In this document: in pieces, positions 1-64,000 of the stretch
Layout of the letters: each line of letters starts with the position of its first letter
Position numbering within the stretch: position 1 is the stretch's first letter
DNA from: Nodosilinea nodulosa PCC 7104
GTDB lineage: Bacteria > Cyanobacteriota > Cyanobacteriia > Phormidesmidales > Phormidesmidaceae
Assembly (NCBI RefSeq): GCF_000309385.1
Contig: NZ_JH976537.1
Location: forward strand, 771,426 to 835,425
Direction of reading: 5' to 3'
Length of the DNA stretch: 64,000 nucleotides
The notes under the pieces: generated by a model
Databases searched by the model: none
What the model saw: the letters and a program-made list of their open reading frames with translations, nothing else
Told to the model about the DNA's origin: nothing
Position numbers and translations under genes: made by a program

Positions 1-2
1 CG

Positions 3-134
3 GGGGTGTTTATCAACCTGGTGCCGGTGTTTGCGATCGCTCTGGCGGCCCTGTTTTTACAAGAGACACCGACCTCATCGCTGCTGCTGGGCGGCAGCCT
101 GGTCATAGCGGGCGTGGTGCTGACCAACCGCTAG
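3..134 (+). CDS. EamA/DMT-family transporter, C-terminal end (partial)
   Basis: Open frame entering from the left edge and ending at TAG 132-134. The last 43 residues are two hydrophobic stretches separated by a short polar turn (QETPTS), with the N-P-V-like 'NLVPVFA' and 'GGSLVIAGVVL' patterns typical of the last two helices of EamA (drug/metabolite) permeases. The substrate cannot be inferred. Two further EamA genes occur in this window (37.0 kb and 55.1 kb). Confidence 0.7.
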   Translation, partial: GVFINLVPVFAIALAALFLQETPTSSLLLGGSLVIAGVVLTNR

Positions 135-165
135 CGAGCCCAAGGCCTGAATGGCCTCAACGGCC

Positions 166-1293
166 TTATCCGCCGTCGCTCGGGGGGGCCGGGAGCGTGA
201 AATAAAAGGTGCTGCCCAGGCCCAGCTGCGACTCGGCCCAGATACGGCCCCCGTGGCACTCCACAATTTTTTGGCAGGTGGCCAGACCAATGCCGCTGCC
301 GGGGTAGGTCTGGGCGTCGTGCAGGCGCTGAAAAGCCTCAAAAATTTGCCCCAGATGCTCAGCCGAAATCCCAATGCCGTTGTCGTGGATGCCGAATCGC
401 CAGGCCTGGGGTTGGGGGTCTACCGAAACGGTAATCTGAGGGCGCATGTCGGGCTTGGCAAACTTGAGGGCGTTGCTGATCAGGTTTTGAAACAGCTGCA
501 TGAGCTGAACCTCGTTGCCCATCACCTTGGGCAAATCGCCGTAAATCAGCTCGGCCCCGGTGTCGGTCAGGGCGGCCTTGAGGTTGAGCATGACCTGGTC
601 CATCAGAGCGTTCCCGTCGACTGGGGCCATTGGGGGCTGCGCCTGTCCCGCCTGGGCATAGGCCAGCCAGTCTTGAATCATCTGCTGCATGCGGCCGCTG
701 GCTTCTAAAATGTTTTCTAGATAGGGCCGGGCGGGCGACTGCTGAATGTCGGGCCAGGCCAGGCTGATCAGCTTGGTGTAGCCCAAAATACTCTGGAGGG
801 GCTGCTGTAAATCGTGGGAGACCACCGAGGCAAACTGCTCTAGCTCCCGGTTCGAGCGCACCAGTTCTTCGTTTTGGGCCACCAGCTGCGCCTGAAGCCG
901 CCGCAGCTCGAGCTGGTGCGCAATGCGGGCCAGCACCTCGGCCTCCTGAAAGGGCTTGGTAATGTAGTCAGCCCCGCCAGCGGCAAAGGCCTTCACCTTA
1001 TCGATGGCGTCATCGAGGGCGCTGATAAAAATTACCGGAATCGCCTCGGTGGTAGGGTCGGCCTTGAGGCGCTGGCACACCTCGTAGCCGCTCATTTCTG
1101 GCATTTTGATGTCGAGCAAGATCAGGTCGGGGGGTGCTACCTGGGCGGCTGCGATCGCCCACTGTCCGGTCAGCGCCTTGCGCACCCCCAGCTGATGCCG
1201 CCCCAGCATAGCCGACAGCAGCCGCAGGTTGTCGGGAGTATCATCCACAATCAAAATATCGCCCTTCACGCTCGCGTCGACTGGAGAGTTCAT
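166..1293 (-). CDS. Response-regulator/histidine-kinase hybrid (REC-HisKA-HATPase)
   Basis: 375 aa cytoplasmic two-component protein with no membrane segment. A receiver domain (about residues 11-130) has the acidic pair D17/D18, phospho-acceptor D61 in LLDIKMPE, and K113 in TKPF. A short coiled linker leads to a HisKA domain with phospho-His H160 (SHDLQQPL, the phytochrome-like variant) and a HATPase_c domain with N box (NLISNALKF), G1 (DNGIGIS) and G2 (GSGIGLA). This order, receiver before kinase, is common in cyanobacteria and suggests a kinase tuned by an upstream phosphorelay. It lies 74 bp downstream of the larger hybrid kinase on the same strand, so the two are probably co-transcribed. 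The signal sensed is unknown. Confidence 0.9.
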   Translation of the reverse strand: MNSPVDASVKGDILIVDDTPDNLRLLSAMLGRHQLGVRKALTGQWAIAAAQVAPPDLILLDIKMPEMSGYEVCQRLKADPTTEAIPVIFISALDDAIDKVKAFAAGGADYITKPFQEAEVLARIAHQLELRRLQAQLVAQNEELVRSNRELEQFASVVSHDLQQPLQSILGYTKLISLAWPDIQQSPARPYLENILEASGRMQQMIQDWLAYAQAGQAQPPMAPVDGNALMDQVMLNLKAALTDTGAELIYGDLPKVMGNEVQLMQLFQNLISNALKFAKPDMRPQITVSVDPQPQAWRFGIHDNGIGISAEHLGQIFEAFQRLHDAQTYPGSGIGLATCQKIVECHGGRIWAESQLGLGSTFYFTLPAPPSDGG

Positions 1294-1367
1294 GGATTGT
1301 CTCCTACCTCTGCCTTGCCCAATGCTCTCATCCCTATTCAGCCCTACGCAATCCTTACCCTCTCAGT

Positions 1368-4300
1368 CTATGGATCTCGGCGTTCAACGTCCTGGTTATC
1401 TCCAGCGGCGGTGCCGTCGACCTCTGGCCGCAGACAGTCAAGAATGCGGTCAAACTCGAAGTCTCTGGCCCAGCCCGTCAGGGTTTGGCTCACGCTGGCG
1501 GGTGCTTCGGACAGCTGCCCCAGCAGCGCCACCAGGCGATCGTCAGAACCCGCTATGGCAGCCTGGGCCAGGGCCTGCTGCCACTGGGGGGGCCGGGTTT
1601 GCAGCCACCGCCTCAGTTCCGATCGCTGGATCTGAGAGCGGGCCAGCTCAGCCGCTGCTGGGCCTTCAGGGTAGCAGACTACCGAGTCAGGTGATCCGGC
1701 GTAGCGGTAGCGCACCGGCAGATAGGCGGCGATTTTTTGCAGCAGCGCCTGCATCTGAAACGGCTTGCGCACAAAGTCATCGCACCCAGCCGCCAAAATT
1801 TTGGCCCGCTCCTCCTCAAAGGGGCTGGCGGTAAGAGCAATGATGACCAGCGATGGGTCGAGGTCGAGGGCCCGAATCTGGTCAGTAGCGCCATAGCCAT
1901 CCAGTCCAGGCATGCGAATATCCATCCAAATCAGGTGGGGTTGCCAGGTCTGGGCCAGCACAACTGCCTCCTGGCCGTCCGAGGCGGCCTGTACCTCAAA
2001 CCCCGCTGAGGCCAGCAAACGCACCAGCAGGTAGCGATTGGCCGCATGATCTTCGACCACCAGCAGCCGCCAGGGGGGCTGACCCTCGGCCAGCCCTAAA
2101 ATAGGATTGGTGTCCGGGGTCGGAAACACAGCCGATCGCTCAACTCGCTGTATGGGCAGCACAAAGGTAAAGGTCGAACCCTGGTTCAGCTCGGTTTCGA
2201 GGGTGAGTTCACCCCCCATCAGCTGTACGAACTGCTGGCTGATCGGCAGCCCCAGGCCGCTGCCCTGGTGCGATGGCCCCAGGTCGCTCTCGGAGCATTG
2301 CAGCCCCGCCGCGCTCTGCATGAACGGCTCAAACAGACGATTCATCTCCTCTGGGGCAATGCCGGGGCCGGTGTCAATGACGGCAAACTCCAGGGCGCTG
2401 TTGGCCTCTAGATGGGCAGAACCCAGCGTGGCGGGCACGGGATCTTGGCATCTTATCCGCAGCCTCACCTGCCCCTCCCGGGTGAACTTGATGGCGTTGC
2501 CCAGCAGGTTAATCAGCACCTGCCGCAACTTCCCCTCGTCGGTGGCAATAAAGGTGGGCATGGCCGGGTCGCAGTCAAACCGCAGGCTCAGCCCCTTGGC
2601 CTCGGCCTGGAGGATCAGCATGCCCTCCAGACTGGCCAGCAGATACGATAGATCAAAGGTCGTCACGTGCAGCGAAATCCGCCCGGCCTCAATTTTTGAC
2701 ATTTCGAGCACGTCGTTAATCAGCGCCAGCAGATGCTCGCCGCTGCGGCTGATAATGGCCAGATAGTCTTGGGCCTCGGCCTCTATCTGGCAGTCGCGCG
2801 TGATCAGCTGGGCAAAGCCAATAATGGTGTTGAGGGGCGTGCGCAGCTCATGGCTCATGTTGGCGAGAAAGGTGCTCTTGGCCCGATTGGCGGCATCGGC
2901 GGTTTCACGGGCCTGACGCAGAGCATCTTCGGCCTGCTGACGCTCTAGCTCTGCTGCGGCGCGGGCCGCAAAAATACGCAGAATTAGCTCGCGGGTATGG
3001 TCTTCAACCATGGGCTTGTCGTCAATTACGGCCAGGTGACCGATGACCTGGGAGGTCGCATCCACCAGCGGAATGCCCAAAAAGCTGGTGGCCTGAAGCT
3101 CTGCCAAATCGGTGTCGGCAGGGTAGAGGGCCTGCACCCGCTGGGGCACGTAGATGACTTCCCCGGCTACCACCCGCTCGCAGGGGGTGCCCACCAGGTC
3201 GTACTCCACGCGATCGCCCAGCTGCCCATTCTGCCAAAAGGCCAGGGCGCTGACCCGGTGTTGGTCGGTCTTGAGCCGCTGGGTCACAATGGCGTTGCGC
3301 ACCTGCAAAATATCGGCCAGATAGCGCACCAGCGACTCAAAGAAATCGCGGCCCGTTTTGGCGGCGGTGCCTTCGACAATCAGCCGCAGCGACTCTTCCT
3401 GGCGCTTCACCTGGGTGAGGTCTTCGGCCACCCCCACCAGACGGTAAACTTCCCCCTGGTCGTTGCGAATGGGAAAGGCCCGCACCCGCACCCAGGCCGG
3501 GGGGCCCTGGGGGCGCACCACCCGAAACTCTTCGTCATAGCTGAAATAGGCCAGGGCGGCGGGGGTTTGGTGGCGGGGCAGGCGGCGGGCCACCCGCTCG
3601 CGGTCGTCGGGGTGCACGGTGACTAGCCAGGCGGCGGGGTGGGCGTAGAGGTGTTCGCGCCGCTGCCCCCAAATGCTCTCGTAGGCGGGCGACACGTAGC
3701 TAAACCGGCGGGGCTGGAGATCGTAGATCCAAAAGACGCTGTCGATATATTCGGCCAGCTGGCGAAATTTTTCTTCGCTCTGGCGCAGGGCTGCCTCCGC
3801 CCGTTTGCGTTCGCGCAGGGCAGCATGCTGCTCGCTAATATCGCCGGTTGAGCCCACCAGCCGAATCGGCTGTCCCCGCTCGTCCCAGAGGGCCTGCCCC
3901 CGCGAGATCACCCACTTATAGCTCTTGTCCCGGCAGCGCAGCCGGTACTCCACCTCGTAGGTGGGCAGGCTGCGCTGAATCAGGTAGGCGTGGTGAATCG
4001 CCATCACCCGGTCGTAGTCGTCGGGGTGAATCCGCGACTCCCAGCGCAGGTCGTCATCGCTGAGGTGGCCATCGCCAGAGGTGGAATCGCCGTAGCCCAG
4101 CAGCTCCCGGTAGCGCTCCGAAAAAAACGCTGTCTGGGTGCGAAAGTCAAGGTCGTAGATGCCAGCGTTGCTGCCCTGAACCGCCAGCTGCCAGCGCTCC
4201 TCGCTCTGCTGAAGCTTTGCCTTAGCCCGCTGCCGCTGCTCCTCCAGGCGATTGGTGCTAATCACCTTGCCAATGCTCTGGGCCATCAGCTCAATAATCT

Positions 4301-5633
4301 CTTTTTCGTGCTGCTTAAAGCCCTGGGGTCGGGGCCGACGATCGAAAAAGCAGAGGCTGCCGTAGACCTCCCCATCAACCACGATCGGAGTGCCAAGATA
4401 CGATTCCAGCCGCAGCGCCAGGTACAGAGGGTGGCGCCGCAGCTCAGGATAGGAGCCAATGTGGGTAAAGTTCACCGTGCGCTGCTGCCGAATGGCCAGG
4501 CTGCAAAAGGTGTCGTCGAGGGGGCAGCGCAGGTTTAGCGCTAGCTCCGGCGAACGGGCCACCACAGCCTGAATCACGAAGTCAGATTCCTCAGTTTTGC
4601 CCACCAGCCCCCCGGTAAACCCCAGCACCTGGCAGCCGGTGTCCAGGTAGTCGTTGAGAAGCGCATCAAAGCTGTCAAACTGGGTCAGGCTGAGGCGGTG
4701 CAGCTGCTTCAGGCTCTGGCTAAAGTGGTTGAGCGCCTGGGAATTGCTGAGCAAAATTTGCTCGGCCTGTTTGCGGGCCGTAATGTCCCGGTACTGCCAG
4801 AGATGGCCCTCAATGCCGCGATCGCCCCCCAGCGGTACGTAGTCGCGCTCCAGGGTGCGGCCATCGGCCAGGGCAATTTCCTCTGCTACCACCGGACGCT
4901 GCGCTTTCCGCAACGCCTCAATGCGGTGGTTAAACGCCGCTGGGTCAACCCACAGACCGGCACTGTCCTGGGCAAAGGCCTGGCAGTTTGCTCCCACCAA
5001 AGCGTCGGGGGGCGTGGTCCAGCGAAACAGATCGCAGCAGGGCTGGTTGACCATTACCACCTGGCCAGCCAGGTTTTCTAAAATGACCCCCACCTGCAGA
5101 TGCTCAATCAGCGTGGCCAGCCGCGCTGTCACCTGCTGTAGGCTGGCCTCGGCCTGACTGCGATCGCAGATTTCCTGCTGTAGCTGACGGTTTTGAGCTG
5201 CCATCTGCTGTTGCAGGTGGCGAATGGTGAGCTGGTTGGCCACCCGAGCCAGCAGCTCTTCTACCTGAAAGGGTTTGGTCAGGTAGTCGGCAGCCCCTGC
5301 GGTAAAGGCCTTAACTTTGTCGAGGGCCTCGTCGAGGGCACTGAGAAAAATAACTGGAATGGTCTCAGTGGTGGGGTCGGCCTTGAGCTGCTCACACACC
5401 GCGTAGCCATCCATCTCAGGCATGCGAATATCGAGCAAAATCAGATCGGGCTGGGTTGTCTTAACCGCCACCAGTGCCATTGCTCCGCTTCTGGCACAGC
5501 GAACCCGATAGCCCTGCTCGGCCAGAATTTGGGCCAAAAATTTCAGGTTCTCTAGCGAGTCATCTACGACCAGCAGCGTTATGCCAGCAGCAGCAGGGGT
5601 AGGCAGGAACAGGGCGGGGGCAGGGCGCACCAT
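1368..5633 (-). CDS. Multi-domain hybrid histidine kinase (REC-PAS-GAF-PAS-PAS-GAF-HisKA-HATPase-REC)
   Basis: 1421 aa soluble hybrid kinase. Approximate order: N-terminal receiver 18-135 (D24/D25, acceptor D68, TKPF lysine), coiled linker, PAS 175-290, GAF 300-460, PAS 480-600, PAS 620-740, GAF 745-915, HisKA about 940-1005 (NMSHELRTPL), HATPase_c about 1050-1190 (NLLGNAIKF, DTGPGIA, GSGLGLP), second receiver about 1215-1330 (MDIRMPGLDG, RKPF), and a roughly 90-residue tail. PAS/GAF domains usually bind small ligands or chromophores; I do not see a clear bilin-binding Cys motif. The first receiver is closely similar to that of the 375-aa kinase downstream (same RMPEMDGY/ADPTTE pattern), which suggests duplication. 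The start is the only Met before the first receiver. Confidence 0.9.
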   Translation of the reverse strand: MVRPAPALFLPTPAAAGITLLVVDDSLENLKFLAQILAEQGYRVRCARSGAMALVAVKTTQPDLILLDIRMPEMDGYAVCEQLKADPTTETIPVIFLSALDEALDKVKAFTAGAADYLTKPFQVEELLARVANQLTIRHLQQQMAAQNRQLQQEICDRSQAEASLQQVTARLATLIEHLQVGVILENLAGQVVMVNQPCCDLFRWTTPPDALVGANCQAFAQDSAGLWVDPAAFNHRIEALRKAQRPVVAEEIALADGRTLERDYVPLGGDRGIEGHLWQYRDITARKQAEQILLSNSQALNHFSQSLKQLHRLSLTQFDSFDALLNDYLDTGCQVLGFTGGLVGKTEESDFVIQAVVARSPELALNLRCPLDDTFCSLAIRQQRTVNFTHIGSYPELRRHPLYLALRLESYLGTPIVVDGEVYGSLCFFDRRPRPQGFKQHEKEIIELMAQSIGKVISTNRLEEQRQRAKAKLQQSEERWQLAVQGSNAGIYDLDFRTQTAFFSERYRELLGYGDSTSGDGHLSDDDLRWESRIHPDDYDRVMAIHHAYLIQRSLPTYEVEYRLRCRDKSYKWVISRGQALWDERGQPIRLVGSTGDISEQHAALRERKRAEAALRQSEEKFRQLAEYIDSVFWIYDLQPRRFSYVSPAYESIWGQRREHLYAHPAAWLVTVHPDDRERVARRLPRHQTPAALAYFSYDEEFRVVRPQGPPAWVRVRAFPIRNDQGEVYRLVGVAEDLTQVKRQEESLRLIVEGTAAKTGRDFFESLVRYLADILQVRNAIVTQRLKTDQHRVSALAFWQNGQLGDRVEYDLVGTPCERVVAGEVIYVPQRVQALYPADTDLAELQATSFLGIPLVDATSQVIGHLAVIDDKPMVEDHTRELILRIFAARAAAELERQQAEDALRQARETADAANRAKSTFLANMSHELRTPLNTIIGFAQLITRDCQIEAEAQDYLAIISRSGEHLLALINDVLEMSKIEAGRISLHVTTFDLSYLLASLEGMLILQAEAKGLSLRFDCDPAMPTFIATDEGKLRQVLINLLGNAIKFTREGQVRLRIRCQDPVPATLGSAHLEANSALEFAVIDTGPGIAPEEMNRLFEPFMQSAAGLQCSESDLGPSHQGSGLGLPISQQFVQLMGGELTLETELNQGSTFTFVLPIQRVERSAVFPTPDTNPILGLAEGQPPWRLLVVEDHAANRYLLVRLLASAGFEVQAASDGQEAVVLAQTWQPHLIWMDIRMPGLDGYGATDQIRALDLDPSLVIIALTASPFEEERAKILAAGCDDFVRKPFQMQALLQKIAAYLPVRYRYAGSPDSVVCYPEGPAAAELARSQIQRSELRRWLQTRPPQWQQALAQAAIAGSDDRLVALLGQLSEAPASVSQTLTGWARDFEFDRILDCLRPEVDGTAAGDNQDVERRDP

Positions 5634-5969
5634 GGAATAAAGGCTTAGTTCGATACCAATGTAGCCAACATTCCCTATTCAGTCTGCATTTACCCAAACT
5701 ATAGGTTCAAATCACACGGTCTCAACAACAAAGATGAGGAGCAGCAAAAACCAGTAACTCTTTAACGCTCGGGACAGCAGGAAGCGGGTCAATGCCGGGA
5801 AACACCGAGGCGTGAACAGCAGCAACCCTGTGACGATAGGGGCAGGGCTAGCCGCGATCGCTAACCTTGCCCCAGGAACTCCCGCCTATTTGTACAGCGC
5901 ACTATTTCAGGAATATTCATATCATGAACGGCAAATGTGGCAGCATTGTGAACACTCTTTTAGGGCTTC

Positions 5970-6192
5970 AGCCGCCAGCCCCTTTGGCTGCGGCAAACTG
6001 GGCCTGGCTCCGGCTCCCTAACTGGTCTAGCCCGCCGCCAAAGGGGCACCCTTGAACCAGACCCAATGAGATGTTTGGTCAAGGGCGATGGACAGCGCCT
6101 AGGGCTGCAACCCAGGCGGTTTGCCCTGGCTGCCTCCGATGGGTTTGGCCCGCTGGTGGGCACCCTGAGCCAGGTTCTAAGCCGCCTGGTTT
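5970..6192. ncRNA. Candidate structured RNA in a 712-bp intergenic region
   Basis: The gap 5634-6345 has no convincing gene. Within it lie strong nested complementarities: a perfect 11-bp pair 5978-5988 with 6037-6047 (GCCCCTTTGGC/GCCAAAGGGGC), then a three-tier hairpin: 6112-6119 with 6182-6189 (CCAGGCGG/CCGCCTGG), 6125-6131 with 6168-6174 (CCTGGCT/AGCCAGG), and GGGT..GCCC (6141-6151) with GGGC-ACCC (6158-6165). It does not show the conserved cores I know for RNase P, SRP or tmRNA. Strand is not resolved because the arms are symmetric. Expression is inference. Confidence 0.35.
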
Positions 6193-6345
6193 AAATCGGT
6201 TACGGGCGCGATCGCTGCTCCCAGCGGTTTAGCCAGCAGGAACCTCAACTGCCGCCGCTGAGCCCGCCCCGGGGACTCTCAGCAATCTGCCCTCTACCCG
6301 CTAGCCTATGCTCTACAGTCGGCAACCCTTCCTGGAGTTTTGACC

Positions 6346-6723
6346 ATGACCGCCCGACGCATTTTGATTATTGACGACGAAGCCGATGTGCGAGAGATTG
6401 CCAAGGTCAGTCTAGAAATCACCCGGCAGTGGGAGGTGACCACCGCCGCGTCCGGGGACGAGGGGGTGATCCTGGCCTCGACTCACCATCCCGACGCCAT
6501 TTTGCTCGACGTTGTGATGCCCAAAACTGACGGCCTGGCCACCCTGATAAAGCTCAGTGAGAATATGGACACCCGCCATATTCCAGTGATTTTGCTGACC
6601 GCTACCATTCGGCTGGCTACGCAGCAAACCTTTGTCGCCGCCGGGGCGCGGGCGGTACTGGTCAAACCCTTCGACCCCGGCCTGTTGGGAGGACAAATAG
6701 AGGCTGTGCTGGGGTGGCAGTAG
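6346..6723 (+). CDS. Single-domain response regulator (CheY-like receiver)
   Basis: 125 aa, a receiver domain with no output module. It has the acidic pair D10/D11, phospho-acceptor D55 (LLDVVMPK), the switch Thr in LLTATI and the conserved Lys in VKPF. Such stand-alone receivers act as phosphate shuttles or bind partners such as kinases or motors. ATG 6346 is chosen over the upstream in-frame TTG because GGAG at 6334-6337 is then 8 nt away. It is followed by a small conserved-looking gene and a HisKA-EAL protein on the same strand, so it may serve a local phosphorelay with these or with the kinases at 0.2-5.6 kb. Confidence 0.9.
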   Translation: MTARRILIIDDEADVREIAKVSLEITRQWEVTTAASGDEGVILASTHHPDAILLDVVMPKTDGLATLIKLSENMDTRHIPVILLTATIRLATQQTFVAAGARAVLVKPFDPGLLGGQIEAVLGWQ

Positions 6724-6774
6724 GCCCGTCTCAGCCTGGTGGGTGTTCACAGAGTTGCCACATTTATTTTTTAT

Positions 6775-6798
6775 GTTAAGGGAGATGTCTTCCTTAAC
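6775..6798. promoter_or_regulatory. Inverted repeat just upstream of the 80-aa gene
   Basis: GTTAAGG (6775-6781) and CCTTAAC (6792-6798) form perfect 7-bp arms with a 10-nt loop, ending 5 nt before ATG 6804. The position suggests an operator or a translational hairpin over the ribosome-binding region rather than a terminator (no T run). Function is inferred from position only. Confidence 0.35.
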
Positions 6799-6803
6799 GC
6801 CCC

Positions 6804-7046
6804 ATGCTCCCCCTAATCGTCGTTGAGGATCTAATCTCAGCCTTCAAGTTCTGGAACGAGGGCATCCACGAAGGCATGCTCTACCGCAATGACTTTTACG
6901 TAATCTTGCATCAATTTGCCCTAACCGATCGTCTGGAAGCCTACCGCCGTGCCACCCAGGAAAGCAACAAAGGATTCAAGGTGTGTGTAACCGTGTCGAA
7001 GACCCACTATACGGTCTGGGTTGAGATGCGATCACAGCTGACTTGA
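6804..7046 (+). CDS. Small hypothetical protein (80 aa)
   Basis: 80 aa, no signal peptide or membrane segment. It starts with a hydrophobic strand and helix (LPLIVVEDLISAFKFW) and a Tyr/Phe-rich centre (MLYRNDFYVILHQF), resembling small conserved cyanobacterial proteins of unknown function that I recognise only loosely. Lower-GC than neighbours. Lies 80 bp after the receiver gene and 86 bp before the HisKA-EAL gene, all on the same strand. A hairpin covers its upstream region. No function can be assigned. Confidence 0.6.
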   Translation: MLPLIVVEDLISAFKFWNEGIHEGMLYRNDFYVILHQFALTDRLEAYRRATQESNKGFKVCVTVSKTHYTVWVEMRSQLT

Positions 7047-7132
7047 GAGGCGGTCCCCTCCGGTGTCCAAGGTCTAAGACGTCTTCTTGCCCCCTCAACA
7101 TATTCTGTTTTCTACGGTATTAAGCATCTTCC

Positions 7133-8239
7133 ATGGCACAACCGACCCCTGCTCGATCCAGTGAAAACCCATTAGATCTGGCCGACTGCTCAAAGCATTC
7201 CTTTGACGATATCTCGCTGCTCATCTGCCACGAGCTGAGAACACCCCTCGCTTCAATTCAGGGGGCGCTCAAGCTGTTGGGGTATCAGCAGTCGGGCTCG
7301 CTGTCGGACGACGGCCAAAAGCTGCTGGCGATCGCCATCAACAACGCTGACCGCCTCACCCGCCTGGCCAATGCCCTGGAGAGTCAGCCCGCCCCGCTGC
7401 TAACGCTGCTGTCGACCGCTGAGATGGAGCTGCTTCAGCTCGAAAATGACCTGCACCAGGCGGTGCAGCAGCAGCAAATTTATCTGGCCTACCAGCCCAT
7501 CGTCTCCGTGGGGCCTCAACATACTGGCCGGATTATCGGCTTTGAGGCCCTGGCGCGATGGCAGCACATCCAGCGGGGAGACATCTCTCCCGAAGTCTTT
7601 ATTCCCCTGTCGGAAAAGGCTGGGCTAATCGATACCCTAGGCCTGTTTTTGCTTGAGCAAGCCTGTCAGCAGCTCCACTACTGGCAAACTCAGTTTCCTG
7701 GCCCAGTGCCTTTGAGCATGAGCGTCAATCTTTCAGCGGTGCAGCTGCTTCAGCCGCAGCTGGTCGATCGCATTCGCTGCATTCTTCAGCAAAACCACAT
7801 TGCCCCCAGCAGCCTCAAGCTCGAAGTCACCGAGAGCGCCCTGATTGAAAACAAGGAGCAGGCCCTAGCGGCCCTAGTCAAGCTTCAGCAGCTGGGTATT
7901 CAGCTCTACATCGACGACTTTGGCACCGGCTACTCGTCCCTAGGGCGGCTGCAAGACCTGCCCTTCGACACCCTCAAGATCGATCGGTCCTTCATTCGCA
8001 ACAAGAATTGGGCCATGAGCGAGGCCATTCTCATGCTGGCTGAGCGCCTAGAGCTAGATGTCATTGTGGAGGGGGTTGAAACCTTCGAAGACCTGATGTG
8101 CCTCAAGGATCTGGGCTACAAGAAGATGCAGGGCTACTACTTCGCCAGGCCCCTCGATAGCACCAGCGTTACAAGCCTGCTGTGGCACCAGCAGTCAAAG
8201 GACCAAGCCCCTGCCCCGGCACAGTATAGCCTGGTGTAG
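7133..8239 (+). CDS. HisKA-EAL fusion: putative c-di-GMP phosphodiesterase with a phospho-acceptor domain
   Basis: 368 aa. Residues about 25-85 form a HisKA dimerisation/phospho-acceptor helix pair with H33 in ICHELRTPLAS, but no HATPase domain follows. Residues about 105-355 are an EAL domain with the full set of motifs expected of an active enzyme: FEALARW, the metal-binding Asn in VNLSAVQ, Glu in VTESAL, the DDFGTGYSS loop, the Lys in LKIDRSF, VEGVE and KMQGYYFARP. The likely activity is hydrolysis of c-di-GMP to pGpG. A HisKA domain joined directly to EAL suggests that it is phosphorylated in trans by a kinase, or that HisKA serves only for dimerisation. It is third in a same-strand run after a lone receiver. 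Confidence 0.88.
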   Translation: MAQPTPARSSENPLDLADCSKHSFDDISLLICHELRTPLASIQGALKLLGYQQSGSLSDDGQKLLAIAINNADRLTRLANALESQPAPLLTLLSTAEMELLQLENDLHQAVQQQQIYLAYQPIVSVGPQHTGRIIGFEALARWQHIQRGDISPEVFIPLSEKAGLIDTLGLFLLEQACQQLHYWQTQFPGPVPLSMSVNLSAVQLLQPQLVDRIRCILQQNHIAPSSLKLEVTESALIENKEQALAALVKLQQLGIQLYIDDFGTGYSSLGRLQDLPFDTLKIDRSFIRNKNWAMSEAILMLAERLELDVIVEGVETFEDLMCLKDLGYKKMQGYYFARPLDSTSVTSLLWHQQSKDQAPAPAQYSLV

Positions 8240-8272
8240 CCCCACTGGGTTGGCAGGGCAAAGCCCCTAGGC

Positions 8273-9853
8273 TTACTTGCCAGCCAGGGTTAGAGCCGGA
8301 GTCTCTACCCTGGGCGACTGCATCGGGTCGTAGCCCAGCTGCTGGCTAATTCGATGTCTGGCCAGTGCCCGGTACTCCCAAAAGTGCTCTCCAGCGGCAC
8401 AGAGACCCAGATATACGTTTAGCATCTGCGGCTTATGGGTCAGGATGATCCAGAGCTGGTGCCAGAACTGTCGGCGCAGGTCGGCCCGACGAATGCCCTG
8501 GTGCCAGATGATTTGGGCGAAAAGCCGCAGCCCCTTCTTGAGGGGAAACTGCATGGTCTGCCGACGGCGCTGGGGCGAACGAATGTTGAGGCATTGCTGG
8601 AGGCAGCGTTTGAGATAGCTGCGAGGTTCGTAGAGCTGCCAGAACCCCGCCACATAGTCGTGGGCCAGTTCGGCCACCGGGCGCGTGGGAATAAAGTTCA
8701 TTAGGGTGTTTTGGTCGCCAGTGGGGTGGTTGCCGTCGAGCAGGCGCTGCTCCTGCTTCAGCCGCTCCCAGAGGGCGGTGTTGGGCAGGGCTTGCAGCAG
8801 GCCCAGCATGGGCTGGGGAATGCTGGTTTGCTCGACGAAGGCCTGAATGCGATCGCCCGCCCCCGAACGTTCACCATCAAACCCCAAAATGAACCCGGCA
8901 TAGATCAGCAGGCCCGCCTGGTTGATTTTTTGGCAGGCCTCGATCAGGGGGTTACGGGTGTTTTGAACTTTGCGCGTCACCTGCAAGCTGTCTTGGTCGG
9001 GGGTTTCAATTCCAAGGAAGACGGCGTAGAAGCCGGCTTCTCCCATCAGCTTTAGCAGCTCGTCGTCTTCGGCCAGGTTGACCGAGGCCTCGGTGATAAA
9101 CGTGAAGGGATAGCGGTGCTGCTTCATCCAGGGAATCAGCTCGCGCAAGAAGCGCTTGACGTTGCGCTGGTTGCCAATGAAGTTGTCATCGACAATAAAC
9201 AGCGAGCCGCGCCAGCCCAGGTCGTAGAGGGTTTGAAGCTCGGCCAGGGCCTGGGCTGGCTCCTTGGTGCGGGGCTTGCGCCCGTAGAGCGAAATAATGT
9301 CGCAAAACTCGCAGTTAAAGGGGCAGCCGCGCGAAAACTGCATGGCCATCATCAGGTAGGCGTCGCGCTGGAGCAGGTCATAGCGGGGTCGGGGACTCTG
9401 ACTGACATCGGGCTTCTCCAGGGAGCGAAAGACGCCTTGGGTATCGCCCCGGCTGAGAGCCTCTAAGAACTGAGGCACGGTCATTTCGCCTTCGTCTAAA
9501 ATCAAAAACTGAGCGCCCGCATCCAGGGCGTCCTGGGGGACCGAGGTAGGGTAGGGGCCGCCTACGGCCACCTGCTTACCCAGCCGCACAGCCTTTCGAA
9601 TCAGGGCCTGAAAGTCTGGCTTTTGCACCAGCATGGCGGAGATTATAACCAGGTCGCACCAGGCCCAGTCGGCGTCGGTTTCAGGGGTGACGTTGCGATC
9701 GCGGAAGCGAATGTCCCATTCTGGCGGCAAGAGAGCCGCGACGGTAATAATCCCTAGAGGTGGAATGGTGGCCTTCAGGCCAGCCATCTCCATGAAGCGA
9801 TCGTAGGACCAAAAAGACTGGGGAAATAAGGGATAGAGCAATAGTGCTTTCAT
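8273..9853 (-). CDS. B12-binding-domain radical SAM protein (DUF4070 type)
   Basis: 526 aa. N-terminal cobalamin-binding-like Rossmann domain (about 1-140, ending VAVGGPYPTSVP and FLILDEGE), then a radical SAM core with the CxxxCxxC cluster motif in RGCPFNCEFCDI near residue 180, a GFYAVFLGIETPD segment, and a C-terminal helical DUF4070-like region. Such proteins ligate a [4Fe-4S] cluster and SAM and often methylate unactivated carbons. The N-terminus differs from what I recall of the hopanoid C-2 methylase HpnP, so the substrate is left open. Convergent with the EAL gene, 33 bp apart. Confidence 0.85.
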   Translation of the reverse strand: MKALLLYPLFPQSFWSYDRFMEMAGLKATIPPLGIITVAALLPPEWDIRFRDRNVTPETDADWAWCDLVIISAMLVQKPDFQALIRKAVRLGKQVAVGGPYPTSVPQDALDAGAQFLILDEGEMTVPQFLEALSRGDTQGVFRSLEKPDVSQSPRPRYDLLQRDAYLMMAMQFSRGCPFNCEFCDIISLYGRKPRTKEPAQALAELQTLYDLGWRGSLFIVDDNFIGNQRNVKRFLRELIPWMKQHRYPFTFITEASVNLAEDDELLKLMGEAGFYAVFLGIETPDQDSLQVTRKVQNTRNPLIEACQKINQAGLLIYAGFILGFDGERSGAGDRIQAFVEQTSIPQPMLGLLQALPNTALWERLKQEQRLLDGNHPTGDQNTLMNFIPTRPVAELAHDYVAGFWQLYEPRSYLKRCLQQCLNIRSPQRRRQTMQFPLKKGLRLFAQIIWHQGIRRADLRRQFWHQLWIILTHKPQMLNVYLGLCAAGEHFWEYRALARHRISQQLGYDPMQSPRVETPALTLAGK

Positions 9854-10016
9854 ATCGTTTCACGCTCGCAGCTAGGGGCAGAAAAATAGTCGCGAAAAAA
9901 GAAAAACGGCTATGAATTTCTCAGTAACATTTTGCTAAAAGTACCGAGAATAATATATGACAAATTTCGGGTTAGTGCATCTATCTTTCGGCTGTCGTTC
10001 TCGATTCAGCCAAACC

Positions 10017-10046
10017 AAAACAGAGGGTAGCGATCGCTACCCTCTG
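10017..10046 (-). terminator. Palindromic terminator with a HIP1 core
   Basis: 10021-10046 is a perfect 26-bp palindrome (arms CAGAGGGTAGCGA/TCGCTACCCTCTG) centred on GCGATCGC. On the minus strand it is followed by TTTT (10020-10017), fitting a Rho-independent terminator about 90 bp after the small basic protein gene. The rest of 9854-10131 shows no gene. Confidence 0.5.
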
Positions 10047-10131
10047 CCAAAATAATCCACGGTATTCAGATTCCAAAAGCGCTGCGACCCCAGTTGGATC
10101 ATCTCCCCTGAACCCTGCGGTTTTAATGCGC

Positions 10132-10227
10132 TCAATCGTACCTTTTTGGATCTTTCTTTTTCTTTTTCTCGCTAGATTCTGCTTTGGGTTTTTTAGTTTC
10201 CTTATTGCCTTTTTTTTCCTTGCCCAT
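10132..10227 (-). CDS. Very small lysine-rich protein (31 aa)
   Basis: A 31-codon frame beginning MGKEKKGNKETKKPKAES and ending KKDPKRYD, with about 14 lysines and no hydrophobic segment. It resembles a short Lys-rich family (MG-K-x-KGNKE-KKPK) that I recall from several bacteria with no known role; the charge suggests RNA or other polyanion binding, which is inference. AGGA lies 8 nt before the ATG, and a good terminator follows. Its unusual A/K-rich codon content against a GC-rich background and the ribosome-binding site support it being real. 10228-10704, upstream of it, shows no other gene and probably holds its promoter. Confidence 0.65.
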   Translation of the reverse strand: MGKEKKGNKETKKPKAESSEKKKKKDPKRYD

Positions 10228-10704
10228 TGGTTTATTCCTGGTTAAAAACTGAAAGTGAGCAGCAGCTATAGACAGCACTCCTGTCGGCTACAAAGCAGCG
10301 AATCGGGCGCGCTGCGGCCCGGATTCTGGGCCAAACGCCCGATTGATGCTCAGGCTGGAGCTTCGTCTGGGATCAGCCGGTGTTGAGAGAGTTAGCGTAC
10401 CCGGACTGTATTTCTCTGCTGAGTGCTCTGGCCAAATTTATGAGGCCTAAAGGACAATTTATCAACCTAAACTGCCCTACCCTGAAAGGCTCTAGCGGCA
10501 ATCAAATCTGATGCGTACTGTCTGAAAAGTTCAGGGGCACCCGATCGGCTGCCTCGCAACGTGTAGCGCCGTCGCTGGTATCTACTTATTCTAGTGTGGG
10601 TTGGCAAATTCTGGGGGGCATTTACCAACGTTAACTAATTCCCCATCAGACGCGATCGCATCAATTGAGTAAAAGACCCCATTCCGCAGGCCATCGCGGC
10701 GCAA

Positions 10705-11487
10705 TCATGGGCTATCTCGGTCTACCCAGACCTTCATTTCAGTTAAGTTTAGGCACCCAAACTGCGTCGCCAGAGCTACATCGGCGGCATCGCGGCCGTG
10801 GGCAATGGTGATGCGGTTGCCTCGGGGCGCTGGCTGGGTGGGGTCGAAGGTGTACCAGCGATCGCCCACAAAGGCTTCAAACCAGGCGTGCAGATCCATC
10901 GGCTCTAGCTGATAGAGGTAGCCCACGACCATGCGGGCTGGAATGCTCAGGCTGCGGCACAGGGCTAGGCCTAGGTGAACAAAGTCGCGGCACACCCCCA
11001 CGCGCGTTTTTTCGGTTTCCACCGCAGAGGTAGAGGCATCGCTGGTGTCGTAGCGGTACTCGATGTGGGTATGAATCCAGTGGCGAATGGCGTCTACCTG
11101 GTCGTAGGCGGATTCAATATCCCCAACAATCTCGCTGGCCAAACGGCCCAGCAAATCGGCCTGGCAGTAGCGACTGGGCAGCAGAAACTGAAGCGTGTCG
11201 GCGGGCAGATCCTGCACGGGCACAAAGGGTGCCCCAAACTGAACCTCAATGCTGTCAGTGGTTTCGGCGATCGCCGTGCTGCTGACACGCAGTTGCCCCT
11301 CGGGCACCAGTAGCCGCTGGCACTGGTTCCCGTAGCTGTCGACATAGTCGGCGATGGGAACCGGAGGGTCGAGCTGGTAGTTTTCTTGGACAATCGTTTG
11401 ACCGCCGCCGCGCGGTCGCAGCATCAGAATCAGCGGAGATGGCTCGGTGGCCTCAAACAGAAGCTCGCACCCTGCATTTAGTCGCAT
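10705..11487 (-). CDS. Transglutaminase-like cysteine peptidase family protein
   Basis: 260 aa from the Met of MRLNAGCELLFE; an upstream in-frame Met at 11526 would add 13 residues. N-terminal beta-rich domain (1-120), then a transglutaminase core with catalytic Cys in RVGVCRDFVHLG, His in MDLHAWFE and Asp in WYTFDPTQ. This is the Bact_transglu_N plus core arrangement seen in putative bacterial proteases or amidases. No signal peptide, so cytoplasmic. GGGGAG lies 3 nt upstream of the chosen ATG, a short spacing, so the start is uncertain. No clear operon partner. Confidence 0.85.
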   Translation of the reverse strand: MRLNAGCELLFEATEPSPLILMLRPRGGGQTIVQENYQLDPPVPIADYVDSYGNQCQRLLVPEGQLRVSSTAIAETTDSIEVQFGAPFVPVQDLPADTLQFLLPSRYCQADLLGRLASEIVGDIESAYDQVDAIRHWIHTHIEYRYDTSDASTSAVETEKTRVGVCRDFVHLGLALCRSLSIPARMVVGYLYQLEPMDLHAWFEAFVGDRWYTFDPTQPAPRGNRITIAHGRDAADVALATQFGCLNLTEMKVWVDRDSP

Positions 11488-11711
11488 TGGCTCCCCTGGT
11501 AGTAGTCCCATAATAGCGGCGGCCATGGGTAGCGGCGATCGCAGCGGTAAAATAGCTCCAGCCCTGGCCCAACAGCAACCCGTACACCGCTGTTGGCCCC
11601 GCCCTTTGCCAGGGCCGAGCCTTGGGCTTCAGCTCGTTTTTGAGCCATCTTTCAGGCCAAACAACTGCCCGCTGGCCGCTGCTCTAACGCCCGCTTGATG
11701 GGTGTTTTGGG

Positions 11712-12203
11712 CTAGGGGCAGTAGAGGGTATCGCGGGTACTGCGGCCCGTCACCGGATTGGTGCCCTTGGCCACCTCACACAGCATTTTGTTGACCTTGG
11801 GGTCGAGCAGCACGTCGGTAAAGTCGGCCCCGTCGATGGTGGTTTCGCGAAAGTCGGTGCCAAAGGCGTAGGCTCCCTCAAGGATGGCGTTGGTGAGGTT
11901 GGCCTGATAGAACCGCGCCCCGTCTAGGGTAGCCCCGCTCATGTCGGCCCCCTCCATATTGGCGCGGGCCAGGGTGGTGTCAAACAGGCGCACGCCGCGC
12001 AGGTTGGTGTGGCTCATGTCGGCATCGGCCATATCGGCGCGGGTGTAGTCGTTGCCGCGCAGGTCCTGGTTGGACCAGTCGCTCATGCGCAGGTTTTGGC
12101 GATCGTAGCTGGTGGCCTGGGCGGGGCTGCCCCAGCCGATGCAGAGGGCTAGCACCATCAGCGTGGCTACAAAAATCCGACACAGGCTGGATCGACTGAC
12201 CAT
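11712..12203 (-). CDS. Exported pentapeptide-repeat protein (probably thylakoid lumen or periplasm)
   Basis: 163 aa. A Sec-type signal peptide (SRSSLCRIFVATLMVLALCIGWGSPAQA, read in pieces: basic start, hydrophobic core, AQA cleavage site) is followed by A(D/N)LxX pentapeptide repeats over about residues 40-130 (for example ADMADADMSHTNLRG and GADMSGATLDGARFY), which form a right-handed beta helix. Two Cys near the C-terminus (MLCEV, LYCP) could form a disulfide. ATG 12203 is preferred to the upstream TTG at 12221. Similar small lumenal pentapeptide proteins are common in cyanobacteria and plant thylakoids; their role is unclear. Confidence 0.85.
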   Translation of the reverse strand: MVSRSSLCRIFVATLMVLALCIGWGSPAQATSYDRQNLRMSDWSNQDLRGNDYTRADMADADMSHTNLRGVRLFDTTLARANMEGADMSGATLDGARFYQANLTNAILEGAYAFGTDFRETTIDGADFTDVLLDPKVNKMLCEVAKGTNPVTGRSTRDTLYCP

Positions 12204-12429
12204 GGCTCCTAATCTGTTCAAGGTCTACATATCTGAGTCTACAGGCTGAACCAGAGCCAAACCAAGCCCACCGTCGATAGGTATTCGTGTTGTCAACCAT
12301 TATTGTCTGGAATCTTGCGTCTGGAATCTTGCGCTTAATTCTGTAGTCATAGGTGGATGCTTGCCTTCGACGATATTGCGGGTGGGCATCCCAGGAACCC
12401 TTCGCCCCCAGCGTTAAGAACTCTTGTCT

Positions 12430-13347
12430 ATGGCTACCGACTATGTTTTGTTTGTGCATGGCGTCAAACACCGCCAGCCTGACGAGTTTAACCGCACGGC
12501 CCAGGATCTGCTGCAGAACGTGCAGCGAACTATGGGCGATCGCGATCGCACCCTTAAGCCCATCGTGGTGTTTTGGGGCGATTTGAACGTCGGACCCCAG
12601 GCTTCCCTGAAACAGGATCTGGAGGCCTCGCCCCAGTGGCGCAAGCTGTGGCTGACCGATTTTCGGATTCAGGAAGTGCTTGAGTTTGCTGGCGATGCGG
12701 CGCTCTACCTGAGTCGCCACGTGGGGGCCCAGGTGGTGCAGCGGTTTCGGGAAATGGCGCTACCGGCGTTACAGGGGGCGCAGCCCGGCGATCGCCTCCA
12801 CCTCGTCACCCACAGCCTGGGCAGCGTCATTCTTTTTGATCTGCTGTTTGCCGCCCGCTGGGATGACCCCAGGCTGGATGGCGACGCCAGCACCCATCAG
12901 ACTCGTGCGATCGTCCAGCAGCTGCGAGAGGCGTTTTTTGGCCTGGGCCAGCGGCCGGGGGAGGGAATCGCTATCTCTAGTCTGCACACCCTGGGGTCGC
13001 CCATTGCCCTGTTCAGCCTGCTCTCGGTGACCGGTGACAGCACCCACGATTTGACCAAAGACATGCGATCGCTGCTGCAAAACCTCTACCACCACCGGGG
13101 CCTAAAACCCCTGCCCTGGTACAACTACATGCATCCCGGCGACCCGATCGCCTACCCCCTGCAAGGGCTGATACCCCGGCTGATGGGCAACGCCCAGCTC
13201 TATGTGCACCTGCGGGATGTGATTACCGAGCATCGCGGCCTGCCGATTACTGCCGGACGCCTGCCGCTGCTCTGGGGCAGTGATGCCCACAGCAGCTACT
13301 GGAAAAGCGACACCGTTGTTAAGACCATGGCAGCGGCGATGCGGTAG
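12430..13347 (+). CDS. Alpha/beta-hydrolase family protein (lipase/PGAP1-like)
   Basis: 305 aa. Starts with a hydrophobic strand and oxyanion motif YVLFVHGVKHRQP, followed by the nucleophile elbow T-H-S-L-G-S (HLVTHSLGSVILFD) around residue 130. A HTLGSPIALFS segment and a late Asp/His pair (HPGDPI; DAHSSYW) may complete the triad. No signal peptide. Probably an intracellular esterase or lipase; substrate unknown. ATG at 12430 is used rather than an upstream TTG. Convergent with the arylamine N-acetyltransferase gene, 2 bp apart. Confidence 0.8.
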   Translation: MATDYVLFVHGVKHRQPDEFNRTAQDLLQNVQRTMGDRDRTLKPIVVFWGDLNVGPQASLKQDLEASPQWRKLWLTDFRIQEVLEFAGDAALYLSRHVGAQVVQRFREMALPALQGAQPGDRLHLVTHSLGSVILFDLLFAARWDDPRLDGDASTHQTRAIVQQLREAFFGLGQRPGEGIAISSLHTLGSPIALFSLLSVTGDSTHDLTKDMRSLLQNLYHHRGLKPLPWYNYMHPGDPIAYPLQGLIPRLMGNAQLYVHLRDVITEHRGLPITAGRLPLLWGSDAHSSYWKSDTVVKTMAAAMR

Positions 13348-13349
13348 GC

Positions 13350-14165
13350 CTAAAACAATCGGCTGAAGTCCCTATTTTCGGGCAGCCTGAGCTGAAACGT
13401 TTCGGTCAGTACCGCTTCCAATTGTTCTGATGAGGTGAGCTGGCGCTTTTCGGTCTGCCCGCTCAGGGAGTGGGTGGCGAGCTCCGTGTTGCGCAGGCCA
13501 TAGCGGCGCGCAGGGTCTACCCTGGCGGCCATCAGGCCCGTCACAAAAATAGAGTTGGGATGGGTGGAAACATGCCAGTTGCTCACCCCGTAGTCGCAGG
13601 CATACTGGGGCTGCAAATCGAACTGGTAGAGCGGTTTCCAGGCTTCGGCAATCTGCGCCTGGAGCACCCAAAATCCGTCGGCCTGCACCAGTCGAAATGG
13701 CTCGTGGGGAGTCTCCTGCTCCAGGTCAGGAATCAGCCGCAGCGGGGCGGTCAGCGTCAGTCCGCCAAAGCCCACGTCGGCAATGTAGGGTTCGCCGTCC
13801 AGATCCACTAGCAAGACCATGTGGCTGCGGGGAGTCAGGGTATCGGGGGGCAAATTCCACAGCACCCGCGCCCCCAGCCCCGTGACCGAAAAGCCCAGGG
13901 TGGTGAGCACCGATCGCAGCAGCCCGTTTTGCTCAAAGCAGTAGCCGCCGCGCCCTCCGTAAATTAGCTTTTGCACCAGCGAGGGCAAGTCTAGCTCGAC
14001 CGGCTGGCCCAGAAACGAGCTGAGGTTTTCGAAGGCGATCGCCTGGGGATGGCGCAGATGAATGCCTTGCAGGGTGGCCAGGGTAGGGGTATGGCTCCCG
14101 TCGTAGCCAATCCGTTGAAAATAGGCCTCAAGATCAGCCGCATCGAGGGTAGGAGCCGATGACAT
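13350..14165 (-). CDS. nat: Arylamine N-acetyltransferase
   Basis: 271 aa, the usual length of the family. Catalytic triad visible: C76 in RGGYCFEQN, H115 in RSHMVLLV and D130 in IADVGFGG. These enzymes transfer an acetyl group from acetyl-CoA to arylamines or hydrazines, or serve as amide synthases in secondary metabolism. The cytoplasmic product stands alone and is divergent from cysS. It ends 2 bp from the hydrolase stop codon. Confidence 0.93.
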   Translation of the reverse strand: MSSAPTLDAADLEAYFQRIGYDGSHTPTLATLQGIHLRHPQAIAFENLSSFLGQPVELDLPSLVQKLIYGGRGGYCFEQNGLLRSVLTTLGFSVTGLGARVLWNLPPDTLTPRSHMVLLVDLDGEPYIADVGFGGLTLTAPLRLIPDLEQETPHEPFRLVQADGFWVLQAQIAEAWKPLYQFDLQPQYACDYGVSNWHVSTHPNSIFVTGLMAARVDPARRYGLRNTELATHSLSGQTEKRQLTSSEQLEAVLTETFQLRLPENRDFSRLF

Positions 14166-14314
14166 AGGTTAGCTCAATCAGAAATCAATCTACAGAATTC
14201 ATTATGAGATGAGTCTAGGTTCTATAGCTGCTGGAAAATCCTGGCGGAAAAGCCAGATCTGCCGCCGGGGCCATGTCGCTGAGCGCGGTGATTGCGTCGC
14301 GCCCGGTTTCGGTG

Positions 14315-14345
14315 TTGAATCGTTCTGTTAGCGTCCTTTTATAAT
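14315..14345 (+). promoter_or_regulatory. Probable sigma70-type promoter of cysS
   Basis: TTGAAT (14315-14320) and a perfect TATAAT (14340-14345) spaced by 19 nt, 20 bp before the cysS start. The leader would be only about 14 nt, and I see no Shine-Dalgarno sequence. Confidence 0.5.
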
Positions 14346-14365
14346 GGGCATTTTGCGCCCCCGCC

Positions 14366-15841
14366 ATGAGCGTCGTTCTCTACAACACCCTGACCCGCCA
14401 AAAAGAACCCTTTGAGCCCCTGGAGCCGGGCCGGGTAAAAATTTACTGCTGCGGCGTCACGGTGTACGACTACTCGCACCTGGGCCACGCCCGCAGCTCA
14501 ATCGTGTGGGACACGGTGCGGCGCTACCTGATGTGGCGGGGCTACGCCGTCCGCTACGTGCAAAATTTCACCGACATCGATGACAAAATTCTCAATCGAG
14601 CCAAGACCGAGCATTCCTCCATGCAGACAGTGGCTGAACGCTACACCCAGGCTTATCTAGAAGATATGGTCCGCCTCAACGTGTTGGAGGCAGACGAGTA
14701 CACCTACGCGACCAAAACCCTGGACGGCATTCAGCGCTTGATTGGCGAGCTGGAGCAAAAGGGCTACGCCTACCCCGCCGCTGGGGATGTCTACTACGCC
14801 GTGCGCAAGTTCGACGGCTACGGCAAACTCTCGGGCCGCAAGCTCGACGACATGCAGGCCGGGGCCAGCGGTCGGGTGGCAGCGGAGGACTCGATCAAAC
14901 ACGACCCCTTTGATTTTGCCCTGTGGAAGGGTGCCAAGGACGGCGAACCCTTTTGGGAGTCACCCTGGGGGCCGGGGCGACCAGGCTGGCACATCGAGTG
15001 CTCGGCCATGATTCGCGATCGCCTTGGCGACACCATTGACATCCACGTCGGCGGCAGCGATCTGGTCTTTCCCCACCACGAGAACGAGATCGCTCAGTCG
15101 GAGGCGGCCACCGGCCACCCCCTCTCCCGCTACTGGATGCACAACGGCATGGTGAACGTGGGCGGCGAGAAGATGTCGAAATCCCTCGGCAACTTTACCA
15201 CCATTCGCGACCTGCTGGATGCGCCCAACGCCCCCGATCCGATGGCGGTGCGGCTGTTTTTGCTCCAGGGCAGCTACCGCAAGCCGGTGGACTTTACCGA
15301 CGAGGCGATCGCCGCCGCCCAAACCAGCTGGGGTACGCTCAAAGATGGCCTGCTGTTTGGCCACCAGTACGGAGCCAAGCTGGGCTGGGCCGACGCTGAA
15401 GATTCTGCCTTTGGCGACCCTGCCGCCATGCGCATCGATCGCGACAGCGCCCCCGTGCAAGCCTTCCAAACCGCGATGGATGACGACTTCAACACCGCTG
15501 GCGGCCTGGCGGTGCTGTTTGAGCTGGCCAAGGAACTGCGCCGGGCGGGCAACCTGATTACCCACACCGGCAAGGCCGACACCGACAGCGCCACCCTGCG
15601 CCAGCAGTGGCAAACCCTGGTCTGCCTGGCTCAGGTACTCGGTTTAGAAGCTCAGCCAGAAGCGGAAGCCTCTACCGAAGGCGGACTGTCTGCCAGCGAG
15701 ATCGAGGCGCTGCTGACCCAGCGGCGGGAGGCGCGGGCGGCGAAGGACTTTGCGGAGGGCGATCGCATCCGCGACCTCCTGCAAGCCTCAGGCATTACTC
15801 TGATCGACAAGCCCGGCGGCGTGACCGAATGGCATCGCTAA
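14366..15841 (+). CDS. cysS: Cysteinyl-tRNA synthetase
   Basis: 491 aa class I aminoacyl-tRNA synthetase that charges tRNA-Cys. The zinc/cysteine-binding YCCGVTVYDY precedes the HIGH-type motif HLGH (YSHLGHARS); the KMSKS loop is intact (GGEKMSKSLGNF). CysS-specific sequence includes WHIECSAM and GGSDLVFPHHENE. The C-terminal helical anticodon-binding part ends in an EGDRIRDLL segment typical of the family. Essential housekeeping gene, full length. The last 4 bp overlap the stop of the convergent hypothetical gene. Confidence 0.97.
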   Translation: MSVVLYNTLTRQKEPFEPLEPGRVKIYCCGVTVYDYSHLGHARSSIVWDTVRRYLMWRGYAVRYVQNFTDIDDKILNRAKTEHSSMQTVAERYTQAYLEDMVRLNVLEADEYTYATKTLDGIQRLIGELEQKGYAYPAAGDVYYAVRKFDGYGKLSGRKLDDMQAGASGRVAAEDSIKHDPFDFALWKGAKDGEPFWESPWGPGRPGWHIECSAMIRDRLGDTIDIHVGGSDLVFPHHENEIAQSEAATGHPLSRYWMHNGMVNVGGEKMSKSLGNFTTIRDLLDAPNAPDPMAVRLFLLQGSYRKPVDFTDEAIAAAQTSWGTLKDGLLFGHQYGAKLGWADAEDSAFGDPAAMRIDRDSAPVQAFQTAMDDDFNTAGGLAVLFELAKELRRAGNLITHTGKADTDSATLRQQWQTLVCLAQVLGLEAQPEAEASTEGGLSASEIEALLTQRREARAAKDFAEGDRIRDLLQASGITLIDKPGGVTEWHR

Positions 15842-16671
15842 AGCCTCCAACCCCGAGAGCCATAGAGTGTAGATTCGACTTTTCTGAATGCCCGCTCGGC
15901 CTTGTCTAGCGATTTCATCAGCTGGGACTCGTTCTCGGGCTCATTAATGGCAATTTGGCCCAGTTCAAGACTGGCCTTAATTAGGCTAAAAACAGGACCA
16001 TTCATGGGCGGCTGTCCATTGCCGCCGCGAAGCACCTTAGCCTGTTTGGCTAAATCATCGAGCAGCGGGGCAAAGTCTTTATTGGGTTTTAGTATTATCC
16101 TTGCCGCATCTTTGCGCGGAGGCGAGTCGAAAGATTCAATAATTCGGCCCGCATTTTTGGCCAATAGATATAGCTGCTTTAGCTCGCTTTTGATGCCCCC
16201 GCCAAAGTAGATGTTTGTGCCTTGGAGTAGCCCATCGTAGACAATTTGCCCTTTGAAAGGAAGCAGCACCGCTTTAACTAGCAGCGGCAGATTGCTTCGA
16301 TGAATCATTTCATCAAAGCTGTCCCACAGCCCTAAAACTCCATAAACCACATCTTTATCGCTGATAAAAACGGCGTACTTTTTGAGAAAGCGCTCAATGT
16401 AAAAGGTCCCATCGATAAAGTTCTTCCACGAGGCGATAATCTTGAGCTGATCGGTCCTAAAACCCGAAGGATTTTCTTCGACGAAGCAATCAATTAGCTC
16501 TGGATGTTGATACAGCGCGTCCCGAACGGCCATCTTCTCTTCCGTTGGGCGGGTTTCAAAGACTGCTGGTTCTTCGATGTGAGGCACAAGTTTGAGCCGC
16601 TGGTTGACGTAGATTTGCAGACTCCACATCAGCTCAAAGAATAGGGCCGCATCAGCTTCAGAAAGTTTCAT
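15838..16671 (-). CDS. Hypothetical protein, mainly helical
   Basis: 277 aa from ATG 16671; an upstream GTG at 16710 would add 13 residues and leave 4 bp to the preceding gene. No signal peptide or membrane segment; rich in charged helices (for example SLDKAERAFRKVESTL at the C-terminus). Its base composition is distinctly lower in GC than both neighbours, hinting at acquisition. It follows the J-like/M50 gene on the same strand and could be translated with it. Not a family I recognise. Confidence 0.7.
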   Translation of the reverse strand: MKLSEADAALFFELMWSLQIYVNQRLKLVPHIEEPAVFETRPTEEKMAVRDALYQHPELIDCFVEENPSGFRTDQLKIIASWKNFIDGTFYIERFLKKYAVFISDKDVVYGVLGLWDSFDEMIHRSNLPLLVKAVLLPFKGQIVYDGLLQGTNIYFGGGIKSELKQLYLLAKNAGRIIESFDSPPRKDAARIILKPNKDFAPLLDDLAKQAKVLRGGNGQPPMNGPVFSLIKASLELGQIAINEPENESQLMKSLDKAERAFRKVESTLYGSRGWRL

Positions 16672-16714
16672 AGCAAAATCAGGACGATCAGCACTCCATA
16701 CTGATACCACAGGT

Positions 16715-18193
16715 TTAAGGTAACCATTGTCGTCCTAGCGCTGTAAAAAACTCCCTGTGCTGCCGAAATAGGGTGTAGCTATAGACCGCAAAAATCCCCA
16801 GCAGGCACAGGTGGGTGAGGGTGCTGTAGGTGCCGATAATGTCGCCCGGTGTCCAGCTGTGATCGTTGATCAACCGATTCATGTCGCCATCGTCAACATC
16901 GCCCCACATGCTGCCAAAAGGAATTGACGCCTTGCCGCTCGGGACTCGCTGCCATAGCCACACCTGATCCCAAAAACAAAAGGCCGCCGCCAGTACTACC
17001 GGAAAGCGGTAGAAATCCCACCGAAAGTACTCGGGCAGCGGCAGGTAAAAGCTGACAATTAGCAGCGCCGACAGGTAAATTTCGCCGCCGATGCCGCCAA
17101 ACAACAACCACATATCGAACTGGTTGGCCGACATTAGCCAGGTCATGTAGAACTGCACCACCGCCAGCAGCACCGCTAGCACCATGGGCCAGCGTTTGCC
17201 CTCGCGCCGCCCGGCCCAAAACAGCAGCCCCAGCAGAATCAGAATACCGACATAGACGAAGAACGATCGCCTCGGGTCCACGCTTGTCCACCCAATCGGT
17301 AGGGGGATAGCTCGCCGCCCGGCCAGCCAGGCGATGGTGGCATGGCCAAACTCATGGATCCAAATTTTGATACCCCGGAACAAGACATTCACAATCGGCA
17401 TGGCGTTCATCAGCATTCCCGCCAGCAGCAGCAGTGGAAAAATCAGCCCGTTGCTGTAGCGGTTTTGAAACGAGAGCAGATCGGTGTCATCTGCGGCGGG
17501 CTGGGTCGGTTGGGGGTTTGACTGGAGGCGCTGCGATCGCGGCGCTGGGCTGCGGGGATACATGACTGGCGCGGCTTCCTCCGTAACCGGAACGTATGCG
17601 GGTTCGTTCTGTTCCAACTGGGCTTGTTCTAATTGGGTTTTGATGGTGGTGAAAGCCCACTTGTGCGGTTCTAGGGCGGCGCGATCGCCCCGTTTCAACA
17701 GCTCTGCCCGTCGCCTAAAATACACCGACTCCACCTGGGGCAGCGATGCTCCCACCGCTAGCCCTAGCTCCTGGTAGGCGCGGGCGATCGCAGCCGGTGC
17801 TGGTTCCCTGGGCGCAAGCGCTTCGGCAGATTCCGGCTGTTGGTCTTCTGGACCTTCTGGCTCAGCTAACCCCTGATCTTCACGGGCAGTCAAGGCAGAC
17901 GACAATAGCGCAATTTCCTCGGTCCACTGTGGCTGCGGCGCCCCGGCTTGCTCTCCGTACAGCTGCAAAATGCCGATGGTGGGCACCTGCAACTTTGCGA
18001 TCGCCCGCTGAGCATAGGCCACCGTGGCCGCCTGGGGCGGAGCCGGGTTGCCCGTGAACCAGAGGTGGAGGCAATAGCTCTGGCGATCGCCCCGCACCTC
18101 AATGCCTTTGGATTTAAGAGATTGGGTGAGCAGGGCTGCGATCGCCGCCGCGTCCCCATCCTTAGCCTGCTCTACCAGAGAAAGAGTCGCCAT
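16715..18193 (-). CDS. Membrane protein with degenerate J-like domain and M50-type HExxH motif
   Basis: 492 aa. Residues 1-95 match an N-terminal module I recall from several cyanobacterial proteins (SLVEQAKDGDAAAIAALL...IGILQLYG). Around 140-195 is a DnaJ-like helical segment (AYQELGLAVGASLPQVESVYFRRR) without the HPD tripeptide, as in CPP1-like proteins. After a linker, hydrophobic helices begin at about 245; HEFGHATIAWL near residue 290 is a zinc-metalloprotease HExxH signature in the position expected for M50/site-2-protease-like enzymes, followed by at least five more membrane segments. A typical NPDG or similar second motif is not obvious, so protease activity is unproven. Probably an inner or thylakoid membrane protein. 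Confidence 0.75.
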   Translation of the reverse strand: MATLSLVEQAKDGDAAAIAALLTQSLKSKGIEVRGDRQSYCLHLWFTGNPAPPQAATVAYAQRAIAKLQVPTIGILQLYGEQAGAPQPQWTEEIALLSSALTAREDQGLAEPEGPEDQQPESAEALAPREPAPAAIARAYQELGLAVGASLPQVESVYFRRRAELLKRGDRAALEPHKWAFTTIKTQLEQAQLEQNEPAYVPVTEEAAPVMYPRSPAPRSQRLQSNPQPTQPAADDTDLLSFQNRYSNGLIFPLLLLAGMLMNAMPIVNVLFRGIKIWIHEFGHATIAWLAGRRAIPLPIGWTSVDPRRSFFVYVGILILLGLLFWAGRREGKRWPMVLAVLLAVVQFYMTWLMSANQFDMWLLFGGIGGEIYLSALLIVSFYLPLPEYFRWDFYRFPVVLAAAFCFWDQVWLWQRVPSGKASIPFGSMWGDVDDGDMNRLINDHSWTPGDIIGTYSTLTHLCLLGIFAVYSYTLFRQHREFFTALGRQWLP

Positions 18194-18294
18194 AACATTC
18201 CTAGACCCTGCCGAGGCTATACCTATTTCCCAGACTACCCAACCCCCACCGCCAACGCCCGCCTAGATAAGATAGGGACGGCAAAGGTTCACAG

Positions 18295-19761
18295 GTGAGG
18301 ACAGCCCGATTGAACAATGCGATAGACGGAGCAATTTCTGCCGGTGGCCTGGTCATTGCCGGAGAGCGCAGCGGCGTTGGCAAAACCACCGTCACCCTGG
18401 CGCTGCTGGCGGCTCTGGCGCAAAAATCCCCCCGCGTGCAGTCGTTTAAGGTGGGGCCAGACTACATCGATCCCATGTTTCACCAGCGGGCCACGGGCCG
18501 CCCCTGCTACAACCTCGACCCCATTCTCACGTCTGAAACCTACGTGCAGCAGTGCTTTGCCCACCGCTGCCGCGATGCCGAGTTTGCCCTGGTAGAAGGC
18601 GTCATGGGCCTCTTCGATGGCGCGTCCGGTCTGTCGGATGTGGCCAGCACCGCCCATATTGCCCGCCTGCTGAATCTGCCGGTGCTGCTGGTGGTAGATT
18701 GCGGCCGCCTGTCCCGCTCCGTGCTGGCGATCATTCATGGCTACCGCACCCTCGATCCTAGGGTTCACATTGCCGGAGTGGTGCTAAACCGGGTAGGCAG
18801 CGATCGCCACCTCGACCTGCTCACCGACGCCCTCTCCAGCATCGATATCCCTATCCTTGGCGTATTGCGCCGACAGGACGCCATTTCCCTACCCGATCGC
18901 CATCTGGGCCTCGTCCCCACCGCCGAACTCCCCCACCTGCCCGAAATTTTAGATCGCCTCGCCCACCTCGGCCACACCTGCTTCAACTGGGCCGCCCTCA
19001 CCCCCCTGCTGCAAACCCCACATCCCCCCGCACCCACGTCCCCCCATACACCCCCACCCCCACGCCCCCACGCCCCCACGCCCCCACGCACTACCGCCCC
19101 CAAAATCGCGATCGCCCAAGACCCCGCCTTCAGCTTCTACTACCCCGACAACCTCGACATTCTCACCACCCTGGGCGCTGAACTTGTCTCCTGGAGCCCC
19201 CTGACCGATAAACGCCTGCCCGCCGACATCGACGGCCTCTACTTCGGCGGCGGCTTTCCCGAAATGTTTGCGGCAGAACTGGCGGCAAACCAGGGCTTAC
19301 TGACTCAGATCAAAACCGCTTTGCAGCAGGGGTTACCCGCCTACGCTGAGTGCGGCGGGCTGATGTATCTGGCTACCACCCTGGTCGATTTAAATGAAAA
19401 ATCCTGGCCCATGGTGGGGCTTTTGCCCAACGCCGTACGCATGGGCAAACGCCTGACATTGGGCTACCGTCAGGCCACAACTCAGCAGCCCAGTCCCTTC
19501 CTGTCGCAGGGGCAATGCCTGTGGGGACACGAGTTTCACCGCTCCCAGCTAGACACCCCGCCCGCCCGTCCCCTCTACCAGCTCAAGCGCTACGGCGCTG
19601 CGCAGCCCCACGCCACCGAGGGATGGAGCCTACATAGGGTCCACGCCTCCTATCTGCATCTGCACTGGGGCGATCGCCCAGAGGTAGCCCAGGCGCTAGT
19701 GGCCGCCTGCACCCGCTACGCGCAGTCTGCACGCCCAAAAGTGGCCCCTTTTCAGCGCTAA
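18295..19761 (+). CDS. cobB/cbiA: Cobyrinate a,c-diamide synthase
   Basis: 488 aa, GTG start. An N-terminal ATP-binding P-loop-like domain (AGERSGVGKTTVTLAL; KVGPDYIDPMFH; EGVMGLFDG) is followed by a class I glutamine-amidotransferase domain with the nucleophilic Cys in AYAECGGLMYL and a late His in VHASYLHLHW. It amidates carboxylates a and c of cobyrinate in cobalamin synthesis. An unusual roughly 30-residue Pro/His/Thr-rich segment (about 238-270) between the two domains is encoded by a C-rich tandem repeat, apparently tolerated as a linker. Divergent from the M50-like gene. Confidence 0.93.
   Translation: MRTARLNNAIDGAISAGGLVIAGERSGVGKTTVTLALLAALAQKSPRVQSFKVGPDYIDPMFHQRATGRPCYNLDPILTSETYVQQCFAHRCRDAEFALVEGVMGLFDGASGLSDVASTAHIARLLNLPVLLVVDCGRLSRSVLAIIHGYRTLDPRVHIAGVVLNRVGSDRHLDLLTDALSSIDIPILGVLRRQDAISLPDRHLGLVPTAELPHLPEILDRLAHLGHTCFNWAALTPLLQTPHPPAPTSPHTPPPPRPHAPTPPRTTAPKIAIAQDPAFSFYYPDNLDILTTLGAELVSWSPLTDKRLPADIDGLYFGGGFPEMFAAELAANQGLLTQIKTALQQGLPAYAECGGLMYLATTLVDLNEKSWPMVGLLPNAVRMGKRLTLGYRQATTQQPSPFLSQGQCLWGHEFHRSQLDTPPARPLYQLKRYGAAQPHATEGWSLHRVHASYLHLHWGDRPEVAQALVAACTRYAQSARPKVAPFQR
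19014..19098 (+). repeat. C-rich low-complexity repeat inside the cobyrinate synthase gene
   Basis: Degenerate units of CCCCCAC and CCCCAT/CACC, including at least four copies of CCCCCACG near the 3' part. They are translated in frame as a Pro/His/Thr/Ala linker. The same type of tract occurs at 45991-46020, 50520-50620 and upstream of argD. Confidence 0.8.
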
Positions 19762-19771
19762 AAAGGGGCCA
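19742..19771. terminator. Hairpin overlapping the stop codon of cobyrinate synthase
   Basis: TGGCCCCTTTT (19742-19752) pairs perfectly with AAAAGGGGCCA (19761-19771) across an 8-nt loop that contains the last sense codons and part of the TAA stop. It lacks a trailing T run on the plus strand, so it may be a weak terminator or an mRNA 3' stabiliser between convergent genes. Confidence 0.4.
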
Positions 19772-19825
19772 TTGACGCGCTATTGACTGTGCCTGAGCGC
19801 CGTCTAACTCTCATTTATCAGAATC

Positions 19826-19999
19826 TTAGAGGTAAATTCGGCTGCGCAGGGTAGAGGCTTGAATGTGGCGCTGGGCAGTCCAGCGATCGCGGCTAGCAGC
19901 CTTAAGCTCCTGGCTGCCGGGCATAAAGCCACCGCCCAGGGCGTCGCTCATGTGCACAAGCTGTTCTGTGGTCCAGGTTTTGCTGGCTTGATTGTTCAT
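19826..19999 (-). CDS. Small hypothetical protein (57 aa)
   Basis: 57 codons from an ATG preceded by a near-perfect AAAGGAGG Shine-Dalgarno 4 nt away, one of the strongest in the window. The product starts MNNQASKTWTTEQLVHMSD and contains GGGFMPGSQ and a basic C-terminal half (ASRDRWTAQRHIQ); no membrane segment. Not recognised. The strong ribosome-binding site and good coding pattern support translation. The A/T-rich 20000-20050 segment upstream probably contains its promoter. Confidence 0.65.
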   Translation of the reverse strand: MNNQASKTWTTEQLVHMSDALGGGFMPGSQELKAASRDRWTAQRHIQASTLRSRIYL

Positions 20000-20252
20000 A
20001 TGACCTCCTTTGAATACATATGAATACTAACAAAACCGTATTTTCATATACCAAACATGTCGTTTATGTTTTTCATGAGAAGATTTGATGGAGAATCTTC
20101 CCTGGGGATGAGGCCACGCTTGGCCAGGCGAAATCATGCCTTTGGCCAAAACGCTAACCGCCTTCCTGGCATCAGAAAAGCGGTTGGCGGTTATGTTTCC
20201 AATTATCTAACTCAGGCGGCCAAGCCAGACCTAGGCTGGGCTCAAAGCAGAC

Positions 20253-20912
20253 CTAATCACCAAAGCTAGAAATTAAAGTCTTGGCCGACTCGATCGCTGT
20301 GGAAAGCAGAGTAGCGTGCTCGGTTAGGGCGGCGGCTCCCGCTGCGGGGTCAGCCGAGTCTAGGGCGGTGGTGTCGGTTGACAGCAGAGCTAGGGCACCA
20401 GAGACATCCTCAAAGGCCTTTTGCAGCTCATCAAACTTGGTGCCCAGCTGGGTATCAATGGCCTCTTTGAGCTGATCGGGGGCTTCGGCCAGGGTTGTCT
20501 TAAACTTGGCCGTGTCGGCAACCAGAGCGTCAAAGGATGCCGAGGCAGTATCTAGCGCTGTCTTTGAGCTTTCGATTTTGGGGTCTAGGGCGGTAGCGGT
20601 GGCAGCGGTTGGGGAGGCCGCTGCTTTGCTGAGCTGCTTGGCCAGATCTTTAGTGACTGACTTCAGGGGTTTGACCGCCTCGGAAAACGAATCTTCCAGC
20701 GCGTCTGAGTAGTCATCTAAAACAGACTCCACAAACTCTTGGGCCGCCTCGGTCATCTTGAGATCCATGGTTTCGCTCAGGCTGCCCTTAGGCCCAGCCA
20801 GGGCTTGGGAAGAGGCTCCAGGCCCGCCCCAACAGATTAGAGTGACGACCAAAACCCCAGCCACCATCGCCTTTAACGCTCGACCAGTGAATTGATGCAG
20901 ATGAGTCAGCAT
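20253..20912 (-). CDS. Exported helical protein of unknown function
   Basis: 219 aa. Signal peptide at the N-terminus (LKAMVAGVLVVTLICWGG with an ALA-type cleavage site near residue 39). The mature part is almost entirely predicted helix, rich in Ala, Asp, Lys and Ser (for example KSVTKDLAKQLSKAAAS), with no Cys. This suggests a small periplasmic or lumenal helical bundle. No family recognised. The preceding intergenic region (20000-20252) holds only an imperfect 10-bp hairpin (20152-20161 with 20180-20189) and no credible gene. Confidence 0.75.
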   Translation of the reverse strand: MLTHLHQFTGRALKAMVAGVLVVTLICWGGPGASSQALAGPKGSLSETMDLKMTEAAQEFVESVLDDYSDALEDSFSEAVKPLKSVTKDLAKQLSKAAASPTAATATALDPKIESSKTALDTASASFDALVADTAKFKTTLAEAPDQLKEAIDTQLGTKFDELQKAFEDVSGALALLSTDTTALDSADPAAGAAALTEHATLLSTAIESAKTLISSFGD

Positions 20913-21238
20913 GAAACTGTTCCTAAAAAATCTAAAGAATCACGAAACTTAAACCGCTAGCTAAGGAGCCAGTGCCTAGCTTGCTCAGGCAGCAGAGGAC
21001 CAGGACGACCCTGCAACAGCATCGCCGGAGGGCCGCTACCCAGCGCGATCGCCCCCAGCCGCAACACAAAAATTCACAGAAGATAGACCCCAATCTCACC
21101 CTGATGATCCGCGGCAAAATCTCTGTATACAGTCCACAAGAACTGTACACAATCGCTCTGGCTTTTTCAATCACTGCACAAAAATCAAAAGACTCTCTAA
21201 AGAGTTTGAGGGGCGAGTACCCAGACCTTTGGCACATT

Positions 21239-21268
21239 GACTTGAGCTTTGGGGACTTGAGCTTTGGG
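21239..21268. repeat. Exact 15-bp tandem duplication
   Basis: GACTTGAGCTTTGGG occurs twice with no spacer (21239-21253, 21254-21268). It lies in the 20913-21494 gap, which has no supported gene before petG. A TATAAG at 21463-21468 could be the petG -10 element. Confidence 0.7.
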
Positions 21269-21494
21269 AACTTGGCCGCCATGATTCTTGGCTACGCCCG
21301 ATCGCTTTTTGCTTGGCATCCGGCAGATATAGCCATAGTCACTGAGGTTAGAAAATCCAGAGACGCTTGAATGTTTTGAGGGAAATTTCTTAACCAGACT
21401 GGCTACAGCTATACATCGGCTGAAAGCCTTAGGCCAGGCCCAGATTAGTGCTATGGTGAGACTATAAGTTTTTGTTGAGATTAGGAGTTGAGCC

Positions 21495-21608
21495 GTGGTT
21501 GAGCCGTTACTTAGTGGCATTGTTCTAGGGTTTATTCCTGTTACTCTGGCTGGCCTGTTTGTTGCCGCCTACATGCAGTACCGCCGGGGTAATGAGCTGG
21601 GCCTGTAG
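21495..21608 (+). CDS. petG: Cytochrome b6f complex subunit PetG (V)
   Basis: 37 aa, exactly the family length, starting at GTG with TTAGGAG ending 7 nt upstream. Sequence reads [19 protein letters not shown] followed by [17 protein letters not shown]: a single membrane helix and the conserved YRRGN-LGL tail. PetG is a small, structurally required subunit of the thylakoid cytochrome b6f complex, which passes electrons from plastoquinol to plastocyanin or cytochrome c6. Convergent with the sugar kinase gene, 9 bp apart. Confidence 0.96.
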
Positions 21609-21617
21609 GCCAGTTAG

Positions 21618-22892
21618 TTAGCCTAGAGCTAAGTAAGCACTTCCCACAGCCGCCTCAACCGAGGCGGCATTTTTAATGGGCACTGGCATTAGCCCGGCTC
21701 GTAGCTGTCGCCAGGTTTCGTTGGCGGCACCCCCTCCCGCCGTATAGATCTGCCGCAGCGGCGAGGCTCCTAGCTCAGCCAGCAGAGTGTAACCTCGCTG
21801 CTCGATGCGGGCTATGCCCACCAGCAGACCGTGTAAAAATTCTGCATCACCCTCTGGCCGGGGGGTGATGCGAGGGGCTAACTCCGGATCGTTGATGGGG
21901 AAGCGCTCCCCCGGCTGGGTCAGGGGGTAGTAGTCCAGGTCGGTGGGAGCAGCAGGATCGATCTGCTGGCTTAAGGCAGCTAGAGCATCCCGGTCAAAGA
22001 ATTTTTCGAGCACGGCACCGCCGGTATTTGAAGCGCCGCCCACCAGCCAGAGGTGGCCCAAGCGGTGGCTGTAAATGCCGTACTCCATTGCATCAATGCG
22101 GCGATCGCTGAGCAGCTTAATCACCAGAGTTGACCCAAGCGAGGTCACACCATCTCCGGGAGCGCTGGCTCCGCTGGCCAAAAACGCCGCAATGCTGTCG
22201 GTGGTGCCCGCCACCACCTGACACTGGGGCGACAGGCCAAACTGCTGGGCGATCGCCGCCGTCACTAGCCCCACCACCTGTCCTGGCGCCAGCACCTGAG
22301 GCAGCATGGCGCTCCAGGGCTGCCCCTGCATCGCTGGCGGATAGCACAGATCACCGACGTCGTAGCCGAGTTTGAGGCTGTTGTGGTAGTCGCTCAGCCC
22401 CCACTGACCGTGGAGCTGGGCGCTAAGCCAGTCGGCCTGGTGCAGCAGGTAAGCGGCCCGCTGCCAACGTTCTGGGGGCAATGTCTGGTGCCACCACACC
22501 AGCTTGGCCAGGCTAGAGGTAGCGCTGGCGGCGGGGCTGTGGAGCGGGGCGAGGGTTTTTACCCGATCCAGCGCATCTGGGCAGGGGTGGTTGTAGAGCA
22601 GCGGCGGGGTGAGGGCAGAGCCGGTGCGATCGCACAACACCACAGTGCCCGACGTGCCATCGATGGCGATGCGACCAATCTGGGGGGCGATCGCCCCAGG
22701 CAGCGCCCCCAGCAGCTCAAACAGAGCTTGCTGCCAGTTTCCAGGGGCAGGCAGGTCGGGGTACCCCTGGCGATACTCCCAACAGAGATGCCGCTGCGGA
22801 TCGACCACAGCGGCACGCACCCCAGAGGTGCCAAAGTCTATGCCCAAAGCCACGGGGAGAGCCGCCACGCAGTCATCGTCGCTACGGATCAC
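21618..22892 (-). CDS. FGGY-family carbohydrate kinase
   Basis: 424 aa with the two-domain actin-like ATPase fold: phosphate-1 motif GIDFGTSGVRAAVVD near residue 18, IAIDGTSGTVVL, and a C-terminal adenosine motif YTAGGGAANETWRQLR. It phosphorylates a pentose-type sugar; cyanobacterial homologues are called xylulokinase or D-ribulokinase, and I cannot choose from sequence. It starts 17 bp after the apcF stop codon on the same strand, so transcription from the apcF promoter is likely. Confidence 0.85.
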   Translation of the reverse strand: MIRSDDDCVAALPVALGIDFGTSGVRAAVVDPQRHLCWEYRQGYPDLPAPGNWQQALFELLGALPGAIAPQIGRIAIDGTSGTVVLCDRTGSALTPPLLYNHPCPDALDRVKTLAPLHSPAASATSSLAKLVWWHQTLPPERWQRAAYLLHQADWLSAQLHGQWGLSDYHNSLKLGYDVGDLCYPPAMQGQPWSAMLPQVLAPGQVVGLVTAAIAQQFGLSPQCQVVAGTTDSIAAFLASGASAPGDGVTSLGSTLVIKLLSDRRIDAMEYGIYSHRLGHLWLVGGASNTGGAVLEKFFDRDALAALSQQIDPAAPTDLDYYPLTQPGERFPINDPELAPRITPRPEGDAEFLHGLLVGIARIEQRGYTLLAELGASPLRQIYTAGGGAANETWRQLRAGLMPVPIKNAASVEAAVGSAYLALG

Positions 22893-22909
22893 GATCCCTG
22901 AAGCCCTGT

Positions 22910-23419
22910 CTAGATGCTGATTTCGCTCAGGGAGCGGGTGATGTGGTCAAAGGGATAATCGACCACAGAGGGATCGGCAACCCCGGCCTCTTGCACCTTG
23001 GCCTTGACCAGGTCCTTCATGATGTTGATGCCGATTACCGTGGGGGCAATGGGCACCCCCAGGGAGTTGTAGGTTTCGCGCAGCCCCGTCAGCACGCGCT
23101 CGTCGAGCACATCGGGGTTGCCCGCCACCAGGGCATAGCTGCTGTAGCGCAGGTAGTAGTCCATATCGCGCAGGCAGGCGGCGTAACGGCGGGTGGTGTA
23201 GGCATTGCCGCCGGGGCGAATTAGCTCGGGCACTTGGGCAAACAACATTACGCCAGCCTCTTTGACAATGCCAGCGGCGTTGGCGCTAATGATCGCCGCT
23301 GCCTTGATGCGATCGAGGCCGCTGTCAAAGTAAGACTTAATAGAGTCGAGGGCGTTGGTATCGAAATAGCGCCCGGTGTTGTCGTAGGTCCTGATCAGCG
23401 TGGTGACAGCGTCCCGCAT
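22910..23419 (-). CDS. apcF: Allophycocyanin beta-18 subunit (phycobilisome core)
   Basis: 169 aa from the Met of MRDAVTTLIRTYD; an upstream Met would add 10 atypical residues, and 169 aa is the ApcF length. The globin-like phycobiliprotein fold includes the chromophore-binding Cys in RYAACLRDMDYYLRY and the RPGGN Asn region. IRPGGNAYTTRR and SLGVPIAPTV separate it from ApcB and support ApcF. It replaces one beta subunit in the core trimer that carries the ApcE terminal emitter and helps pass energy to photosystem II. It appears to head an operon with the FGGY kinase. Confidence 0.93.
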   Translation of the reverse strand: MRDAVTTLIRTYDNTGRYFDTNALDSIKSYFDSGLDRIKAAAIISANAAGIVKEAGVMLFAQVPELIRPGGNAYTTRRYAACLRDMDYYLRYSSYALVAGNPDVLDERVLTGLRETYNSLGVPIAPTVIGINIMKDLVKAKVQEAGVADPSVVDYPFDHITRSLSEISI

Positions 23420-23662
23420 AGGTGGTTTCTCCCAACTCTCACTTGGCAAACAGCATTTAATAAACGGTTGCAGGCCTGGCTGGCCCGCCCCTGGCCAGAG
23501 GCTCTAACCTCTACAGTTACCAGGTTTTATACTCGAAAGAGTCTACCACGCAGGCTTGGCCCCTGCGCCGCCCCGCCCCGCCAGAGGTAGGGCTTTATGA
23601 GTGAATTGTTACAAAACATCATGGTCTACCCCTGAGCTTTTGCTGGCTTTCCCCGAAAAAAA

Positions 23663-23704
23663 GTAGTAGCCGATACAAAATGGGCTAACCCCTCTCCCTA
23701 GGAT
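23663..23704 (+). promoter_or_regulatory. NtcA-activated class II promoter of glnA
   Basis: GTA-N8-TAC at 23663-23676 exactly matches the NtcA consensus, and TAGGAT at 23699-23704 fits the TA-N3-T -10 box. The spacing is 22 nt, the canonical class II arrangement, so transcription should start near 23711 and be raised under nitrogen limitation. The leader to glnA would be about 200 nt. Confidence 0.85.
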
Positions 23705-23751
23705 GATTCAGATGAGTTGATGCCTGTGATACTTGCAGGGAAGGTATGTCT

Positions 23752-23844
23752 ATGCAGGTAAAGCAGTTCTATCTATGGCCTGAGCGGCAAAGCTCTGCCC
23801 ATGGAAGGGAAGGCCTGAAGAGGCTAAGGCATCATTCACGCTGA
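23752..23844 (+). CDS. Possible upstream ORF in the glnA leader (30 aa)
   Basis: In the predicted 5' UTR, ATG 23752 is preceded by AGGGAAGG at 7 nt and opens a frame of 30 codons ending at TGA 23842. The product would be basic (MQVKQFYLWPERQ... LKRLRHHSR). An alternative ATG lies at 23746. It could be a leader peptide or chance; support is the ribosome-binding site only. I found no match to the glutamine-riboswitch core I remember. Confidence 0.3.
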   Translation: MQVKQFYLWPERQSSAHGREGLKRLRHHSR

Positions 23845-23914
23845 GTTAAATCGGTTTCCCCGACAGTTTGAACGCTACGAGTATTGAACGCTAAACGAGG
23901 CTAAGGAGTAGTTC

Positions 23915-25333
23915 ATGGCAACCCCAGCAGACATCCTGAAACGCATTGAGGATGAAGGCATTGAGTTAATTGACCTCAAATTTATTGACATGCCGGGTAT
24001 CTGGCAGCACCTCACCCTACACAAAAGCCAGATCGACGAAAGCAGCTTTACCGATGGGGTAGCCTTCGACGGCTCCAGTATTCGCGGCTGGAAGGCCATC
24101 AACGAGTCGGACATGATGATGGTGCCCGACCCCGCCACCGCCTGGCTCGACCCCTTCATGGCCGAGCCCACTCTGAGCATGATCTGCACCATCAAAGAGC
24201 CCCGCACCGGCGAGCTCTACTCCCGCTGCCCGCGCGCGATCGCCACTAAAGCGATCGAGTACCTCAAAACCACTGGCCTGGGCGACACCGCCTTCTTTGG
24301 CCCCGAAGCCGAGTTCTTCATCTTCGATGACGTGCGCTTCGACCAAAACGAGCACTCCGCCTACTACTACGTCGATAGCGTAGAAGGCCGCTGGAACACC
24401 GGGCGGGAAGAAGTTGGCGGCAACCTGGCCTATAAGCCCCGCTACAAAGAGGGCTACTTCCCCGTCGCCCCCACCGACACCTCCCAGGACATGCGCAGCG
24501 AAATGCTGCTGACCATGGCCCGCCTGGGGGTGCCGATCGAGAAGCACCACCACGAAGTGGCTACCGGCGGCCAGTGCGAGCTGGGCATCCGCTTCGGTGA
24601 GCTGATCGAAGCTGCCGACTGGCTGATGATCTACAAGTACTGCATCAAGAACGTCGCCAAGAAGTGGGGCAAAACCGTCACCTTCATGCCCAAGCCCCTG
24701 TTTAACGACAACGGCTCGGGTATGCACACCCACCAGTCAATCTGGAACAACGGCGAACCCACCTTTGCTGGCGACCAGTACGCCGGTCTGAGCCAAAATG
24801 CCCTGTACTACATTGGTGGCATTCTCAAGCACGCTCCCGCCCTGCTGGCCCTGACCAACCCCACCACCAACTCCTACAAGCGTCTGGTGCCTGGGTTCGA
24901 GGCTCCGGTAAACCTGGCCTACTCCCAGGGCAACCGCTCCGCTTCGGTGCGCATTCCCCTCTCGGGCGACAACCCCAAGGCCAAGCGTCTAGAGTTCCGC
25001 TGCCCCGATGCCACCTCCAACCCCTATCTGGCCTTTGCCGCTATGCTCTGCGCCGGTATCGACGGCATCAAGAACCAGATTCACCCCGGCGACCCGCTGG
25101 ATGTAGACATCTACGACCTCAGCCCCGAAGAGCTGGCTAAGATTCCCTCGACCCCTGGCTCGCTGCTGGATGCCCTCAAGGCTCTGGAAGCCGACCACGA
25201 GTTCTTGACCAGCACTGGCGTGTTTACCGAAGACTTCATCAGCAACTGGATCGAGTACAAGCTCGACAACGAAGTCAACCCTATGCGCCTGCGCCCCCAC
25301 CCCTACGAACTGGCTCTCTACTACGATTGCTAG
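23915..25333 (+). CDS. glnA: Glutamine synthetase type I
   Basis: 472 aa, full length. It makes glutamine from glutamate, ammonium and ATP as the entry step of the GS-GOGAT pathway. Signature motifs: FDGSSIRGW, the metal-binding EAEFF, the NGSGMHTH segment, the [16 protein letters not shown] stretch and the C-terminal adenylylation-region [15 protein letters not shown] good AGGAG precedes the ATG by 8 nt. In cyanobacteria, activity is mostly controlled by NtcA transcription and by small inactivating factors rather than adenylylation; no gif-like gene is seen next to it. A terminator follows. Confidence 0.98.
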
Positions 25334-25376
25334 AGAAAGTAAGCTAGCTCTCGTCTAGCAAGGTAAGTAAAAACTC

Positions 25377-25410
25377 AAGAGGCTGGGGGTTAAACCTCGG
25401 CCTCTTTTTA
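25377..25410 (+). terminator. Rho-independent terminator of glnA
   Basis: AAGAGGC (25377-25383) pairs with GCCTCTT (25400-25406), with partial pairing inside the loop (GGGTT/ACCT), and the arm runs into TTTTT at 25405-25409. Confidence 0.8.
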
Positions 25411-25589
25411 TGTTTATTGTGTTTATTATTAAGGCAATAAAACTCCAGTTTTTTTAAAAAAATCCTGTACGTTAAGAACATCGATCGCCAAGGCTAGAGC
25501 TAAGCTGCCAGGCATTACAAATTGGCCTTTACGGAATCGGGGTTTGCAATTCGGATTCGTTATAAGAGCTGCTTCTAAAGTTTCCTAAT

Positions 25590-25748
25590 CCTGGTGACTG
25601 ACAAAACCCTTGAAATTCTTATGCTGGCGTAGGTTGGGTTAGCGTTAGCATAACCCAACAAAACCGTTACTGGTGTTGGGGTTTCTCCTCTGAAGATGCT
25701 ACTTCGCTCAACACCAACCTACATCAGAATTTTTGTGAGTCAATCAGG
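25590..25748 (+). repeat. MITE-like interspersed repeat, copy A
   Basis: About 155 bp with imperfect terminal inverted repeats (left CCTGGTGACTGACAAAA, right the complement of CCTGATTGACTCACAAAA). Inside are GTAGGTTGGG, ACCCAACAAAACCGTTACTGG and ACACCAACCTAC blocks. It is homologous along its length, in opposite orientation, to 46928-47093 and in part to 40703-40787. No coding capacity. The rest of 25411-25964 holds no gene. Confidence 0.75.
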
Positions 25749-25750
25749 TC

Positions 25751-25768
25751 CTAACCTTTCTGGCTCTA
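25751..25768 (+). repeat. 18-bp direct repeat, left copy
   Basis: CTAACCTTTCTGGCTCTA here recurs exactly at 27280-27297; the two copies bracket the XRE regulator/DUF2834 pair. Confidence 0.7.
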
Positions 25769-25787
25769 ATGGTTTATCAGGCTTAAA

Positions 25788-25857
25788 TCTATAGGTTGGG
25801 CAAAGCGCTAAAAGCTTACGGCTGTTGGGTTTCACTTCGTTCCACCTAACCTACAAA
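25788..25857. repeat. Second small palindromic repeat
   Basis: TATAGGTTGGG at the left and CACCTAACCTA at the right form inverted ends around a short centre containing TTGGGTTTCACTTCG. It resembles widespread cyanobacterial TAGGTTGGG-type repeats but is distinct from copy A. Confidence 0.5.
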
Positions 25858-25964
25858 ATCCCCTTTTTTTGATGTGATAAAGCAATAGCTATAGGTAAAC
25901 AAGACAATATTTATCTTTGCTATTACGCCTCGTTATTTGGCTTTAGCTTAGCAACTCGAATCAT

Positions 25965-26765
25965 CTATTGAACCTGGGCTTTAAGTACTGCATGGGTGGC
26001 CTCATCGGCGGCAAATAAATGCTCCACTCGCAACGATGCCAGGGTAATGTCTTGCGGTGTGCCGAAGGTCGTAAACATGCTAAAAAATGCCAGTTCACCA
26101 TACTCAGTTGCGTAGCGCGTTGTCAGCACTGGAACTGTAGGGTGCGACCAGTTTGTGTGCAAGTTCTTGCTACCCAAACGACTGTGCAGCATGGCTTCAA
26201 ACGCATCTACCTTAGGTGTTAGGGCGGGCTGCACTGAGGCCTCGTGCCGCAAGTGGGCCAGTAGGGTGGGGCCGACTTCCTCTAAATTGACAATCGGTTT
26301 GGCAAACCCCTGGGGGTGAGCCAGCATGTCTAGCAAATTGATTGGCACATCGCCCGGTAGATCAGCGGCTCCTGGCATTAGCGCAGCGGCCAGCCATTGG
26401 CCCCCCCGGTTTAAGCGCAGCAAATTCCAGTGCTCGTCGATGACCAGCGCGGGCATGGGGTCGTGGGCAAACAGCAGTTGTTCTAGGGCCGAGTTGATCT
26501 GCTCTAGGGCCGGGTCATCCAGCCGCGCGGCGGTGTAAATCGGTGCGTAGCCCGCCTGCAACATGACCTCATTGCGCAATATCAGCGGGGCGTCTAGCTC
26601 TTGCAGCCAGGCCGCCAGCAGCTCGCGGCTGGGTTTGGCCCGGCCACTTTCGACAAAACTTACGTGCCGCTGAGACACCCCCAGGCGCAGCGACAGCTCG
26701 AGTTGACTCAGCCGCTGAGCCTTCCGCACCTGGCGCAGGGTGCCCGTCAAAGTTGGAGTTGACAT
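25965..26765 (-). CDS. XRE-type regulator with MmyB-like ligand-binding domain
   Basis: 266 aa. Helix-turn-helix at about residues 8-62 (RLSQLELSLRLGVSQRHVSFVESGRAKPS split across helices 2-3), then a C-terminal PAS-like MmyB domain (about 95-260) with the family's PALVIDEHWNLLRLNRGG stretch and YATEYGELAFFSM. MmyB-type regulators bind small hydrophobic ligands such as fatty acids and often control divergent neighbouring genes. It is divergent from a DUF2834 membrane-protein gene, and a perfect palindrome lies between them. Confidence 0.88.
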   Translation of the reverse strand: MSTPTLTGTLRQVRKAQRLSQLELSLRLGVSQRHVSFVESGRAKPSRELLAAWLQELDAPLILRNEVMLQAGYAPIYTAARLDDPALEQINSALEQLLFAHDPMPALVIDEHWNLLRLNRGGQWLAAALMPGAADLPGDVPINLLDMLAHPQGFAKPIVNLEEVGPTLLAHLRHEASVQPALTPKVDAFEAMLHSRLGSKNLHTNWSHPTVPVLTTRYATEYGELAFFSMFTTFGTPQDITLASLRVEHLFAADEATHAVLKAQVQ

Positions 26766-26804
26766 GGCGATCGCTGGAGTTGACCACGACCCAGAGACAA
26801 TTTG

Positions 26805-26821
26805 ATTACCTCTGAGGTAAT
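26805..26821. promoter_or_regulatory. 17-bp perfect palindromic operator
   Basis: ATTACCTCTGAGGTAAT is a perfect 8+1+8 palindrome in the 113-bp gap between the XRE gene and the DUF2834 gene; a further GAGGTA half-site lies at about 26831-26836. It is the expected binding site of the adjacent regulator. Confidence 0.65.
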
Positions 26822-26878
26822 TGCAGGTATGAGGTAGACGCTAAATACTGAACGTACCATCCTTAGAGAGGTTTCGCC

Positions 26879-27175
26879 ATGCGTAGTTTAATCGTTGTTA
26901 TTTTGCTCTTGTTCGGTGCCCTCAGCGCCGTGGCCCTCTGGCAGCACGGGTACTGGGGTATTCTCGCGCCCCACTTTCAAAGCTTTGGTGCAGGCCAAGT
27001 CTTTGCCGATCTAGTGATTGCGCTAAGCCTCGTCATGGTTTGGATGTGGCGCGATGCTAGGGCAACCGGGCGCAATCCGTGGCCTTGGATCGTTGCGACC
27101 CTGGCTACAGGCTCATTTGGGCCATTGTTCTACCTGCTCACCCGCAAATCGGCAGAGGCCGAAAAAGCTGGGTGA
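26879..27175 (+). CDS. DUF2834-like small membrane protein
   Basis: 98 aa with three hydrophobic segments: residues 3-21 (SLIVVILLLFGALSAVALW), about 40-57 ending VMVWMWRD, and about 68-86 (WPWIVATLATGSFGPLFYLL). The conserved R-A-x-G-x-NPWPW and GSFGPLFYLLTR signatures fit DUF2834 proteins. Function unknown; an inner-membrane location is expected. Divergent from the MmyB-type regulator and probably controlled by it. Confidence 0.8.
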   Translation: MRSLIVVILLLFGALSAVALWQHGYWGILAPHFQSFGAGQVFADLVIALSLVMVWMWRDARATGRNPWPWIVATLATGSFGPLFYLLTRKSAEAEKAG

Positions 27176-27279
27176 TATAGCTGTGGCCAATGGGCTTAGG
27201 ACAGTAGCGATCGCCAATGCGAAGGCTGGGGCAGCGCATCGGCGTATAGCTATCGCATGAGAGCTACCTGTGAAGTGTT

Positions 27280-27297
27280 CTAACCTTTCTGGCTCTA
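27280..27297 (+). repeat. 18-bp direct repeat, right copy
   Basis: Exact second copy of the 25751-25768 sequence, 1.5 kb away. The gap 27176-27466 shows no gene otherwise. Confidence 0.7.
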
Positions 27298-27466
27298 GCT
27301 ATACCCAGCGATCGCGCTACCCTTACCCACATCCATCAAAACTGCATCCATCCAAAACCGTCGCTGGCTGCGACTTTTCTCAGCCAACCACGGTTTGAAA
27401 GTTAAATCGCGAAAGTGAGATCGCGGTGAGCGGAGCGCCCTAACACCTCATCGGGCAATTCAGACA

Positions 27467-28762
27467 TTACTGAGCATGCTCCCGCTTCACCAGCAGCGCC
27501 ACGGCTTTTTCTATGGCCATGAGCGCCTGCTGCACCTCATCGGCGCTTACATTCAGCGGCGGCACAAAGCGCACCACCTGCGGCCCGGCGGGCACCAGCA
27601 GCAGACCTTCATCCATCGCGGCTTTGACAATATCCACCGACTTGATCGTCGAGTCGGGCTGAAGCACCAGGCCGTTGATCAAACCCCAGCCGCGCACCTG
27701 CTCTACCAGGTCGGGGTACTGCTGCACCAGCCGCTGTAGGCCAAACCGCAGCTGTTCGCCGCGCTGCTTGACGTTGCCCAGCAGGTTTTCGGCCTCCAGG
27801 GTTTCGCACACCGTGAGACCTACCTTGCAGGCAAAGGGATTGCCGCCAAAGGTGCTGGCGTGGTCGCCTGGCTCAAACACAGCGCAGGCAGCTTTACACA
27901 GCATGGCCCCAATCGGGATGCCGCCGCCCAGCCCCTTGGCCGAGGTGAAAATGTCGGGCTCTATACCCAGGTTCTCGAACCCCCAGAGGGTGCCGGTGCG
28001 GCCTACCCCCACCTGCACCTCATCGAGAATCAGCAGAATGCCCTTTTCGTCGCAAAGCTGGCGAATGCGCTGGAAGTAGGGGGCATCCCCTGGGCAGACG
28101 CCCCCTTCGCCCTGGAGGGCTTCGAGCATGATGGCGGCGACCTGGGGTGTCTCGGCATCCAGTTCGGCGACTAGCGACTCCAGGGCCGCGATGTCGTTGT
28201 AGGGTACGTAGGCAAACCCCGGCATCAGCGGGTCAAAGTTTTTTTGGTACTTGGGCTGGCCCGTGGCGGTGACGGTGGCCAGGGTGCGCCCGTGGAAGCT
28301 GGCCTGAGCGGTGATGATTAAAGGATTGTTGATGCCCCGCCGGGTGTGGGCGTACTTGCGGGCCAGCTTAATCGCTCCCTCGTTGGCCTCGGCCCCGGAG
28401 TTGCAGAAAAAGACGCGATCGCAGCAGGAATGCTCCACCAGCCAGTGGGCCAGCGCCCCCTGCTCGGGAATGTAGTAGAGGTTTGAGACGTGGTGCAGGG
28501 TTTGAATCTGCTTGCTGACCGCCTCGACCATAGCCGGGTGGGCGTGGCCCAGGGTGCAGGTGGCAATACCGGCCACAAAGTCGAGGTAGCGACGGCCCTG
28601 GTCATCCCACACAAAACTGCCTCGGCCCTTGGTTAGCGCGATCGGGAAGCGCCCGTAGGTGGTCATCACGTCGGCATCAAACTGGGCCGGGGAGAAGGCG
28701 GCACCGCCGTTGGTGGCAACGTTGAACGACTTGAGGGAGTTTTGGACGAGGGTTTTGAGCAT
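27467..28762 (-). CDS. argD: Acetylornithine aminotransferase
   Basis: 431 aa from the Met of MLKTLVQNSLKSF; an in-frame upstream Met would add 19 residues encoded by a C-rich repeat (HHPPTHPIPTPPLP), which is unlikely to be native protein. Fold-type I PLP enzyme: NSGAEANEGAIKLARK, ASFHGRT, LDEVQVGVGRTG with the PLP-binding Asp, and the Schiff-base Lys in TSAKGLGGGIPIGA. It transfers an amino group to N-acetylglutamate semialdehyde in arginine synthesis and can act on related ornithine or GABA-type substrates. Confidence 0.93.
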   Translation of the reverse strand: MLKTLVQNSLKSFNVATNGGAAFSPAQFDADVMTTYGRFPIALTKGRGSFVWDDQGRRYLDFVAGIATCTLGHAHPAMVEAVSKQIQTLHHVSNLYYIPEQGALAHWLVEHSCCDRVFFCNSGAEANEGAIKLARKYAHTRRGINNPLIITAQASFHGRTLATVTATGQPKYQKNFDPLMPGFAYVPYNDIAALESLVAELDAETPQVAAIMLEALQGEGGVCPGDAPYFQRIRQLCDEKGILLILDEVQVGVGRTGTLWGFENLGIEPDIFTSAKGLGGGIPIGAMLCKAACAVFEPGDHASTFGGNPFACKVGLTVCETLEAENLLGNVKQRGEQLRFGLQRLVQQYPDLVEQVRGWGLINGLVLQPDSTIKSVDIVKAAMDEGLLLVPAGPQVVRFVPPLNVSADEVQQALMAIEKAVALLVKREHAQ

Positions 28763-28763
28763 T

Positions 28764-28818
28764 GCGGTGGGGAGTGGGGGAGTAGGGATTGGATGGGTAG
28801 GTGGGTGATGGCAGATCA
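28764..28818 (-). repeat. C-rich low-complexity tract upstream of argD
   Basis: On the minus strand this reads as CCCAYC/CCCTAC/CCCCAC-type units running up to the argD ATG, so that no usual ribosome-binding site is visible. It belongs to the same class of tract as those at 19014, 45991 and 50520. Confidence 0.6.
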
Positions 28819-28952
28819 AGGAATTGCACGGGTCATTGGTTTACCGACAACCCTGACTCACCTACTCTTACCCAATGGACTGAGCCTAATGGATCGAGCA
28901 TAGCGGAAACCTCAAGAAAATCAATGATTGCCCTGAACCAATCGACCTCGAT

Positions 28953-31274
28953 TTAGCGGCGGGCGAGCCGCTGCCGCTGGGGGCGGTTTTGCCGGATGGT
29001 GCGCAGTTTTTCGCTCAGATAGGGCAGGTTTTGGGGTTCACCGCCGTAGCGCCAGCGCACGTAGGCGTGGGTGATTTCGTTGGCGGCCTGGGCGGTCTGG
29101 GCCTTGGTCTGCTGGTAGAGGCGCTGACCGTACTCGATGGGGGTCTCGAAGGGAGTTTTGCCGTGGCCCTGCTGGGCAAACCAGGTCAGCATTTGCTGAT
29201 ATAGGCGCTCTGTGGGGTCAAGCTGGCGCAGCCGTCGGTAGCGCCAGCCCCGGCGCAGCCCCAAAAAGGCCAGCCAGGCCAAAAACCCCAGGAGGGTGGC
29301 GATCGCAATGCCCAGCATAATGCCGATCCAGCCTAGATTTAGCAGCGCCGTGAAGGTGCGAATCAGGTAGGCCAGCCCGTCGCCCAGCAGCGTGATCAGG
29401 CCGTCGATCAGGCCCACCAGGGGAGAGGGCAGCCAGCCCGCGATCCAGCTCCAAAACCGCCGCACCAGGCTAAAGGCCTCGTACTCTTTCAAGCTGGGAG
29501 GAATGATCTCATGGCCAGGAATGGGGTCGAAGCCAAACCAGCCGTACTGGGGAAAGTAGACTTCGGCGATGGCGTAGGCATCGGTATTGCGCACCACGTA
29601 AAACCCGGTGAAGGGGTTGAAGTCGCCTTCGCCAAACCCGGCCACCAGGCGGGCGGGAATGTCGATCGATCGCAGCATGATCGTCAGCACGGTGGCGAAG
29701 TGGTCTGGGTAGCCCCCTTCGGTGCTAAACAAAAAGCTTTCGACCAGGTCCTGGTCGGGGGTAAAAAAGGGCAGCTCGGGCTGAATGGTATAGCGCTGCT
29801 TGAGGGTTTGGGTCAGGTAGAGGGCCTTTTCGTAGTTGTCGGTGAGGGGGGTAGGGGCGGTGGCCAGCAGTTCCTGGGTTTTGGCGCGCACGGGTTCGAG
29901 AATTTCCTGGGGCACCTGGAGATAGTGGGAGCGAATGCCGGGGGCGTAGAGGGTGCCTGCGGCCCGCAGCTGGGTGCGATCGCGGTAGGGCACCCGCGAC
30001 ACCGCCGAATAGGTCATGCCCTCCTGCAAAATCACCGGCGACCGGAGGCTGCCCTCGGCATCGATGGCCACCTCGCGGGTGGGGAAGTACAGCTCCTTGG
30101 CCTGGTACATGGCCGGAATCAGGTTCGGCAGCTCGCTGACCAGGGTGTAGGTCTGCACCACGTCGCGGTAGCGGCCCAGGTGCGGGTTCACAGGCAAAAA
30201 GGTCTGGGCCGAAAACCGCGATCGCTGTAGCGTCTGGGTCTCGTCGTTGCGGGAGATATCCCAGCCCTGGCCCGTGTAAGTGTCAAAGGCCAGCACCCGC
30301 CAAAAGCCCGGCGCCTGCGACCTGACCCGCATCACCACCTGGGGCGTCATGGTGCCGCGCAGGTTCTGGTTCATGCGCTGGTTAAAGCCGTAGTAGGAGA
30401 TCATATCGACCACCCCCGGCCCGGTGGTTTTTCCCTGCCCCTGGATAGCCCCGGCCCCGCCGCCCTGGTCAAACCCTTCGCCGTCGTCGCTGCCTTTATT
30501 GCGGTAGGCCGGGTTGAGAATGTCTTCCCCCGAAAAATCGCCCGGCGTGTCAATCACCGAGCTAACCGGAAAATTCTGGATCTGGTACCCCGGCAGCCGG
30601 GGCAAAAACAAGAAGATCAGCAGCCCCAGGCCCACGATCAGCGCCACCAAACCCACCAGCCGCCTCAGGGTAGGCCGCAGCCTGCCCCCGGCCCAACCCG
30701 ACGACCCCAGCCCCAGCCGCGACTGATAGTCCAGCCCCAGCACCGGAATGGCCATCGCCAAAAACATCAGCAGCAGCGGCGCAAAGGCCAGGGTTTGGCT
30801 AATGGTGGCGGCCACGCCCAGCAAAATCAGGCCAATCATCATCGAGTAGCCCAGATCTTTGCGGCGCGGCAGATCAAAGCTGTGCAGCACCTGCAGCTGT
30901 ACCAGCAGCTCCGCCAGCACGATGCGGGTATCCCCCGGTTCCGCTATGAGCCGGGCAAAAAAGGCCGCCATCGCCATCAGCATGCCAATGGCAATGAAAA
31001 ACTTGATGGCGATGTTGCGATCGCGGCGACGCTGCCAGCTAAAGGCCGCACCCACGGCGCTGAGGGGTATCGCCAGCAAATTCAGCCACGAAGCGGCGGT
31101 GACCCCAGCAGCAGCCACCACCACCGAGCAAATTCCCAGGGTTACCAGCCCCTGCACCAGCACTCGCAACAGCAGCGAGTCTTCAATTTCGTCGGGGGAA
31201 ATGGGCCTGGCTAAAGGGGAAGAGGCCAGCCAGCGGAAAGCAACCATGGCGACAAGTGGGTAGGTCGCCTCCAT
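28953..31274 (-). CDS. TgpA-type membrane transglutaminase
   Basis: 773 aa. Multiple N-terminal membrane helices (about 1-230; DUF3488/TgpA_N), a large periplasmic region with the transglutaminase core (about 440-580; FLFSTEGGYPDHFATVLTIMLR in pieces, with Asp/His in place of the classic Cys region; IPARLVAGFGEGDFNPFTG; WFGFDP), then a last helix pair (about 625-665) and a cytoplasmic DUF4129-like tail with the family's YGQRLYQQT and HAYVRWRYGG. The usual Cys-His-Asp nucleophile looks replaced: at the expected C the sequence is GYPDHFA, so catalysis is uncertain, as in several TgpA-like proteins. Role perhaps in cell-envelope processing. Confidence 0.85.
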   Translation of the reverse strand: MEATYPLVAMVAFRWLASSPLARPISPDEIEDSLLLRVLVQGLVTLGICSVVVAAAGVTAASWLNLLAIPLSAVGAAFSWQRRRDRNIAIKFFIAIGMLMAMAAFFARLIAEPGDTRIVLAELLVQLQVLHSFDLPRRKDLGYSMMIGLILLGVAATISQTLAFAPLLLMFLAMAIPVLGLDYQSRLGLGSSGWAGGRLRPTLRRLVGLVALIVGLGLLIFLFLPRLPGYQIQNFPVSSVIDTPGDFSGEDILNPAYRNKGSDDGEGFDQGGGAGAIQGQGKTTGPGVVDMISYYGFNQRMNQNLRGTMTPQVVMRVRSQAPGFWRVLAFDTYTGQGWDISRNDETQTLQRSRFSAQTFLPVNPHLGRYRDVVQTYTLVSELPNLIPAMYQAKELYFPTREVAIDAEGSLRSPVILQEGMTYSAVSRVPYRDRTQLRAAGTLYAPGIRSHYLQVPQEILEPVRAKTQELLATAPTPLTDNYEKALYLTQTLKQRYTIQPELPFFTPDQDLVESFLFSTEGGYPDHFATVLTIMLRSIDIPARLVAGFGEGDFNPFTGFYVVRNTDAYAIAEVYFPQYGWFGFDPIPGHEIIPPSLKEYEAFSLVRRFWSWIAGWLPSPLVGLIDGLITLLGDGLAYLIRTFTALLNLGWIGIMLGIAIATLLGFLAWLAFLGLRRGWRYRRLRQLDPTERLYQQMLTWFAQQGHGKTPFETPIEYGQRLYQQTKAQTAQAANEITHAYVRWRYGGEPQNLPYLSEKLRTIRQNRPQRQRLARR

Positions 31275-31312
31275 GCTAACCGCTGCACCAGCCCCTGCCC
31301 AGAACCGCTCAG

Positions 31313-32320
31313 CTAGGCGGCAATCATCACCTGAAAGCTGAGGGGTGCAATCTGCTCCTGCCCCAGGCTGATGTCCAGCCGGTGCACGGCGCCGGGCTGC
31401 GTCGCTAGCCGCAGCACCAGATCCCCAGGGGTAGAGCGCTCCGAGCCAATCGTCTCAGCCAGGTTAGTGAGCACCAGACTGCCCCCCGTCGGCAGCACCG
31501 CTCTTATCTCTAGTTGGGCCTCTAGTTGGGCTTCAGGGGCGCTGTAGGTGGCCTGCACCGTCATCGCGCCAGAGGCGGTCAGCCAGGTCTGCTCCTGGGT
31601 GGGGGCAGTCGCCGACACCGTCAGCGACAGGGCCTCGAAAATGCCCTGGGCCGCCAGCATAGCCAGGGCCATCTGCTGCTGGGTTGAAGCCGTAGCGTAG
31701 TCTACCTGGGCCAGAGTCTGGGATTGGGCCGAGCGGTAGGCAGGGCGAGCCACCAGCCCAGCAATGTATTCCAGGGTTTGGGGCTGGTCGGGAAACAGCG
31801 ACTCCACGGCAGCCACCAGCCGTCGACCGGTCTGGCGGATATCGTCGGCCACCTGCTGGCACTGGTTTAGCAAGTCGGCCAGAACATCTTCAGGCAGCCC
31901 AGCGGGAACCGAGAGGGTCTTGAGGTGGTCTAACCAAACGGAGGCGGCACCGGAGCGGAGGGCGTCGGGATACTCCTGCAGGCCCTTCTCCCAGGGAAAC
32001 AGGGGCGGGCGGTGGACAATTTCCTGCCGCAGGCGGCGCTTCAAAAGGGCTTCAAAATGGGGTTGCACAGTGGATAGGTCTCCAGAGTCAAAGACAGGGG
32101 TGTAGGTGGCGTTGCTCGCGTCGTCATTTGAAGCCAGTGGCGCTGGGGTAGATGGTTCAAAACCAGGGTAGACCGGGGAATTAGGCAGGCGTTCTGCCTC
32201 CTCTGGCTCAGCGTCAACAGCCGGGGAAAAGTGAGGTCCTGATGGCGAGTTGTCCCCCGAAAGCGGCTCTAGCAAAAGCTTTAACAAGAGGTCTTCGGGG
32301 ATATCTGAATCTCTATTCAT
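31313..32320 (-). CDS. patU3: PatU3-like protein, partner of HetZ
   Basis: 335 aa. A low-complexity acidic N-terminal third is followed by a segment I recall from the PatU family (HFEALLKRRLRQEIVHRPPLFPWEK) at about residues 88-113, then helices (AAVESLFPDQPQTLEYIAGLV) and a beta-rich C-terminal half. In heterocyst formers, PatU3 works with HetZ, binding it and affecting differentiation pattern. It lies 40 bp downstream of hetZ, matching the hetZ-patU order known in Anabaena. Assignment relies on memory of the family plus neighbourhood. Confidence 0.7.
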   Translation of the reverse strand: MNRDSDIPEDLLLKLLLEPLSGDNSPSGPHFSPAVDAEPEEAERLPNSPVYPGFEPSTPAPLASNDDASNATYTPVFDSGDLSTVQPHFEALLKRRLRQEIVHRPPLFPWEKGLQEYPDALRSGAASVWLDHLKTLSVPAGLPEDVLADLLNQCQQVADDIRQTGRRLVAAVESLFPDQPQTLEYIAGLVARPAYRSAQSQTLAQVDYATASTQQQMALAMLAAQGIFEALSLTVSATAPTQEQTWLTASGAMTVQATYSAPEAQLEAQLEIRAVLPTGGSLVLTNLAETIGSERSTPGDLVLRLATQPGAVHRLDISLGQEQIAPLSFQVMIAA

Positions 32321-32360
32321 GGCCTGCTGTAGTCTGTCCGGATGGATGTTTGACGGATAA

Positions 32361-33509
32361 CTAAATGTTACGAATCTCCCAGGCGTGCTCTAGCAGCTTA
32401 GTCCACTGCTTTTGAAACTGGGTGGTGGTCATGCCCAAAATTTTAGCGGCTTCGCCGTCAGCTATGCCCTGCTGCTTCAGGTTCAGCAGTTTGCCCTGCT
32501 TGGCGCTGAGGGTGTTTTGCAGCTGCTGCCACTGCTGGGCCGTCAATCCCAGGTTGGTCTCCAGGCCGGCCTCTAGCCACTCGTGCACCAGCTCCCAGTG
32601 GTGGGAGAGGGCAAAGCGCAAAAGATGGTACTTAAAGCGCTGCTGGAGGTAGTCGCGCTGGCGGGGGGTGAGGTTGAGCAGCGACTCGATTTCCTGGGTG
32701 GGCAGGTCGAGCAGCCTGAGGGTAAAGTAGTCGGCGCACTCGTCCTGGTTGCGCTCCTTGAGGTAGGCCAGCAGCTCCTCTACGACGCGCCCGCGCAGCG
32801 AATTCTCGGGCAGATCGTCGGCCTGGGCAATCATTTCCTCGCGCACCCGCTGGTGGGAGGCAGCGGGGCGCAGGTCGTCGCCGTCGCCGCCGTAGTCGGT
32901 GGCCTGCTCGATATCGATGGCGACTTCGGGGGGCTGCTGCTTAGAGAAGGTCTGAGCCCGCAGGATAATCAGCTGCTGGCTGCGCCGACCGGGCAGCGGA
33001 ATGCGCCGCTTGCCGTAGCGCTCTGAGAAGGCCATGAACTCGGCCAGCTCGATAAGGGTGCGGGGCTGGTAGCGATCGCTGAGCTGGTTCTCGCGCCGAA
33101 AGGCATTCAGCGCCTCTACATAGAAGCCCTGCAAAAAGTCTTCAATCAGCGCCAGTCGCGCCTGATAGCTGGTTTGCACCTGGGGCGGCGTAATGTAGCG
33201 GTAGACGATGGCGCTGAGGGTGCTGTGCAACTCGACTCTGCCCTGGCGCGACCCCAGACTGTAGTACTTCATGCACTGGTCTAGTCGATGCTTGCCCAGG
33301 GATCTGGCCCAGGACTCCACATCGCCCGACGCCTGGATGCGATCGCTCTCGCTGCAAATGCGCTGCACCTCCTGGGCCAGGCGCTGAGCCATAGCCCGAC
33401 AGCCAGCCTCGGAGGCGCTTGTCCCCGTTTTCAAATCTTGGTAGAAAAGCTGACTAAGCGAATCCACACTCAATGCACAGATACCCTGATTCAATCTGGC
33501 TATCCTCAA
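32361..33509 (-). CDS. hetZ: HetZ-family transcription regulator
   Basis: 382 aa. Matches what I know of HetZ through several blocks: HRLDQCMKYYSLGSRQGR, ELHSTLSAIVYRYI, EDFLQGFYVEALNAFRREN, LELAEFMAFSERYGKRRIPLPGR-type sequence and LTPRQRDYLQQRFKYHLLRFAL. The C-terminus has an HTH-like segment (GEAAKILGMTTTQFQKQW). HetZ is a DNA-binding regulator needed early in heterocyst differentiation in Anabaena, but it is conserved more widely in filamentous cyanobacteria. The start is uncertain: TTG 33509 is open, and GTG 33467 would remove 14 residues. Confidence 0.88.
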   Translation of the reverse strand: MRIARLNQGICALSVDSLSQLFYQDLKTGTSASEAGCRAMAQRLAQEVQRICSESDRIQASGDVESWARSLGKHRLDQCMKYYSLGSRQGRVELHSTLSAIVYRYITPPQVQTSYQARLALIEDFLQGFYVEALNAFRRENQLSDRYQPRTLIELAEFMAFSERYGKRRIPLPGRRSQQLIILRAQTFSKQQPPEVAIDIEQATDYGGDGDDLRPAASHQRVREEMIAQADDLPENSLRGRVVEELLAYLKERNQDECADYFTLRLLDLPTQEIESLLNLTPRQRDYLQQRFKYHLLRFALSHHWELVHEWLEAGLETNLGLTAQQWQQLQNTLSAKQGKLLNLKQQGIADGEAAKILGMTTTQFQKQWTKLLEHAWEIRNI

Positions 33510-33844
33510 AAAGCTACACAGTCTCGTGAAGCGATATTCAGGTGGTTGATACGTGGTGGATGCGCCCGCTGCAACTCTGGAATAGGCGATCGCCCTGGGC
33601 TAACCCATTCCTGTAGACTCCAATTGACCCAAAAAAGTTCGGAACTGGTAGATATGGGCCGAGGGTTGCAAGCTACTCAGCAGTTTAACATCTGTCCGTA
33701 ATTTTATGGATGCGGGGCGACGCACCCCCCTGCGCTAAAGTGGTGCTAGATCGGGCCTGGCAGGCTCCCTTGCGCCCTGGCCCCTCAGGCCCAGCCCCAG
33801 GGTTAATATTTGGGCTGGCCCGCAAAAATCACTCGGTACCCGCT

Positions 33845-34318
33845 ATGGATCTCGACGCCCAAATTATCTCCCTCCAGCAAAACGCCCCCAACGATGGCGT
33901 GACCGCCAATGCTATCACTACCATTGGGCCTACCCTAAAGGCGATCGCAAGTCAGCTCAAGCATGAGCAGTACTACGTGCTGCAAACCCTAGAGCAGGGC
34001 TGGATGATGACCACCCTCAGCAACCGCAACCAGCCCGATACCCAAAAGAATATTGTCTACGCCTACCCTACTCTGCAAGATGCCGCTACCAGCCAGGCGA
34101 CGGTCAAAGATCCTCAGGTGATGGCGCTGCCAGTTCCTGTGGTACACATCCTGTTTCAGCTGCTAGCCATGCAGCCCATCGACAGTCTGATCTTCTTTGA
34201 AACCCCTGGGCAAATTGGCCAGGGCGTCGAAATTCGCCGCCAGGATATGCAGGCTCTAATCCAGGCTCAGCTTCAGCAGACCCAGCAAACTAGCCCCATC
34301 CCCCCCGACATGGCATAG
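33845..34318 (+). CDS. Conserved-looking hypothetical protein
   Basis: 157 aa from ATG 33845; the open frame extends 45 codons upstream but that part looks non-coding. No signal peptide or membrane segment. Sequence features an alpha/beta pattern (LKHEQYYVLQTLEQGWMMTTL), a possible strand VVHILFQLL and a Gln-rich tail (IQAQLQQTQQTS). I regard it as a cyanobacterial protein of unknown function. Divergent from hetZ; the 335-bp region between them presumably carries both promoters. Confidence 0.75.
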   Translation: MDLDAQIISLQQNAPNDGVTANAITTIGPTLKAIASQLKHEQYYVLQTLEQGWMMTTLSNRNQPDTQKNIVYAYPTLQDAATSQATVKDPQVMALPVPVVHILFQLLAMQPIDSLIFFETPGQIGQGVEIRRQDMQALIQAQLQQTQQTSPIPPDMA

Positions 34319-34373
34319 CTCAAGAATTTTCTGCCGAACTCACACTGGGGATATGATATCTTAGGAGACCAAC

Positions 34374-34445
34374 GGGCGATTAGCACAGTGGTAGCGCGCT
34401 TCCTTCACACGGAAGAGGTCACTGGTTCGAAACCAGTATCGCCCA
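34374..34445 (+). tRNA. tRNA-Val (anticodon CAC)
   Basis: 72-nt cloverleaf: acceptor stem GGGCGAT/ATCGCCC with discriminator A34445, D arm with AGCACAGTGGTAGCGC, anticodon stem CTTCC/GGAAG with loop TTCACAC (anticodon CAC), and T arm CTGGTTCGAAACCAG. The 3' CCA is not encoded. A TATGAT at 34352-34357 is a plausible -10 element. It reads GUG valine codons. Confidence 0.96.
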
Positions 34446-34521
34446 TACCTTCGCCGCCGCAGCGGCAAAATTACGCTCTGCGGCTCTTTCATCCTGCTGG
34501 TAACCGCTGCGGAGGCAACCT

Positions 34522-34760
34522 ATGACTGTTAGGCAACGTCACGCCTGCTTTACGACGGAGGACTATCTAGAAATCGAGCGCATTAGCTCCATCAAGCACG
34601 AGTACTTGATGGGGCAGTTGGTCGCCATGGCGGGGACAGTAAGGCCCATGTGATTATTTTTGACCGGGGCGATAAATTTGCAGCCTACAAAACCATTCCA
34701 GAGCTGGAAGAGTATGTGCTGATCCACCAAAGGCAGGTTTTGAGACAGGCGCAGACCTGA
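34522..34760 (+). pseudogene. Uma2-family (DUF820) endonuclease remnant
   Basis: The 5' part (34522-34653) encodes TTEDYLEIERISSIKHEY and LMGQLVAMAG, the typical start of Uma2 nuclease-like proteins, then stops. After a deletion of the central catalytic region, a second frame (to TGA 34758) encodes DRGDKFAAYKTIPELEEYVLI, the late Uma2 motif. Thus it is an internally deleted and frameshifted copy. Uma2 families are large and mobile in cyanobacteria. It sits directly after tRNA-Val. Confidence 0.8.
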
Positions 34761-34775
34761 TGCTGTGGGCCTGAT

Positions 34776-34850
34776 TTACACCTGTTTGGGATCAATCCCT
34801 AGTGCCCGCAGGCGTTCGGCTAAATAGCTTGCCCGCTCCTCAGCTGGTTG
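34776..34850 (-). pseudogene. Possible C-terminal remnant of another gene
   Basis: A minus-strand frame ends with EERASYLAERLRALGIDPKQV, like the C-terminal tail (ERLRALGIDP) seen on many Uma2-type proteins, overlapping the amidase stop codon. It may be a scar of an older gene. Weakly supported. Confidence 0.3.
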
Positions 34851-36348
34851 ACTTGCTAGATGCCGACTCGCAATAGTTGGACGGGGCTCGAAAGTCACCG
34901 ATAATTTCGTCAAGCTGCTGGGCGATCGCCAGCAATTCCATTTCTCGCCAGCGCTGACCGATGATTTGCATGCCAATGGGTAATCCAGTTGAGGTTTGCC
35001 CAATGGGAATTACAACCGCTGGATGCCCTGTAGCGTTGAACGGGACAAGATAGGCTCCCGATGCCATTGAATAGGGCACGGTGTAATTATCTACTTGAAT
35101 TGCAGCACCTCGATCGCAATGGGGGAATGCAGGCGTCATTGCCACCGGACAAAGCCAGGCATCCCATTGAGCCAGTTCTTGATCCATTTGAGCCGTTAAC
35201 CGATCTCGCTCCGTGAGAGTTTCAAAATAACCTTTTAATGTTGGATTTAAGGAAATCGGTAATCCAATGCTAGCCAGATTGCCGAGGCTGCGAAAAGCGC
35301 GATCGCCTTGAGTACTGTCTCGAAACAGAAAAGCTAGATGCTTCTGAATATCGCTTCCTGTCAAGGACTGGGCATAAATCAAGTTGTAGGCTGCAAGCCT
35401 GTAATAGTTTCGCCATGCAACCGGAAAATCAAAATTGGGAACCCACTTTTCAACCCTGACTCCGGCTTCGGTCAGATTCGTGGCAGCCGACTGCATTGCT
35501 AATTTAATGTCTGCCGCAACGGGGTAGGGTGACCACTCATCTACCCAGGCAATCCGTCGGCTCTGAAGGGGGCGATCCGTTGGTTGGTCGAGCAATACGG
35601 GAGGAATATCGGGCTGAGAGACATCTGCGCCTGCAATGATTTGCAGACAAATGATTAAATCTTGAACTGAACGCGCCAGTCCTCCTACGGTCAACATCTG
35701 GCGCATACAGCGAGGGGAGCCTGGAGTTTCAGGAATATGCCCAATCGTGGGAACTCGGCGATCGGTAGGCTTCAAGCCATAGATGCCGCAAAAGTGAGCA
35801 GGTTGGCGAATCGAACCGCCAAAGTCAGAGCAGAGATCGAGGGGAGATAGCCCTGCCGCGATCGCGGCCGCACTGCCGCTGGAAGTGCCACCAGGGGTGT
35901 AGCCTAAATTCCAGGGATTATTGACACGAGGGAAGACATCGTTAAGCCCCTGATAGCCGCCTGCCAAATCGCCCACATTGGTCTTTCCCAGGATGATAGC
36001 GCCTGCTGCCCGAAGCCGACTGACCGCAACGGCATCGAGTTGAGGCAGGTAGTTTTTAAGGGACGTAGAGCCTGCGGTGGTTCGCAAACCTTCTGTCTCA
36101 AACAGGTCTTTAATCGTGATCGGAACACCATGCAGCGGACCCCAATTTTCGCCGTTTGCTAACGCTTCATCCGCTTGAGTTGCTCTGGCACGGGCATTGC
36201 TCTCATCTAAAGTGCAGATGGCATTTAGCGTGGGGTTATGTCTGTCAATCTGGGCTAGATGAGCATCTAGGACTTCAACGGCAGAGACGGTGCGATCGCG
36301 AATCATCTGCGCCAGTTCGTGGGCGGGTCGAAACACCAGATCACTCAT
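34840..36348 (-). CDS. Amidase-signature-family amidase
   Basis: 502 aa. Catalytic Ser-cisSer-Lys set: K80 in PITIKDLFETEG, the cis-Ser in TPGGTSSGSA (about 156) and nucleophile S179 in DFGGSIRQPAHFCG. The family hydrolyses amide bonds of varied substrates; no GatB/C context, and the length is near 500, so a general amidase rather than a Glu-tRNA amidotransferase subunit. GC is lower than flanking regions. Divergent from a TetR gene with a palindromic operator between, so probably induced by the amide or its product. Confidence 0.88.
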   Translation of the reverse strand: MSDLVFRPAHELAQMIRDRTVSAVEVLDAHLAQIDRHNPTLNAICTLDESNARARATQADEALANGENWGPLHGVPITIKDLFETEGLRTTAGSTSLKNYLPQLDAVAVSRLRAAGAIILGKTNVGDLAGGYQGLNDVFPRVNNPWNLGYTPGGTSSGSAAAIAAGLSPLDLCSDFGGSIRQPAHFCGIYGLKPTDRRVPTIGHIPETPGSPRCMRQMLTVGGLARSVQDLIICLQIIAGADVSQPDIPPVLLDQPTDRPLQSRRIAWVDEWSPYPVAADIKLAMQSAATNLTEAGVRVEKWVPNFDFPVAWRNYYRLAAYNLIYAQSLTGSDIQKHLAFLFRDSTQGDRAFRSLGNLASIGLPISLNPTLKGYFETLTERDRLTAQMDQELAQWDAWLCPVAMTPAFPHCDRGAAIQVDNYTVPYSMASGAYLVPFNATGHPAVVIPIGQTSTGLPIGMQIIGQRWREMELLAIAQQLDEIIGDFRAPSNYCESASSKSTS

Positions 36349-36404
36349 GGATTTTCCCTTTCAACGCCAGAGCTATCCCTTGCTAAAGTTAATTATATTC
36401 ACTT

Positions 36405-36425
36405 TTAGTTAAAGGTGTTAACTAA
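36405..36425. promoter_or_regulatory. TetR-type palindromic operator
   Basis: Perfect 8-bp arms TTAGTTAA (36405-36412) and TTAACTAA (36418-36425) with a 5-nt spacer, 11 bp before the TetR start codon and 57 bp from the amidase start. A further GTTAA lies at 36388-36392. Likely shared operator. Confidence 0.65.
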
Positions 36426-36436
36426 GTTATTTCGCG

Positions 36437-37015
36437 ATGGGTCGTCCGCCAAAAGAAAAATCGCTATCCCGGCAGGATGTGATTGCCGCCGCCATCCGCT
36501 GCATCGACGAGGAGGGCGCCGATGCCCTGGGAGTGAGCCGGGTGGCGCGATCCCTGGGCATCAAGCCCCCGGCAATCTACAAGCATCTGGAAAGCGGAGC
36601 CGCTCTCCAGCAGGAGACGGCCATTGAACTGTGGCGGCAGTACCTGGCGGACTGTGAGCAGGTGATGGGCGATCGCCCCACCACGCCCGATCTGCTGAAA
36701 CAGCTCGGCCACTTCACCCGCGACTTTGCCAAAGCCCACCCCGCCCGCTATCAGGTGATGATGCAGGTGCAGCTTCATCCCGATGATCCGCAAGCGGGAG
36801 CCGTGATTCGCGATTTGCTGGGCTTTTTGCACCGGGCCTTGAGCGCCTACGACCTGACCGAAACGCAGCTCATTGACGTGATGCGCATGTTCAATGCGGC
36901 AACCTATGGATTCATTGCGATCGAGCAGAAGGGACTGATGACGCTGGAGCGATCGCTCGATGAGAGCTACGACGCGATGCTGGAGGCGCTGATTGGGGCG
37001 ATCGCCCACAGGTGA
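36437..37015 (+). CDS. TetR/AcrR-family repressor
   Basis: 192 aa. HTH at about residues 10-55 (RQDVIAAAIRCIDEEG... LGVSRVARSLGIKPPAIYKHL), followed by a ligand-binding helical domain like that of the WHG/TetR_C subgroup (FTRDFAKAHPARYQVMM). Higher GC than the amidase it faces. Probably represses itself and the divergent amidase through the palindrome at 36405-36425. Convergent with the EamA gene, 10 bp apart. Confidence 0.88.
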   Translation: MGRPPKEKSLSRQDVIAAAIRCIDEEGADALGVSRVARSLGIKPPAIYKHLESGAALQQETAIELWRQYLADCEQVMGDRPTTPDLLKQLGHFTRDFAKAHPARYQVMMQVQLHPDDPQAGAVIRDLLGFLHRALSAYDLTETQLIDVMRMFNAATYGFIAIEQKGLMTLERSLDESYDAMLEALIGAIAHR

Positions 37016-37025
37016 AGGAGTCTGC

Positions 37026-37937
37026 TTACGGTTCCTTCCTTTGAATTGGGCCAGGCAGCGACAGCAGCAATATGCCCGAGATAATCAAGGTCGCTCCGAT
37101 CAGGCTGAGGAGTGGAAACGCTTCCTTGAGTAGAAGCACGGCAATGATGGCGGCAAAAATGGGTGTGAGCAGGTTCAATGTTGTGGTCACGACCGGCGAA
37201 AGATGCTTCGCGGCATAGCTGTAGCACAGGGTTGGCACAACAGTTGATACCGTTCCCAAACTCAGCGCAATCCAAACCGTGTTTGACTGCTGAATATGGC
37301 TGATCCACTGGGGCGAAGCGGCTCCAGCAAGTCCCCCGACCACGACGGAACCCAGCATAAATGTCACAAACGTCACCGCGATCGGATTCAAGCTGGTTTT
37401 GTAGCCAGCGTAATACTTGAATAATGAGGCATAGCCGAGGGTGACACAGGCGGAAAGAAAGGCAAAAAACAAGCCGATTAAATATGTTGATTGCCCAGCG
37501 CTCCCCTGGAGCTTGGGCCAGACAAACAGCAGTAGGCCCAGGAAGGCGATCGCCGCCCCGCCCCCTTCCCGCAGGGCCACGGGCTGCCTTAGAGCCGCTT
37601 TGACCGCCAGCCCAATCAGAGGCGACAGCCCAACAATCAGCACCACATCGCTCACGGGGGCAAGCTGAAAAGCCCGCACCGCAAACAAGTAGTAAAACAC
37701 CATCAGGCTCGACAGGCTCAGCCCCATGCGGGTGCGCATCAGGGCAAAAACCTGGGTTCTGAGTGACGCATTGATCGCGAGAACTGGCAGGGTGATTAAA
37801 AGCGCCACCAGCAACCGAATCGCCAGGACTTCTAAGGTGGAAAACCCCGGCATGAGCTTGATGAACGTGCCTGTGAGCCCCCACCCCAGGGCGGCTAAAC
37901 AGCCCGATAGGAGGGCAGAGGTGCGTGACGGTAAAGG
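37026..37937 (-). CDS. EamA/DMT-family transporter
   Basis: 303 aa from the Met of MPLPSRTSALLSG (an upstream Met adds 14). About ten membrane helices in two EamA repeats: the first begins LGWGLTGTFIKLM, and the second carries SLGTVSTVVPTLCYSYAAKHLSP. Members export amino acids, nucleobases or other metabolites; the substrate is unknown. It may belong functionally with the amidase/TetR pair but is in its own transcription unit. 37938-38118 shows nothing but short GGGTGGCGTC direct repeats near 38031-38050. Confidence 0.85.
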   Translation of the reverse strand, partial: PLPSRTSALLSGCLAALGWGLTGTFIKLMPGFSTLEVLAIRLLVALLITLPVLAINASLRTQVFALMRTRMGLSLSSLMVFYYLFAVRAFQLAPVSDVVLIVGLSPLIGLAVKAALRQPVALREGGGAAIAFLGLLLFVWPKLQGSAGQSTYLIGLFFAFLSACVTLGYASLFKYYAGYKTSLNPIAVTFVTFMLGSVVVGGLAGAASPQWISHIQQSNTVWIALSLGTVSTVVPTLCYSYAAKHLSPVVTTTLNLLTPIFAAIIAVLLLKEAFPLLSLIGATLIISGILLLSLPGPIQRKEP

Positions 37938-38118
37938 CATGGTGCTGCTTAGCGAATGGCCATTAACCGGAATGGTCAAGTGTGAGGGGCGATCGGGGTC
38001 AATTATCCCTTTTATTCTCTGTGATTTGTGGGGTGGCGTCGGGTGGCGTCACGTCGTTTGATGCAGGGATACCCGATGATGCCCTAGCCGCCGATTCTGC
38101 CAGGGCAGGACGTTCCGT

Positions 38119-38547
38119 TTAGGAGGATTCAGCGATCGCACTGACGCTGCCCCCGACAATTTGCCAACCCTTTTCCCCTTTGCGCCAGACCCGGGTGTAG
38201 CAGTAGTTTCCGGCGAAGGCATCGCCTAGAAACTCGCCTTTCAAGTAAATTTTGGCGGTGGCAAAGGCAAAGTGTTCGCTCCAAACGCGAATGTTTAGTG
38301 ATTTGGGCACTAATTCATGAAACCGGGTGCCTCCGGTGCGGTGCAGTTCGAGATCCATCGCTTTGGTAGCCAGATCGCCGGTTGGCCCGACAAACAGTAA
38401 ATCATCGTCAACCAGCGCATCTAGCTCGGCCACATTGGAGGCAAGCATGGCTGCGTAAAGACGCGCTTCCTGGTCGCGAATGTGGGCTTCAATGTCGGTA
38501 TTGATGGGGCTTAATGGGGTGCTGGTGTCCACGGTTGCTGTCTCCAC
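38119..38547 (-). CDS. DUF4440/SnoaL-like NTF2-fold protein
   Basis: 142 aa. One-domain cone-shaped NTF2-like fold: initial helices (EARLYAAMLASNVAELDALVDDDLLFVGPTG, read across two helices) and beta strands ending YTRVWRKGEKGWQIVGG. DUF4440 proteins are small ligand-binding proteins or isomerase/cyclase-like enzymes. Its start overlaps the end of the nucleotidyltransferase gene by 37 bp, so the two are translationally coupled. Confidence 0.82.
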   Translation of the reverse strand: METATVDTSTPLSPINTDIEAHIRDQEARLYAAMLASNVAELDALVDDDLLFVGPTGDLATKAMDLELHRTGGTRFHELVPKSLNIRVWSEHFAFATAKIYLKGEFLGDAFAGNYCYTRVWRKGEKGWQIVGGSVSAIAESS

Positions 38548-39377
38548 CCAAGTTTTTGCTTTGCCAATGAAGTATCTACCTGGGGCATGTGAATGTCTAC
38601 TAATTCGGTTGTTTCTTGTACCAGAGCTTCCAGCTGAGTGACTGCGACAGGAGCCTCCTGGTGGAATAGCCCTTCAAGGCGAGTTGAGAGGTTTGCGGGG
38701 GCGATCGCCATCTGCTCAACAAAGTGCCCCATCCGCTTGAACTGAAAGGTCGAGAAATACAGGCGGTTCAGGCCAGACAAGACCCCCAGAATGTTCTGAG
38801 CCGACTCCACCAAAATCTGGTGATACCAGAGGGTGGTATCCCGTCGCGCCAGCTTTTTCCCCATGCCCCATACCGGGACAAACTTCAGGTAATGCTCCAC
38901 CATCCTCTGCGCCAGTCCATCGGGGTAGTTGGCAAGGCGCGCCTGCCACTGCTGAATCAGCGGTTCGCCATAGATGGCGATGCCGTTCAGGGTACCACTC
39001 ATCCCTTTAATGATGGGAGATGTAATGTCGAATGCTTCCAAAATGCTGGCAATTTCTCGCTCCCACTGGGCAATGGTCGCATGGGCAAACTGGCACTCTA
39101 CCCCGCCGATGCAGAGGGTTTCGCCAAAGGCTCCTTCGGCGCGATCGCCCAGAATTTCAGCTAATTTTGCCCCCGGATTTTGCTGCCGTGCCTGGTCCAA
39201 CTCCGATTCAGTAGGCAACTCATCATAGTAGAACATCACGTCGCAGTCGGAATACTCGTCGCACAGCCCTTCCGCCACTGAACCCGTCACCATCACGGCT
39301 CTAGTTTTTGGGTTGGCAATATACGGTTCGACGTTGCGTTTGACCAAATCCAGCAGATATTGGCTTCTATTTGTCAT
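38511..39377 (-). CDS. Nucleotidyltransferase-fold protein (MNT/ANT-like)
   Basis: 288 aa from ATG 39377 (a TTG 12 codons upstream is less likely). N-terminal nucleotidyltransferase motif GSVAEGLCDEYSDCDVMF, with GS and the DxD metal ligands, and a later acidic residue in VECQFAH, followed by a helical C-terminal domain. Similar proteins include aminoglycoside adenylyltransferases and DUF4037 proteins; a resistance role is possible but not shown. Overlaps the DUF4440 gene downstream. Confidence 0.78.
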   Translation of the reverse strand: MTNRSQYLLDLVKRNVEPYIANPKTRAVMVTGSVAEGLCDEYSDCDVMFYYDELPTESELDQARQQNPGAKLAEILGDRAEGAFGETLCIGGVECQFAHATIAQWEREIASILEAFDITSPIIKGMSGTLNGIAIYGEPLIQQWQARLANYPDGLAQRMVEHYLKFVPVWGMGKKLARRDTTLWYHQILVESAQNILGVLSGLNRLYFSTFQFKRMGHFVEQMAIAPANLSTRLEGLFHQEAPVAVTQLEALVQETTELVDIHMPQVDTSLAKQKLGWRQQPWTPAPH

Positions 39378-39470
39378 AGCTAATTCTGGGTTTTTGCAAA
39401 ATATTTGTTGCAAATTAAGCAGGAAGTCTGCGCTATCTTCAGAGCTAAGACAAGCTCAGGCATGGTATTT

Positions 39471-39818
39471 CTACCCTTCAGCAGCTGAGTCAAATATTCC
39501 CATTTTACCAAGTCGAATTGTGATGATTTCGGCATCGGTGACTGCCCTATGAACCCCCTGCTGAGTGTGAGCGGGCGTTATCCAGAACGTCTCGGCAGGA
39601 CAGGTGACCCCACCCGTTTCTACGACCCCACTCAGCACGTAGACATACTCATCACAGGGATGGGTGTGGAGAGGAATTGTTGTTCCCGCTTTAAGTTTCA
39701 GCAGATGAATAGAGCCTTCTGGAACCGGCTCTGCCAGTGGCAAAATTTGAACGCCGGGGAACTGTTCCAGCGTTAACCACTGACCAGAATGGGTTTGAAT
39801 AAAGGCTTGTTCTGGCAT
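39471..39818 (-). CDS. Cupin-domain protein
   Basis: 115 aa from the Met of MPEQAFIQTHSG. Single cupin barrel with metal ligands in PLHTHPCDEYVYVLSG and a second-motif-like PAHTQQGVHRA. Often a metal-dependent dioxygenase, an isomerase or a ChrR-type sensor. Divergent from a TetR gene across a perfect 19-bp palindrome, so probably under its control. Confidence 0.82.
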   Translation of the reverse strand: MPEQAFIQTHSGQWLTLEQFPGVQILPLAEPVPEGSIHLLKLKAGTTIPLHTHPCDEYVYVLSGVVETGGVTCPAETFWITPAHTQQGVHRAVTDAEIITIRLGKMGIFDSAAEG

Positions 39819-39849
39819 ACCGTGTTCCCCATGATAAGATGATTGAAGC

Positions 39850-39868
39850 GAGTGAATAATATTCACTC
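39850..39868. promoter_or_regulatory. 19-bp perfect palindromic operator
   Basis: GAGTGAATAATATTCACTC is a perfect 9+1+9 palindrome between the divergent cupin (start 39818) and TetR (start 39896) genes. Confidence 0.7.
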
Positions 39869-39895
39869 CCGGAGTGTAGCATATTCCTTGGCGGC

Positions 39896-40522
39896 ATGGA
39901 TAAACCTTTGAACTCTCTACAACCTCGCTACGATGTCACTGGTCGATATACGGCCCTGCTGCAAGCGGGGGAAGTTCTACTGTGCAAGGGGTATGACAGC
40001 GCTCAGCCTCAGCAGATTGCTAAAACCGCCGGGGTATCAACGGGTCTGTTTTATCGGCATTTCAAGAATAAGCAGGAACTGCTGACGGCGATTATGGTAC
40101 GTCATCTGGGGATTTTACATGACCAAATTAAGCAGGCACTAGAACCCTATGCTGACCCAGTTGAAGATTTGCGCCAAGTCATGGAGTTGACTCTGCGCTA
40201 TTTTCAGGCCCATGAAGGGCTGATCAAACTCTTTTTTATGCAGGTCGGTTACGGGGACGCGATCGCAAGTGAACATCTGCAAGCGGCACGGCAAACTTAC
40301 CGAGATATTTTGGCCTCAATTATCCAGGCAGGAATTGCTAAGGGAATTTTTATCGCGATGGATGATTTTGATGTTCAGCTAGCTATTAATGGCTTTATTG
40401 GCACTATTAACTGGTCTCTTTATGATCTGCTGATTGTTAAGCAAGAACGTATTGAGCTGGATGCATTGGCAAATCGACTGTCAATGTTTTTGCTTCGAGG
40501 TTTAGGTCACGCATTGGGGTAA
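39896..40522 (+). CDS. TetR/AcrR-family regulator
   Basis: 208 aa. N-terminal HTH (about 20-65; SAQPQQIAKTAGVSTGLFYRHFKNKQELL in segments) and an all-helical ligand-binding C-terminal domain including FQAHEGLIKLFFMQVG. Divergent from the cupin gene, with the 19-bp palindrome about 28 bp before its start. A repressor sensing an unknown small molecule. Confidence 0.88.
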   Translation: MDKPLNSLQPRYDVTGRYTALLQAGEVLLCKGYDSAQPQQIAKTAGVSTGLFYRHFKNKQELLTAIMVRHLGILHDQIKQALEPYADPVEDLRQVMELTLRYFQAHEGLIKLFFMQVGYGDAIASEHLQAARQTYRDILASIIQAGIAKGIFIAMDDFDVQLAINGFIGTINWSLYDLLIVKQERIELDALANRLSMFLLRGLGHALG

Positions 40523-40585
40523 AACAGTTCATTGCTTTGACTACTTTTTGACTGCCTTATTTAGAGGTGAGTAGAACGCCTTAAT

Positions 40586-40671
40586 TATCGTAGGGTGCGT
40601 CATCGCTTGGCGTGACGCACCAGGCCCAGATCTCGCGGTGCGTTGGGCTTTGCCACAACACACCCTACAGC
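40586..40671. repeat. Palindromic interspersed repeat, GTAGGGTG type
   Basis: Ends GTAGGGTG and CACCCTAC form inverted terminal repeats; inside, GGTGCGTCA and TGACGCACC form a 9-bp-arm hairpin, and a TGCGTTGGGCTTTGCC block follows. Similar short repeats are common in cyanobacterial genomes. No coding capacity. Confidence 0.7.
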
Positions 40672-40702
40672 AACGTTTAATTAGGGCTACCTACTTATCG
40701 AC

Positions 40703-40787
40703 TTGGTTGACTGACAAAACCCTTGAAACCCTTAGGCTGCCGTAGGTTTTGTTGGGTTACGCTAAAGCCAACAAAACCGTTACTTTC
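40703..40787 (+). repeat. MITE-like interspersed repeat, copy B (truncated)
   Basis: TGACTGACAAAACCCTTGAAA and GTAGGTT..GCCAACAAAACCGTTAC match the left half of copy A (25590-25748) in the same orientation. The right half is missing: homology ends at about 40782, inside the last codons of the SnoaL-like gene on the minus strand. Confidence 0.7.
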
Positions 40788-41256
40788 TATGCATGCTGGT
40801 TAATAGCTTAGCAATAGCGCCTTTTAGAAGATGGGGCAACAGCTGCGGTCCCGGCAGAAAGACAATCCCCAACTGCTGCATGAGTCCCAGGGCATCGCCC
40901 TGGCCCCAGTGCTCCACAATTTGGCCATCCTTAATCCGATCGATGTGCATGATGGACAGGCGAATGGACTGGCCGGTGGGCGGAAGTCCCTGAAAGCTTC
41001 CCAAGTGAGTGGCGGTAAACGTTCCGCAGGTCACTACTTTGTCTTCGGACACAATCACCTGATCAAAGCTGTGTTTCCCTTGACTAAAGGCCGTGTAAAA
41101 AGACAAGCCGAACTGCTTGAATTGTTCCTTATCTAGCGGCTCGGGCATTCCCGCTAAGTGGGCGACAAAACCCGGCGCTAACAGATCTACCGCCTGCTCG
41201 ATCTGGCGATCGTCGAAAGCCTGGTAGAACTGAAGCACAATATCCTGGTTAGTCAT
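40780..41256 (-). CDS. SnoaL-like/ester-cyclase family protein
   Basis: 158 aa NTF2-fold protein with the SnoaL pattern: FYQAFDDRQIEQAVDLLAPGF, a conserved Lys/Asp region, GLPPTGQSIRL and a late MHIDRIKDGQIVEHW motif with acid-base residues. SnoaL-type proteins close aldol rings in polyketide synthesis, but many act elsewhere. The C-terminal codons (SMHRK, stop) lie at the edge of repeat B, so the original end may have been replaced. 8 bp downstream of the DJ-1 gene, same operon. Confidence 0.82.
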   Translation of the reverse strand: MTNQDIVLQFYQAFDDRQIEQAVDLLAPGFVAHLAGMPEPLDKEQFKQFGLSFYTAFSQGKHSFDQVIVSEDKVVTCGTFTATHLGSFQGLPPTGQSIRLSIMHIDRIKDGQIVEHWGQGDALGLMQQLGIVFLPGPQLLPHLLKGAIAKLLTSMHRK

Positions 41257-41264
41257 GGATTACA

Positions 41265-41951
41265 TCATTTAGCTGAGCTGCTGTAGCCTGGGTTTGCGCC
41301 CAGAAGGCATCTACCAAAGGTTATTCCAGCTTGGAGCAAGGCTTGCACAACCTCCTTGCCTGCGGTTTCAGGGGTGCCCGCATCAAACGGCGGGTCAGGG
41401 GTGTATTCCATCATTAGCTGAGTCATTTTAGCGATCTGCTCGCCGCAGAGCATACTCAAAAGCGCCAGCCCAAAATCGATGCCCGAGGTAACGCCAGCGC
41501 CAGTGATGCGGTTCCGATCAATCACCACCCGCTGGGGCACTACTTCTACACCAAGGGCGGCGAGATAATCGCGAAAAGCCCAGTGGCAGGTGGCTTTGTA
41601 GCCCTGCAATAGCCCCGCTGTCGCTAGAATCATCGAGCCGGTGCAAACGCTGGTGACGTATTGAGCAGTGGCACTCTGCTGCTTGAGAAAATGCAGAATT
41701 TCTGGGTCTTTCATCACCTCCACTTGCCCCATACCGCCGCCGGGAACGCAGATTACATCCAAAAGCGGACAATTCTCCAGGGTGGCAGTGGGTGTCAGGG
41801 GGATTCCTTCGTTGCTAACAATGGGATTCAGGGTCTTCCAAATTAGATGGATGTGGGTATTGGGCGGGAAGTCCAGCACCTGATACGCCCCCATCACGTC
41901 TAATTGAATCACGCCAGGATAGATGAGAAAACCGATTTGAATGGGGTCCAT
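41265..41951 (-). CDS. DJ-1/PfpI-family protein (isonitrile-hydratase-like)
   Basis: 228 aa from the Met of MDPIQIGFLIYPG (an upstream Met adds 10). Flavodoxin-like fold with the nucleophilic Cys at the elbow in VTSVCTGSMILA and a preceding LDVICVPGGGMG loop. The Asp near the N-terminus (VIQLDVMGAY) and Thr after the Cys fit isocyanide hydratase (InhA). It may also be a chaperone or glyoxalase. Forms an operon with the SnoaL-like gene and faces the first LuxR gene. Confidence 0.85.
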   Translation of the reverse strand: MDPIQIGFLIYPGVIQLDVMGAYQVLDFPPNTHIHLIWKTLNPIVSNEGIPLTPTATLENCPLLDVICVPGGGMGQVEVMKDPEILHFLKQQSATAQYVTSVCTGSMILATAGLLQGYKATCHWAFRDYLAALGVEVVPQRVVIDRNRITGAGVTSGIDFGLALLSMLCGEQIAKMTQLMMEYTPDPPFDAGTPETAGKEVVQALLQAGITFGRCLLGANPGYSSSAK

Positions 41952-42011
41952 TTTTTGCAGTTGTCTGAAATCGCTGAGCATGGAACGATTGTAGAAACCC
42001 CACTTAGTCCT

Positions 42012-42037
42012 GAATAGTCCTCAACTGGGTACTCTTT
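42012..42037 (+). promoter_or_regulatory. Conserved motif upstream of LuxR gene 1
   Basis: GAATAG-T-CCTCAA-CT-GGGTAC-T-CTTT, 10 nt before the start codon; almost the same sequence, with A for the central T positions, precedes LuxR gene 2 at 45367-45392. A TAGTCCT direct repeat (42005-42011, 42015-42021) with 10-bp period overlaps it. Probably the promoter/operator for autoregulation. Confidence 0.55.
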
Positions 42038-42046
42038 TGGCAATTT

Positions 42047-42754
42047 ATGGTGAATTCTCTGCATTCATTGTTTCAGAGCATCGCAACGGCCCCCACCGAG
42101 CAGGCGCTGCGGCATCGCGTAATGGATGGCCTCAGCGACCCGTTTGGGGTGCAGCGCTGGGGCATTTACCTGCTGGATGAACGCCAGAACTTAGCCGGAT
42201 TCGATGTCGTGGGCGTTTCCGATGCCTTTGTCGAGCGCTACGAGAAATTTGGCCGAGCGGTCGATCCAGTGATGCGCTACGTGATGGAAAACCATGCCCC
42301 AGCCCATGAAGAATTGGTAGTACCGCAGGGCCAGTGGAAGCACACCGATCTCTATCAATGGTGCTGTTCGCAATACGATCATGAGCACATCATGACCGGG
42401 CCGATTGTGGGCCGGGGGCAGCTGATCGGGACGATTCACTTTGCCCGTGTGGGTGAGACTCCGGCGTTTAGCGCAGTGGATTTGGCGAATCTGGGGGCGG
42501 TGTGCAGCCACGTTTCGGCCTCTCTGGCAGAGCTGCGGCGATCGCCCGCCTCACCCAATTTCCTCACAGAACGGCTCACTCCCCGCGAGCGACAAATTGC
42601 TACCTTGGTCGCGCAAGGCTTGACCAATGCTGAAATTGGCGCAGAGCTGTGGATTACACAAAACTCGGTCAAACAGGCCTTAAAGCGAATGTTTCGCAAG
42701 CTGGAGGTGTCGGCTCGAACCGAAATGGTGGCGAAGCTGCAAGATTTTGTTTAA
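42047..42754 (+). CDS. GAF-LuxR-type transcription regulator, copy 1
   Basis: 235 aa. N-terminal GAF-like sensor (about 10-160, including MTGPIVGRGQLIGTIHFAR) and a C-terminal LuxR HTH (LTPRERQIATLVAQGLTNAEIGAELWITQNSVKQAL in pieces). No receiver domain, so probably ligand-controlled like autoinducer- or GAF-type LuxR proteins. It is paralogous to the gene at 44655-45344; the two are nearly identical in the HTH (FRKLEVSARTEMVAKL versus FRKLNVSSRAEMVAKL). Divergent from the DJ-1/SnoaL operon. Confidence 0.88.
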   Translation: MVNSLHSLFQSIATAPTEQALRHRVMDGLSDPFGVQRWGIYLLDERQNLAGFDVVGVSDAFVERYEKFGRAVDPVMRYVMENHAPAHEELVVPQGQWKHTDLYQWCCSQYDHEHIMTGPIVGRGQLIGTIHFARVGETPAFSAVDLANLGAVCSHVSASLAELRRSPASPNFLTERLTPRERQIATLVAQGLTNAEIGAELWITQNSVKQALKRMFRKLEVSARTEMVAKLQDFV

Positions 42755-42771
42755 GAAACATCGGTATGAAT

Positions 42772-42787
42772 GTTCAAACGTTTGAAC
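42772..42787. repeat. 16-bp perfect palindrome beside IS insertion site
   Basis: GTTCAAACGTTTGAAC, 18 bp after the LuxR 1 stop codon and 1 nt before the IS target duplication. It could be a small terminator, an operator or the feature that attracted the element. Confidence 0.6.
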
Positions 42788-42794
42788 GTTTATG

Positions 42795-44587
42795 CTCACG
42801 GTTCGCTCATTTTTAAATGAGGTCAGCCAATTGGGTTAGGTTTGGGCTATGGATACCCCCCTAACCGTTATCACCGAACGGGTTGACGATATTCCCCTGT
42901 TGCTGGCCCAACTGCAGCGGATGGACGTGCAACCCCTGCTCGACGACTACTTTCCGACCCATGGGAACTGGCAGGGGCTCAGCTTAGGCCATGTGGTGAT
43001 AGTTTGGCTGAGCCACATTTTGTCCCAAGCGGATCACCGGTTAAACCCCGTGCAGGCCTGGGTAGAGCGACATCAGGAAACCTTGCAACAGGGCTTGCAG
43101 CAACCGGTTCGCGCCCTTGACCTGAGTGACGACCGCCTAGAAAGCGTGTTGCGATATCTCAGTGATGATGCCCAATGGGCGTTGTTTGAACCGGCGTTGA
43201 ATCAGCGTCAGATTCAGGTGTATGACCTGCACCCCAAACGGCTGCGTCTGGATAGTACCAGCGTCAGCGGGGATTGGACGGTCAATGAGTCAGGGCTGTT
43301 CCAATATGGCCATAGCAAAGACCATCGCCCCGACCTGCCCCAACTGAAGCTGATGCTGGCGACGCTAGATCCGCTGGGGCTACCGATAGCGACCGAGATT
43401 GTCTCCGGGCAGCGCGCCGACGACCCGCTCTACATTCCGGCCATCGGGCAGGTGCGTCAGACCCTCAGTCAGTCTGGGTTGCTCTACGTGGGTGACAGCA
43501 AGATGGCCAGTCTAGCGACCCGTTGCTTTCTCCAGGCCACAGGCGATTACTATCTCTGTCCGCTCGGTGGGACTCAACTCAAGGCGGAGGCGATGCAGGC
43601 CTACCTAGACCCAGTGGAGCAAGGGGCCGTTGAGTTGCAGGAGATTCACTACGACTATGCCGACGGTCACACCGCGCTGATTGCCCGAGGCTATGAGCAG
43701 ACCCAGACCCGCACAGGAGAATGGGACGGACACACCTGGACGTGGTCAGAGCGGCAATTGGTCGTGTACTCCTTGGCTTATGCTCAATCCGCCCAGCAGG
43801 CCTTCCAAGCTCGACTTGAGCACGCCCAGACGGCCTAGCGGCGCTCAACCAATCGGGGCGCGGCCAGAAAGCCTTTCCCGATGAGGTCGCCTTAGCGCAA
43901 GCCGCCGAGGCGATTCTCACCCGCTACCGGGTCAAGGCCTACGTTCAACTCACCTACTCACAACAGGTGGAGCAACACGCTGTGCGTCGCTACCGGGACC
44001 GCCCGGCTCGGATGGTGGAGCACCGTCGATTCCAGGTGAATGGCACCCTAGAAACTGAGGCCATCAACCAGCAGATGCAAACCTTGGGCTGGCGGGTCTA
44101 TGTCACCAATCATCCCGCAGCGGCATTATCGTTGCCTCAAGCCGTGACGGTCTACCGCCAAGAATATCTGGTGGAGCACAGCTTTAGCCGACTCAAAGGG
44201 CATCCCCTCTCCCTCTCCCCGATGTACTTACAGCGTGAAGACCATATCAAGGGATTAATTCGCTTACTCTCGATGGGGTTGCGGCTGTTAACGCTGGTGG
44301 AGTTTCAGATGCGTCAAGCCTTAGCTGGTCACCAAGAAACCCTCTCAGGGCTATATATCGGTAATCCCAAGCGGGCGACGGCACGTCCGACAGCCGAATT
44401 ACTGTTGGCCAGTTTTCGCGACATTACTCTAGTCATGGTGAATGCACGAGGGCAGACCTATGCCCATCTGACGGAGCTGACGCCTTTACAGCAGCAGATC
44501 TTAAAGGCTCTCAACTTCCCGGTAAGTATTTACACCCTGCTGGGGCCCGTATCTGACGAACCACCTTAGAAATGAGCGAACCGGGAG
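42795..44587 (+). mobile_element. IS1634-like insertion sequence
   Basis: 1793 bp. Terminal inverted repeats of 22 bp with 2 mismatches: left begins CTCACGGTTCGCTCATTT (42795), right end reads CTCCCGGTTCGCTCATTT on the minus strand (from 44587). The flanking TTTATG at 42789-42794 and 44588-44593 is a perfect 6-bp target-site duplication. It separates two GAF-LuxR paralogues. The preserved duplication suggests recent insertion. Confidence 0.9.
42849..44569 (+). pseudogene. IS1634-family DDE transposase, frameshifted
   Basis: A 329-codon frame (42849-43838) ends at TAG; the rest continues in the -1 frame (from 43835: LAALNQSGRGQKAF) to 44569, about 574 codons in all. DDE residues: Asp in RLRLDSTSVSG, Asp in LLYVGDSKMAS, and Glu in YLVEHSFSRLKGHPL, which lies after the shift, so the catalytic triad is split. 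GHSKDHRPDLPQLK is typical of IS1634. The overlap between frames is only about 18 nt and has no slippery heptamer, so loss of one C in a GCC-CTA context is more likely than programmed shifting. Confidence 0.85.
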
Positions 44588-44654
44588 TTTATGGGAGACC
44601 TGTCTTAATCAGACTAGCTATAGCTACAGCGGCCAAAATATAGCGGCTAGAGGG

Positions 44655-45344
44655 TTAACCCAGCGCGATACTGCCGGAAAGTTTGGCCACCATTTCCGCC
44701 CGCGATGACACATTCAGCTTACGAAAGATGCGCTTCAGGGCTTGCTTCACGGTATTCTCCGTAATCCACAGTTCGGCGCCGATCGCTCTGTTGGTCAGCC
44801 CTTGGGCGACGAGTTCCACAATCTGGGTTTCCCGTGGCGTCAGGTTGTCGGTGCCCAGGCTGGCTGGGGTGGATGGCGATCGCACCACGGTCAATCGACT
44901 CGAAAAATGCAGGCACAGGGCGCTGAGATCGGCCAGATTGTCGGCATTGAAAGGGGCATCGGCGCGATCGCGGGTAAAAGCCAGCCCCCCGGTCAACTTT
45001 CCATGGGTGACAATCGGCCCCACCATCACATGGGCATGATCGGCCCGAGGACAAAGGGTTTGCCAGACGCCGGGAGGCAAAACCACCTCATCGTGTACCG
45101 CCGTATGGCGCTGCACCAGATAGCGCAGCACCGGATTGTGCTCCAGCGACAGCGCCAGCCGCATTAACTTGGGCATGGTGTCGTTGATGGCCGGAAACTC
45201 ATCTAAAAAACTCAGTTTCCAGCGACGGGCCGAGAAGTAGTCGCCCAAATGAGCCATCACAGATTCGCGCAGCTCGTCTTCGTGTTGGGCCTGGGCGATC
45301 GCCCGAAACAGGCTCTGCAAAGAAATGTCTGTGCAATGGGTCAT
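44655..45344 (-). CDS. GAF-LuxR-type transcription regulator, copy 2
   Basis: 229 aa from ATG 45344; a TTG 8 codons upstream overlaps the conserved promoter motif and is rejected. GAF-like N-terminal domain (AHVMVGPIVTHGKLTGGLAF) and LuxR HTH (LTPRETQIVELVAQGLTN and GAELWITENTVKQALKRIF). Paralogue of the gene at 42047; overall similarity is moderate in the sensor and high in the HTH, suggesting the same DNA target but different signals. Divergent from the DUF6220 gene. Confidence 0.88.
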   Translation of the reverse strand: MTHCTDISLQSLFRAIAQAQHEDELRESVMAHLGDYFSARRWKLSFLDEFPAINDTMPKLMRLALSLEHNPVLRYLVQRHTAVHDEVVLPPGVWQTLCPRADHAHVMVGPIVTHGKLTGGLAFTRDRADAPFNADNLADLSALCLHFSSRLTVVRSPSTPASLGTDNLTPRETQIVELVAQGLTNRAIGAELWITENTVKQALKRIFRKLNVSSRAEMVAKLSGSIALG

Positions 45345-45366
45345 TGAAGTCACCAACCGCTGAGGC

Positions 45367-45392
45367 AAAGTGTACCCGATTGAGGTCTATTC
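45367..45392 (-). promoter_or_regulatory. Conserved motif upstream of LuxR gene 2
   Basis: On the minus strand: GAATAG-A-CCTCAA-TC-GGGTAC-A-CTTT, matching the motif at 42012-42037 at 22 of 26 positions. It lies 22 nt before the LuxR 2 start. Confidence 0.55.
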
Positions 45393-45481
45393 GTCAGAAG
45401 GGAAGACCTTTAACTTGGGATTTGTGCTGGAAGCCTGTTGCCTTTGCGCCCTTTATAGCAATCTTTGATTGCTCCTTCCCA

Positions 45482-45964
45482 ATGGTTTTGACATCCCCTT
45501 CACCCAACTCGAATGCTGACCCAATTCCTGAGACAACTCCACCTTTGGCGAGATCCGCCGCCATCGGGTTTTATGCCCTAGCGGTCCTGTTTAACCTGTG
45601 CCTGGTAGCGCAACTCGTCACCGTGGGGCTAGCGGTTTTTTACGACCCTGCCTGGTGGAACGCTCACGTTTGGCTAGTTCGTAGCTACAGCGGCCTTTCT
45701 CTGATTTTGCTGTTATGGGTTTACTGGCAGCCGTTCCCCCCACGAACCCGAACTCTGACCCTGAGTTTTCCGGTAGTGCTGGGGCTTCAGTTTCTCACCA
45801 TTCACCTGCAAACCCCGCTGCCCCTACCGCTAGCGGTGATGCACCCCCTGCTTGGATTCGCGCTGTTTACTGCATCAACCACCCTCGTACACCGGGTTTG
45901 GCACCTTGTGTCGATCCCTTCCGAAACCCGTGAACCCCAGCCGAAAACCCCCAATCCCCTTTAG
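45482..45964 (+). CDS. DUF6220-like membrane protein
   Basis: 160 aa from ATG 45482 (an upstream open extension of 46 codons is probably non-coding). Four hydrophobic segments: about 28-50 (IGFYALAVLFNLCLVAQLVTV), 67-84 (VRSYSGLSLILLLWVYW), 93-108 and 118-135. A short polar N-terminus and C-terminal tail rich in Pro. Small four-helix membrane proteins of this type have no known role. Divergent from LuxR copy 2 and probably its target. Confidence 0.72.
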   Translation: MVLTSPSPNSNADPIPETTPPLARSAAIGFYALAVLFNLCLVAQLVTVGLAVFYDPAWWNAHVWLVRSYSGLSLILLLWVYWQPFPPRTRTLTLSFPVVLGLQFLTIHLQTPLPLPLAVMHPLLGFALFTASTTLVHRVWHLVSIPSETREPQPKTPNPL

Positions 45965-45990
45965 CCCCCCAGGCTAAACAGCCCTTTTAC

Positions 45991-46020
45991 TCCCCCTCCC
46001 CCCCATCCCCCCATCCCCCC
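45991..46020 (+). repeat. C-rich heptamer-like repeat abutting a start codon
   Basis: Three or more CCCCATC/CCCCCAT units, the last running into ATG 46021 of the sulfurtransferase gene. It leaves no Shine-Dalgarno sequence. Confidence 0.7.
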
Positions 46021-46851
46021 ATGATCCCCTACGCCCATCCCGAAGCCCTAGTCGATACCCAATGGCTGTCCGACCATCTTCACGATCCAACTCTGCGAAT
46101 TCTGGAAGTGGATATGAGCCCTGAACCCTATCAGAACAATCACATCCCAGGAGCGGTGTTTTGGAATATTTTGAAGGATGTGTTTCAGCCCGATCTGCGG
46201 ATTAATTTTGAGCCGGATGCGATCGCATCCCTCCTCTCCCGCTCCGGCATTGCCAACGAAACCACCGTCATCGCCTACGGCAGCTACCCTGGCACCGGAG
46301 CCTGGATATTCTGGTTTCTCAACGTCATTGGTCACCAGAATGTTCGCGTGCTCAATGGCGGCCATCAGAAATGGCTGGCAGAAGGACGTCCGGTTGCCTC
46401 AAAATTCGCCACGGTTTCCCCTAGGTCGCATCAGCCCAGGCTGTTGAACATGGACTTGCGGGCGACGAAAGATGAGGTTCTGGCTGCCATCAATGACCCT
46501 CAGCGAGTACTTTTAGATGTCCGCACGCTGCCGGAATACGTGGGGGAGGTGTTTCTCATGGAGCCTCCTAAAAACGGCGAACGGGCCGGGCACATTCCGG
46601 GGGCGGTGCATCTAGAACACACCCTCACTCTGAATGAAGACGGCACGTTCAAATCTGTCGAAGAGTTGCAGACTCTCTTCAGCAGCCAGGGTATTGCCCC
46701 CGAAAAAGAAGTGTTTCCTTACTGCGCTGTGGGCGGGCGATCGGCCTATATGTGGTTTGTTTTGAAGCATCTGTTGGGCTATGCCAACGTGCGCAATTAC
46801 GACGGTTCCTGGAACGAGTGGAGCCGACTTGCCGATACTCCGATCGCCTAG
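46021..46851 (+). CDS. Sulfurtransferase with two rhodanese domains
   Basis: 276 aa, the length of TST/SseA-type thiosulfate or mercaptopyruvate sulfurtransferases. The N-terminal domain is inactive (the Cys loop is replaced by IAYGSYPGTGA), while the C-terminal domain has the persulfide-forming C235 in VFPYCAVGGRSAY. HIPGAV occurs in both halves. It moves sulfane sulfur from a donor to thiophilic acceptors such as cyanide. The start is set by homology-like beginning IPYAHPEALVDTQWL; a C-rich repeat precedes it. Confidence 0.92.
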   Translation: MIPYAHPEALVDTQWLSDHLHDPTLRILEVDMSPEPYQNNHIPGAVFWNILKDVFQPDLRINFEPDAIASLLSRSGIANETTVIAYGSYPGTGAWIFWFLNVIGHQNVRVLNGGHQKWLAEGRPVASKFATVSPRSHQPRLLNMDLRATKDEVLAAINDPQRVLLDVRTLPEYVGEVFLMEPPKNGERAGHIPGAVHLEHTLTLNEDGTFKSVEELQTLFSSQGIAPEKEVFPYCAVGGRSAYMWFVLKHLLGYANVRNYDGSWNEWSRLADTPIA

Positions 46852-46927
46852 AGCAAAATCGCGTTTGAGCTCCAAACTCTACGTCAAACTGAGCGGGGCT
46901 CTTGCCCGTTTTTGCTGACCCGCTGGT

Positions 46928-47093
46928 CTGATGGACTGACAAAAGTCTGATGCAGTTTTGATGTAGGTTGGTGTTGAGCGAAGCGTTCGCGTTGGCGCAG
47001 CCGCCCCTGTGGGGCTAGCGTCTCTAGGGGAGAAAACCCAACACCAGTAACGGTTTTGTTGGCTTACGCTAACGCTAGCCCAACCTACTAAAG
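46928..47093 (-). repeat. MITE-like interspersed repeat, copy C (inverted relative to A)
   Basis: GGACTGACAAAA at the left, then TGATGTAGGTTGGTGTTGAGCG, an internal insertion with GGCGCAGCCGCC, and CCAACACCAGTAACGG.. TTGTTGG.. CCAACCTAC. It is collinear with the reverse complement of copy A. It fills most of the gap 46852-47316, which has no gene. Confidence 0.75.
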
Positions 47094-47316
47094 CTGGCAC
47101 GTTGGGCTCCCTGGGTTTTGGGGCGGCGGGCTGATTTGGGCAGAATACTGCAAATTTTGCTGAATGGAAGCAGCTTCCGCGACCTAAATGCAAGATTCTG
47201 CTCTATGAAACTAGACAATGCATCAAGGAAAGCATCGCTGGTGCATTCGATTGATGGTCTAGGGTTATTGTTATAAAATTAGGCGCAGATCTAATCAAAT
47301 ATTGTCTAAAAATTTC

Positions 47317-48078
47317 ATGATTAATCGGCACGAAGACACTTTAGCTATACTGGTCAAAAATATTGGGGTGGATCTCCATCATCATCATGCAGTTCAGCTT
47401 GTTATCAGTTTAGACAAGCCCTACAAGGCAGTCTTGGATAATCAAGAATTTGAATCTATTCGAGGATTCTTGATTGATTCTGATGTTCCCCATGCGTGTC
47501 AGTCAGCAAACGCTACTGTCTTGGTAATTAGCGTTGATGCAACCTCCACAAAAGGCGGACTGCTGAAACAGCAATTATCGAAAAACAAATTTTTGCTGAT
47601 TGACAAGGTTTTTTCTGTTTGTGAAATCGATCGCTTCTCGGCAAGCTATTGGAATTATTGCCATAATGCCACCGCTGAATTTGATCCTCTCCATCTTATT
47701 TGCAGTCTCTATGATAGGCAAAGCAATATTATTTCATTCGATCAAAGATCGTTGGCTGCGATCGCTTTTATCAACCAAAATATTGGCAAGACGATTCAGG
47801 TAACTGATATTGCGCGGCACGTTGATTTATCTGAGGGTCGCTTACGACATCTATTTTCAGAGCAAATCGGTATTCCGATCACATCCTACATTCTGTGGGC
47901 TCGGATTAAAGTTGCTTTAAAGGAAATGCTAAACCCAGGCGTAACCCTGGCGAATGCTGCCCATCGTGCTAACTTTTCAGATCATGCCCATTTTACTCGA
48001 ACCTTCAGGCGAATGTTTGGAATTTCACCTTCGCTGCTGTTGAAGCATAGCCAATTTCTTCAAGTTTTTGACCTGTAA
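47317..48078 (+). CDS. AraC-family transcription regulator
   Basis: 253 aa from the Met of MINRHEDTLAIL (a TTG 5 codons upstream is possible). N-terminal cupin-like sensor with DLHHHHAVQLVISLDKPY and C-terminal double HTH (IARHVDLSEGRLRHLFSEQIG; LANAAHRANFSDHAHFTRTFRRMFG in part). GC and codon use are clearly lower than in the core genes, suggesting acquisition. Convergent with the NAD(P)-binding protein gene 40 bp away; its target is probably nearby but not evident. Confidence 0.88.
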   Translation: MINRHEDTLAILVKNIGVDLHHHHAVQLVISLDKPYKAVLDNQEFESIRGFLIDSDVPHACQSANATVLVISVDATSTKGGLLKQQLSKNKFLLIDKVFSVCEIDRFSASYWNYCHNATAEFDPLHLICSLYDRQSNIISFDQRSLAAIAFINQNIGKTIQVTDIARHVDLSEGRLRHLFSEQIGIPITSYILWARIKVALKEMLNPGVTLANAAHRANFSDHAHFTRTFRRMFGISPSLLLKHSQFLQVFDL

Positions 48079-48118
48079 GACGGCAAGATGAGTTTTTGTT
48101 GTACCTGAATCTGAGGGA

Positions 48119-48760
48119 TTAATATGTCAGAAGCAGGGTTTGATTAACGTACTGCATTTCAGAAACTTCATTCAGCATAAAGTCGGCTACATCAGCACGA
48201 GAGATATTACCTGCCTTAACTCCACTCAAATTGGTCAGGATACGATACTTTCCAGTGCGTGCTCCATTGGTCAGAAATCCAGGGCGAATTATTTCCCAAT
48301 CCAAGCCCGATTGGCGGACGATTGCTTCCTGCCTGTCTTTGTCTTCATACCCTGTTTTAAGTAATAGCGGGTTAATGATTTTATCATAGAAGAATCCACC
48401 GTGACCTCGACTGTCCCCCGCCCCGATGCCAGTGACGCAGAGAAGTCGACGACAGGGCGACTTTTTCATCGCTTCGATTACTGTTTTTGTGCCTTCTGAG
48501 TAAATGGATACGGGTTTGCGAGTTGGTTTGATGCCAATGGTGATACATACTGCATCCTGCCCATTCACGTTTTGCTCAATCACGCTTTTGTCGAGGATGC
48601 CTCCCTTAATAACATTGAGATGTTCGTCATTAATTTCTAGAAGCTCGGGATTTCGGGCAATTAGAGTAACGTCATGCCCGGCTTGAAGTGCCTGTTGCAA
48701 AAGCTCGAAGCCTACTCCTCGAGTGGCACCAATCAATAGTAGTTTCATGCTTTGAGTCAA
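48119..48760 (-). CDS. NAD(P)-binding NmrA/SDR-like oxidoreductase
   Basis: 213 aa. Rossmann nucleotide-binding motif GATRGVGFELL near residue 12, a dinucleotide-binding DVTLIARN strand, CVTGIGAGDSRGHGG and DWEIIRPGFLTNG, as in atypical SDR proteins (NmrA/BVR-B type) that lack the YxxxK catalytic pair. May be a reductase or a redox-sensing protein. 35 bp downstream of the SnoaL-like gene on the same strand; low GC. Confidence 0.87.
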   Translation of the reverse strand: MTQSMKLLLIGATRGVGFELLQQALQAGHDVTLIARNPELLEINDEHLNVIKGGILDKSVIEQNVNGQDAVCITIGIKPTRKPVSIYSEGTKTVIEAMKKSPCRRLLCVTGIGAGDSRGHGGFFYDKIINPLLLKTGYEDKDRQEAIVRQSGLDWEIIRPGFLTNGARTGKYRILTNLSGVKAGNISRADVADFMLNEVSEMQYVNQTLLLTY

Positions 48761-48795
48761 TCCTTGGGATGCTGGTCAGTATTTTATGAGCTAGC

Positions 48796-49212
48796 TCATG
48801 CCTGAAACTGAGCCAATAGTGGAAAACTCGGATCGACATCGACTTGGCGTGAAGCGAGATACCATTTTCCGTCTTTTTTTACCGCTCTATCGGTTACAAA
48901 GGCGCTGCCAAATCGGAGCAGATCTTCCCGATTGAATACTAGGAGATAGGACTCCATGATAGCTTCTGAACTATCGCCTCGAATAATAGCGTTTGTAGTA
49001 CAGTGTCTCCTGCCACGGGCAAAGGTATCTAGCATTGCATAAAAGCCTTGTTGCAGCTGTTCCTTGCCGATCGCAGTCCCCCAAAAACCTTGAACACTAC
49101 CGTCTTCCGCAAAAATAGCGAGGTAATTTTCGACATCTTCTTTGTCGAGGGCCATTTCAAAGCGTGCTGCTAGTTCCATGACTTCAAGTTTGTCTGACGC
49201 TGTCAGGTTCAT
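48796..49212 (-). CDS. SnoaL-like NTF2-fold protein
   Basis: 138 aa. Single NTF2-like domain: ARFEMALDKEDVENYLAIFAEDGSV, GFWGTAIGKEQL, and RRHCTTNAIIRGDSSEAIMESYLLVF in segments, ending RAVKKDGKWYLASRQVDVD. These resemble bile-acid-dehydratase/naphthalene-dioxygenase small-subunit-like (SnoaL_4) proteins. Likely operon with the downstream NAD(P)-binding protein. Third NTF2-fold gene within 11 kb. Confidence 0.83.
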   Translation of the reverse strand: MNLTASDKLEVMELAARFEMALDKEDVENYLAIFAEDGSVQGFWGTAIGKEQLQQGFYAMLDTFARGRRHCTTNAIIRGDSSEAIMESYLLVFNREDLLRFGSAFVTDRAVKKDGKWYLASRQVDVDPSFPLLAQFQA

Positions 49213-49732
49213 GGTTCATCCCTTGCTGAGATATGACTGTTGTTCCGATGAAAACGACTGTATTTAGGCTGTTTCTATGTCGCTGAGCAAGAATAGCATC
49301 GATGAATTCAGTAAAGCTTGAATAAAACGGCTACTGTTCCAATTGTCCTTTTACGTCCAGCAGTTTTTACAGCAGCTATCGCCTGTAGACTATTCTGCTG
49401 ACAAGTGTTTCGGTGATTTCAGCCACAGTCAGGAACCACCAGCGTAATACCTGTGCAGAGTCGAGCCAACCAGAAACTCATTGCCTGAAAGCCCCCTCTT
49501 ACAGGGAAAGTTAGTCTTCTAGAACTTTCCAAGACTATGCTGGCGTTCTACCCCTAGAGAGCCAGTCCTTTAAGACGGCAAAAACAATTCTGATGAACTG
49601 ATGAAGGCACTCAACGGCTCTGGAGACGCATGGACAGCCTCCCGCGCTACATTGGCCTTTAGATACTGCCCCGGGCATCGATAGCTGGCCGAGACTGCAC
49701 CACGGGCGATGTAGCAACTGCACCTTAACGTT
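49213..49732. other. Intergenic region without supported gene
   Basis: 520 bp between the SnoaL-like and 5-oxoprolinase genes. It has a perfect 8-bp hairpin GGAAAGTT/AACTTTCC (49505-49512 with 49523-49530) and no convincing open frame on either strand. No clear GTA-N8-TAC site is seen upstream of the oxoprolinase. Confidence 0.5.
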
Positions 49733-52700
49733 ATGACTCAACCCTCTGCGCCCCAGCCCCGCTGGCAGTTTTGGATCGATCGCGGTGGCACCTTCACCGA
49801 CATCGTCGCCCGCCGTCCCGATGGTCAGCTCCAGGTTCACAAGCTGCTGTCCGAGAACCCTGGCCGCTACGAGGACGCGCCAATTCAGGGCATTCGCGAA
49901 ATTCTGGGGCTGGCGGTGCAGGAGCCGATCCCCGCCGATCGCATTGAAGTGGTGAAAATGGGCACCACCGTCGCCACCAATGCACTGCTGGAGCGGCGCG
50001 GCGATCGCACCCTGCTCCTGATTACCCAGGGCTTCGGCGATGCCCTCCGCATCGGCTACCAGAACCGGCCCGACATTTTTGCCCGCCACATCCAGCGGCC
50101 CGCAATGCTCTACGAACGTGCGATCGAAGTGCCCGAACGCTACAGCGCCCAGGGCGAAGAATTGCTGGCGGTGGATGAGTCAGGAGACTGGGTAGATGCC
50201 CTTCAGCAGGCCTTTGATCAAGGGATTCGCAGCGTTGCGATCGCCTTTCTCCATGCCTACCGCTACCCCGGCCACGAGCAGCAGGTCGCCGCGATCGCCC
50301 GGCGCATCGGCTTCAGCCAAATTTCCGTCTCCCACCAGGTCAGCCCCCTGATGAAGCTCGTCAGCCGAGGCGACACGACCGTGGTGGATGCCTACTTGTC
50401 GCCGATTTTGCGCCGCTATGTAGAGCAGGTGGCTGCGGAGCTGGAAGGAGATAGGGGAGATGGAGGAGATAGGGCAGATGGAGGAGATAGGGGAGATGGA
50501 GGAGATAGGGAAGCCATCGCCCCCCCACCTTCCCCATCCTCCCCACCTCCCTCACCCACCCCATCACCCCATCACCCCATCACCCCATCACCCCATCACC
50601 CCCCCACCCCCCCACCCCGCCTCATGTTCATGCAGTCCAACGGCGGCCTCACCGACGCCCATCGCTTCCAAGGCAAGGACAGCATCCTCTCCGGGCCAGC
50701 GGGGGGCATCGTCGGAGCGGTGAAGACCTGCGCCAGCGCGGGCTTTCACAAAATCATCGGTTTCGACATGGGCGGCACCTCCACCGATGTCTCCCACTAC
50801 AACGGCGAGGGCGGGGCTGGCGACTACGAGCGCACCTTTGAAACCGAGGTGGCCGGGGTGCGGCTGCGGGCGCCGATGATGGCAATCCACACCGTCGCGG
50901 CAGGGGGCGGTTCGGTATTGGCCTTTGATGGGGCGCGCTACCGGGTGGGGCCAGAGTCGGCGGGGGCGTACCCCGGCCCGGCCTGCTATCGGCGCGGGGG
51001 GCTGCTCACCGTTACCGACTGCAATGTGATGGTGGGCAAGCTCCAGCCGGAGTTTTTTCCGGCGGTGTTTGGCCCCGAGGGCGATCTGCCGCTGGACCCG
51101 GCGGCGGTGAAAGCGGGGTTTGGGATGCTGGCCCAGCGGGTGGCCGAGCAAACTGCCGTGGCGCAGTCGCCGGAGGAAGTGGCGGCGGGGTTTCTGGCGA
51201 TCGCGATCGAGAAAATGGCCAGCGCCATCAAAAAAATCTCCATCCAGCGTGGCTACGACGTCAGCGAGTACACCCTGTGCAGCTTCGGCGGTGCGGGCGG
51301 CCAGCACGCCTGCCTGATCGCCGAAACCCTGGGCATGGGCCAGATTTTTCTGCATCCGCTGGCGGGGGTGCTGTCGGCCTACGGCATTGGCCTGGCGGAC
51401 CTGCGCGTTCTCAAGGAAAAGGCGATCGAAGCTGCCCTGACCGACGACACCGTGGCGCTGCTCAAAACTGAATGCTCTGCTTTGGAATCTTCAGGACGGC
51501 AGGAGATGATTGACCAGGGCGTGGCTCCCGACCAGATCACCACGCTGCACAAGGTGCACCTGCGCTACAGCGGCACCGACCTGGCCCTGATTATCCCCTT
51601 TGGCTCCCAGGCCGAGATGCAGGCCCAGTTCGAGCAGACCTACCAGCAGCGCTACGGCTTTACCATGGCAGGCAAAGCCCTGGTGGTAGAGGCGATTTCG
51701 GTCGAAACCATTGGCCACACCGCCGATATTGCCGAGCCTCAGATCGCCGAGCAGCGGCAGGTTCCCCTGGCTCCCGTCGCCACCACATCCATCTACACCA
51801 AGGGCGAATGGCGCGATACCCCCGTCTACCAGCGGGGCGATCTGCTGCCGGGAGACCACATTTCCGGCCCGGCGCTGATCATTGAGCCCACCGGCACCAA
51901 CGTGATTGAACCGGGCTGGTCGGCCCAACTGACGCCGCAAAACCATTTGGTTCTGAACCGGGTGGCGGTAGCCGAGGTTGCCGCAGGCACCAGCGAAGCC
52001 AGCGCCAGTCCCGACCCGGTGAAGCTGGAAATCTTCAACAACCTGTTTCGCTCCATCGCCGAAGAGATGGGCATTACCCTGCAAAACACCAGCTACTCGG
52101 TCAACATCAAAGAGCGGCTCGACTTTTCCTGCGCCCTGTTCGACCAAAACGGGCAGCTGGTGGCCAATGCCCCCCACATTCCGGTGCACCTGGGCTCCAT
52201 GGGCGAAAGCGTGCTCAGCCTGATCAAGGCCCAGGGCCAGCGCCTCGCCCCCGGCGATGTCTACATGTCGAACAACCCCTACAACGGCGGCACCCACCTG
52301 CCCGATATCACTGTCATCACCCCGGTGTTTCTGCCAGGCCAGCCCCGGCCCCAGTTTTACGTGGCCTCGCGGGGGCACCACGCCGATATTGGCGGCATTA
52401 CCCCCGGCTCCATGCCGCCCCACAGCACCTCGATTCAGCAGGAAGGAGTATTGATCGACAACGTCAAGCTGGTGGAAGGGGGCAGATTGCGGGAAGCCGA
52501 CGTCACCGCCCTGCTGCAATCTGGCCCCTACCCGGCCCGCAACATCGACCAGAACCTGGCCGATCTCTGCGCCCAGATTGCGGCCAACGAGCGGGGCGGG
52601 CAGGAACTGCGTCGGATGGCCGACCACTACGGCTTGCCCCAGGTGCAGGCCTACATGCAGCACATCCAGGACAACGCCGAGGAGGCGGTGCGCCAGGTGA

Positions 52701-53542
52701 TCGACGTGCTCTCGGACGGGGCTTTCACCTACCCCACCGACGATGGCAGCCAGATTCAGGTGAGCATTGCCATTGACCCAAACGCGCGATCGGCCCGCAT
52801 CGACTTCAGCGGCACCTCCCCTCAGCAGGCCACCAACTTCAACGCTCCCCTGGCGGTGTGCAAAGCGGTGGTGCTCTACGTCTTTCGCACCCTGGTGGCC
52901 GACGATATTCCGCTCAATGCCGGGTGCCTGAAGCCGTTGGAGATTGTGGTGCCGGAGGGTTGCCTGCTCAACCCCCGCTATCCGGCGGCGGTGGTGGCGG
53001 GCAATGTGGAAACCTCCCAGGCGATCGCCAACGCCCTCTACGGCGCTCTTGGAGTGATGGCCGCCAGCCAGGGCACCATGAACAACTTCACCTTTGGCAG
53101 CGATCGCTACCAGTACTACGAAACCATCTGCGGCGGCTCCGGGGCTGGCCCCGACTTCGACGGCACCGATGCCGTGCAGACCCACATGACCAACTCCCGC
53201 CTCACCGACCCGGAGGTGCTGGAATGGCGCTTTCCGGTGCTGGTGGAAACCTTCGCGGTGCGGCCCCACAGCGGCGGGGCAGGCCAGCATTCCGGCGGCA
53301 GCGGCGTGATTCGCCGCATCCGCTTCCGGGAACCGATGACCGCCGCGATTCTGTCGGGCCATCGCCAGATCTCTCCCTTTGGCTTGCAGGGAGGGCAGCC
53401 CGGTAAGCCAGGGCTAAACCAGGTGATGCGGGCCAGTGGCGAGGTAGAAACCCTGGCCGGTAAGGCCGAAGTGGCGATGCAGCCCGGCGATGTGTTTGCG
53501 ATCGAAACCCCCGGCGGCGGCGGTTTTGGGCCTCTAGCCTAG
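49733..53542 (+). CDS. ATP-dependent 5-oxoprolinase / HyuA-HyuB fusion
   Basis: 1269 aa, the full eukaryote-like fused form. HyuA half: N-terminal [16 protein letters not shown], central [17 protein letters not shown] (ATPase-like phosphate loops) and [14 protein letters not shown]. HyuB half from about residue 760: [14 protein letters not shown] and [18 protein letters not shown]. It opens 5-oxoproline (pyroglutamate) to glutamate using ATP, or a related hydantoin. Residues about 238-298 contain a non-conserved insertion of RGDGGD-type and Pro/His/Ser-type repeats, encoded by DNA tandem repeats, in a surface loop before LMFMQSNGG. Ends 4 bp inside the convergent amidohydrolase. Confidence 0.92.
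50445..50620 (+). repeat. Two tandem repeat arrays inside the 5-oxoprolinase gene
   Basis: First array: about three copies of an 18-bp G-rich unit (GGAGATGGAGGAGATAGG), read as RGDGGD repeats. Second array: about six copies of CCCCATCA, an 8-bp unit read as an 8-aa cycle (HHPITPSP). Total length keeps the reading frame. Confidence 0.85.
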
Positions 53543-55056
53543 GTCCGAGAGTTGAACGCTGCATAGGGCGTGAGGGGCGGCATCTCCCAGCGAGAATACC
53601 AGTCCGCCAGGTAGGGTTTCAGCTCGGCGACCAGGGCGCGGTAGGACTCGCGGCTGGGCTGGGCATCGAGTTGGGCGGCAGTTTCCTGGCCGATCGCCTC
53701 CAAATCAAACCCCGTCGGCTGGCCCGATCGCAGCACCACCCTGCCCCCAACCAGCACCGTGTCCACGTCCATGGCCTTGGCCCGCATCAGCATCAGGTGG
53801 AGCGGGTTGATGTCCGGGGCGACCCAGGGCCAGGTGATGCGATCGCACTTCACCAGCACCACATCGGCCTGGTAGCCCGGTGCCAGCTTGCCGATGCGCT
53901 GGGCCTGCCCCATCAGCCGGGCGCCGCCCGTGGTCGCGATCGCAAAAATGTCTTCGTAGCTGGGGGTTGGGGAGCCCAGCTCGGGGGTGCGGTGGAGCCG
54001 GGCCGCCAGCCGCATTTCGGCAAACATATCCTCGTCATCGCCCAGGGTGTTGCCGTCCATGCCCAGCCCTACCGTTACCCCACCCGCCAGCATGGCGCTG
54101 AGGGGCGCAATCCCGGACCTCAGCCGCAGGTTGGAGCTGGGGTTGTGGCTCACCGCCGCTCCGGTCTCAGCCAAAATTTCGATATCCGCCTCGGTCAGCC
54201 AGACGCCGTGGGCCATGGAAAAGCGGGGGCTGAGCACGCCCAGGTCCTTCAGGTGGGCCACCACCGATTTGCCGTAGAAGCGGGGGCCGATCAGCTTTTC
54301 GGGCAGAGATTCTAGCGCGTGGGTCTGCATCTGGGTGCCCAGGCGCTCGGCGGCGTCGGCCATTTGCACCAGCAGCTCATCGCCCACCCACTGCGGCCCC
54401 GGCGGGCCAAACCAAACATTGATGTGGAAATGGGCCTGATACGCTTTGACCAAATCGGTCATCAGCGACAGGTAGTCGGCCTGGGCCAAGGGTTGGGTCA
54501 AGGGCACTAGCTCAGTCAGCTGCTGCCGTAACCCACTGGGCAGAGCAGAGAGAAAGGCCTGATCTTCTTCGTGCACCAGATAGCTCTGATAGTTGGCCCC
54601 CGGGTTGAGGGCTACCCGCATACCGGCTTGCTCGTAGGCCTGTAGGCGGGCGTTGAGGTCGTCAAAACAGGCCGCAGGACTTCCTGAGATTCGAGCCACA
54701 TCGACCACTGAAGTGACGCCGCTCTGCAACAGTTGAGCAATGCTCAGCAATGTTTTAAGCCTGGTATCTTGGCCTCTCGCCCCTAGATTGGCCAGCAGCC
54801 ACAGCTCCAGAAAGTCATCCTCAACGCCCTGGAGGGAATTGGGCACCCCGTTGCTGTGGTGGTGGGCGTTGACCAGCCCCGGCATGACCGCAAACTGCTC
54901 AGAGCCCAGGGTTTTGGCCTGGGGGTACTGGGCTTGCAGGGTATCCCAGGCACCGACGGCCAGAATGGTGTCGTTTTGAATGGCGATCGCCCCATCAGTC
55001 AAAGTCTCGTCGCCCGTAAACACCCAGCGGCCTCGAATCAAGCGGATATCAGTCAT
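53539..55056 (-). CDS. Amidohydrolase (TRZ/ATZ/cytosine-deaminase type)
   Basis: 505 aa metal-dependent TIM-barrel hydrolase: HxH in [12 protein letters not shown], His in MQTHALES, His in [12 protein letters not shown], and the catalytic Asp in [14 protein letters not shown]. Members deaminate or dechlorinate N-heterocycles (for example guanine, 8-oxoguanine or triazines). With the convergent oxoprolinase and the EamA gene next to it, a role in using ring nitrogen compounds is plausible. The start is ATG 55056. Confidence 0.9.
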
Positions 55057-55114
55057 GGGAATGTTCGCCCTCGTGTGGTCATGTATCAGATTAATGGAGG
55101 TGTATTGGCGGCGG

Positions 55115-56011
55115 CTAGCGGCGATCGGGTGCGGCGGATTTATGGTCTGGGGGGGTGCCGGTAGGAACGTTCGCCCTTGGGTATCTCAGCACCAGGGCGA
55201 TGCCCCCGAGCACGGCCACCGAGGCCAGCCCTAGCCGCAGCGTCATCGGCTCGTTGAGCAGGAAAATGGCGGCGATCGCGGCCAAAATCGGCACGCACAG
55301 CTGCACGATCGCTGCCTGAGTTGCCGCTAAGCCCGGCAGGGCGTTGTACCAGAGAGCATAGCCCACCCCGGAAGTGAGGGCGCCGGAGGCGATCGCGTAG
55401 CCCACCCCGGCGCTGTCCAGAGACAGCCTGGGCAACAGCAGCAGGCTCAGCCCCAGGGCGATGGGCACAGCCCGCAAAAAGTTGCCCGCCGTGGCCTGGG
55501 TGGGGTTGCTCACCCCCTTGCCCAGCAGCGAATAGACCCCCCAGGCCGCCCCAGCGCCCAGCATCAGCAGCGAGCCCAGCAGCGGCGGCCTGGCCAGCCC
55601 CGGCAGCAGCAGCCCCACCAGCCCCACCAGGGCCAGAAACATTCCTGCAACCTGAACCCGGCTCAGCCGCTCGCCTCGCCCCAGACCGTAGCCGATCATG
55701 GTGATTTGCACCGCCCCAAACAGCAGCAGGGCACCCACCCCAGCGGGCAGCGAAACGTAGGCGGCAGAAAAGCTGGCGGCATAGGCAAACAGCGCGATCG
55801 CCGCCGCCCAGCTGCCAGAGCTGACAGCGGTTCCCCCCCGCAGGGCAACGATCAGCCCCAGGGCCAGCGCCCCGGCCACCAGGCGAATCGACGTAAAGCT
55901 GGCCGCATCAATGGCGGTTTGCTGAAAGGCCATGCGGCACAGTAGCGAATTGCCGGCAAAGGCCAGCATCGCCAGGGCCGTCAGCAGCCAGGGGTGGGGG
56001 GAAGCCAGCAT
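55115..56011 (-). CDS. EamA/DMT-family transporter
   Basis: 298 aa with ten predicted helices in two EamA repeats (LLTALAMLAFAGNSLLCRMAF at the start; SGALTSGVGYALWYNALPGL and PILAAIAAIFLLNEPMTLRL in the second half). Located 58 bp upstream of the amidohydrolase gene on the same strand, so co-transcription is likely; it may move the amidohydrolase substrate or product. The segment 56012-56207 holds no gene and contains the promoter region for dnaE-C. Confidence 0.87.
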   Translation of the reverse strand: MLASPHPWLLTALAMLAFAGNSLLCRMAFQQTAIDAASFTSIRLVAGALALGLIVALRGGTAVSSGSWAAAIALFAYAASFSAAYVSLPAGVGALLLFGAVQITMIGYGLGRGERLSRVQVAGMFLALVGLVGLLLPGLARPPLLGSLLMLGAGAAWGVYSLLGKGVSNPTQATAGNFLRAVPIALGLSLLLLPRLSLDSAGVGYAIASGALTSGVGYALWYNALPGLAATQAAIVQLCVPILAAIAAIFLLNEPMTLRLGLASVAVLGGIALVLRYPRANVPTGTPPDHKSAAPDRR

Positions 56012-56207
56012 AGGTCAGAGGTAGCCTAGAGAATACGGATCTGAGCCTGGGGGAGGACAGGTGCCAGGGCCTCAACTGCGCTAGTATAATCGCCACCAGC
56101 AGGGGATACTGACTCCAGCCGAGCAGGCGGCTCAGCTGCGGGCGCTGGGCCAGAGGCCCAAGCTAGGCCCTGGGGTCTGGGTAGAGCAGTGTATAGCGAG
56201 GTCAGTT

Positions 56208-57557
56208 GTGGTCAAAATCATCAGTCGTCAATCTTTGGGGGTGCAGCCCGTCTACGACATTGGCGTGGCCCGCGACCACAACTTCTTGCTGGCCGATGGT
56301 CAGGTGGCCTCCAACTGCTTCAACAAGTCCCACTCCACGGCCTACGGGTTTGTCACCTTTCAGACCGCCTACCTGAAGGCCAACTACCCCGTGGAGTACA
56401 TGGCGGCGCTGCTGACCTCCAACAGCGGCGACCAGGACAAGGTGCAGATGCACATCGGCAACTGCATCGCCATGGGTATTGAGGTGCTGCCGCCGGATAT
56501 CAACCGATCGCTGGTTGACTTCACCCCCGAGGGCCAGAGCATTTTGTTCGGCCTCTCGGCGGTGCGCAACGTCGGACTGGGGGCGATCGAGTGCATTCTC
56601 AAGAACCGCGAGGCGGAGGGGCCGTTTACGTCGCTGGCGGAGCTGTGCGATCGCGTCGATCTCCACTCCGTAAACCGCCGCGCCCTGGAATCGCTGATTC
56701 TCTCCGGTGCCCTCGACCCCATCGACCCCAACCGCCACCAGCTAATGCAGGATCTAGAGCTGGTAATCGACTGGGCCCAGAGCCGCGCCAAGGATCGCGA
56801 GATTGGCCAGGGCAACCTGTTCGACATGATGCTGGGCGGCGATACCCAGGCCGCCTCCCCCACCAGCGGCTACGAAACCGCCCCCAAAGCGCCCCCGGTG
56901 GCCGACTTTGAGTCCCAGGAAAAGCTGCGCCAGGAAAAAGAGCTGCTGGGCTTCTATATCTCCGACCACCCGCTCAAGTCGGTGCAGCGATCGGCGCGGG
57001 TGCTGGCCCCGATTAACCTGGCGGAGCTGCACGAGCAGCCCGATAACGTCACCCTGAGCGCGATCGTGATCCTGGCCAGCGTCAAGCCGGTGGTGACCAA
57101 AAAGGGAGACAGGATGGCGATCGTCCAGCTCGAAGACCTCACCGGCCAGGCCGAGGCCGTCGTCTTTCCCAAATCCTTTGAGCGCATTGGCCAGCACATC
57201 GTCGCCGACAAGCGGCTGATGGTCTGGGGCAAGGTCGATCGCCGCGACGATCGCGTCCAGTTCATCATCGACGATGCCGAACCCGTCGAAGACGTGCGCA
57301 TGGTGATGGTAGAACTCGACCCGCGCCTGGCGGGCGACATCGAGCAGCAGCACCGCCTCCGCAACGTAATTCGCAGCAACCAGGGCGACGACCCCAAGTA
57401 CGCCCGCGTGCCCGTGATTGCCGTGATTGGGGCCAACCAGCAGCGCCAGTTTGTGCGCCTGGGGGCGCAGTTTCGGGTCAAAGACCCCGAGGCGGCGGTA
57501 ACGGCCCTGATGAACGCCAACTTCCAGGCCAGGGCCACGCCGCTGATCAGCGCGTGA
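56208..57557 (+). CDS. dnaE-C: DNA polymerase III alpha subunit, C-terminal half, with split-intein C fragment
   Basis: 449 aa, GTG start. Residues 1-36 are the C-intein of the cyanobacterial split DnaE intein (VKIISRQSLGVQPVYDIGV, RDHNFLLADGQVASN), ending in Asn36; Cys37 of CFNKSHSTAYG is the +1 extein residue. The N half is encoded elsewhere, and protein trans-splicing joins the halves. The extein part includes the helix-hairpin-helix region and the OB fold (SAIVILASVKPVVTKKGDRMA) of the replicative polymerase. Essential. The penultimate Ser, in place of the usual His, is normal for this intein class. Confidence 0.96.
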   Translation: MVKIISRQSLGVQPVYDIGVARDHNFLLADGQVASNCFNKSHSTAYGFVTFQTAYLKANYPVEYMAALLTSNSGDQDKVQMHIGNCIAMGIEVLPPDINRSLVDFTPEGQSILFGLSAVRNVGLGAIECILKNREAEGPFTSLAELCDRVDLHSVNRRALESLILSGALDPIDPNRHQLMQDLELVIDWAQSRAKDREIGQGNLFDMMLGGDTQAASPTSGYETAPKAPPVADFESQEKLRQEKELLGFYISDHPLKSVQRSARVLAPINLAELHEQPDNVTLSAIVILASVKPVVTKKGDRMAIVQLEDLTGQAEAVVFPKSFERIGQHIVADKRLMVWGKVDRRDDRVQFIIDDAEPVEDVRMVMVELDPRLAGDIEQQHRLRNVIRSNQGDDPKYARVPVIAVIGANQQRQFVRLGAQFRVKDPEAAVTALMNANFQARATPLISA

Positions 57558-57595
57558 GCATTTGTGGGAGAGAAATCGGGTTTCTTAGTCCGCTG

Positions 57596-58705
57596 CTAAG
57601 CACTGGTCAATTCAGTCCAGTAGCGATCGAACAGATCGGAGGCGGCCTGATCTAGCGGGGCAATGCCTTCGCAGTTGGCCAATACCGACTCGGGCGGAAA
57701 CAGGGTTTTGCTGTTCTGAAGTTCGGCGGGCAGCAGGTTAAAGGCCGAACGGCTGGGGGTGGCAAAGCGCAGTCGCTCGACGGCAAAGGCGGCGTTTTCG
57801 GGCTGCATCATAAAGTTCAGCCAGGCGTAGGCCGCCTCTGGGTTGGGGGCGTCTTTGGGAATCACCATCGTATCGGTCCAGAGGGAGGTGCCCGAACTGG
57901 GGATGATGTACTGGAGGTGGGGGTGCTGGGCGGGCAGCGTGTTGCCCAGGTGGGAGTAGGTCATGCAGAGGTCGAGATCGCCTGCGATCAGCTGGTCTTC
58001 CCAGCCAAAGCTGGAAAATTGGGCGATCGCCGGTTTCAGCTCCTGCAATCGCTTAAACGCCGCCTCAATGTGCTGCGGGTTGGTCGTGTTGTAGGAATAG
58101 CCCAGCGAAGCCAGGGTCGCCCCCAGGGTTTCGCGCACGTCGTCAAGCAGGGTCAGCCTGCCTGTCAGGGCCGCTTGCTGCTCCCACAGATAGGCCCAGT
58201 CGGTGGGGGGCGGGTTGAGTTTGGTGCTGTCGTAGATCAGCCCGGTGGTGCCCCAGCTGAGGGGAATGCTGTGGGCATTGTTGGGGTCATAGATAGGGCT
58301 TCGCCAGGGATCGCGCAGATCGTCCAGGCTTTTGAGCTGGGTGTGATCGAGGGACAGCAGCAGCCCCAGCCCAGCCATTTGCTGCACCATGTAGTCCGAG
58401 GGGTACAGAATGCTGAACTGCTGACCGCCCCCGGCCTGCATTTTGGTCAGCATGGTCTCGTTCGAGTCGTAGGTCTGCACCTCAACGGGCGTGCCTGTGG
58501 CCTGGGTAAAGCGATCGAAGACCTCATCGTCAACGTAGTCGGCCCAGGTGTAAATGTGGAGCGGCCTGGCTGAGCCGCCGGAGTTAGCCTTTGGGCTGTC
58601 GCCAGGGGGGCGGCAGTTCGCTACGGCTACCGCTGCCCCAGCGGCGGCGGACAGGCGCAAGAAGCGCCGCCGAGAAAGGTGAGACGGGCGAGGTCTGGGG
58701 GGCAT
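57596..58705 (-). CDS. PotD/PotF-like ABC transporter substrate-binding protein
   Basis: 369 aa. Twin-arginine-like export signal SRRRFLRLSAAAGAAVAVANC with a Cys after it that may serve as a lipobox, so a folded or lipid-anchored periplasmic protein. Mature part follows the polyamine-binding pattern: LHIYTWADYVDDEVFDRF, DLLYPSDYM-like YPSDYMVQQM, and the C-terminal PEAAYAWLNFMMQPENAA. Binds spermidine/putrescine or a related cation. No permease or ATPase genes lie beside it in this window. Confidence 0.9.
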   Translation of the reverse strand: MPPRPRPSHLSRRRFLRLSAAAGAAVAVANCRPPGDSPKANSGGSARPLHIYTWADYVDDEVFDRFTQATGTPVEVQTYDSNETMLTKMQAGGGQQFSILYPSDYMVQQMAGLGLLLSLDHTQLKSLDDLRDPWRSPIYDPNNAHSIPLSWGTTGLIYDSTKLNPPPTDWAYLWEQQAALTGRLTLLDDVRETLGATLASLGYSYNTTNPQHIEAAFKRLQELKPAIAQFSSFGWEDQLIAGDLDLCMTYSHLGNTLPAQHPHLQYIIPSSGTSLWTDTMVIPKDAPNPEAAYAWLNFMMQPENAAFAVERLRFATPSRSAFNLLPAELQNSKTLFPPESVLANCEGIAPLDQAASDLFDRYWTELTSA

Positions 58706-59875
58706 GGTTGCTCAGGCGCACTATTCACTAGTGACGACGAAATTAATGACGAATTTTAGTCTAAATCGTGGGGATATGGCAGGTGGTGTTTATAGCAGAT
58801 GGGCCAGAGCTGGTGGAGGCCAAAGCTAGACCTCCACCAGCTCTGGCACCGATCGCCTGCCCCGGTACACCATATCCACCCCGCCCTTCATGCTGAGGGT
58901 AACGCTGCGCCGCTGGGGCAGCACGGGCGCATCGCTGGCCAGCTCTAGTTCGCAGTCTTGCAGCAGGGTCGCCAGCACAATCGTCATTTCGTACATGGCC
59001 AGGGCCGCCCCGACACAGCGGCGCGCCCCAGAGCCAAAGGGCATAAATTCAAAGGGGCCGTACTGGCGCTCTAAAAACCGCTCGGGGCGAAACTGGTCGG
59101 GGTTGGGGTAGAGGTCGGGCCGGTGGTGCAGCAGGTAAATGGAGCCCACTATAACCGTGCCGGGGCTGAGATCATGGCTCTGAAGGGTAATGGGCTGCTC
59201 GACCCGGCGCGGAAAGGTCAGCATGGCGACCGGGTAAATGCGCAGGGTTTCGTTACACACGGCGTTCAGGTAGGGTAGCCTGGTCAGGGCCACCGGGTCG
59301 TCTGAATCCAACGTCTGGCGTTCTGCCTGGAGTTCTGCGCGCAATCGCGCCTGAATCTCGGGCTGGCGGTGTACCCAGTAGAGGCTCCAGGCGATCGCCG
59401 TCGCCGTTGTTTCGTGGCCCGCCACCAGCAGGGTGATCAGCTCGTCGCGCAGCTCCTGGTCGCTGAGGCCCTGGCCATCGCCGTCACGGGCCGCCAGCAG
59501 CAGCGAAAGAATGTCGCTGCGATCGCCGTTCGGGCTGGCCCGCCGGTCGCTAATTTCGCCAAAAATGAGGGCATCGATCTGCTCAGACAGCACGTTGAGG
59601 CTGTGGCCGGGGCTCCAGGCGCCGTAGTCTTTGCGCAGCAGCGGAAAAAAGAGCAGCGCTGAGCCCAGGGGGCCGCTGGCCAGGTCGAGCCGCTGGGCTA
59701 GCAGCTGTCCCAGACGCTGGGCGCGCTCCCCCGGTTGCAGGCCAAACACCGCCTGCAAAATAATCTGCATCGAGATGTGCTGGGTTAGCTCGCGGGCCTT
59801 GAAGGGTTGCCCCGGCGTTAGGGTGGCGATCGCCTCGCGGGTAATGGTGCGAATCAGCTCGCCGTAGACCTTCAA

Positions 59876-61348
59876 CTCGACTTTAGCCAATCAGAAAGAG
59901 GCTGCGAGCAGTTGAATCAACTGTTCGCGCTCTGCCTCTAGGGATAATGCCGGATCAGGGCTGGGAGCCAGTCGGGGAACTACCCGAGCGCGCCACAGAG
60001 CAGTTCGCACCGCCCACAATAAATCAGAGAAGGTGATTTCCGGCTTGGCATACCAAGCGGTGGTGTGGGGCACCAGTGGGGTGAAGGCATGGAGACGGTT
60101 GGCTATCAAGCAGACCAAGGAGAAGAGCGCAAACAGCACTGGGGTGGTGCGAGTGGTGGCGGCTTTCGACCACTGGCGTTGGGATTGCACGCCTAGATGG
60201 GCACGGGCTTCTTCAAAGGTCACTTCCAGGCTCCAGCGAGCGACGTAGAGTTCGACAATCTGAGGTGGGCTGAGCAAGAGGCTGGTGGAGAACAAGGCGG
60301 TGGGGGGTGGACTCCGGTGGGGGTCAATGACCAACACCCACCGTAAGGGCAAGGGGGGATAGCCATCGACATCCCACACCGCCGTACCGGTAACCAATTG
60401 CCGCAGAGCATGGTGGCCCCCATACCAGGGCAGAATGTGAAAGGGTCCCGACTCAACGCTGAGACGTTCCAGGTGGTGTTGCATCGACGGCAGGCGCACC
60501 CCTTTGGTGCGGGGACGACCGGGATAGCGTGGCGGCATCGTGGGGGCAAACTCATAGAGATTGGCTTTCCAGGGCAATCGAGCCACTAACGCCACCCCGT
60601 GGCGGCGGCAGGCCCAGCCAAACTTGGCATGCCCATAGCCCCCATCCCCGACGCACACCCAGTAGCGCTTTAACCACCGACTCACCACCCGCACCATGAC
60701 GATGGCCCAGTCCAAACTACTGCGGTAAGCCCGCTTGCCCCGTGGGGTCGCTTCAGACGGCACCATCAAGCTGAAAAACGGCAGTGCCCACACCCGAGGC
60801 GACCACGGCAGGCGCACCAACACTTGCATCACTTGCCACCGCACCCCACTGCTTTTGACCGTGTGAGTGCGACTTGATTTCACCCCATCGCGGTAGATGC
60901 CCAACCCCCAAATTCGGTGGCCCCACCGACGCTCTAAGGTTTCATCAATCCCAATCACCACCGTTTCGGTGCCGACGAATGCCAGCATAATCAGGCTCAA
61001 AAGCGTCTGCGCGGCAGCCAACCCGCTCCAGCCCACCCGACTCAACATCCGGTAATACTTCCCATACTGCTGCGTTTGTCCTAGGCCCATCACCTGCAAG
61101 ACCCGACTGACCGTGCGATGGCCCTGACATAAGATTGCTCCCACCAGCATGGTTTGCGCCTTCTGCCAACTGCGCTGTTGGGCGAACACCCCTCGAAACG
61201 GAGCCAACACGTCCGCAATCTCGTTGGGTAGACTCAGCATGAGTTTAATGACATAACACTGGAGCTAAGCCTACCGGGTTGGTCCGGCTCGGCTCCAGTT
61301 TCTTCATCTTTTGCTCTCTAGCCCTTTACGCTAATGGCTAAAGTCGAG
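59876..61348 (-). mobile_element. IS4-superfamily-like insertion sequence in P450 gene
   Basis: 1473 bp bounded by perfect 14-bp inverted repeats CTCGACTTTAGCCA (59876-59889 and, inverted, 61335-61348). The flanks TTCAA at 59871-59875 and 61349-61353 form a 5-bp target duplication. Family assignment within IS4/IS701-type elements is not settled. Confidence 0.9.
59891..61240 (-). CDS. DDE transposase of the P450-disrupting IS
   Basis: 449 aa, apparently intact. DDE candidates: Asp in VIGIDETLERRWG, Asp in CVGDGGYGHAKFGW and Glu in EVTFEEARAHLGVQSQRQW. The N-terminal part has the helical DNA-binding stretch (CQGHRTVSRVLQVMGLG). It ends just inside the right terminal repeat (stop 59891). Intact frame, perfect terminal repeats and target duplication suggest that it may still move. 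Confidence 0.88.
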   Translation of the reverse strand: MLSLPNEIADVLAPFRGVFAQQRSWQKAQTMLVGAILCQGHRTVSRVLQVMGLGQTQQYGKYYRMLSRVGWSGLAAAQTLLSLIMLAFVGTETVVIGIDETLERRWGHRIWGLGIYRDGVKSSRTHTVKSSGVRWQVMQVLVRLPWSPRVWALPFFSLMVPSEATPRGKRAYRSSLDWAIVMVRVVSRWLKRYWVCVGDGGYGHAKFGWACRRHGVALVARLPWKANLYEFAPTMPPRYPGRPRTKGVRLPSMQHHLERLSVESGPFHILPWYGGHHALRQLVTGTAVWDVDGYPPLPLRWVLVIDPHRSPPPTALFSTSLLLSPPQIVELYVARWSLEVTFEEARAHLGVQSQRQWSKAATTRTTPVLFALFSLVCLIANRLHAFTPLVPHTTAWYAKPEITFSDLLWAVRTALWRARVVPRLAPSPDPALSLEAEREQLIQLLAASF

Positions 61349-61771
61349 TTCAATCGCTCGCCGTGAAAGGGCGGCATCACCAGCTGCCGCCGCTGCCGGT
61401 GCTGGATTCCGCTCAGCAGCATCAGCGAGTTATGACCCAGCAGGTGCATCAAAATTTGGTTGTACTCTCCCGGCGCGCTCAGCTCTTTGCCATCGTGAGT
61501 AAGCACGTATTTGAGGCTGTCGGGCTGGCTGAGAAAAACCCATTTGGCCAGGGTGCCCTGCGCCTCAAAAATATCGCCGCACTGGCGATAGTGGGTTTCC
61601 ATGTAATCGAGGGGGTTAAAGATCCAGTTGTAGAGCTGCACCAAACTGGGAGACGTGGCTTGGGGGATGGTCGTCATGGGGGCCGGGTGGGAGAGTTGTT
61701 CTAGCTTACGACACCCCATCAGGTTCCCCCCAGCCCGACTGCCCCAGCTGCTCGGGGCGTTCAACGTGGCT

Positions 61772-62086
61772 CTAGGCGCTGACCCTGGTAGACTGCCCCC
61801 TGGAGTGCTGCTCCCCACGGTCATCATTGCCCTCGTGCTCACCGCGCTCTAGCTCGTCGTCGGCTGCGAGCAGATAGCGAGCCTCAGCCGCTTGGCCAGA
61901 GGTTTGGCCAGGGATTTGACCAGAGGCCGAGTTGCCCACCCGGGCAACCAGGAGATTGCCATTTTCCACCCGCGTGGAGAAGGTGGGTAGATCGGAGCGG
62001 GCGGGGCCAGCCAAAACTTTGCCTCCGGCCGCAAACCGCGCCCCGTGGCAGGAAACAGCTGGGCAGCAGCCCAGCCACCGAACCAA
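61772..62086 (-). pseudogene. Rieske [2Fe-2S] domain remnant
   Basis: The frame encodes RWLGCCPAVSCHGARFAAGG followed by KVLAGPARSDLPTFSTRVENG. This matches the second half of a Rieske domain (CxCHGxxF, G-KVL-GPA), but the first Cys-x-His box is damaged, with a deletion between LGC and the SCHGARF box; no start context. A relic of a ferredoxin-like or Rieske oxidoreductase gene upstream of the P450, on the same strand. Confidence 0.55.
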
Positions 62087-62126
62087 GGCCTATCCACTAT
62101 AAAAAGATTCTGCGATCCATAACTAA

Positions 62127-62163
62127 TGCAGCGTCAGCCCTAATTCTTAGGGCTGACGCTGCA
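62127..62163. other. Perfect 17-bp-arm hairpin
   Basis: TGCAGCGTCAGCCCTAA (62127-62143), loop TTC, then its exact complement (62147-62163). There is no T run on either side, so a terminator is unlikely; it may be an end of a mobile element or a small repeat. The surrounding 62164-62257 is G-rich low-complexity sequence (GAGCTGGGGAG units). Confidence 0.7.
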
Positions 62164-62257
62164 CTAGTACTCTGAGGCAGAAGTTTAGGGACTATTTCTG
62201 CAAGCCAGAGAGCTGGGGAGCTGAGGAGCTGGGGAGGCTGGGAAAATTGATGCACGC

Positions 62258-62398
62258 ATGGTCGATCGCACTAGTGGACACATCACCCATTTAGTCATGA
62301 GCAAAGGACCTTTTTGGCATCATCAGGATGTGGCAGTGCCCATTTCAGTGATCGGACAGATCGGGGAGCATTACATTGATTTGACCGTGGATAAATAG
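62258..62398 (+). pseudogene. PRC-barrel-like fragment
   Basis: A 46-codon frame encoding GHITHLVMSKGPFWHHQDVAV and PISVIGQIGEHYIDLTVDK, then TAG, with similar reading (AIADL) continuing. This resembles the strand pattern of PRC-barrel proteins (HITHLVL-EGHLWG-KDVTIPVS-I). The in-frame stop and missing ends indicate a remnant. 62399-62800 shows no other gene. Confidence 0.6.
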
Positions 62399-62803
62399 GC
62401 GATCGCAGATCTAACCCACAATTCCAGCGCGTCAATTTCACACAGCTGGCTGTCAATGCCAGGAGGTTAGCCACAGCGCAATTTTTCTCGACCGGAGCCG
62501 GAGAAGACAAGTAGATTGCCGACATTGTTGTGCAGATATATTTCTGGCCAGCGAGAGGAATTTCAAGCCTCAGCGATTGGCTGAGATATCGAGTGTACTG
62601 CAGAGGAATTGAGGTATGACATAGACATAGTTCATCTACTCACGCTCGAAGTTAGATTAATCCTGTGGGCAAATTATTCTTCTGTCCATATACTCTTGTT
62701 TGCTGGGAAAATAAGCATCCTATTTACGCGCAATAAATCGCTCTTATTATCAGACATTTTATTGGACATTTTTCGCTGAAAAAAGATTAAAAACTTTGAT
62801 ATT

Positions 62804-62846
62804 GTGACTCGATATACAGTAATTCGGATGCCCTGCAAAATAATGT
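62804..62846 (+). promoter_or_regulatory. NtcA-like promoter of the ammonium transporter gene
   Basis: GTG-N8-TAC at 62804-62817, one base from the GTA-N8-TAC consensus, and TAATGT (62841-62846) fitting TA-N3-T at 23 nt spacing. Transcription would start near 62853, giving a 67-nt leader. Nitrogen-limitation control of amt by NtcA is well known in cyanobacteria. Confidence 0.65.
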
Positions 62847-62919
62847 AATTTCATTCTAGATAAACGTTTTTCAAGAAAGTTTTGTCTAGAAAACCTAAAC
62901 AATTCTGCTGGTATTCTCT

Positions 62920-64000
62920 ATGTCTGCCGTGCTTTTTTCTGTTTCGGTAATGTCTTGTGATCTGGCTCAGGTTGGTGCTAGTGCTATTAGCTCAGGCGAT
63001 ACTACCTGGATGCTAATAGCTACAGGCTTAGTTCTGCTGATGACCCCTGGACTGGCTTTTTTCTACGGAGGGCTGGTTCGATCGGGCAACGTGCTCAACA
63101 CGATGATGATGAGCCTGGTTGCCATGGCGATGATTGGCGTCACCTGGTGTTTATGGGGATATAGCCTGGCCTTTGATGTCAACATCGATGCCAACCATCC
63201 CTTTGGACAGGGTATTCAGGCCTATATCGGGGGGTTAAACTGGCTATTTCTCAATCATGTAACGGCTACAGAACCCGACCCAATTGGGTATGCGCCGACT
63301 ATTCCCCATCAGTTGTTTATGGCCTATCAACTGACCTTTGCGATTATTACCCCGGCTTTAATTGCGGGCGCTATCGTTGAAAGGATGAGCTTTAAGGCTT
63401 ACTTTTGGTTTCTGCTGCTGTGGTCCACGTTTCTATACCCTCCCCTGGCCCACTGGGTCTGGGGTAAAGGCTGGATTGGGGCCAGGGGAGTGCTCGACTT
63501 TGCTGGCGGTACCGTGGTTCATATTAGCTCTGGCGTTGCCGCTGTTGTCGCTGCCTACGTCATTGGCCCCCGGCGAAACTTTACCTCCCAGTCCCATACC
63601 CCCCACAACGTTCCCTTTGTGCTGCTGGGCATCGGGCTGCTCTGGTTTGGTTGGTTTGGGTTTAACGGGGGCAGCGCCCTGGCCTCAGGGCCTTTGGCCA
63701 CGGTGGCTTTGGTCAACACCTTAATCGCCACCTCGGCGGCGGGGCTAACCTGGCTGCTGGTGGAATGGATACTGAAGGGTAAGCCTACGGCGATTGGGAT
63801 TGCCAGCGGATTTCTGGCGGGCCTAGTTGGGATCACCCCGGCAGCTGGGTTTGTGCTGCCCTTAGGAGCAATTTTAATTGGGTCACTTACCTCGGTCGGC
63901 TGCTTTTATGCCGTTACGCTGCGAGCCAAATTAAAGTTTGATGATTCTCTGGATACTTTCCCAATCCATGGCGTTGGCGGTACGTTGGGCGCGCTCCTAA
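62920..64000 (+). CDS. amt: Ammonium transporter Amt (partial, 3' end outside window)
   Basis: 360 codons are visible from ATG 62920 to the window edge. Conserved Amt features: TTWMLIATGLVLLMTPGLAFFYGGL, the NxxNT-like VLNTMMMS stretch, AHWVWGKGWI, the DFAGGTVVHISSG with the pore His, FGWFGFNGGSAL, and the second pore-region FPIHGVGGTLG at the edge. A trimeric inner-membrane channel that moves ammonium or ammonia for GlnA. A short exported N-terminus is possible. An NtcA-like promoter precedes it. Confidence 0.95.
   Translation, partial: MSAVLFSVSVMSCDLAQVGASAISSGDTTWMLIATGLVLLMTPGLAFFYGGLVRSGNVLNTMMMSLVAMAMIGVTWCLWGYSLAFDVNIDANHPFGQGIQAYIGGLNWLFLNHVTATEPDPIGYAPTIPHQLFMAYQLTFAIITPALIAGAIVERMSFKAYFWFLLLWSTFLYPPLAHWVWGKGWIGARGVLDFAGGTVVHISSGVAAVVAAYVIGPRRNFTSQSHTPHNVPFVLLGIGLLWFGWFGFNGGSALASGPLATVALVNTLIATSAAGLTWLLVEWILKGKPTAIGIASGFLAGLVGITPAAGFVLPLGAILIGSLTSVGCFYAVTLRAKLKFDDSLDTFPIHGVGGTLGALL

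Follow-up and report, generated by a model that had tools for sequence, protein, structure and literature searches.

A putative operator shared by two GAF-LuxR genes and linked to the promoters of their divergent neighbours in cyanobacteria

Two GAF-LuxR genes and their facing genes

We analysed a window of 64,000 nucleotides from Nodosilinea nodulosa PCC 7104. It contains two convergent genes for GAF-LuxR proteins, each preceded by a copy of a 26-bp motif, on the other side of which lies an oppositely oriented gene. The features of the locus are as follows.

42012..42037, plus strand: motif copy 1, 26-mer, with the 16-bp imperfect dyad core at 42017-42032
45367..45392, minus strand: motif copy 2, 26-mer, with the dyad core at 45372-45387
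41988..41993, minus strand: TACAAT, the predicted -10 for DJ-1/PfpI-SnoaL, with 18 bp between it and the motif; putative start site near 41981, dyad centre predicted at about -43.5
45411..45416, plus strand: TAACTT, the predicted -10 for DUF6220-rhodanese, with 18 bp between it and the motif; putative start site near 45423, dyad centre predicted at about -43.5
42047..42754, plus strand: GAF-LuxR copy 1, 235 aa, PF01590 and PF00196 above cut-off; AlphaFold pLDDT 91.4
44655..45344, minus strand: GAF-LuxR copy 2, 229 aa, PF00196; homologous to copy 1 along its length
41265..41951, minus strand: DJ-1/PfpI protein (PF01965), candidate target of the copy 1 site; start as in relatives
40780..41256, minus strand: SnoaL-like protein (PF07366), 8 bp behind DJ-1
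45482..45964, plus strand: DUF6220 membrane protein (PF19728), candidate target of the copy 2 site; ATG present
46021..46851, plus strand: rhodanese-family sulfurtransferase (PF00581; NF008557 below its cut-off), behind DUF6220
42795..44587, plus strand: IS element with a DUF4277-type transposase and 22-bp terminal inverted repeats; multi-copy

The neighbours are those named in a preliminary description of this DNA, with DJ-1/PfpI and SnoaL facing copy 1 and DUF6220 facing copy 2; the divergent-strand -10s, the rhodanese gene and the multi-copy IS element come in addition to that description. For the DJ-1/PfpI gene, 41951 is the likely start, giving the MDPIQIGF of relatives; the alternative at 41981 coincides with the predicted transcription start. 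From its spacing, the SnoaL-like gene presumably shares an operon with DJ-1, and the rhodanese gene presumably forms one with DUF6220; in some relatives (four loci, from a tally that took in only sites already having the -10) the rhodanese gene itself faces the motif. The adjacent-regulator flag of that tally overlooks the divergent HTH at three loci and is left out of our counts. GAF-LuxR copy 2 is taken from the ATG at 45344, although a TTG further upstream is the listed start. The IS element sits between the two luxR genes and is no part of the circuit.

Both copies of the 26-bp motif claimed upstream of the GAF-LuxR genes were located, as GAATAGTCCTCAACTGGGTACTCTTT at 42012-42037 (plus strand) and GAATAGACCTCAATCGGGTACACTTT at 45392-45367 (minus strand), and 22/26 bases are identical in an ungapped alignment. 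The motif itself thus stood, and only the spacing of its earlier string had to be corrected, to GAATAGnCCTCAAnnGGGTACnCTTT, as two free bases per gap give 0 matches. A search of the 6.89-Mb genome with GAATAGnCCTCAAnnGGGTACnCTTT at up to 3 mismatches returned the two window copies only, and the backwards-read control returned 0. Looser searches of this genome did no better than their controls: with the search pattern at up to 2 mismatches control matches outnumbered true matches, and a relaxed composite of motif and -10 gained one match vs two in the control. Only the two sites are therefore credible in this genome, and a larger regulon in N. nodulosa was rejected.

Both proteins belong to the one-component LuxR/GerE HTH superfamily, with an N-terminal sensor and without a receiver domain, for which neither gave a Pfam match. 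The C-terminal GerE HTH scores 50.8 and 58.6 bits with PF00196 (cut-off 23.5). PF01590 (GAF) exceeds its cut-off in copy 1; copy 2 gave no separate GAF match, though it can be aligned with copy 1, and the modelled sensor has a predicted GAF-like fold, with alignments to numerous GAF domains (Z 15-16). As described earlier, the HTH parts are nearly the same (44/55 residues identical over 177-231). The sensors, said to differ, do so in overall sequence (64/170 residues identical; 48% for the whole proteins) but both keep seven His/Cys residues conserved in the family, namely H83, H87, H114, C153 and H155, joined nearly always by C107 and H112. The first five columns are identical in 95/96 rows, the remaining row having a gap.

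The idea that the circuit arose by duplication in place was not borne out. In the tree the two genes belong to clades well apart from each other, with orthologues in other cyanobacteria, and in one genome the two paralogues lie on different contigs. An inverted local duplication is rejected on this tree; the paralogues are ancient.

Conservation of the motif with the gene family

Among 57 relatives examined, the motif precedes 20/20 full-length GAF-LuxR homologues. It was also found at 77/80 named loci (the best 80 of 442, at least three of which coincide with loci of the 20 relatives) and was missing at three; real matches scored at least 10.8 vs a shuffled maximum of 4.9, where shuffles, here and for the dyad below, keep shared ancestry among sites uncorrected. 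Absence of the motif from gene-bearing relatives, named beforehand as the result that would count against a shared site, is thus not what we see, and a regulatory site common to two paralogues with different facing targets is supported.

Across 291 genomes of the class, the exact pattern gave 117 sites vs 2 for the backwards control. These sites occur in 85 genomes, all belonging to the 105 in which the gene family is present, and in 0/186 others (Fisher p 1.4e-54). Adding the -10 to the motif gave 134 composite sites in 94 genomes, with the gene present in 93. Regulator-gene tallies around exact sites cover the 150 gene matches listed; among these, 99/117 exact sites are followed on the same strand by a family gene no more than 500 bp away, mostly at 7-66 bp from its match start, and 38/134 full-length genes have no exact site, a variant being present in only some. 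Taken with the promoter layout below, this distribution makes the motif very probably a conserved cyanobacterial operator of the GAF-LuxR family.

It also bears on whether some factor other than GAF-LuxR, be it another regulator or an alternative sigma factor reading the motif as a -35, binds the motif, with GAF-LuxR as one of its targets. Such a factor would account for motifs before genes without an adjacent luxR, and for a motif that takes the place of a -35. The lack of sites in genomes without the family, the dimer-like dyad and the GerE-type HTH of the regulators all speak against it, and we judge it distinctly unlikely.

Ahead of many luxR genes the motif can be translated without a stop, as ...PRSGT.... 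Coding constraint was considered and rejected: relative to luxR, the motif of copy 1 is in a different frame from that of its close orthologues, and it stands at no constant distance from the start.

Dyad structure and predicted layout of the divergent promoter

The motif core is a 16-bp imperfect dyad, GTnCyCrAnyGrGnAC, with compensating changes. Positions 7/10 are complementary in 38/44 sites vs 22.4 in shuffles, and 0/10000 shuffles reach 38. The dyad is imperfect since positions 3/14 are complementary in 0/44 sites and positions 5/12 and 8/9 have no significant excess in the same 44. The centres in the window are AACT in copy 1 and AATC, a hybrid, in copy 2.

On the divergent strand, the interval between the motif edge and a TAnnnT (-10) is exactly 18 or 19 bp at 91/93 aligned sites and 43/44 non-redundant ones, vs at most 3/44 non-redundant sites for every other spacing. 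Of the two exceptions among the 93, one is due to a contig end and the other is a false site. The regular expression found no site in 7 of the 100 aligned inputs, and four of these seven carry a variant motif with the same 18-bp spacing. The dyad centre is predicted at about -43.5/-44.5 relative to the divergent start, at a constant distance to the -10 as for a class II activator, and no sigma-70 hexamer pair was reported at either window site, in keeping with a weak or absent -35.

Because the -10 distance is fixed on the opposite strand, we assign the motif to the promoter of the divergent gene (DJ-1/PfpI, DUF3386, DUF6220, MAPEG or rhodanese), which it is best read as marking in the manner of a class II activator box. 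The preliminary description had treated it as an upstream element of both luxR genes; that position holds, but an activator box of the divergent target is the better reading. A repressor site would look similar, but with spacing this strict and no -35 we prefer activation.

An autoregulatory repressor site serving luxR only would explain why most exact sites precede a family gene. The invariant geometry points instead to the divergent gene, and sites persist before divergent genes after luxR loss. The luxR gene's own promoter was not identified; no comparable forward -10 lies beyond the motif in the 44 sites, and a candidate TAnnnT at motif position 18 (40/44) was rejected, as within the motif it is indistinguishable from a protein contact. 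We consider a luxR-only site very unlikely. An RNA leader element of the luxR or divergent mRNA is scarcely credible: the motif is indeed close before luxR start codons, but Rfam returned no family for 40500-47000, a -10 at 18/19 bp puts the motif upstream of the divergent start site, and some sites abut the luxR ATG directly, leaving little leader.

Proposed activation, cross-talk and related regulators

With high confidence, then, we propose an operator of a one-component GAF-LuxR family that would mainly activate the divergent gene. A GAF-LuxR dimer would bind the 16-bp dyad and, from about -43.5/-44.5, activate the oppositely facing gene at a promoter with a -10 and no evident -35. On this model the DJ-1/PfpI-SnoaL operon would depend on copy 1 for activation and the DUF6220-rhodanese operon on copy 2. 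Because the operator directly precedes the luxR start codon, binding probably also adjusts luxR expression, with either sign. Each protein may also reach the other copy's operator, since the two are so alike.

Such cross-regulation between the two copies is plausible. Among the matches listed, 18 sites have no intact regulator next to them, and a paralogue is present in every genome concerned; 8 precede a decayed or truncated regulator gene, 8 have no remnant (164 nt being inspectable in one), and 17/18 keep the -10 spacing. This count covers exact sites only and so undercounts decayed regulators that lost their site. The recognition helix VKQALKR is the same in both copies, apart from the difference at residue 205 (Q in copy 1, E in copy 2).

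Across the family, residue 205 of the HTH is E in 13/13 G-C-centred sites and Q in 56/61 A-T-centred sites, and this tracking of the dyad centre hints at partly separate specificities. The two copies could thus form insulated pairs, with every GAF-LuxR confined to the operator and facing gene beside it and the two operators alike by ancestry. The differing residue 205 and centres of the window copies fit such pairs, as does their placement in two clades that each have a typical partner. Operators that persist beside decayed or absent regulators where a family member exists elsewhere in the genome do not, nor do the otherwise identical helix and the hybrid centre of copy 2; we put insulation at somewhat less than an even chance.

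More tentatively, and as a rather unlikely extension of the activator reading, the family might sense metal or a thiol/redox signal through its conserved His/Cys and act in trans through one activator box, with the ancient paralogues cross-wired into a network that controls genes of an electrophile/thiol type (DJ-1, MAPEG, rhodanese, DUF6220 and one HMA-DUF6220 fusion). Both signal and cross-talk are directly testable, given the invariance of the His/Cys set and an operator common to the paralogues. In open PMC papers, with subscription papers and preprints outside the scope, we found no description of the GAF-LuxR family or its motif, none of DUF6220 and none of DUF3386 in cyanobacteria. A regulator family present in 105/291 sampled class genomes, its putative operator and an exact promoter layout are here defined from sequence alone, and the poorly understood DUF6220, DUF3386, MAPEG and DJ-1 proteins are tied to one candidate control system.

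The proteins resemble known LuxR-type regulators in part. The two-domain layout recalls the quorum-sensing LuxR proteins CviR, QscR, SdiA and TraR, which take the top Foldseek ranks for the whole model, but at TM-scores of only 0.4-0.5. An autoinducer-type sensor was rejected, as neither protein has an autoinducer-binding Pfam match (PF03472; E 0.001) and the fold likeness concerns the whole model only. The closest solved DNA-binding domains are those of NarL, of the NarL/FixJ type. The half-site GTACCCA resembles the NarL heptamer TACYYMT; the half-sites are 2 bp closer than in NarL's 7-2-7 arrangement, however, and the window proteins lack a receiver domain and score 42 and 50 bits against a NarL equivalog cut-off of 250.

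The profile of the HchA-associated LuxR proteins (TIGR03541) matches part of the sensor and the HTH, but at 33.3 and 30.8 bits vs a cut-off of 215.6. SmoR of Stenotrophomonas maltophilia, a member of that group, is described as having hchA and luxR in one operon and a sensor that binds AHL (PMC4432800). The likeness lies in a LuxR protein paired with a DJ-1-superfamily gene that has a palindromic box before it (PMC4432800); here the DJ-1 gene is divergent rather than co-directional, and the sensor matches GAF and has conserved His/Cys columns. PedR of Synechocystis, likewise a cyanobacterial LuxR-family one-component regulator, is described as controlling several genes including its own operon (PMC13421787). 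It differs in its model (NF052366), an HTH-only protein of 74 positions against which the window proteins score 28.5 and 36.8 bits (cut-off 120), and in its Cys80 switch and motif RWWTRGGYNNYY.

Occurrence of the motif pair

A 26-bp motif had been proposed to precede both GAF-LuxR regulator genes of the window (copy 1, 42047..42754, plus strand; copy 2, 44655..45344, minus strand). The pair was located as claimed, with 22 of 26 positions equal between the 26-mers. The motif string proposed for it was correct in placement but not in spacing, since as written (two free bases per gap) it returned 0 matches. Searching the 6.89-Mb genome with GAATAGnCCTCAAnnGGGTACnCTTT (up to 3 mismatches) recovered two matches only, which are the pair in the window, and the backwards control gave 0.

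Features of the two sites and the interval between them
42012-42037, plus strand: motif copy 1, 26-mer
45392-45367, minus strand: motif copy 2, 26-mer
41988-41993, minus strand: predicted -10 TACAAT, 18 bp from the motif edge
45411-45416, plus strand: predicted -10 TAACTT, 18 bp from the motif edge
42795-44587: IS element with DUF4277-type transposase and 22-bp inverted repeats, between the two luxR genes

Relatives carrying the gene without the motif would speak against a functional site. Across 57 relatives' genomes, the motif was present before all 20 full-length homologues, matching 15 to 22 of 22 fixed bases (runner-up matches in the same regions, 10 to 14); it was not found at a partial copy (G052:C26). 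Among the best 80 of 442 named loci, 77 carry the motif and L076, L117 and L130 do not. Many cyanobacterial families are represented in this set, and at four loci of Nostocaceae and Hapalosiphonaceae (L119, L121, L124, L137) the left half of the motif reads TTACCCA instead.

At class scale, the exact degenerate pattern AGWCCYCRANYGRGTACWNTT gave 117 matches in 85 of 291 sampled genomes, and the same pattern read backwards gave 2. Genes of the family were detected at E 1e-25 or better in 105 of the 291 genomes; all 85 site genomes fall within these 105 and none among the other 186 (Fisher p 1.4e-54). Among the matches listed, 99 of 117 exact sites lie upstream of a family gene on the same strand, no more than 500 bp away. 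On the other side, 38 of the 134 full-length genes lack an exact site, which the other 96 possess. A relaxed pattern combining motif and -10 matched at 134 sites (control matches, 5); of the 94 genomes concerned, 93 hold the gene.

Predicted promoter and dyad core

On the opposite strand, pointing away from luxR, TAnnnT occurs exactly 18 or 19 bp off the motif edge at 43 of 44 non-redundant loci (91 of 93 in total); any other spacing is seen at no more than 3 of 44. The two exceptions are a contig end (L089) and a locus that is not a true site (L117). No comparable -10 was found in the luxR-ward direction outside the motif itself, and no -35-like hexamer pair at the window sites. With +1 assumed 7 bp past the -10 hexamer, the predicted dyad centre is at -43.5 at both window sites and at -44.5 where the spacing is 19 bp. 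Judged from sequence, this predicted geometry is that of a class II activator site, and the operator-promoter unit is real and conserved. The listed DJ-1/PfpI ORF start (41981) coincides with the predicted transcription start; relatives suggest 41951.

At the core lies a 16-bp palindrome, GTnCyCrAnyGrGnAC, which is imperfect. Dyad pairs 4/13 and 6/11 are complementary at every one of the 44 loci and pair 3/14 at none, without a significant excess at 5/12 or 8/9. Positions 7/10 covary (A-T at 27, G-C at 10) and are complementary at 38 loci vs 22.4 expected from shuffles, which ignore shared descent; 0 of 10000 shuffles reach 38. HTH residue 205 was compared with the dyad centre in 89 aligned protein-site pairs: all 13 G-C-centred sites go with E, and 56 of the 61 A-T-centred sites with Q. 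Copy 1 has Q and the dyad centre AACT; copy 2 has E and the hybrid centre AATC. The correlation, although confounded by clade, warns against assuming full cross-talk.

The two regulators and their history

The proteins are 48% identical, and Pfam assigns a GerE HTH to both and a GAF domain to copy 1. The preliminary description held that the HTH domains are nearly the same and the sensors differ; counted from the alignment, 44 of 55 HTH and 64 of 170 sensor residues are identical, but both sensors retain seven conserved His/Cys. Of 96 aligned proteins, 95 share H83, H87, H114, C153 and H155 (the remaining row is a gap); H112 is kept in 93 and C107 in 90. These residues may plausibly form a metal or redox site. 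In a structure model from 75 sequences (mean pLDDT 91.4), the N-terminal domain resembles GAF domains (Z 15-16 over ~150 residues), and quorum-sensing LuxR structures rank top for the whole chain (TM 0.4-0.5).

The same description read the pair as a duplicated circuit. Local duplication is ruled out by separate, well-supported clades: copy 1 groups with orthologues from Nodosilinea, Synechocystis and Leptolyngbya in a clade of 28 rows (100/99), and copy 2 belongs to one of 6 rows (100/93). In genome G012 the two counterparts sit on different contigs. The initial observation is upheld; its interpretation needs changes. The intervening IS is recent and incidental, because ~14 near-full-length copies in the genome share 99-100% identity. 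The window copy has 1793 bases vs 1794 in most copies and two separate pieces of transposase reading frame, so it may be frame-shifted.

Among the matches listed, 18 of 117 exact sites are not directly before a family gene, a search that needed an exact match and so undercounts lost operators. The 18 come from 15 genomes, each of which has a family gene at another place, and the -10 spacing is kept at 17 of them. Downstream, a decayed or truncated luxR was found at 8, an intact luxR ~0.9-1.0 kb away at 2, and no luxR remnant at 8 (one with only 164 nt inspected). In three relatives from the window's own genus (G008, G010, G017), for example, the copy-2-type luxR has decayed and the DUF6220 promoter is retained. 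These kept sites fit a regulator acting on its paralogue's putative operator.

Target genes and related systems

Pooling 105 distinct sites with a -10, the first gene read from the promoter is DJ-1/PfpI at 50, DUF3386 at 17, DUF6220 at 14, MAPEG at 9, rhodanese at 4, an NdhK-like protein at 1 and others at 7; 3 sites have no gene of 90 aa. DUF6220 adjoins rhodanese in the window and at L200, L201, L203 and L220. At L193:3165-3881, directly behind a motif promoter, a heavy-metal-associated domain is fused to DUF6220, a possible hint at a role of DUF6220 in metal handling. At L200:5932-6730, a near-consensus site (GTAT for GTAC) with a -10 at 19 bp faces an NdhK/NuoB-like gene. Divergent GAF-LuxR relatives (L035, L213, L215, L214, L218) have variant sites with the same 18-bp spacing and MAPEG-type genes opposite; the branch leading to L035 in the tree is very long, and the gene-family search of class genomes gave low scores for L214, L215 and L218. 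L187 (G121:C76:99500-108500) is a local cluster of the module, with three motif promoters within ~5 kb, two DJ-1 genes, one DUF6220, an MFS-like transporter, and one intact and one truncated GAF-LuxR gene.

HchA-associated LuxR regulators are nearest in logic: a LuxR protein is paired with a DJ-1-superfamily gene that has a palindromic box in front of it (SmoR, PMC4432800; survey, PMC4338825). However, the scores of both window proteins fall well short of the cut-off for that family, and the genes are arranged differently. Both also fail membership by score for NarL and for PedR (PMC13421787). No description of the GAF-LuxR family was found in searches of the open PMC literature, and the cyanobacterial regulon is apparently undescribed so far. 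In outline the circuit is of an ordinary kind; the evidence is uncommonly precise.

Elsewhere in the window, ORF 49733-53542 (1269 aa), which we take to be hydantoinase/oxoprolinase-like, carries in-frame tandem repeats of 18-bp and 24-bp units at 50437-50618, encoding an insert rich in GDGGDR and proline.
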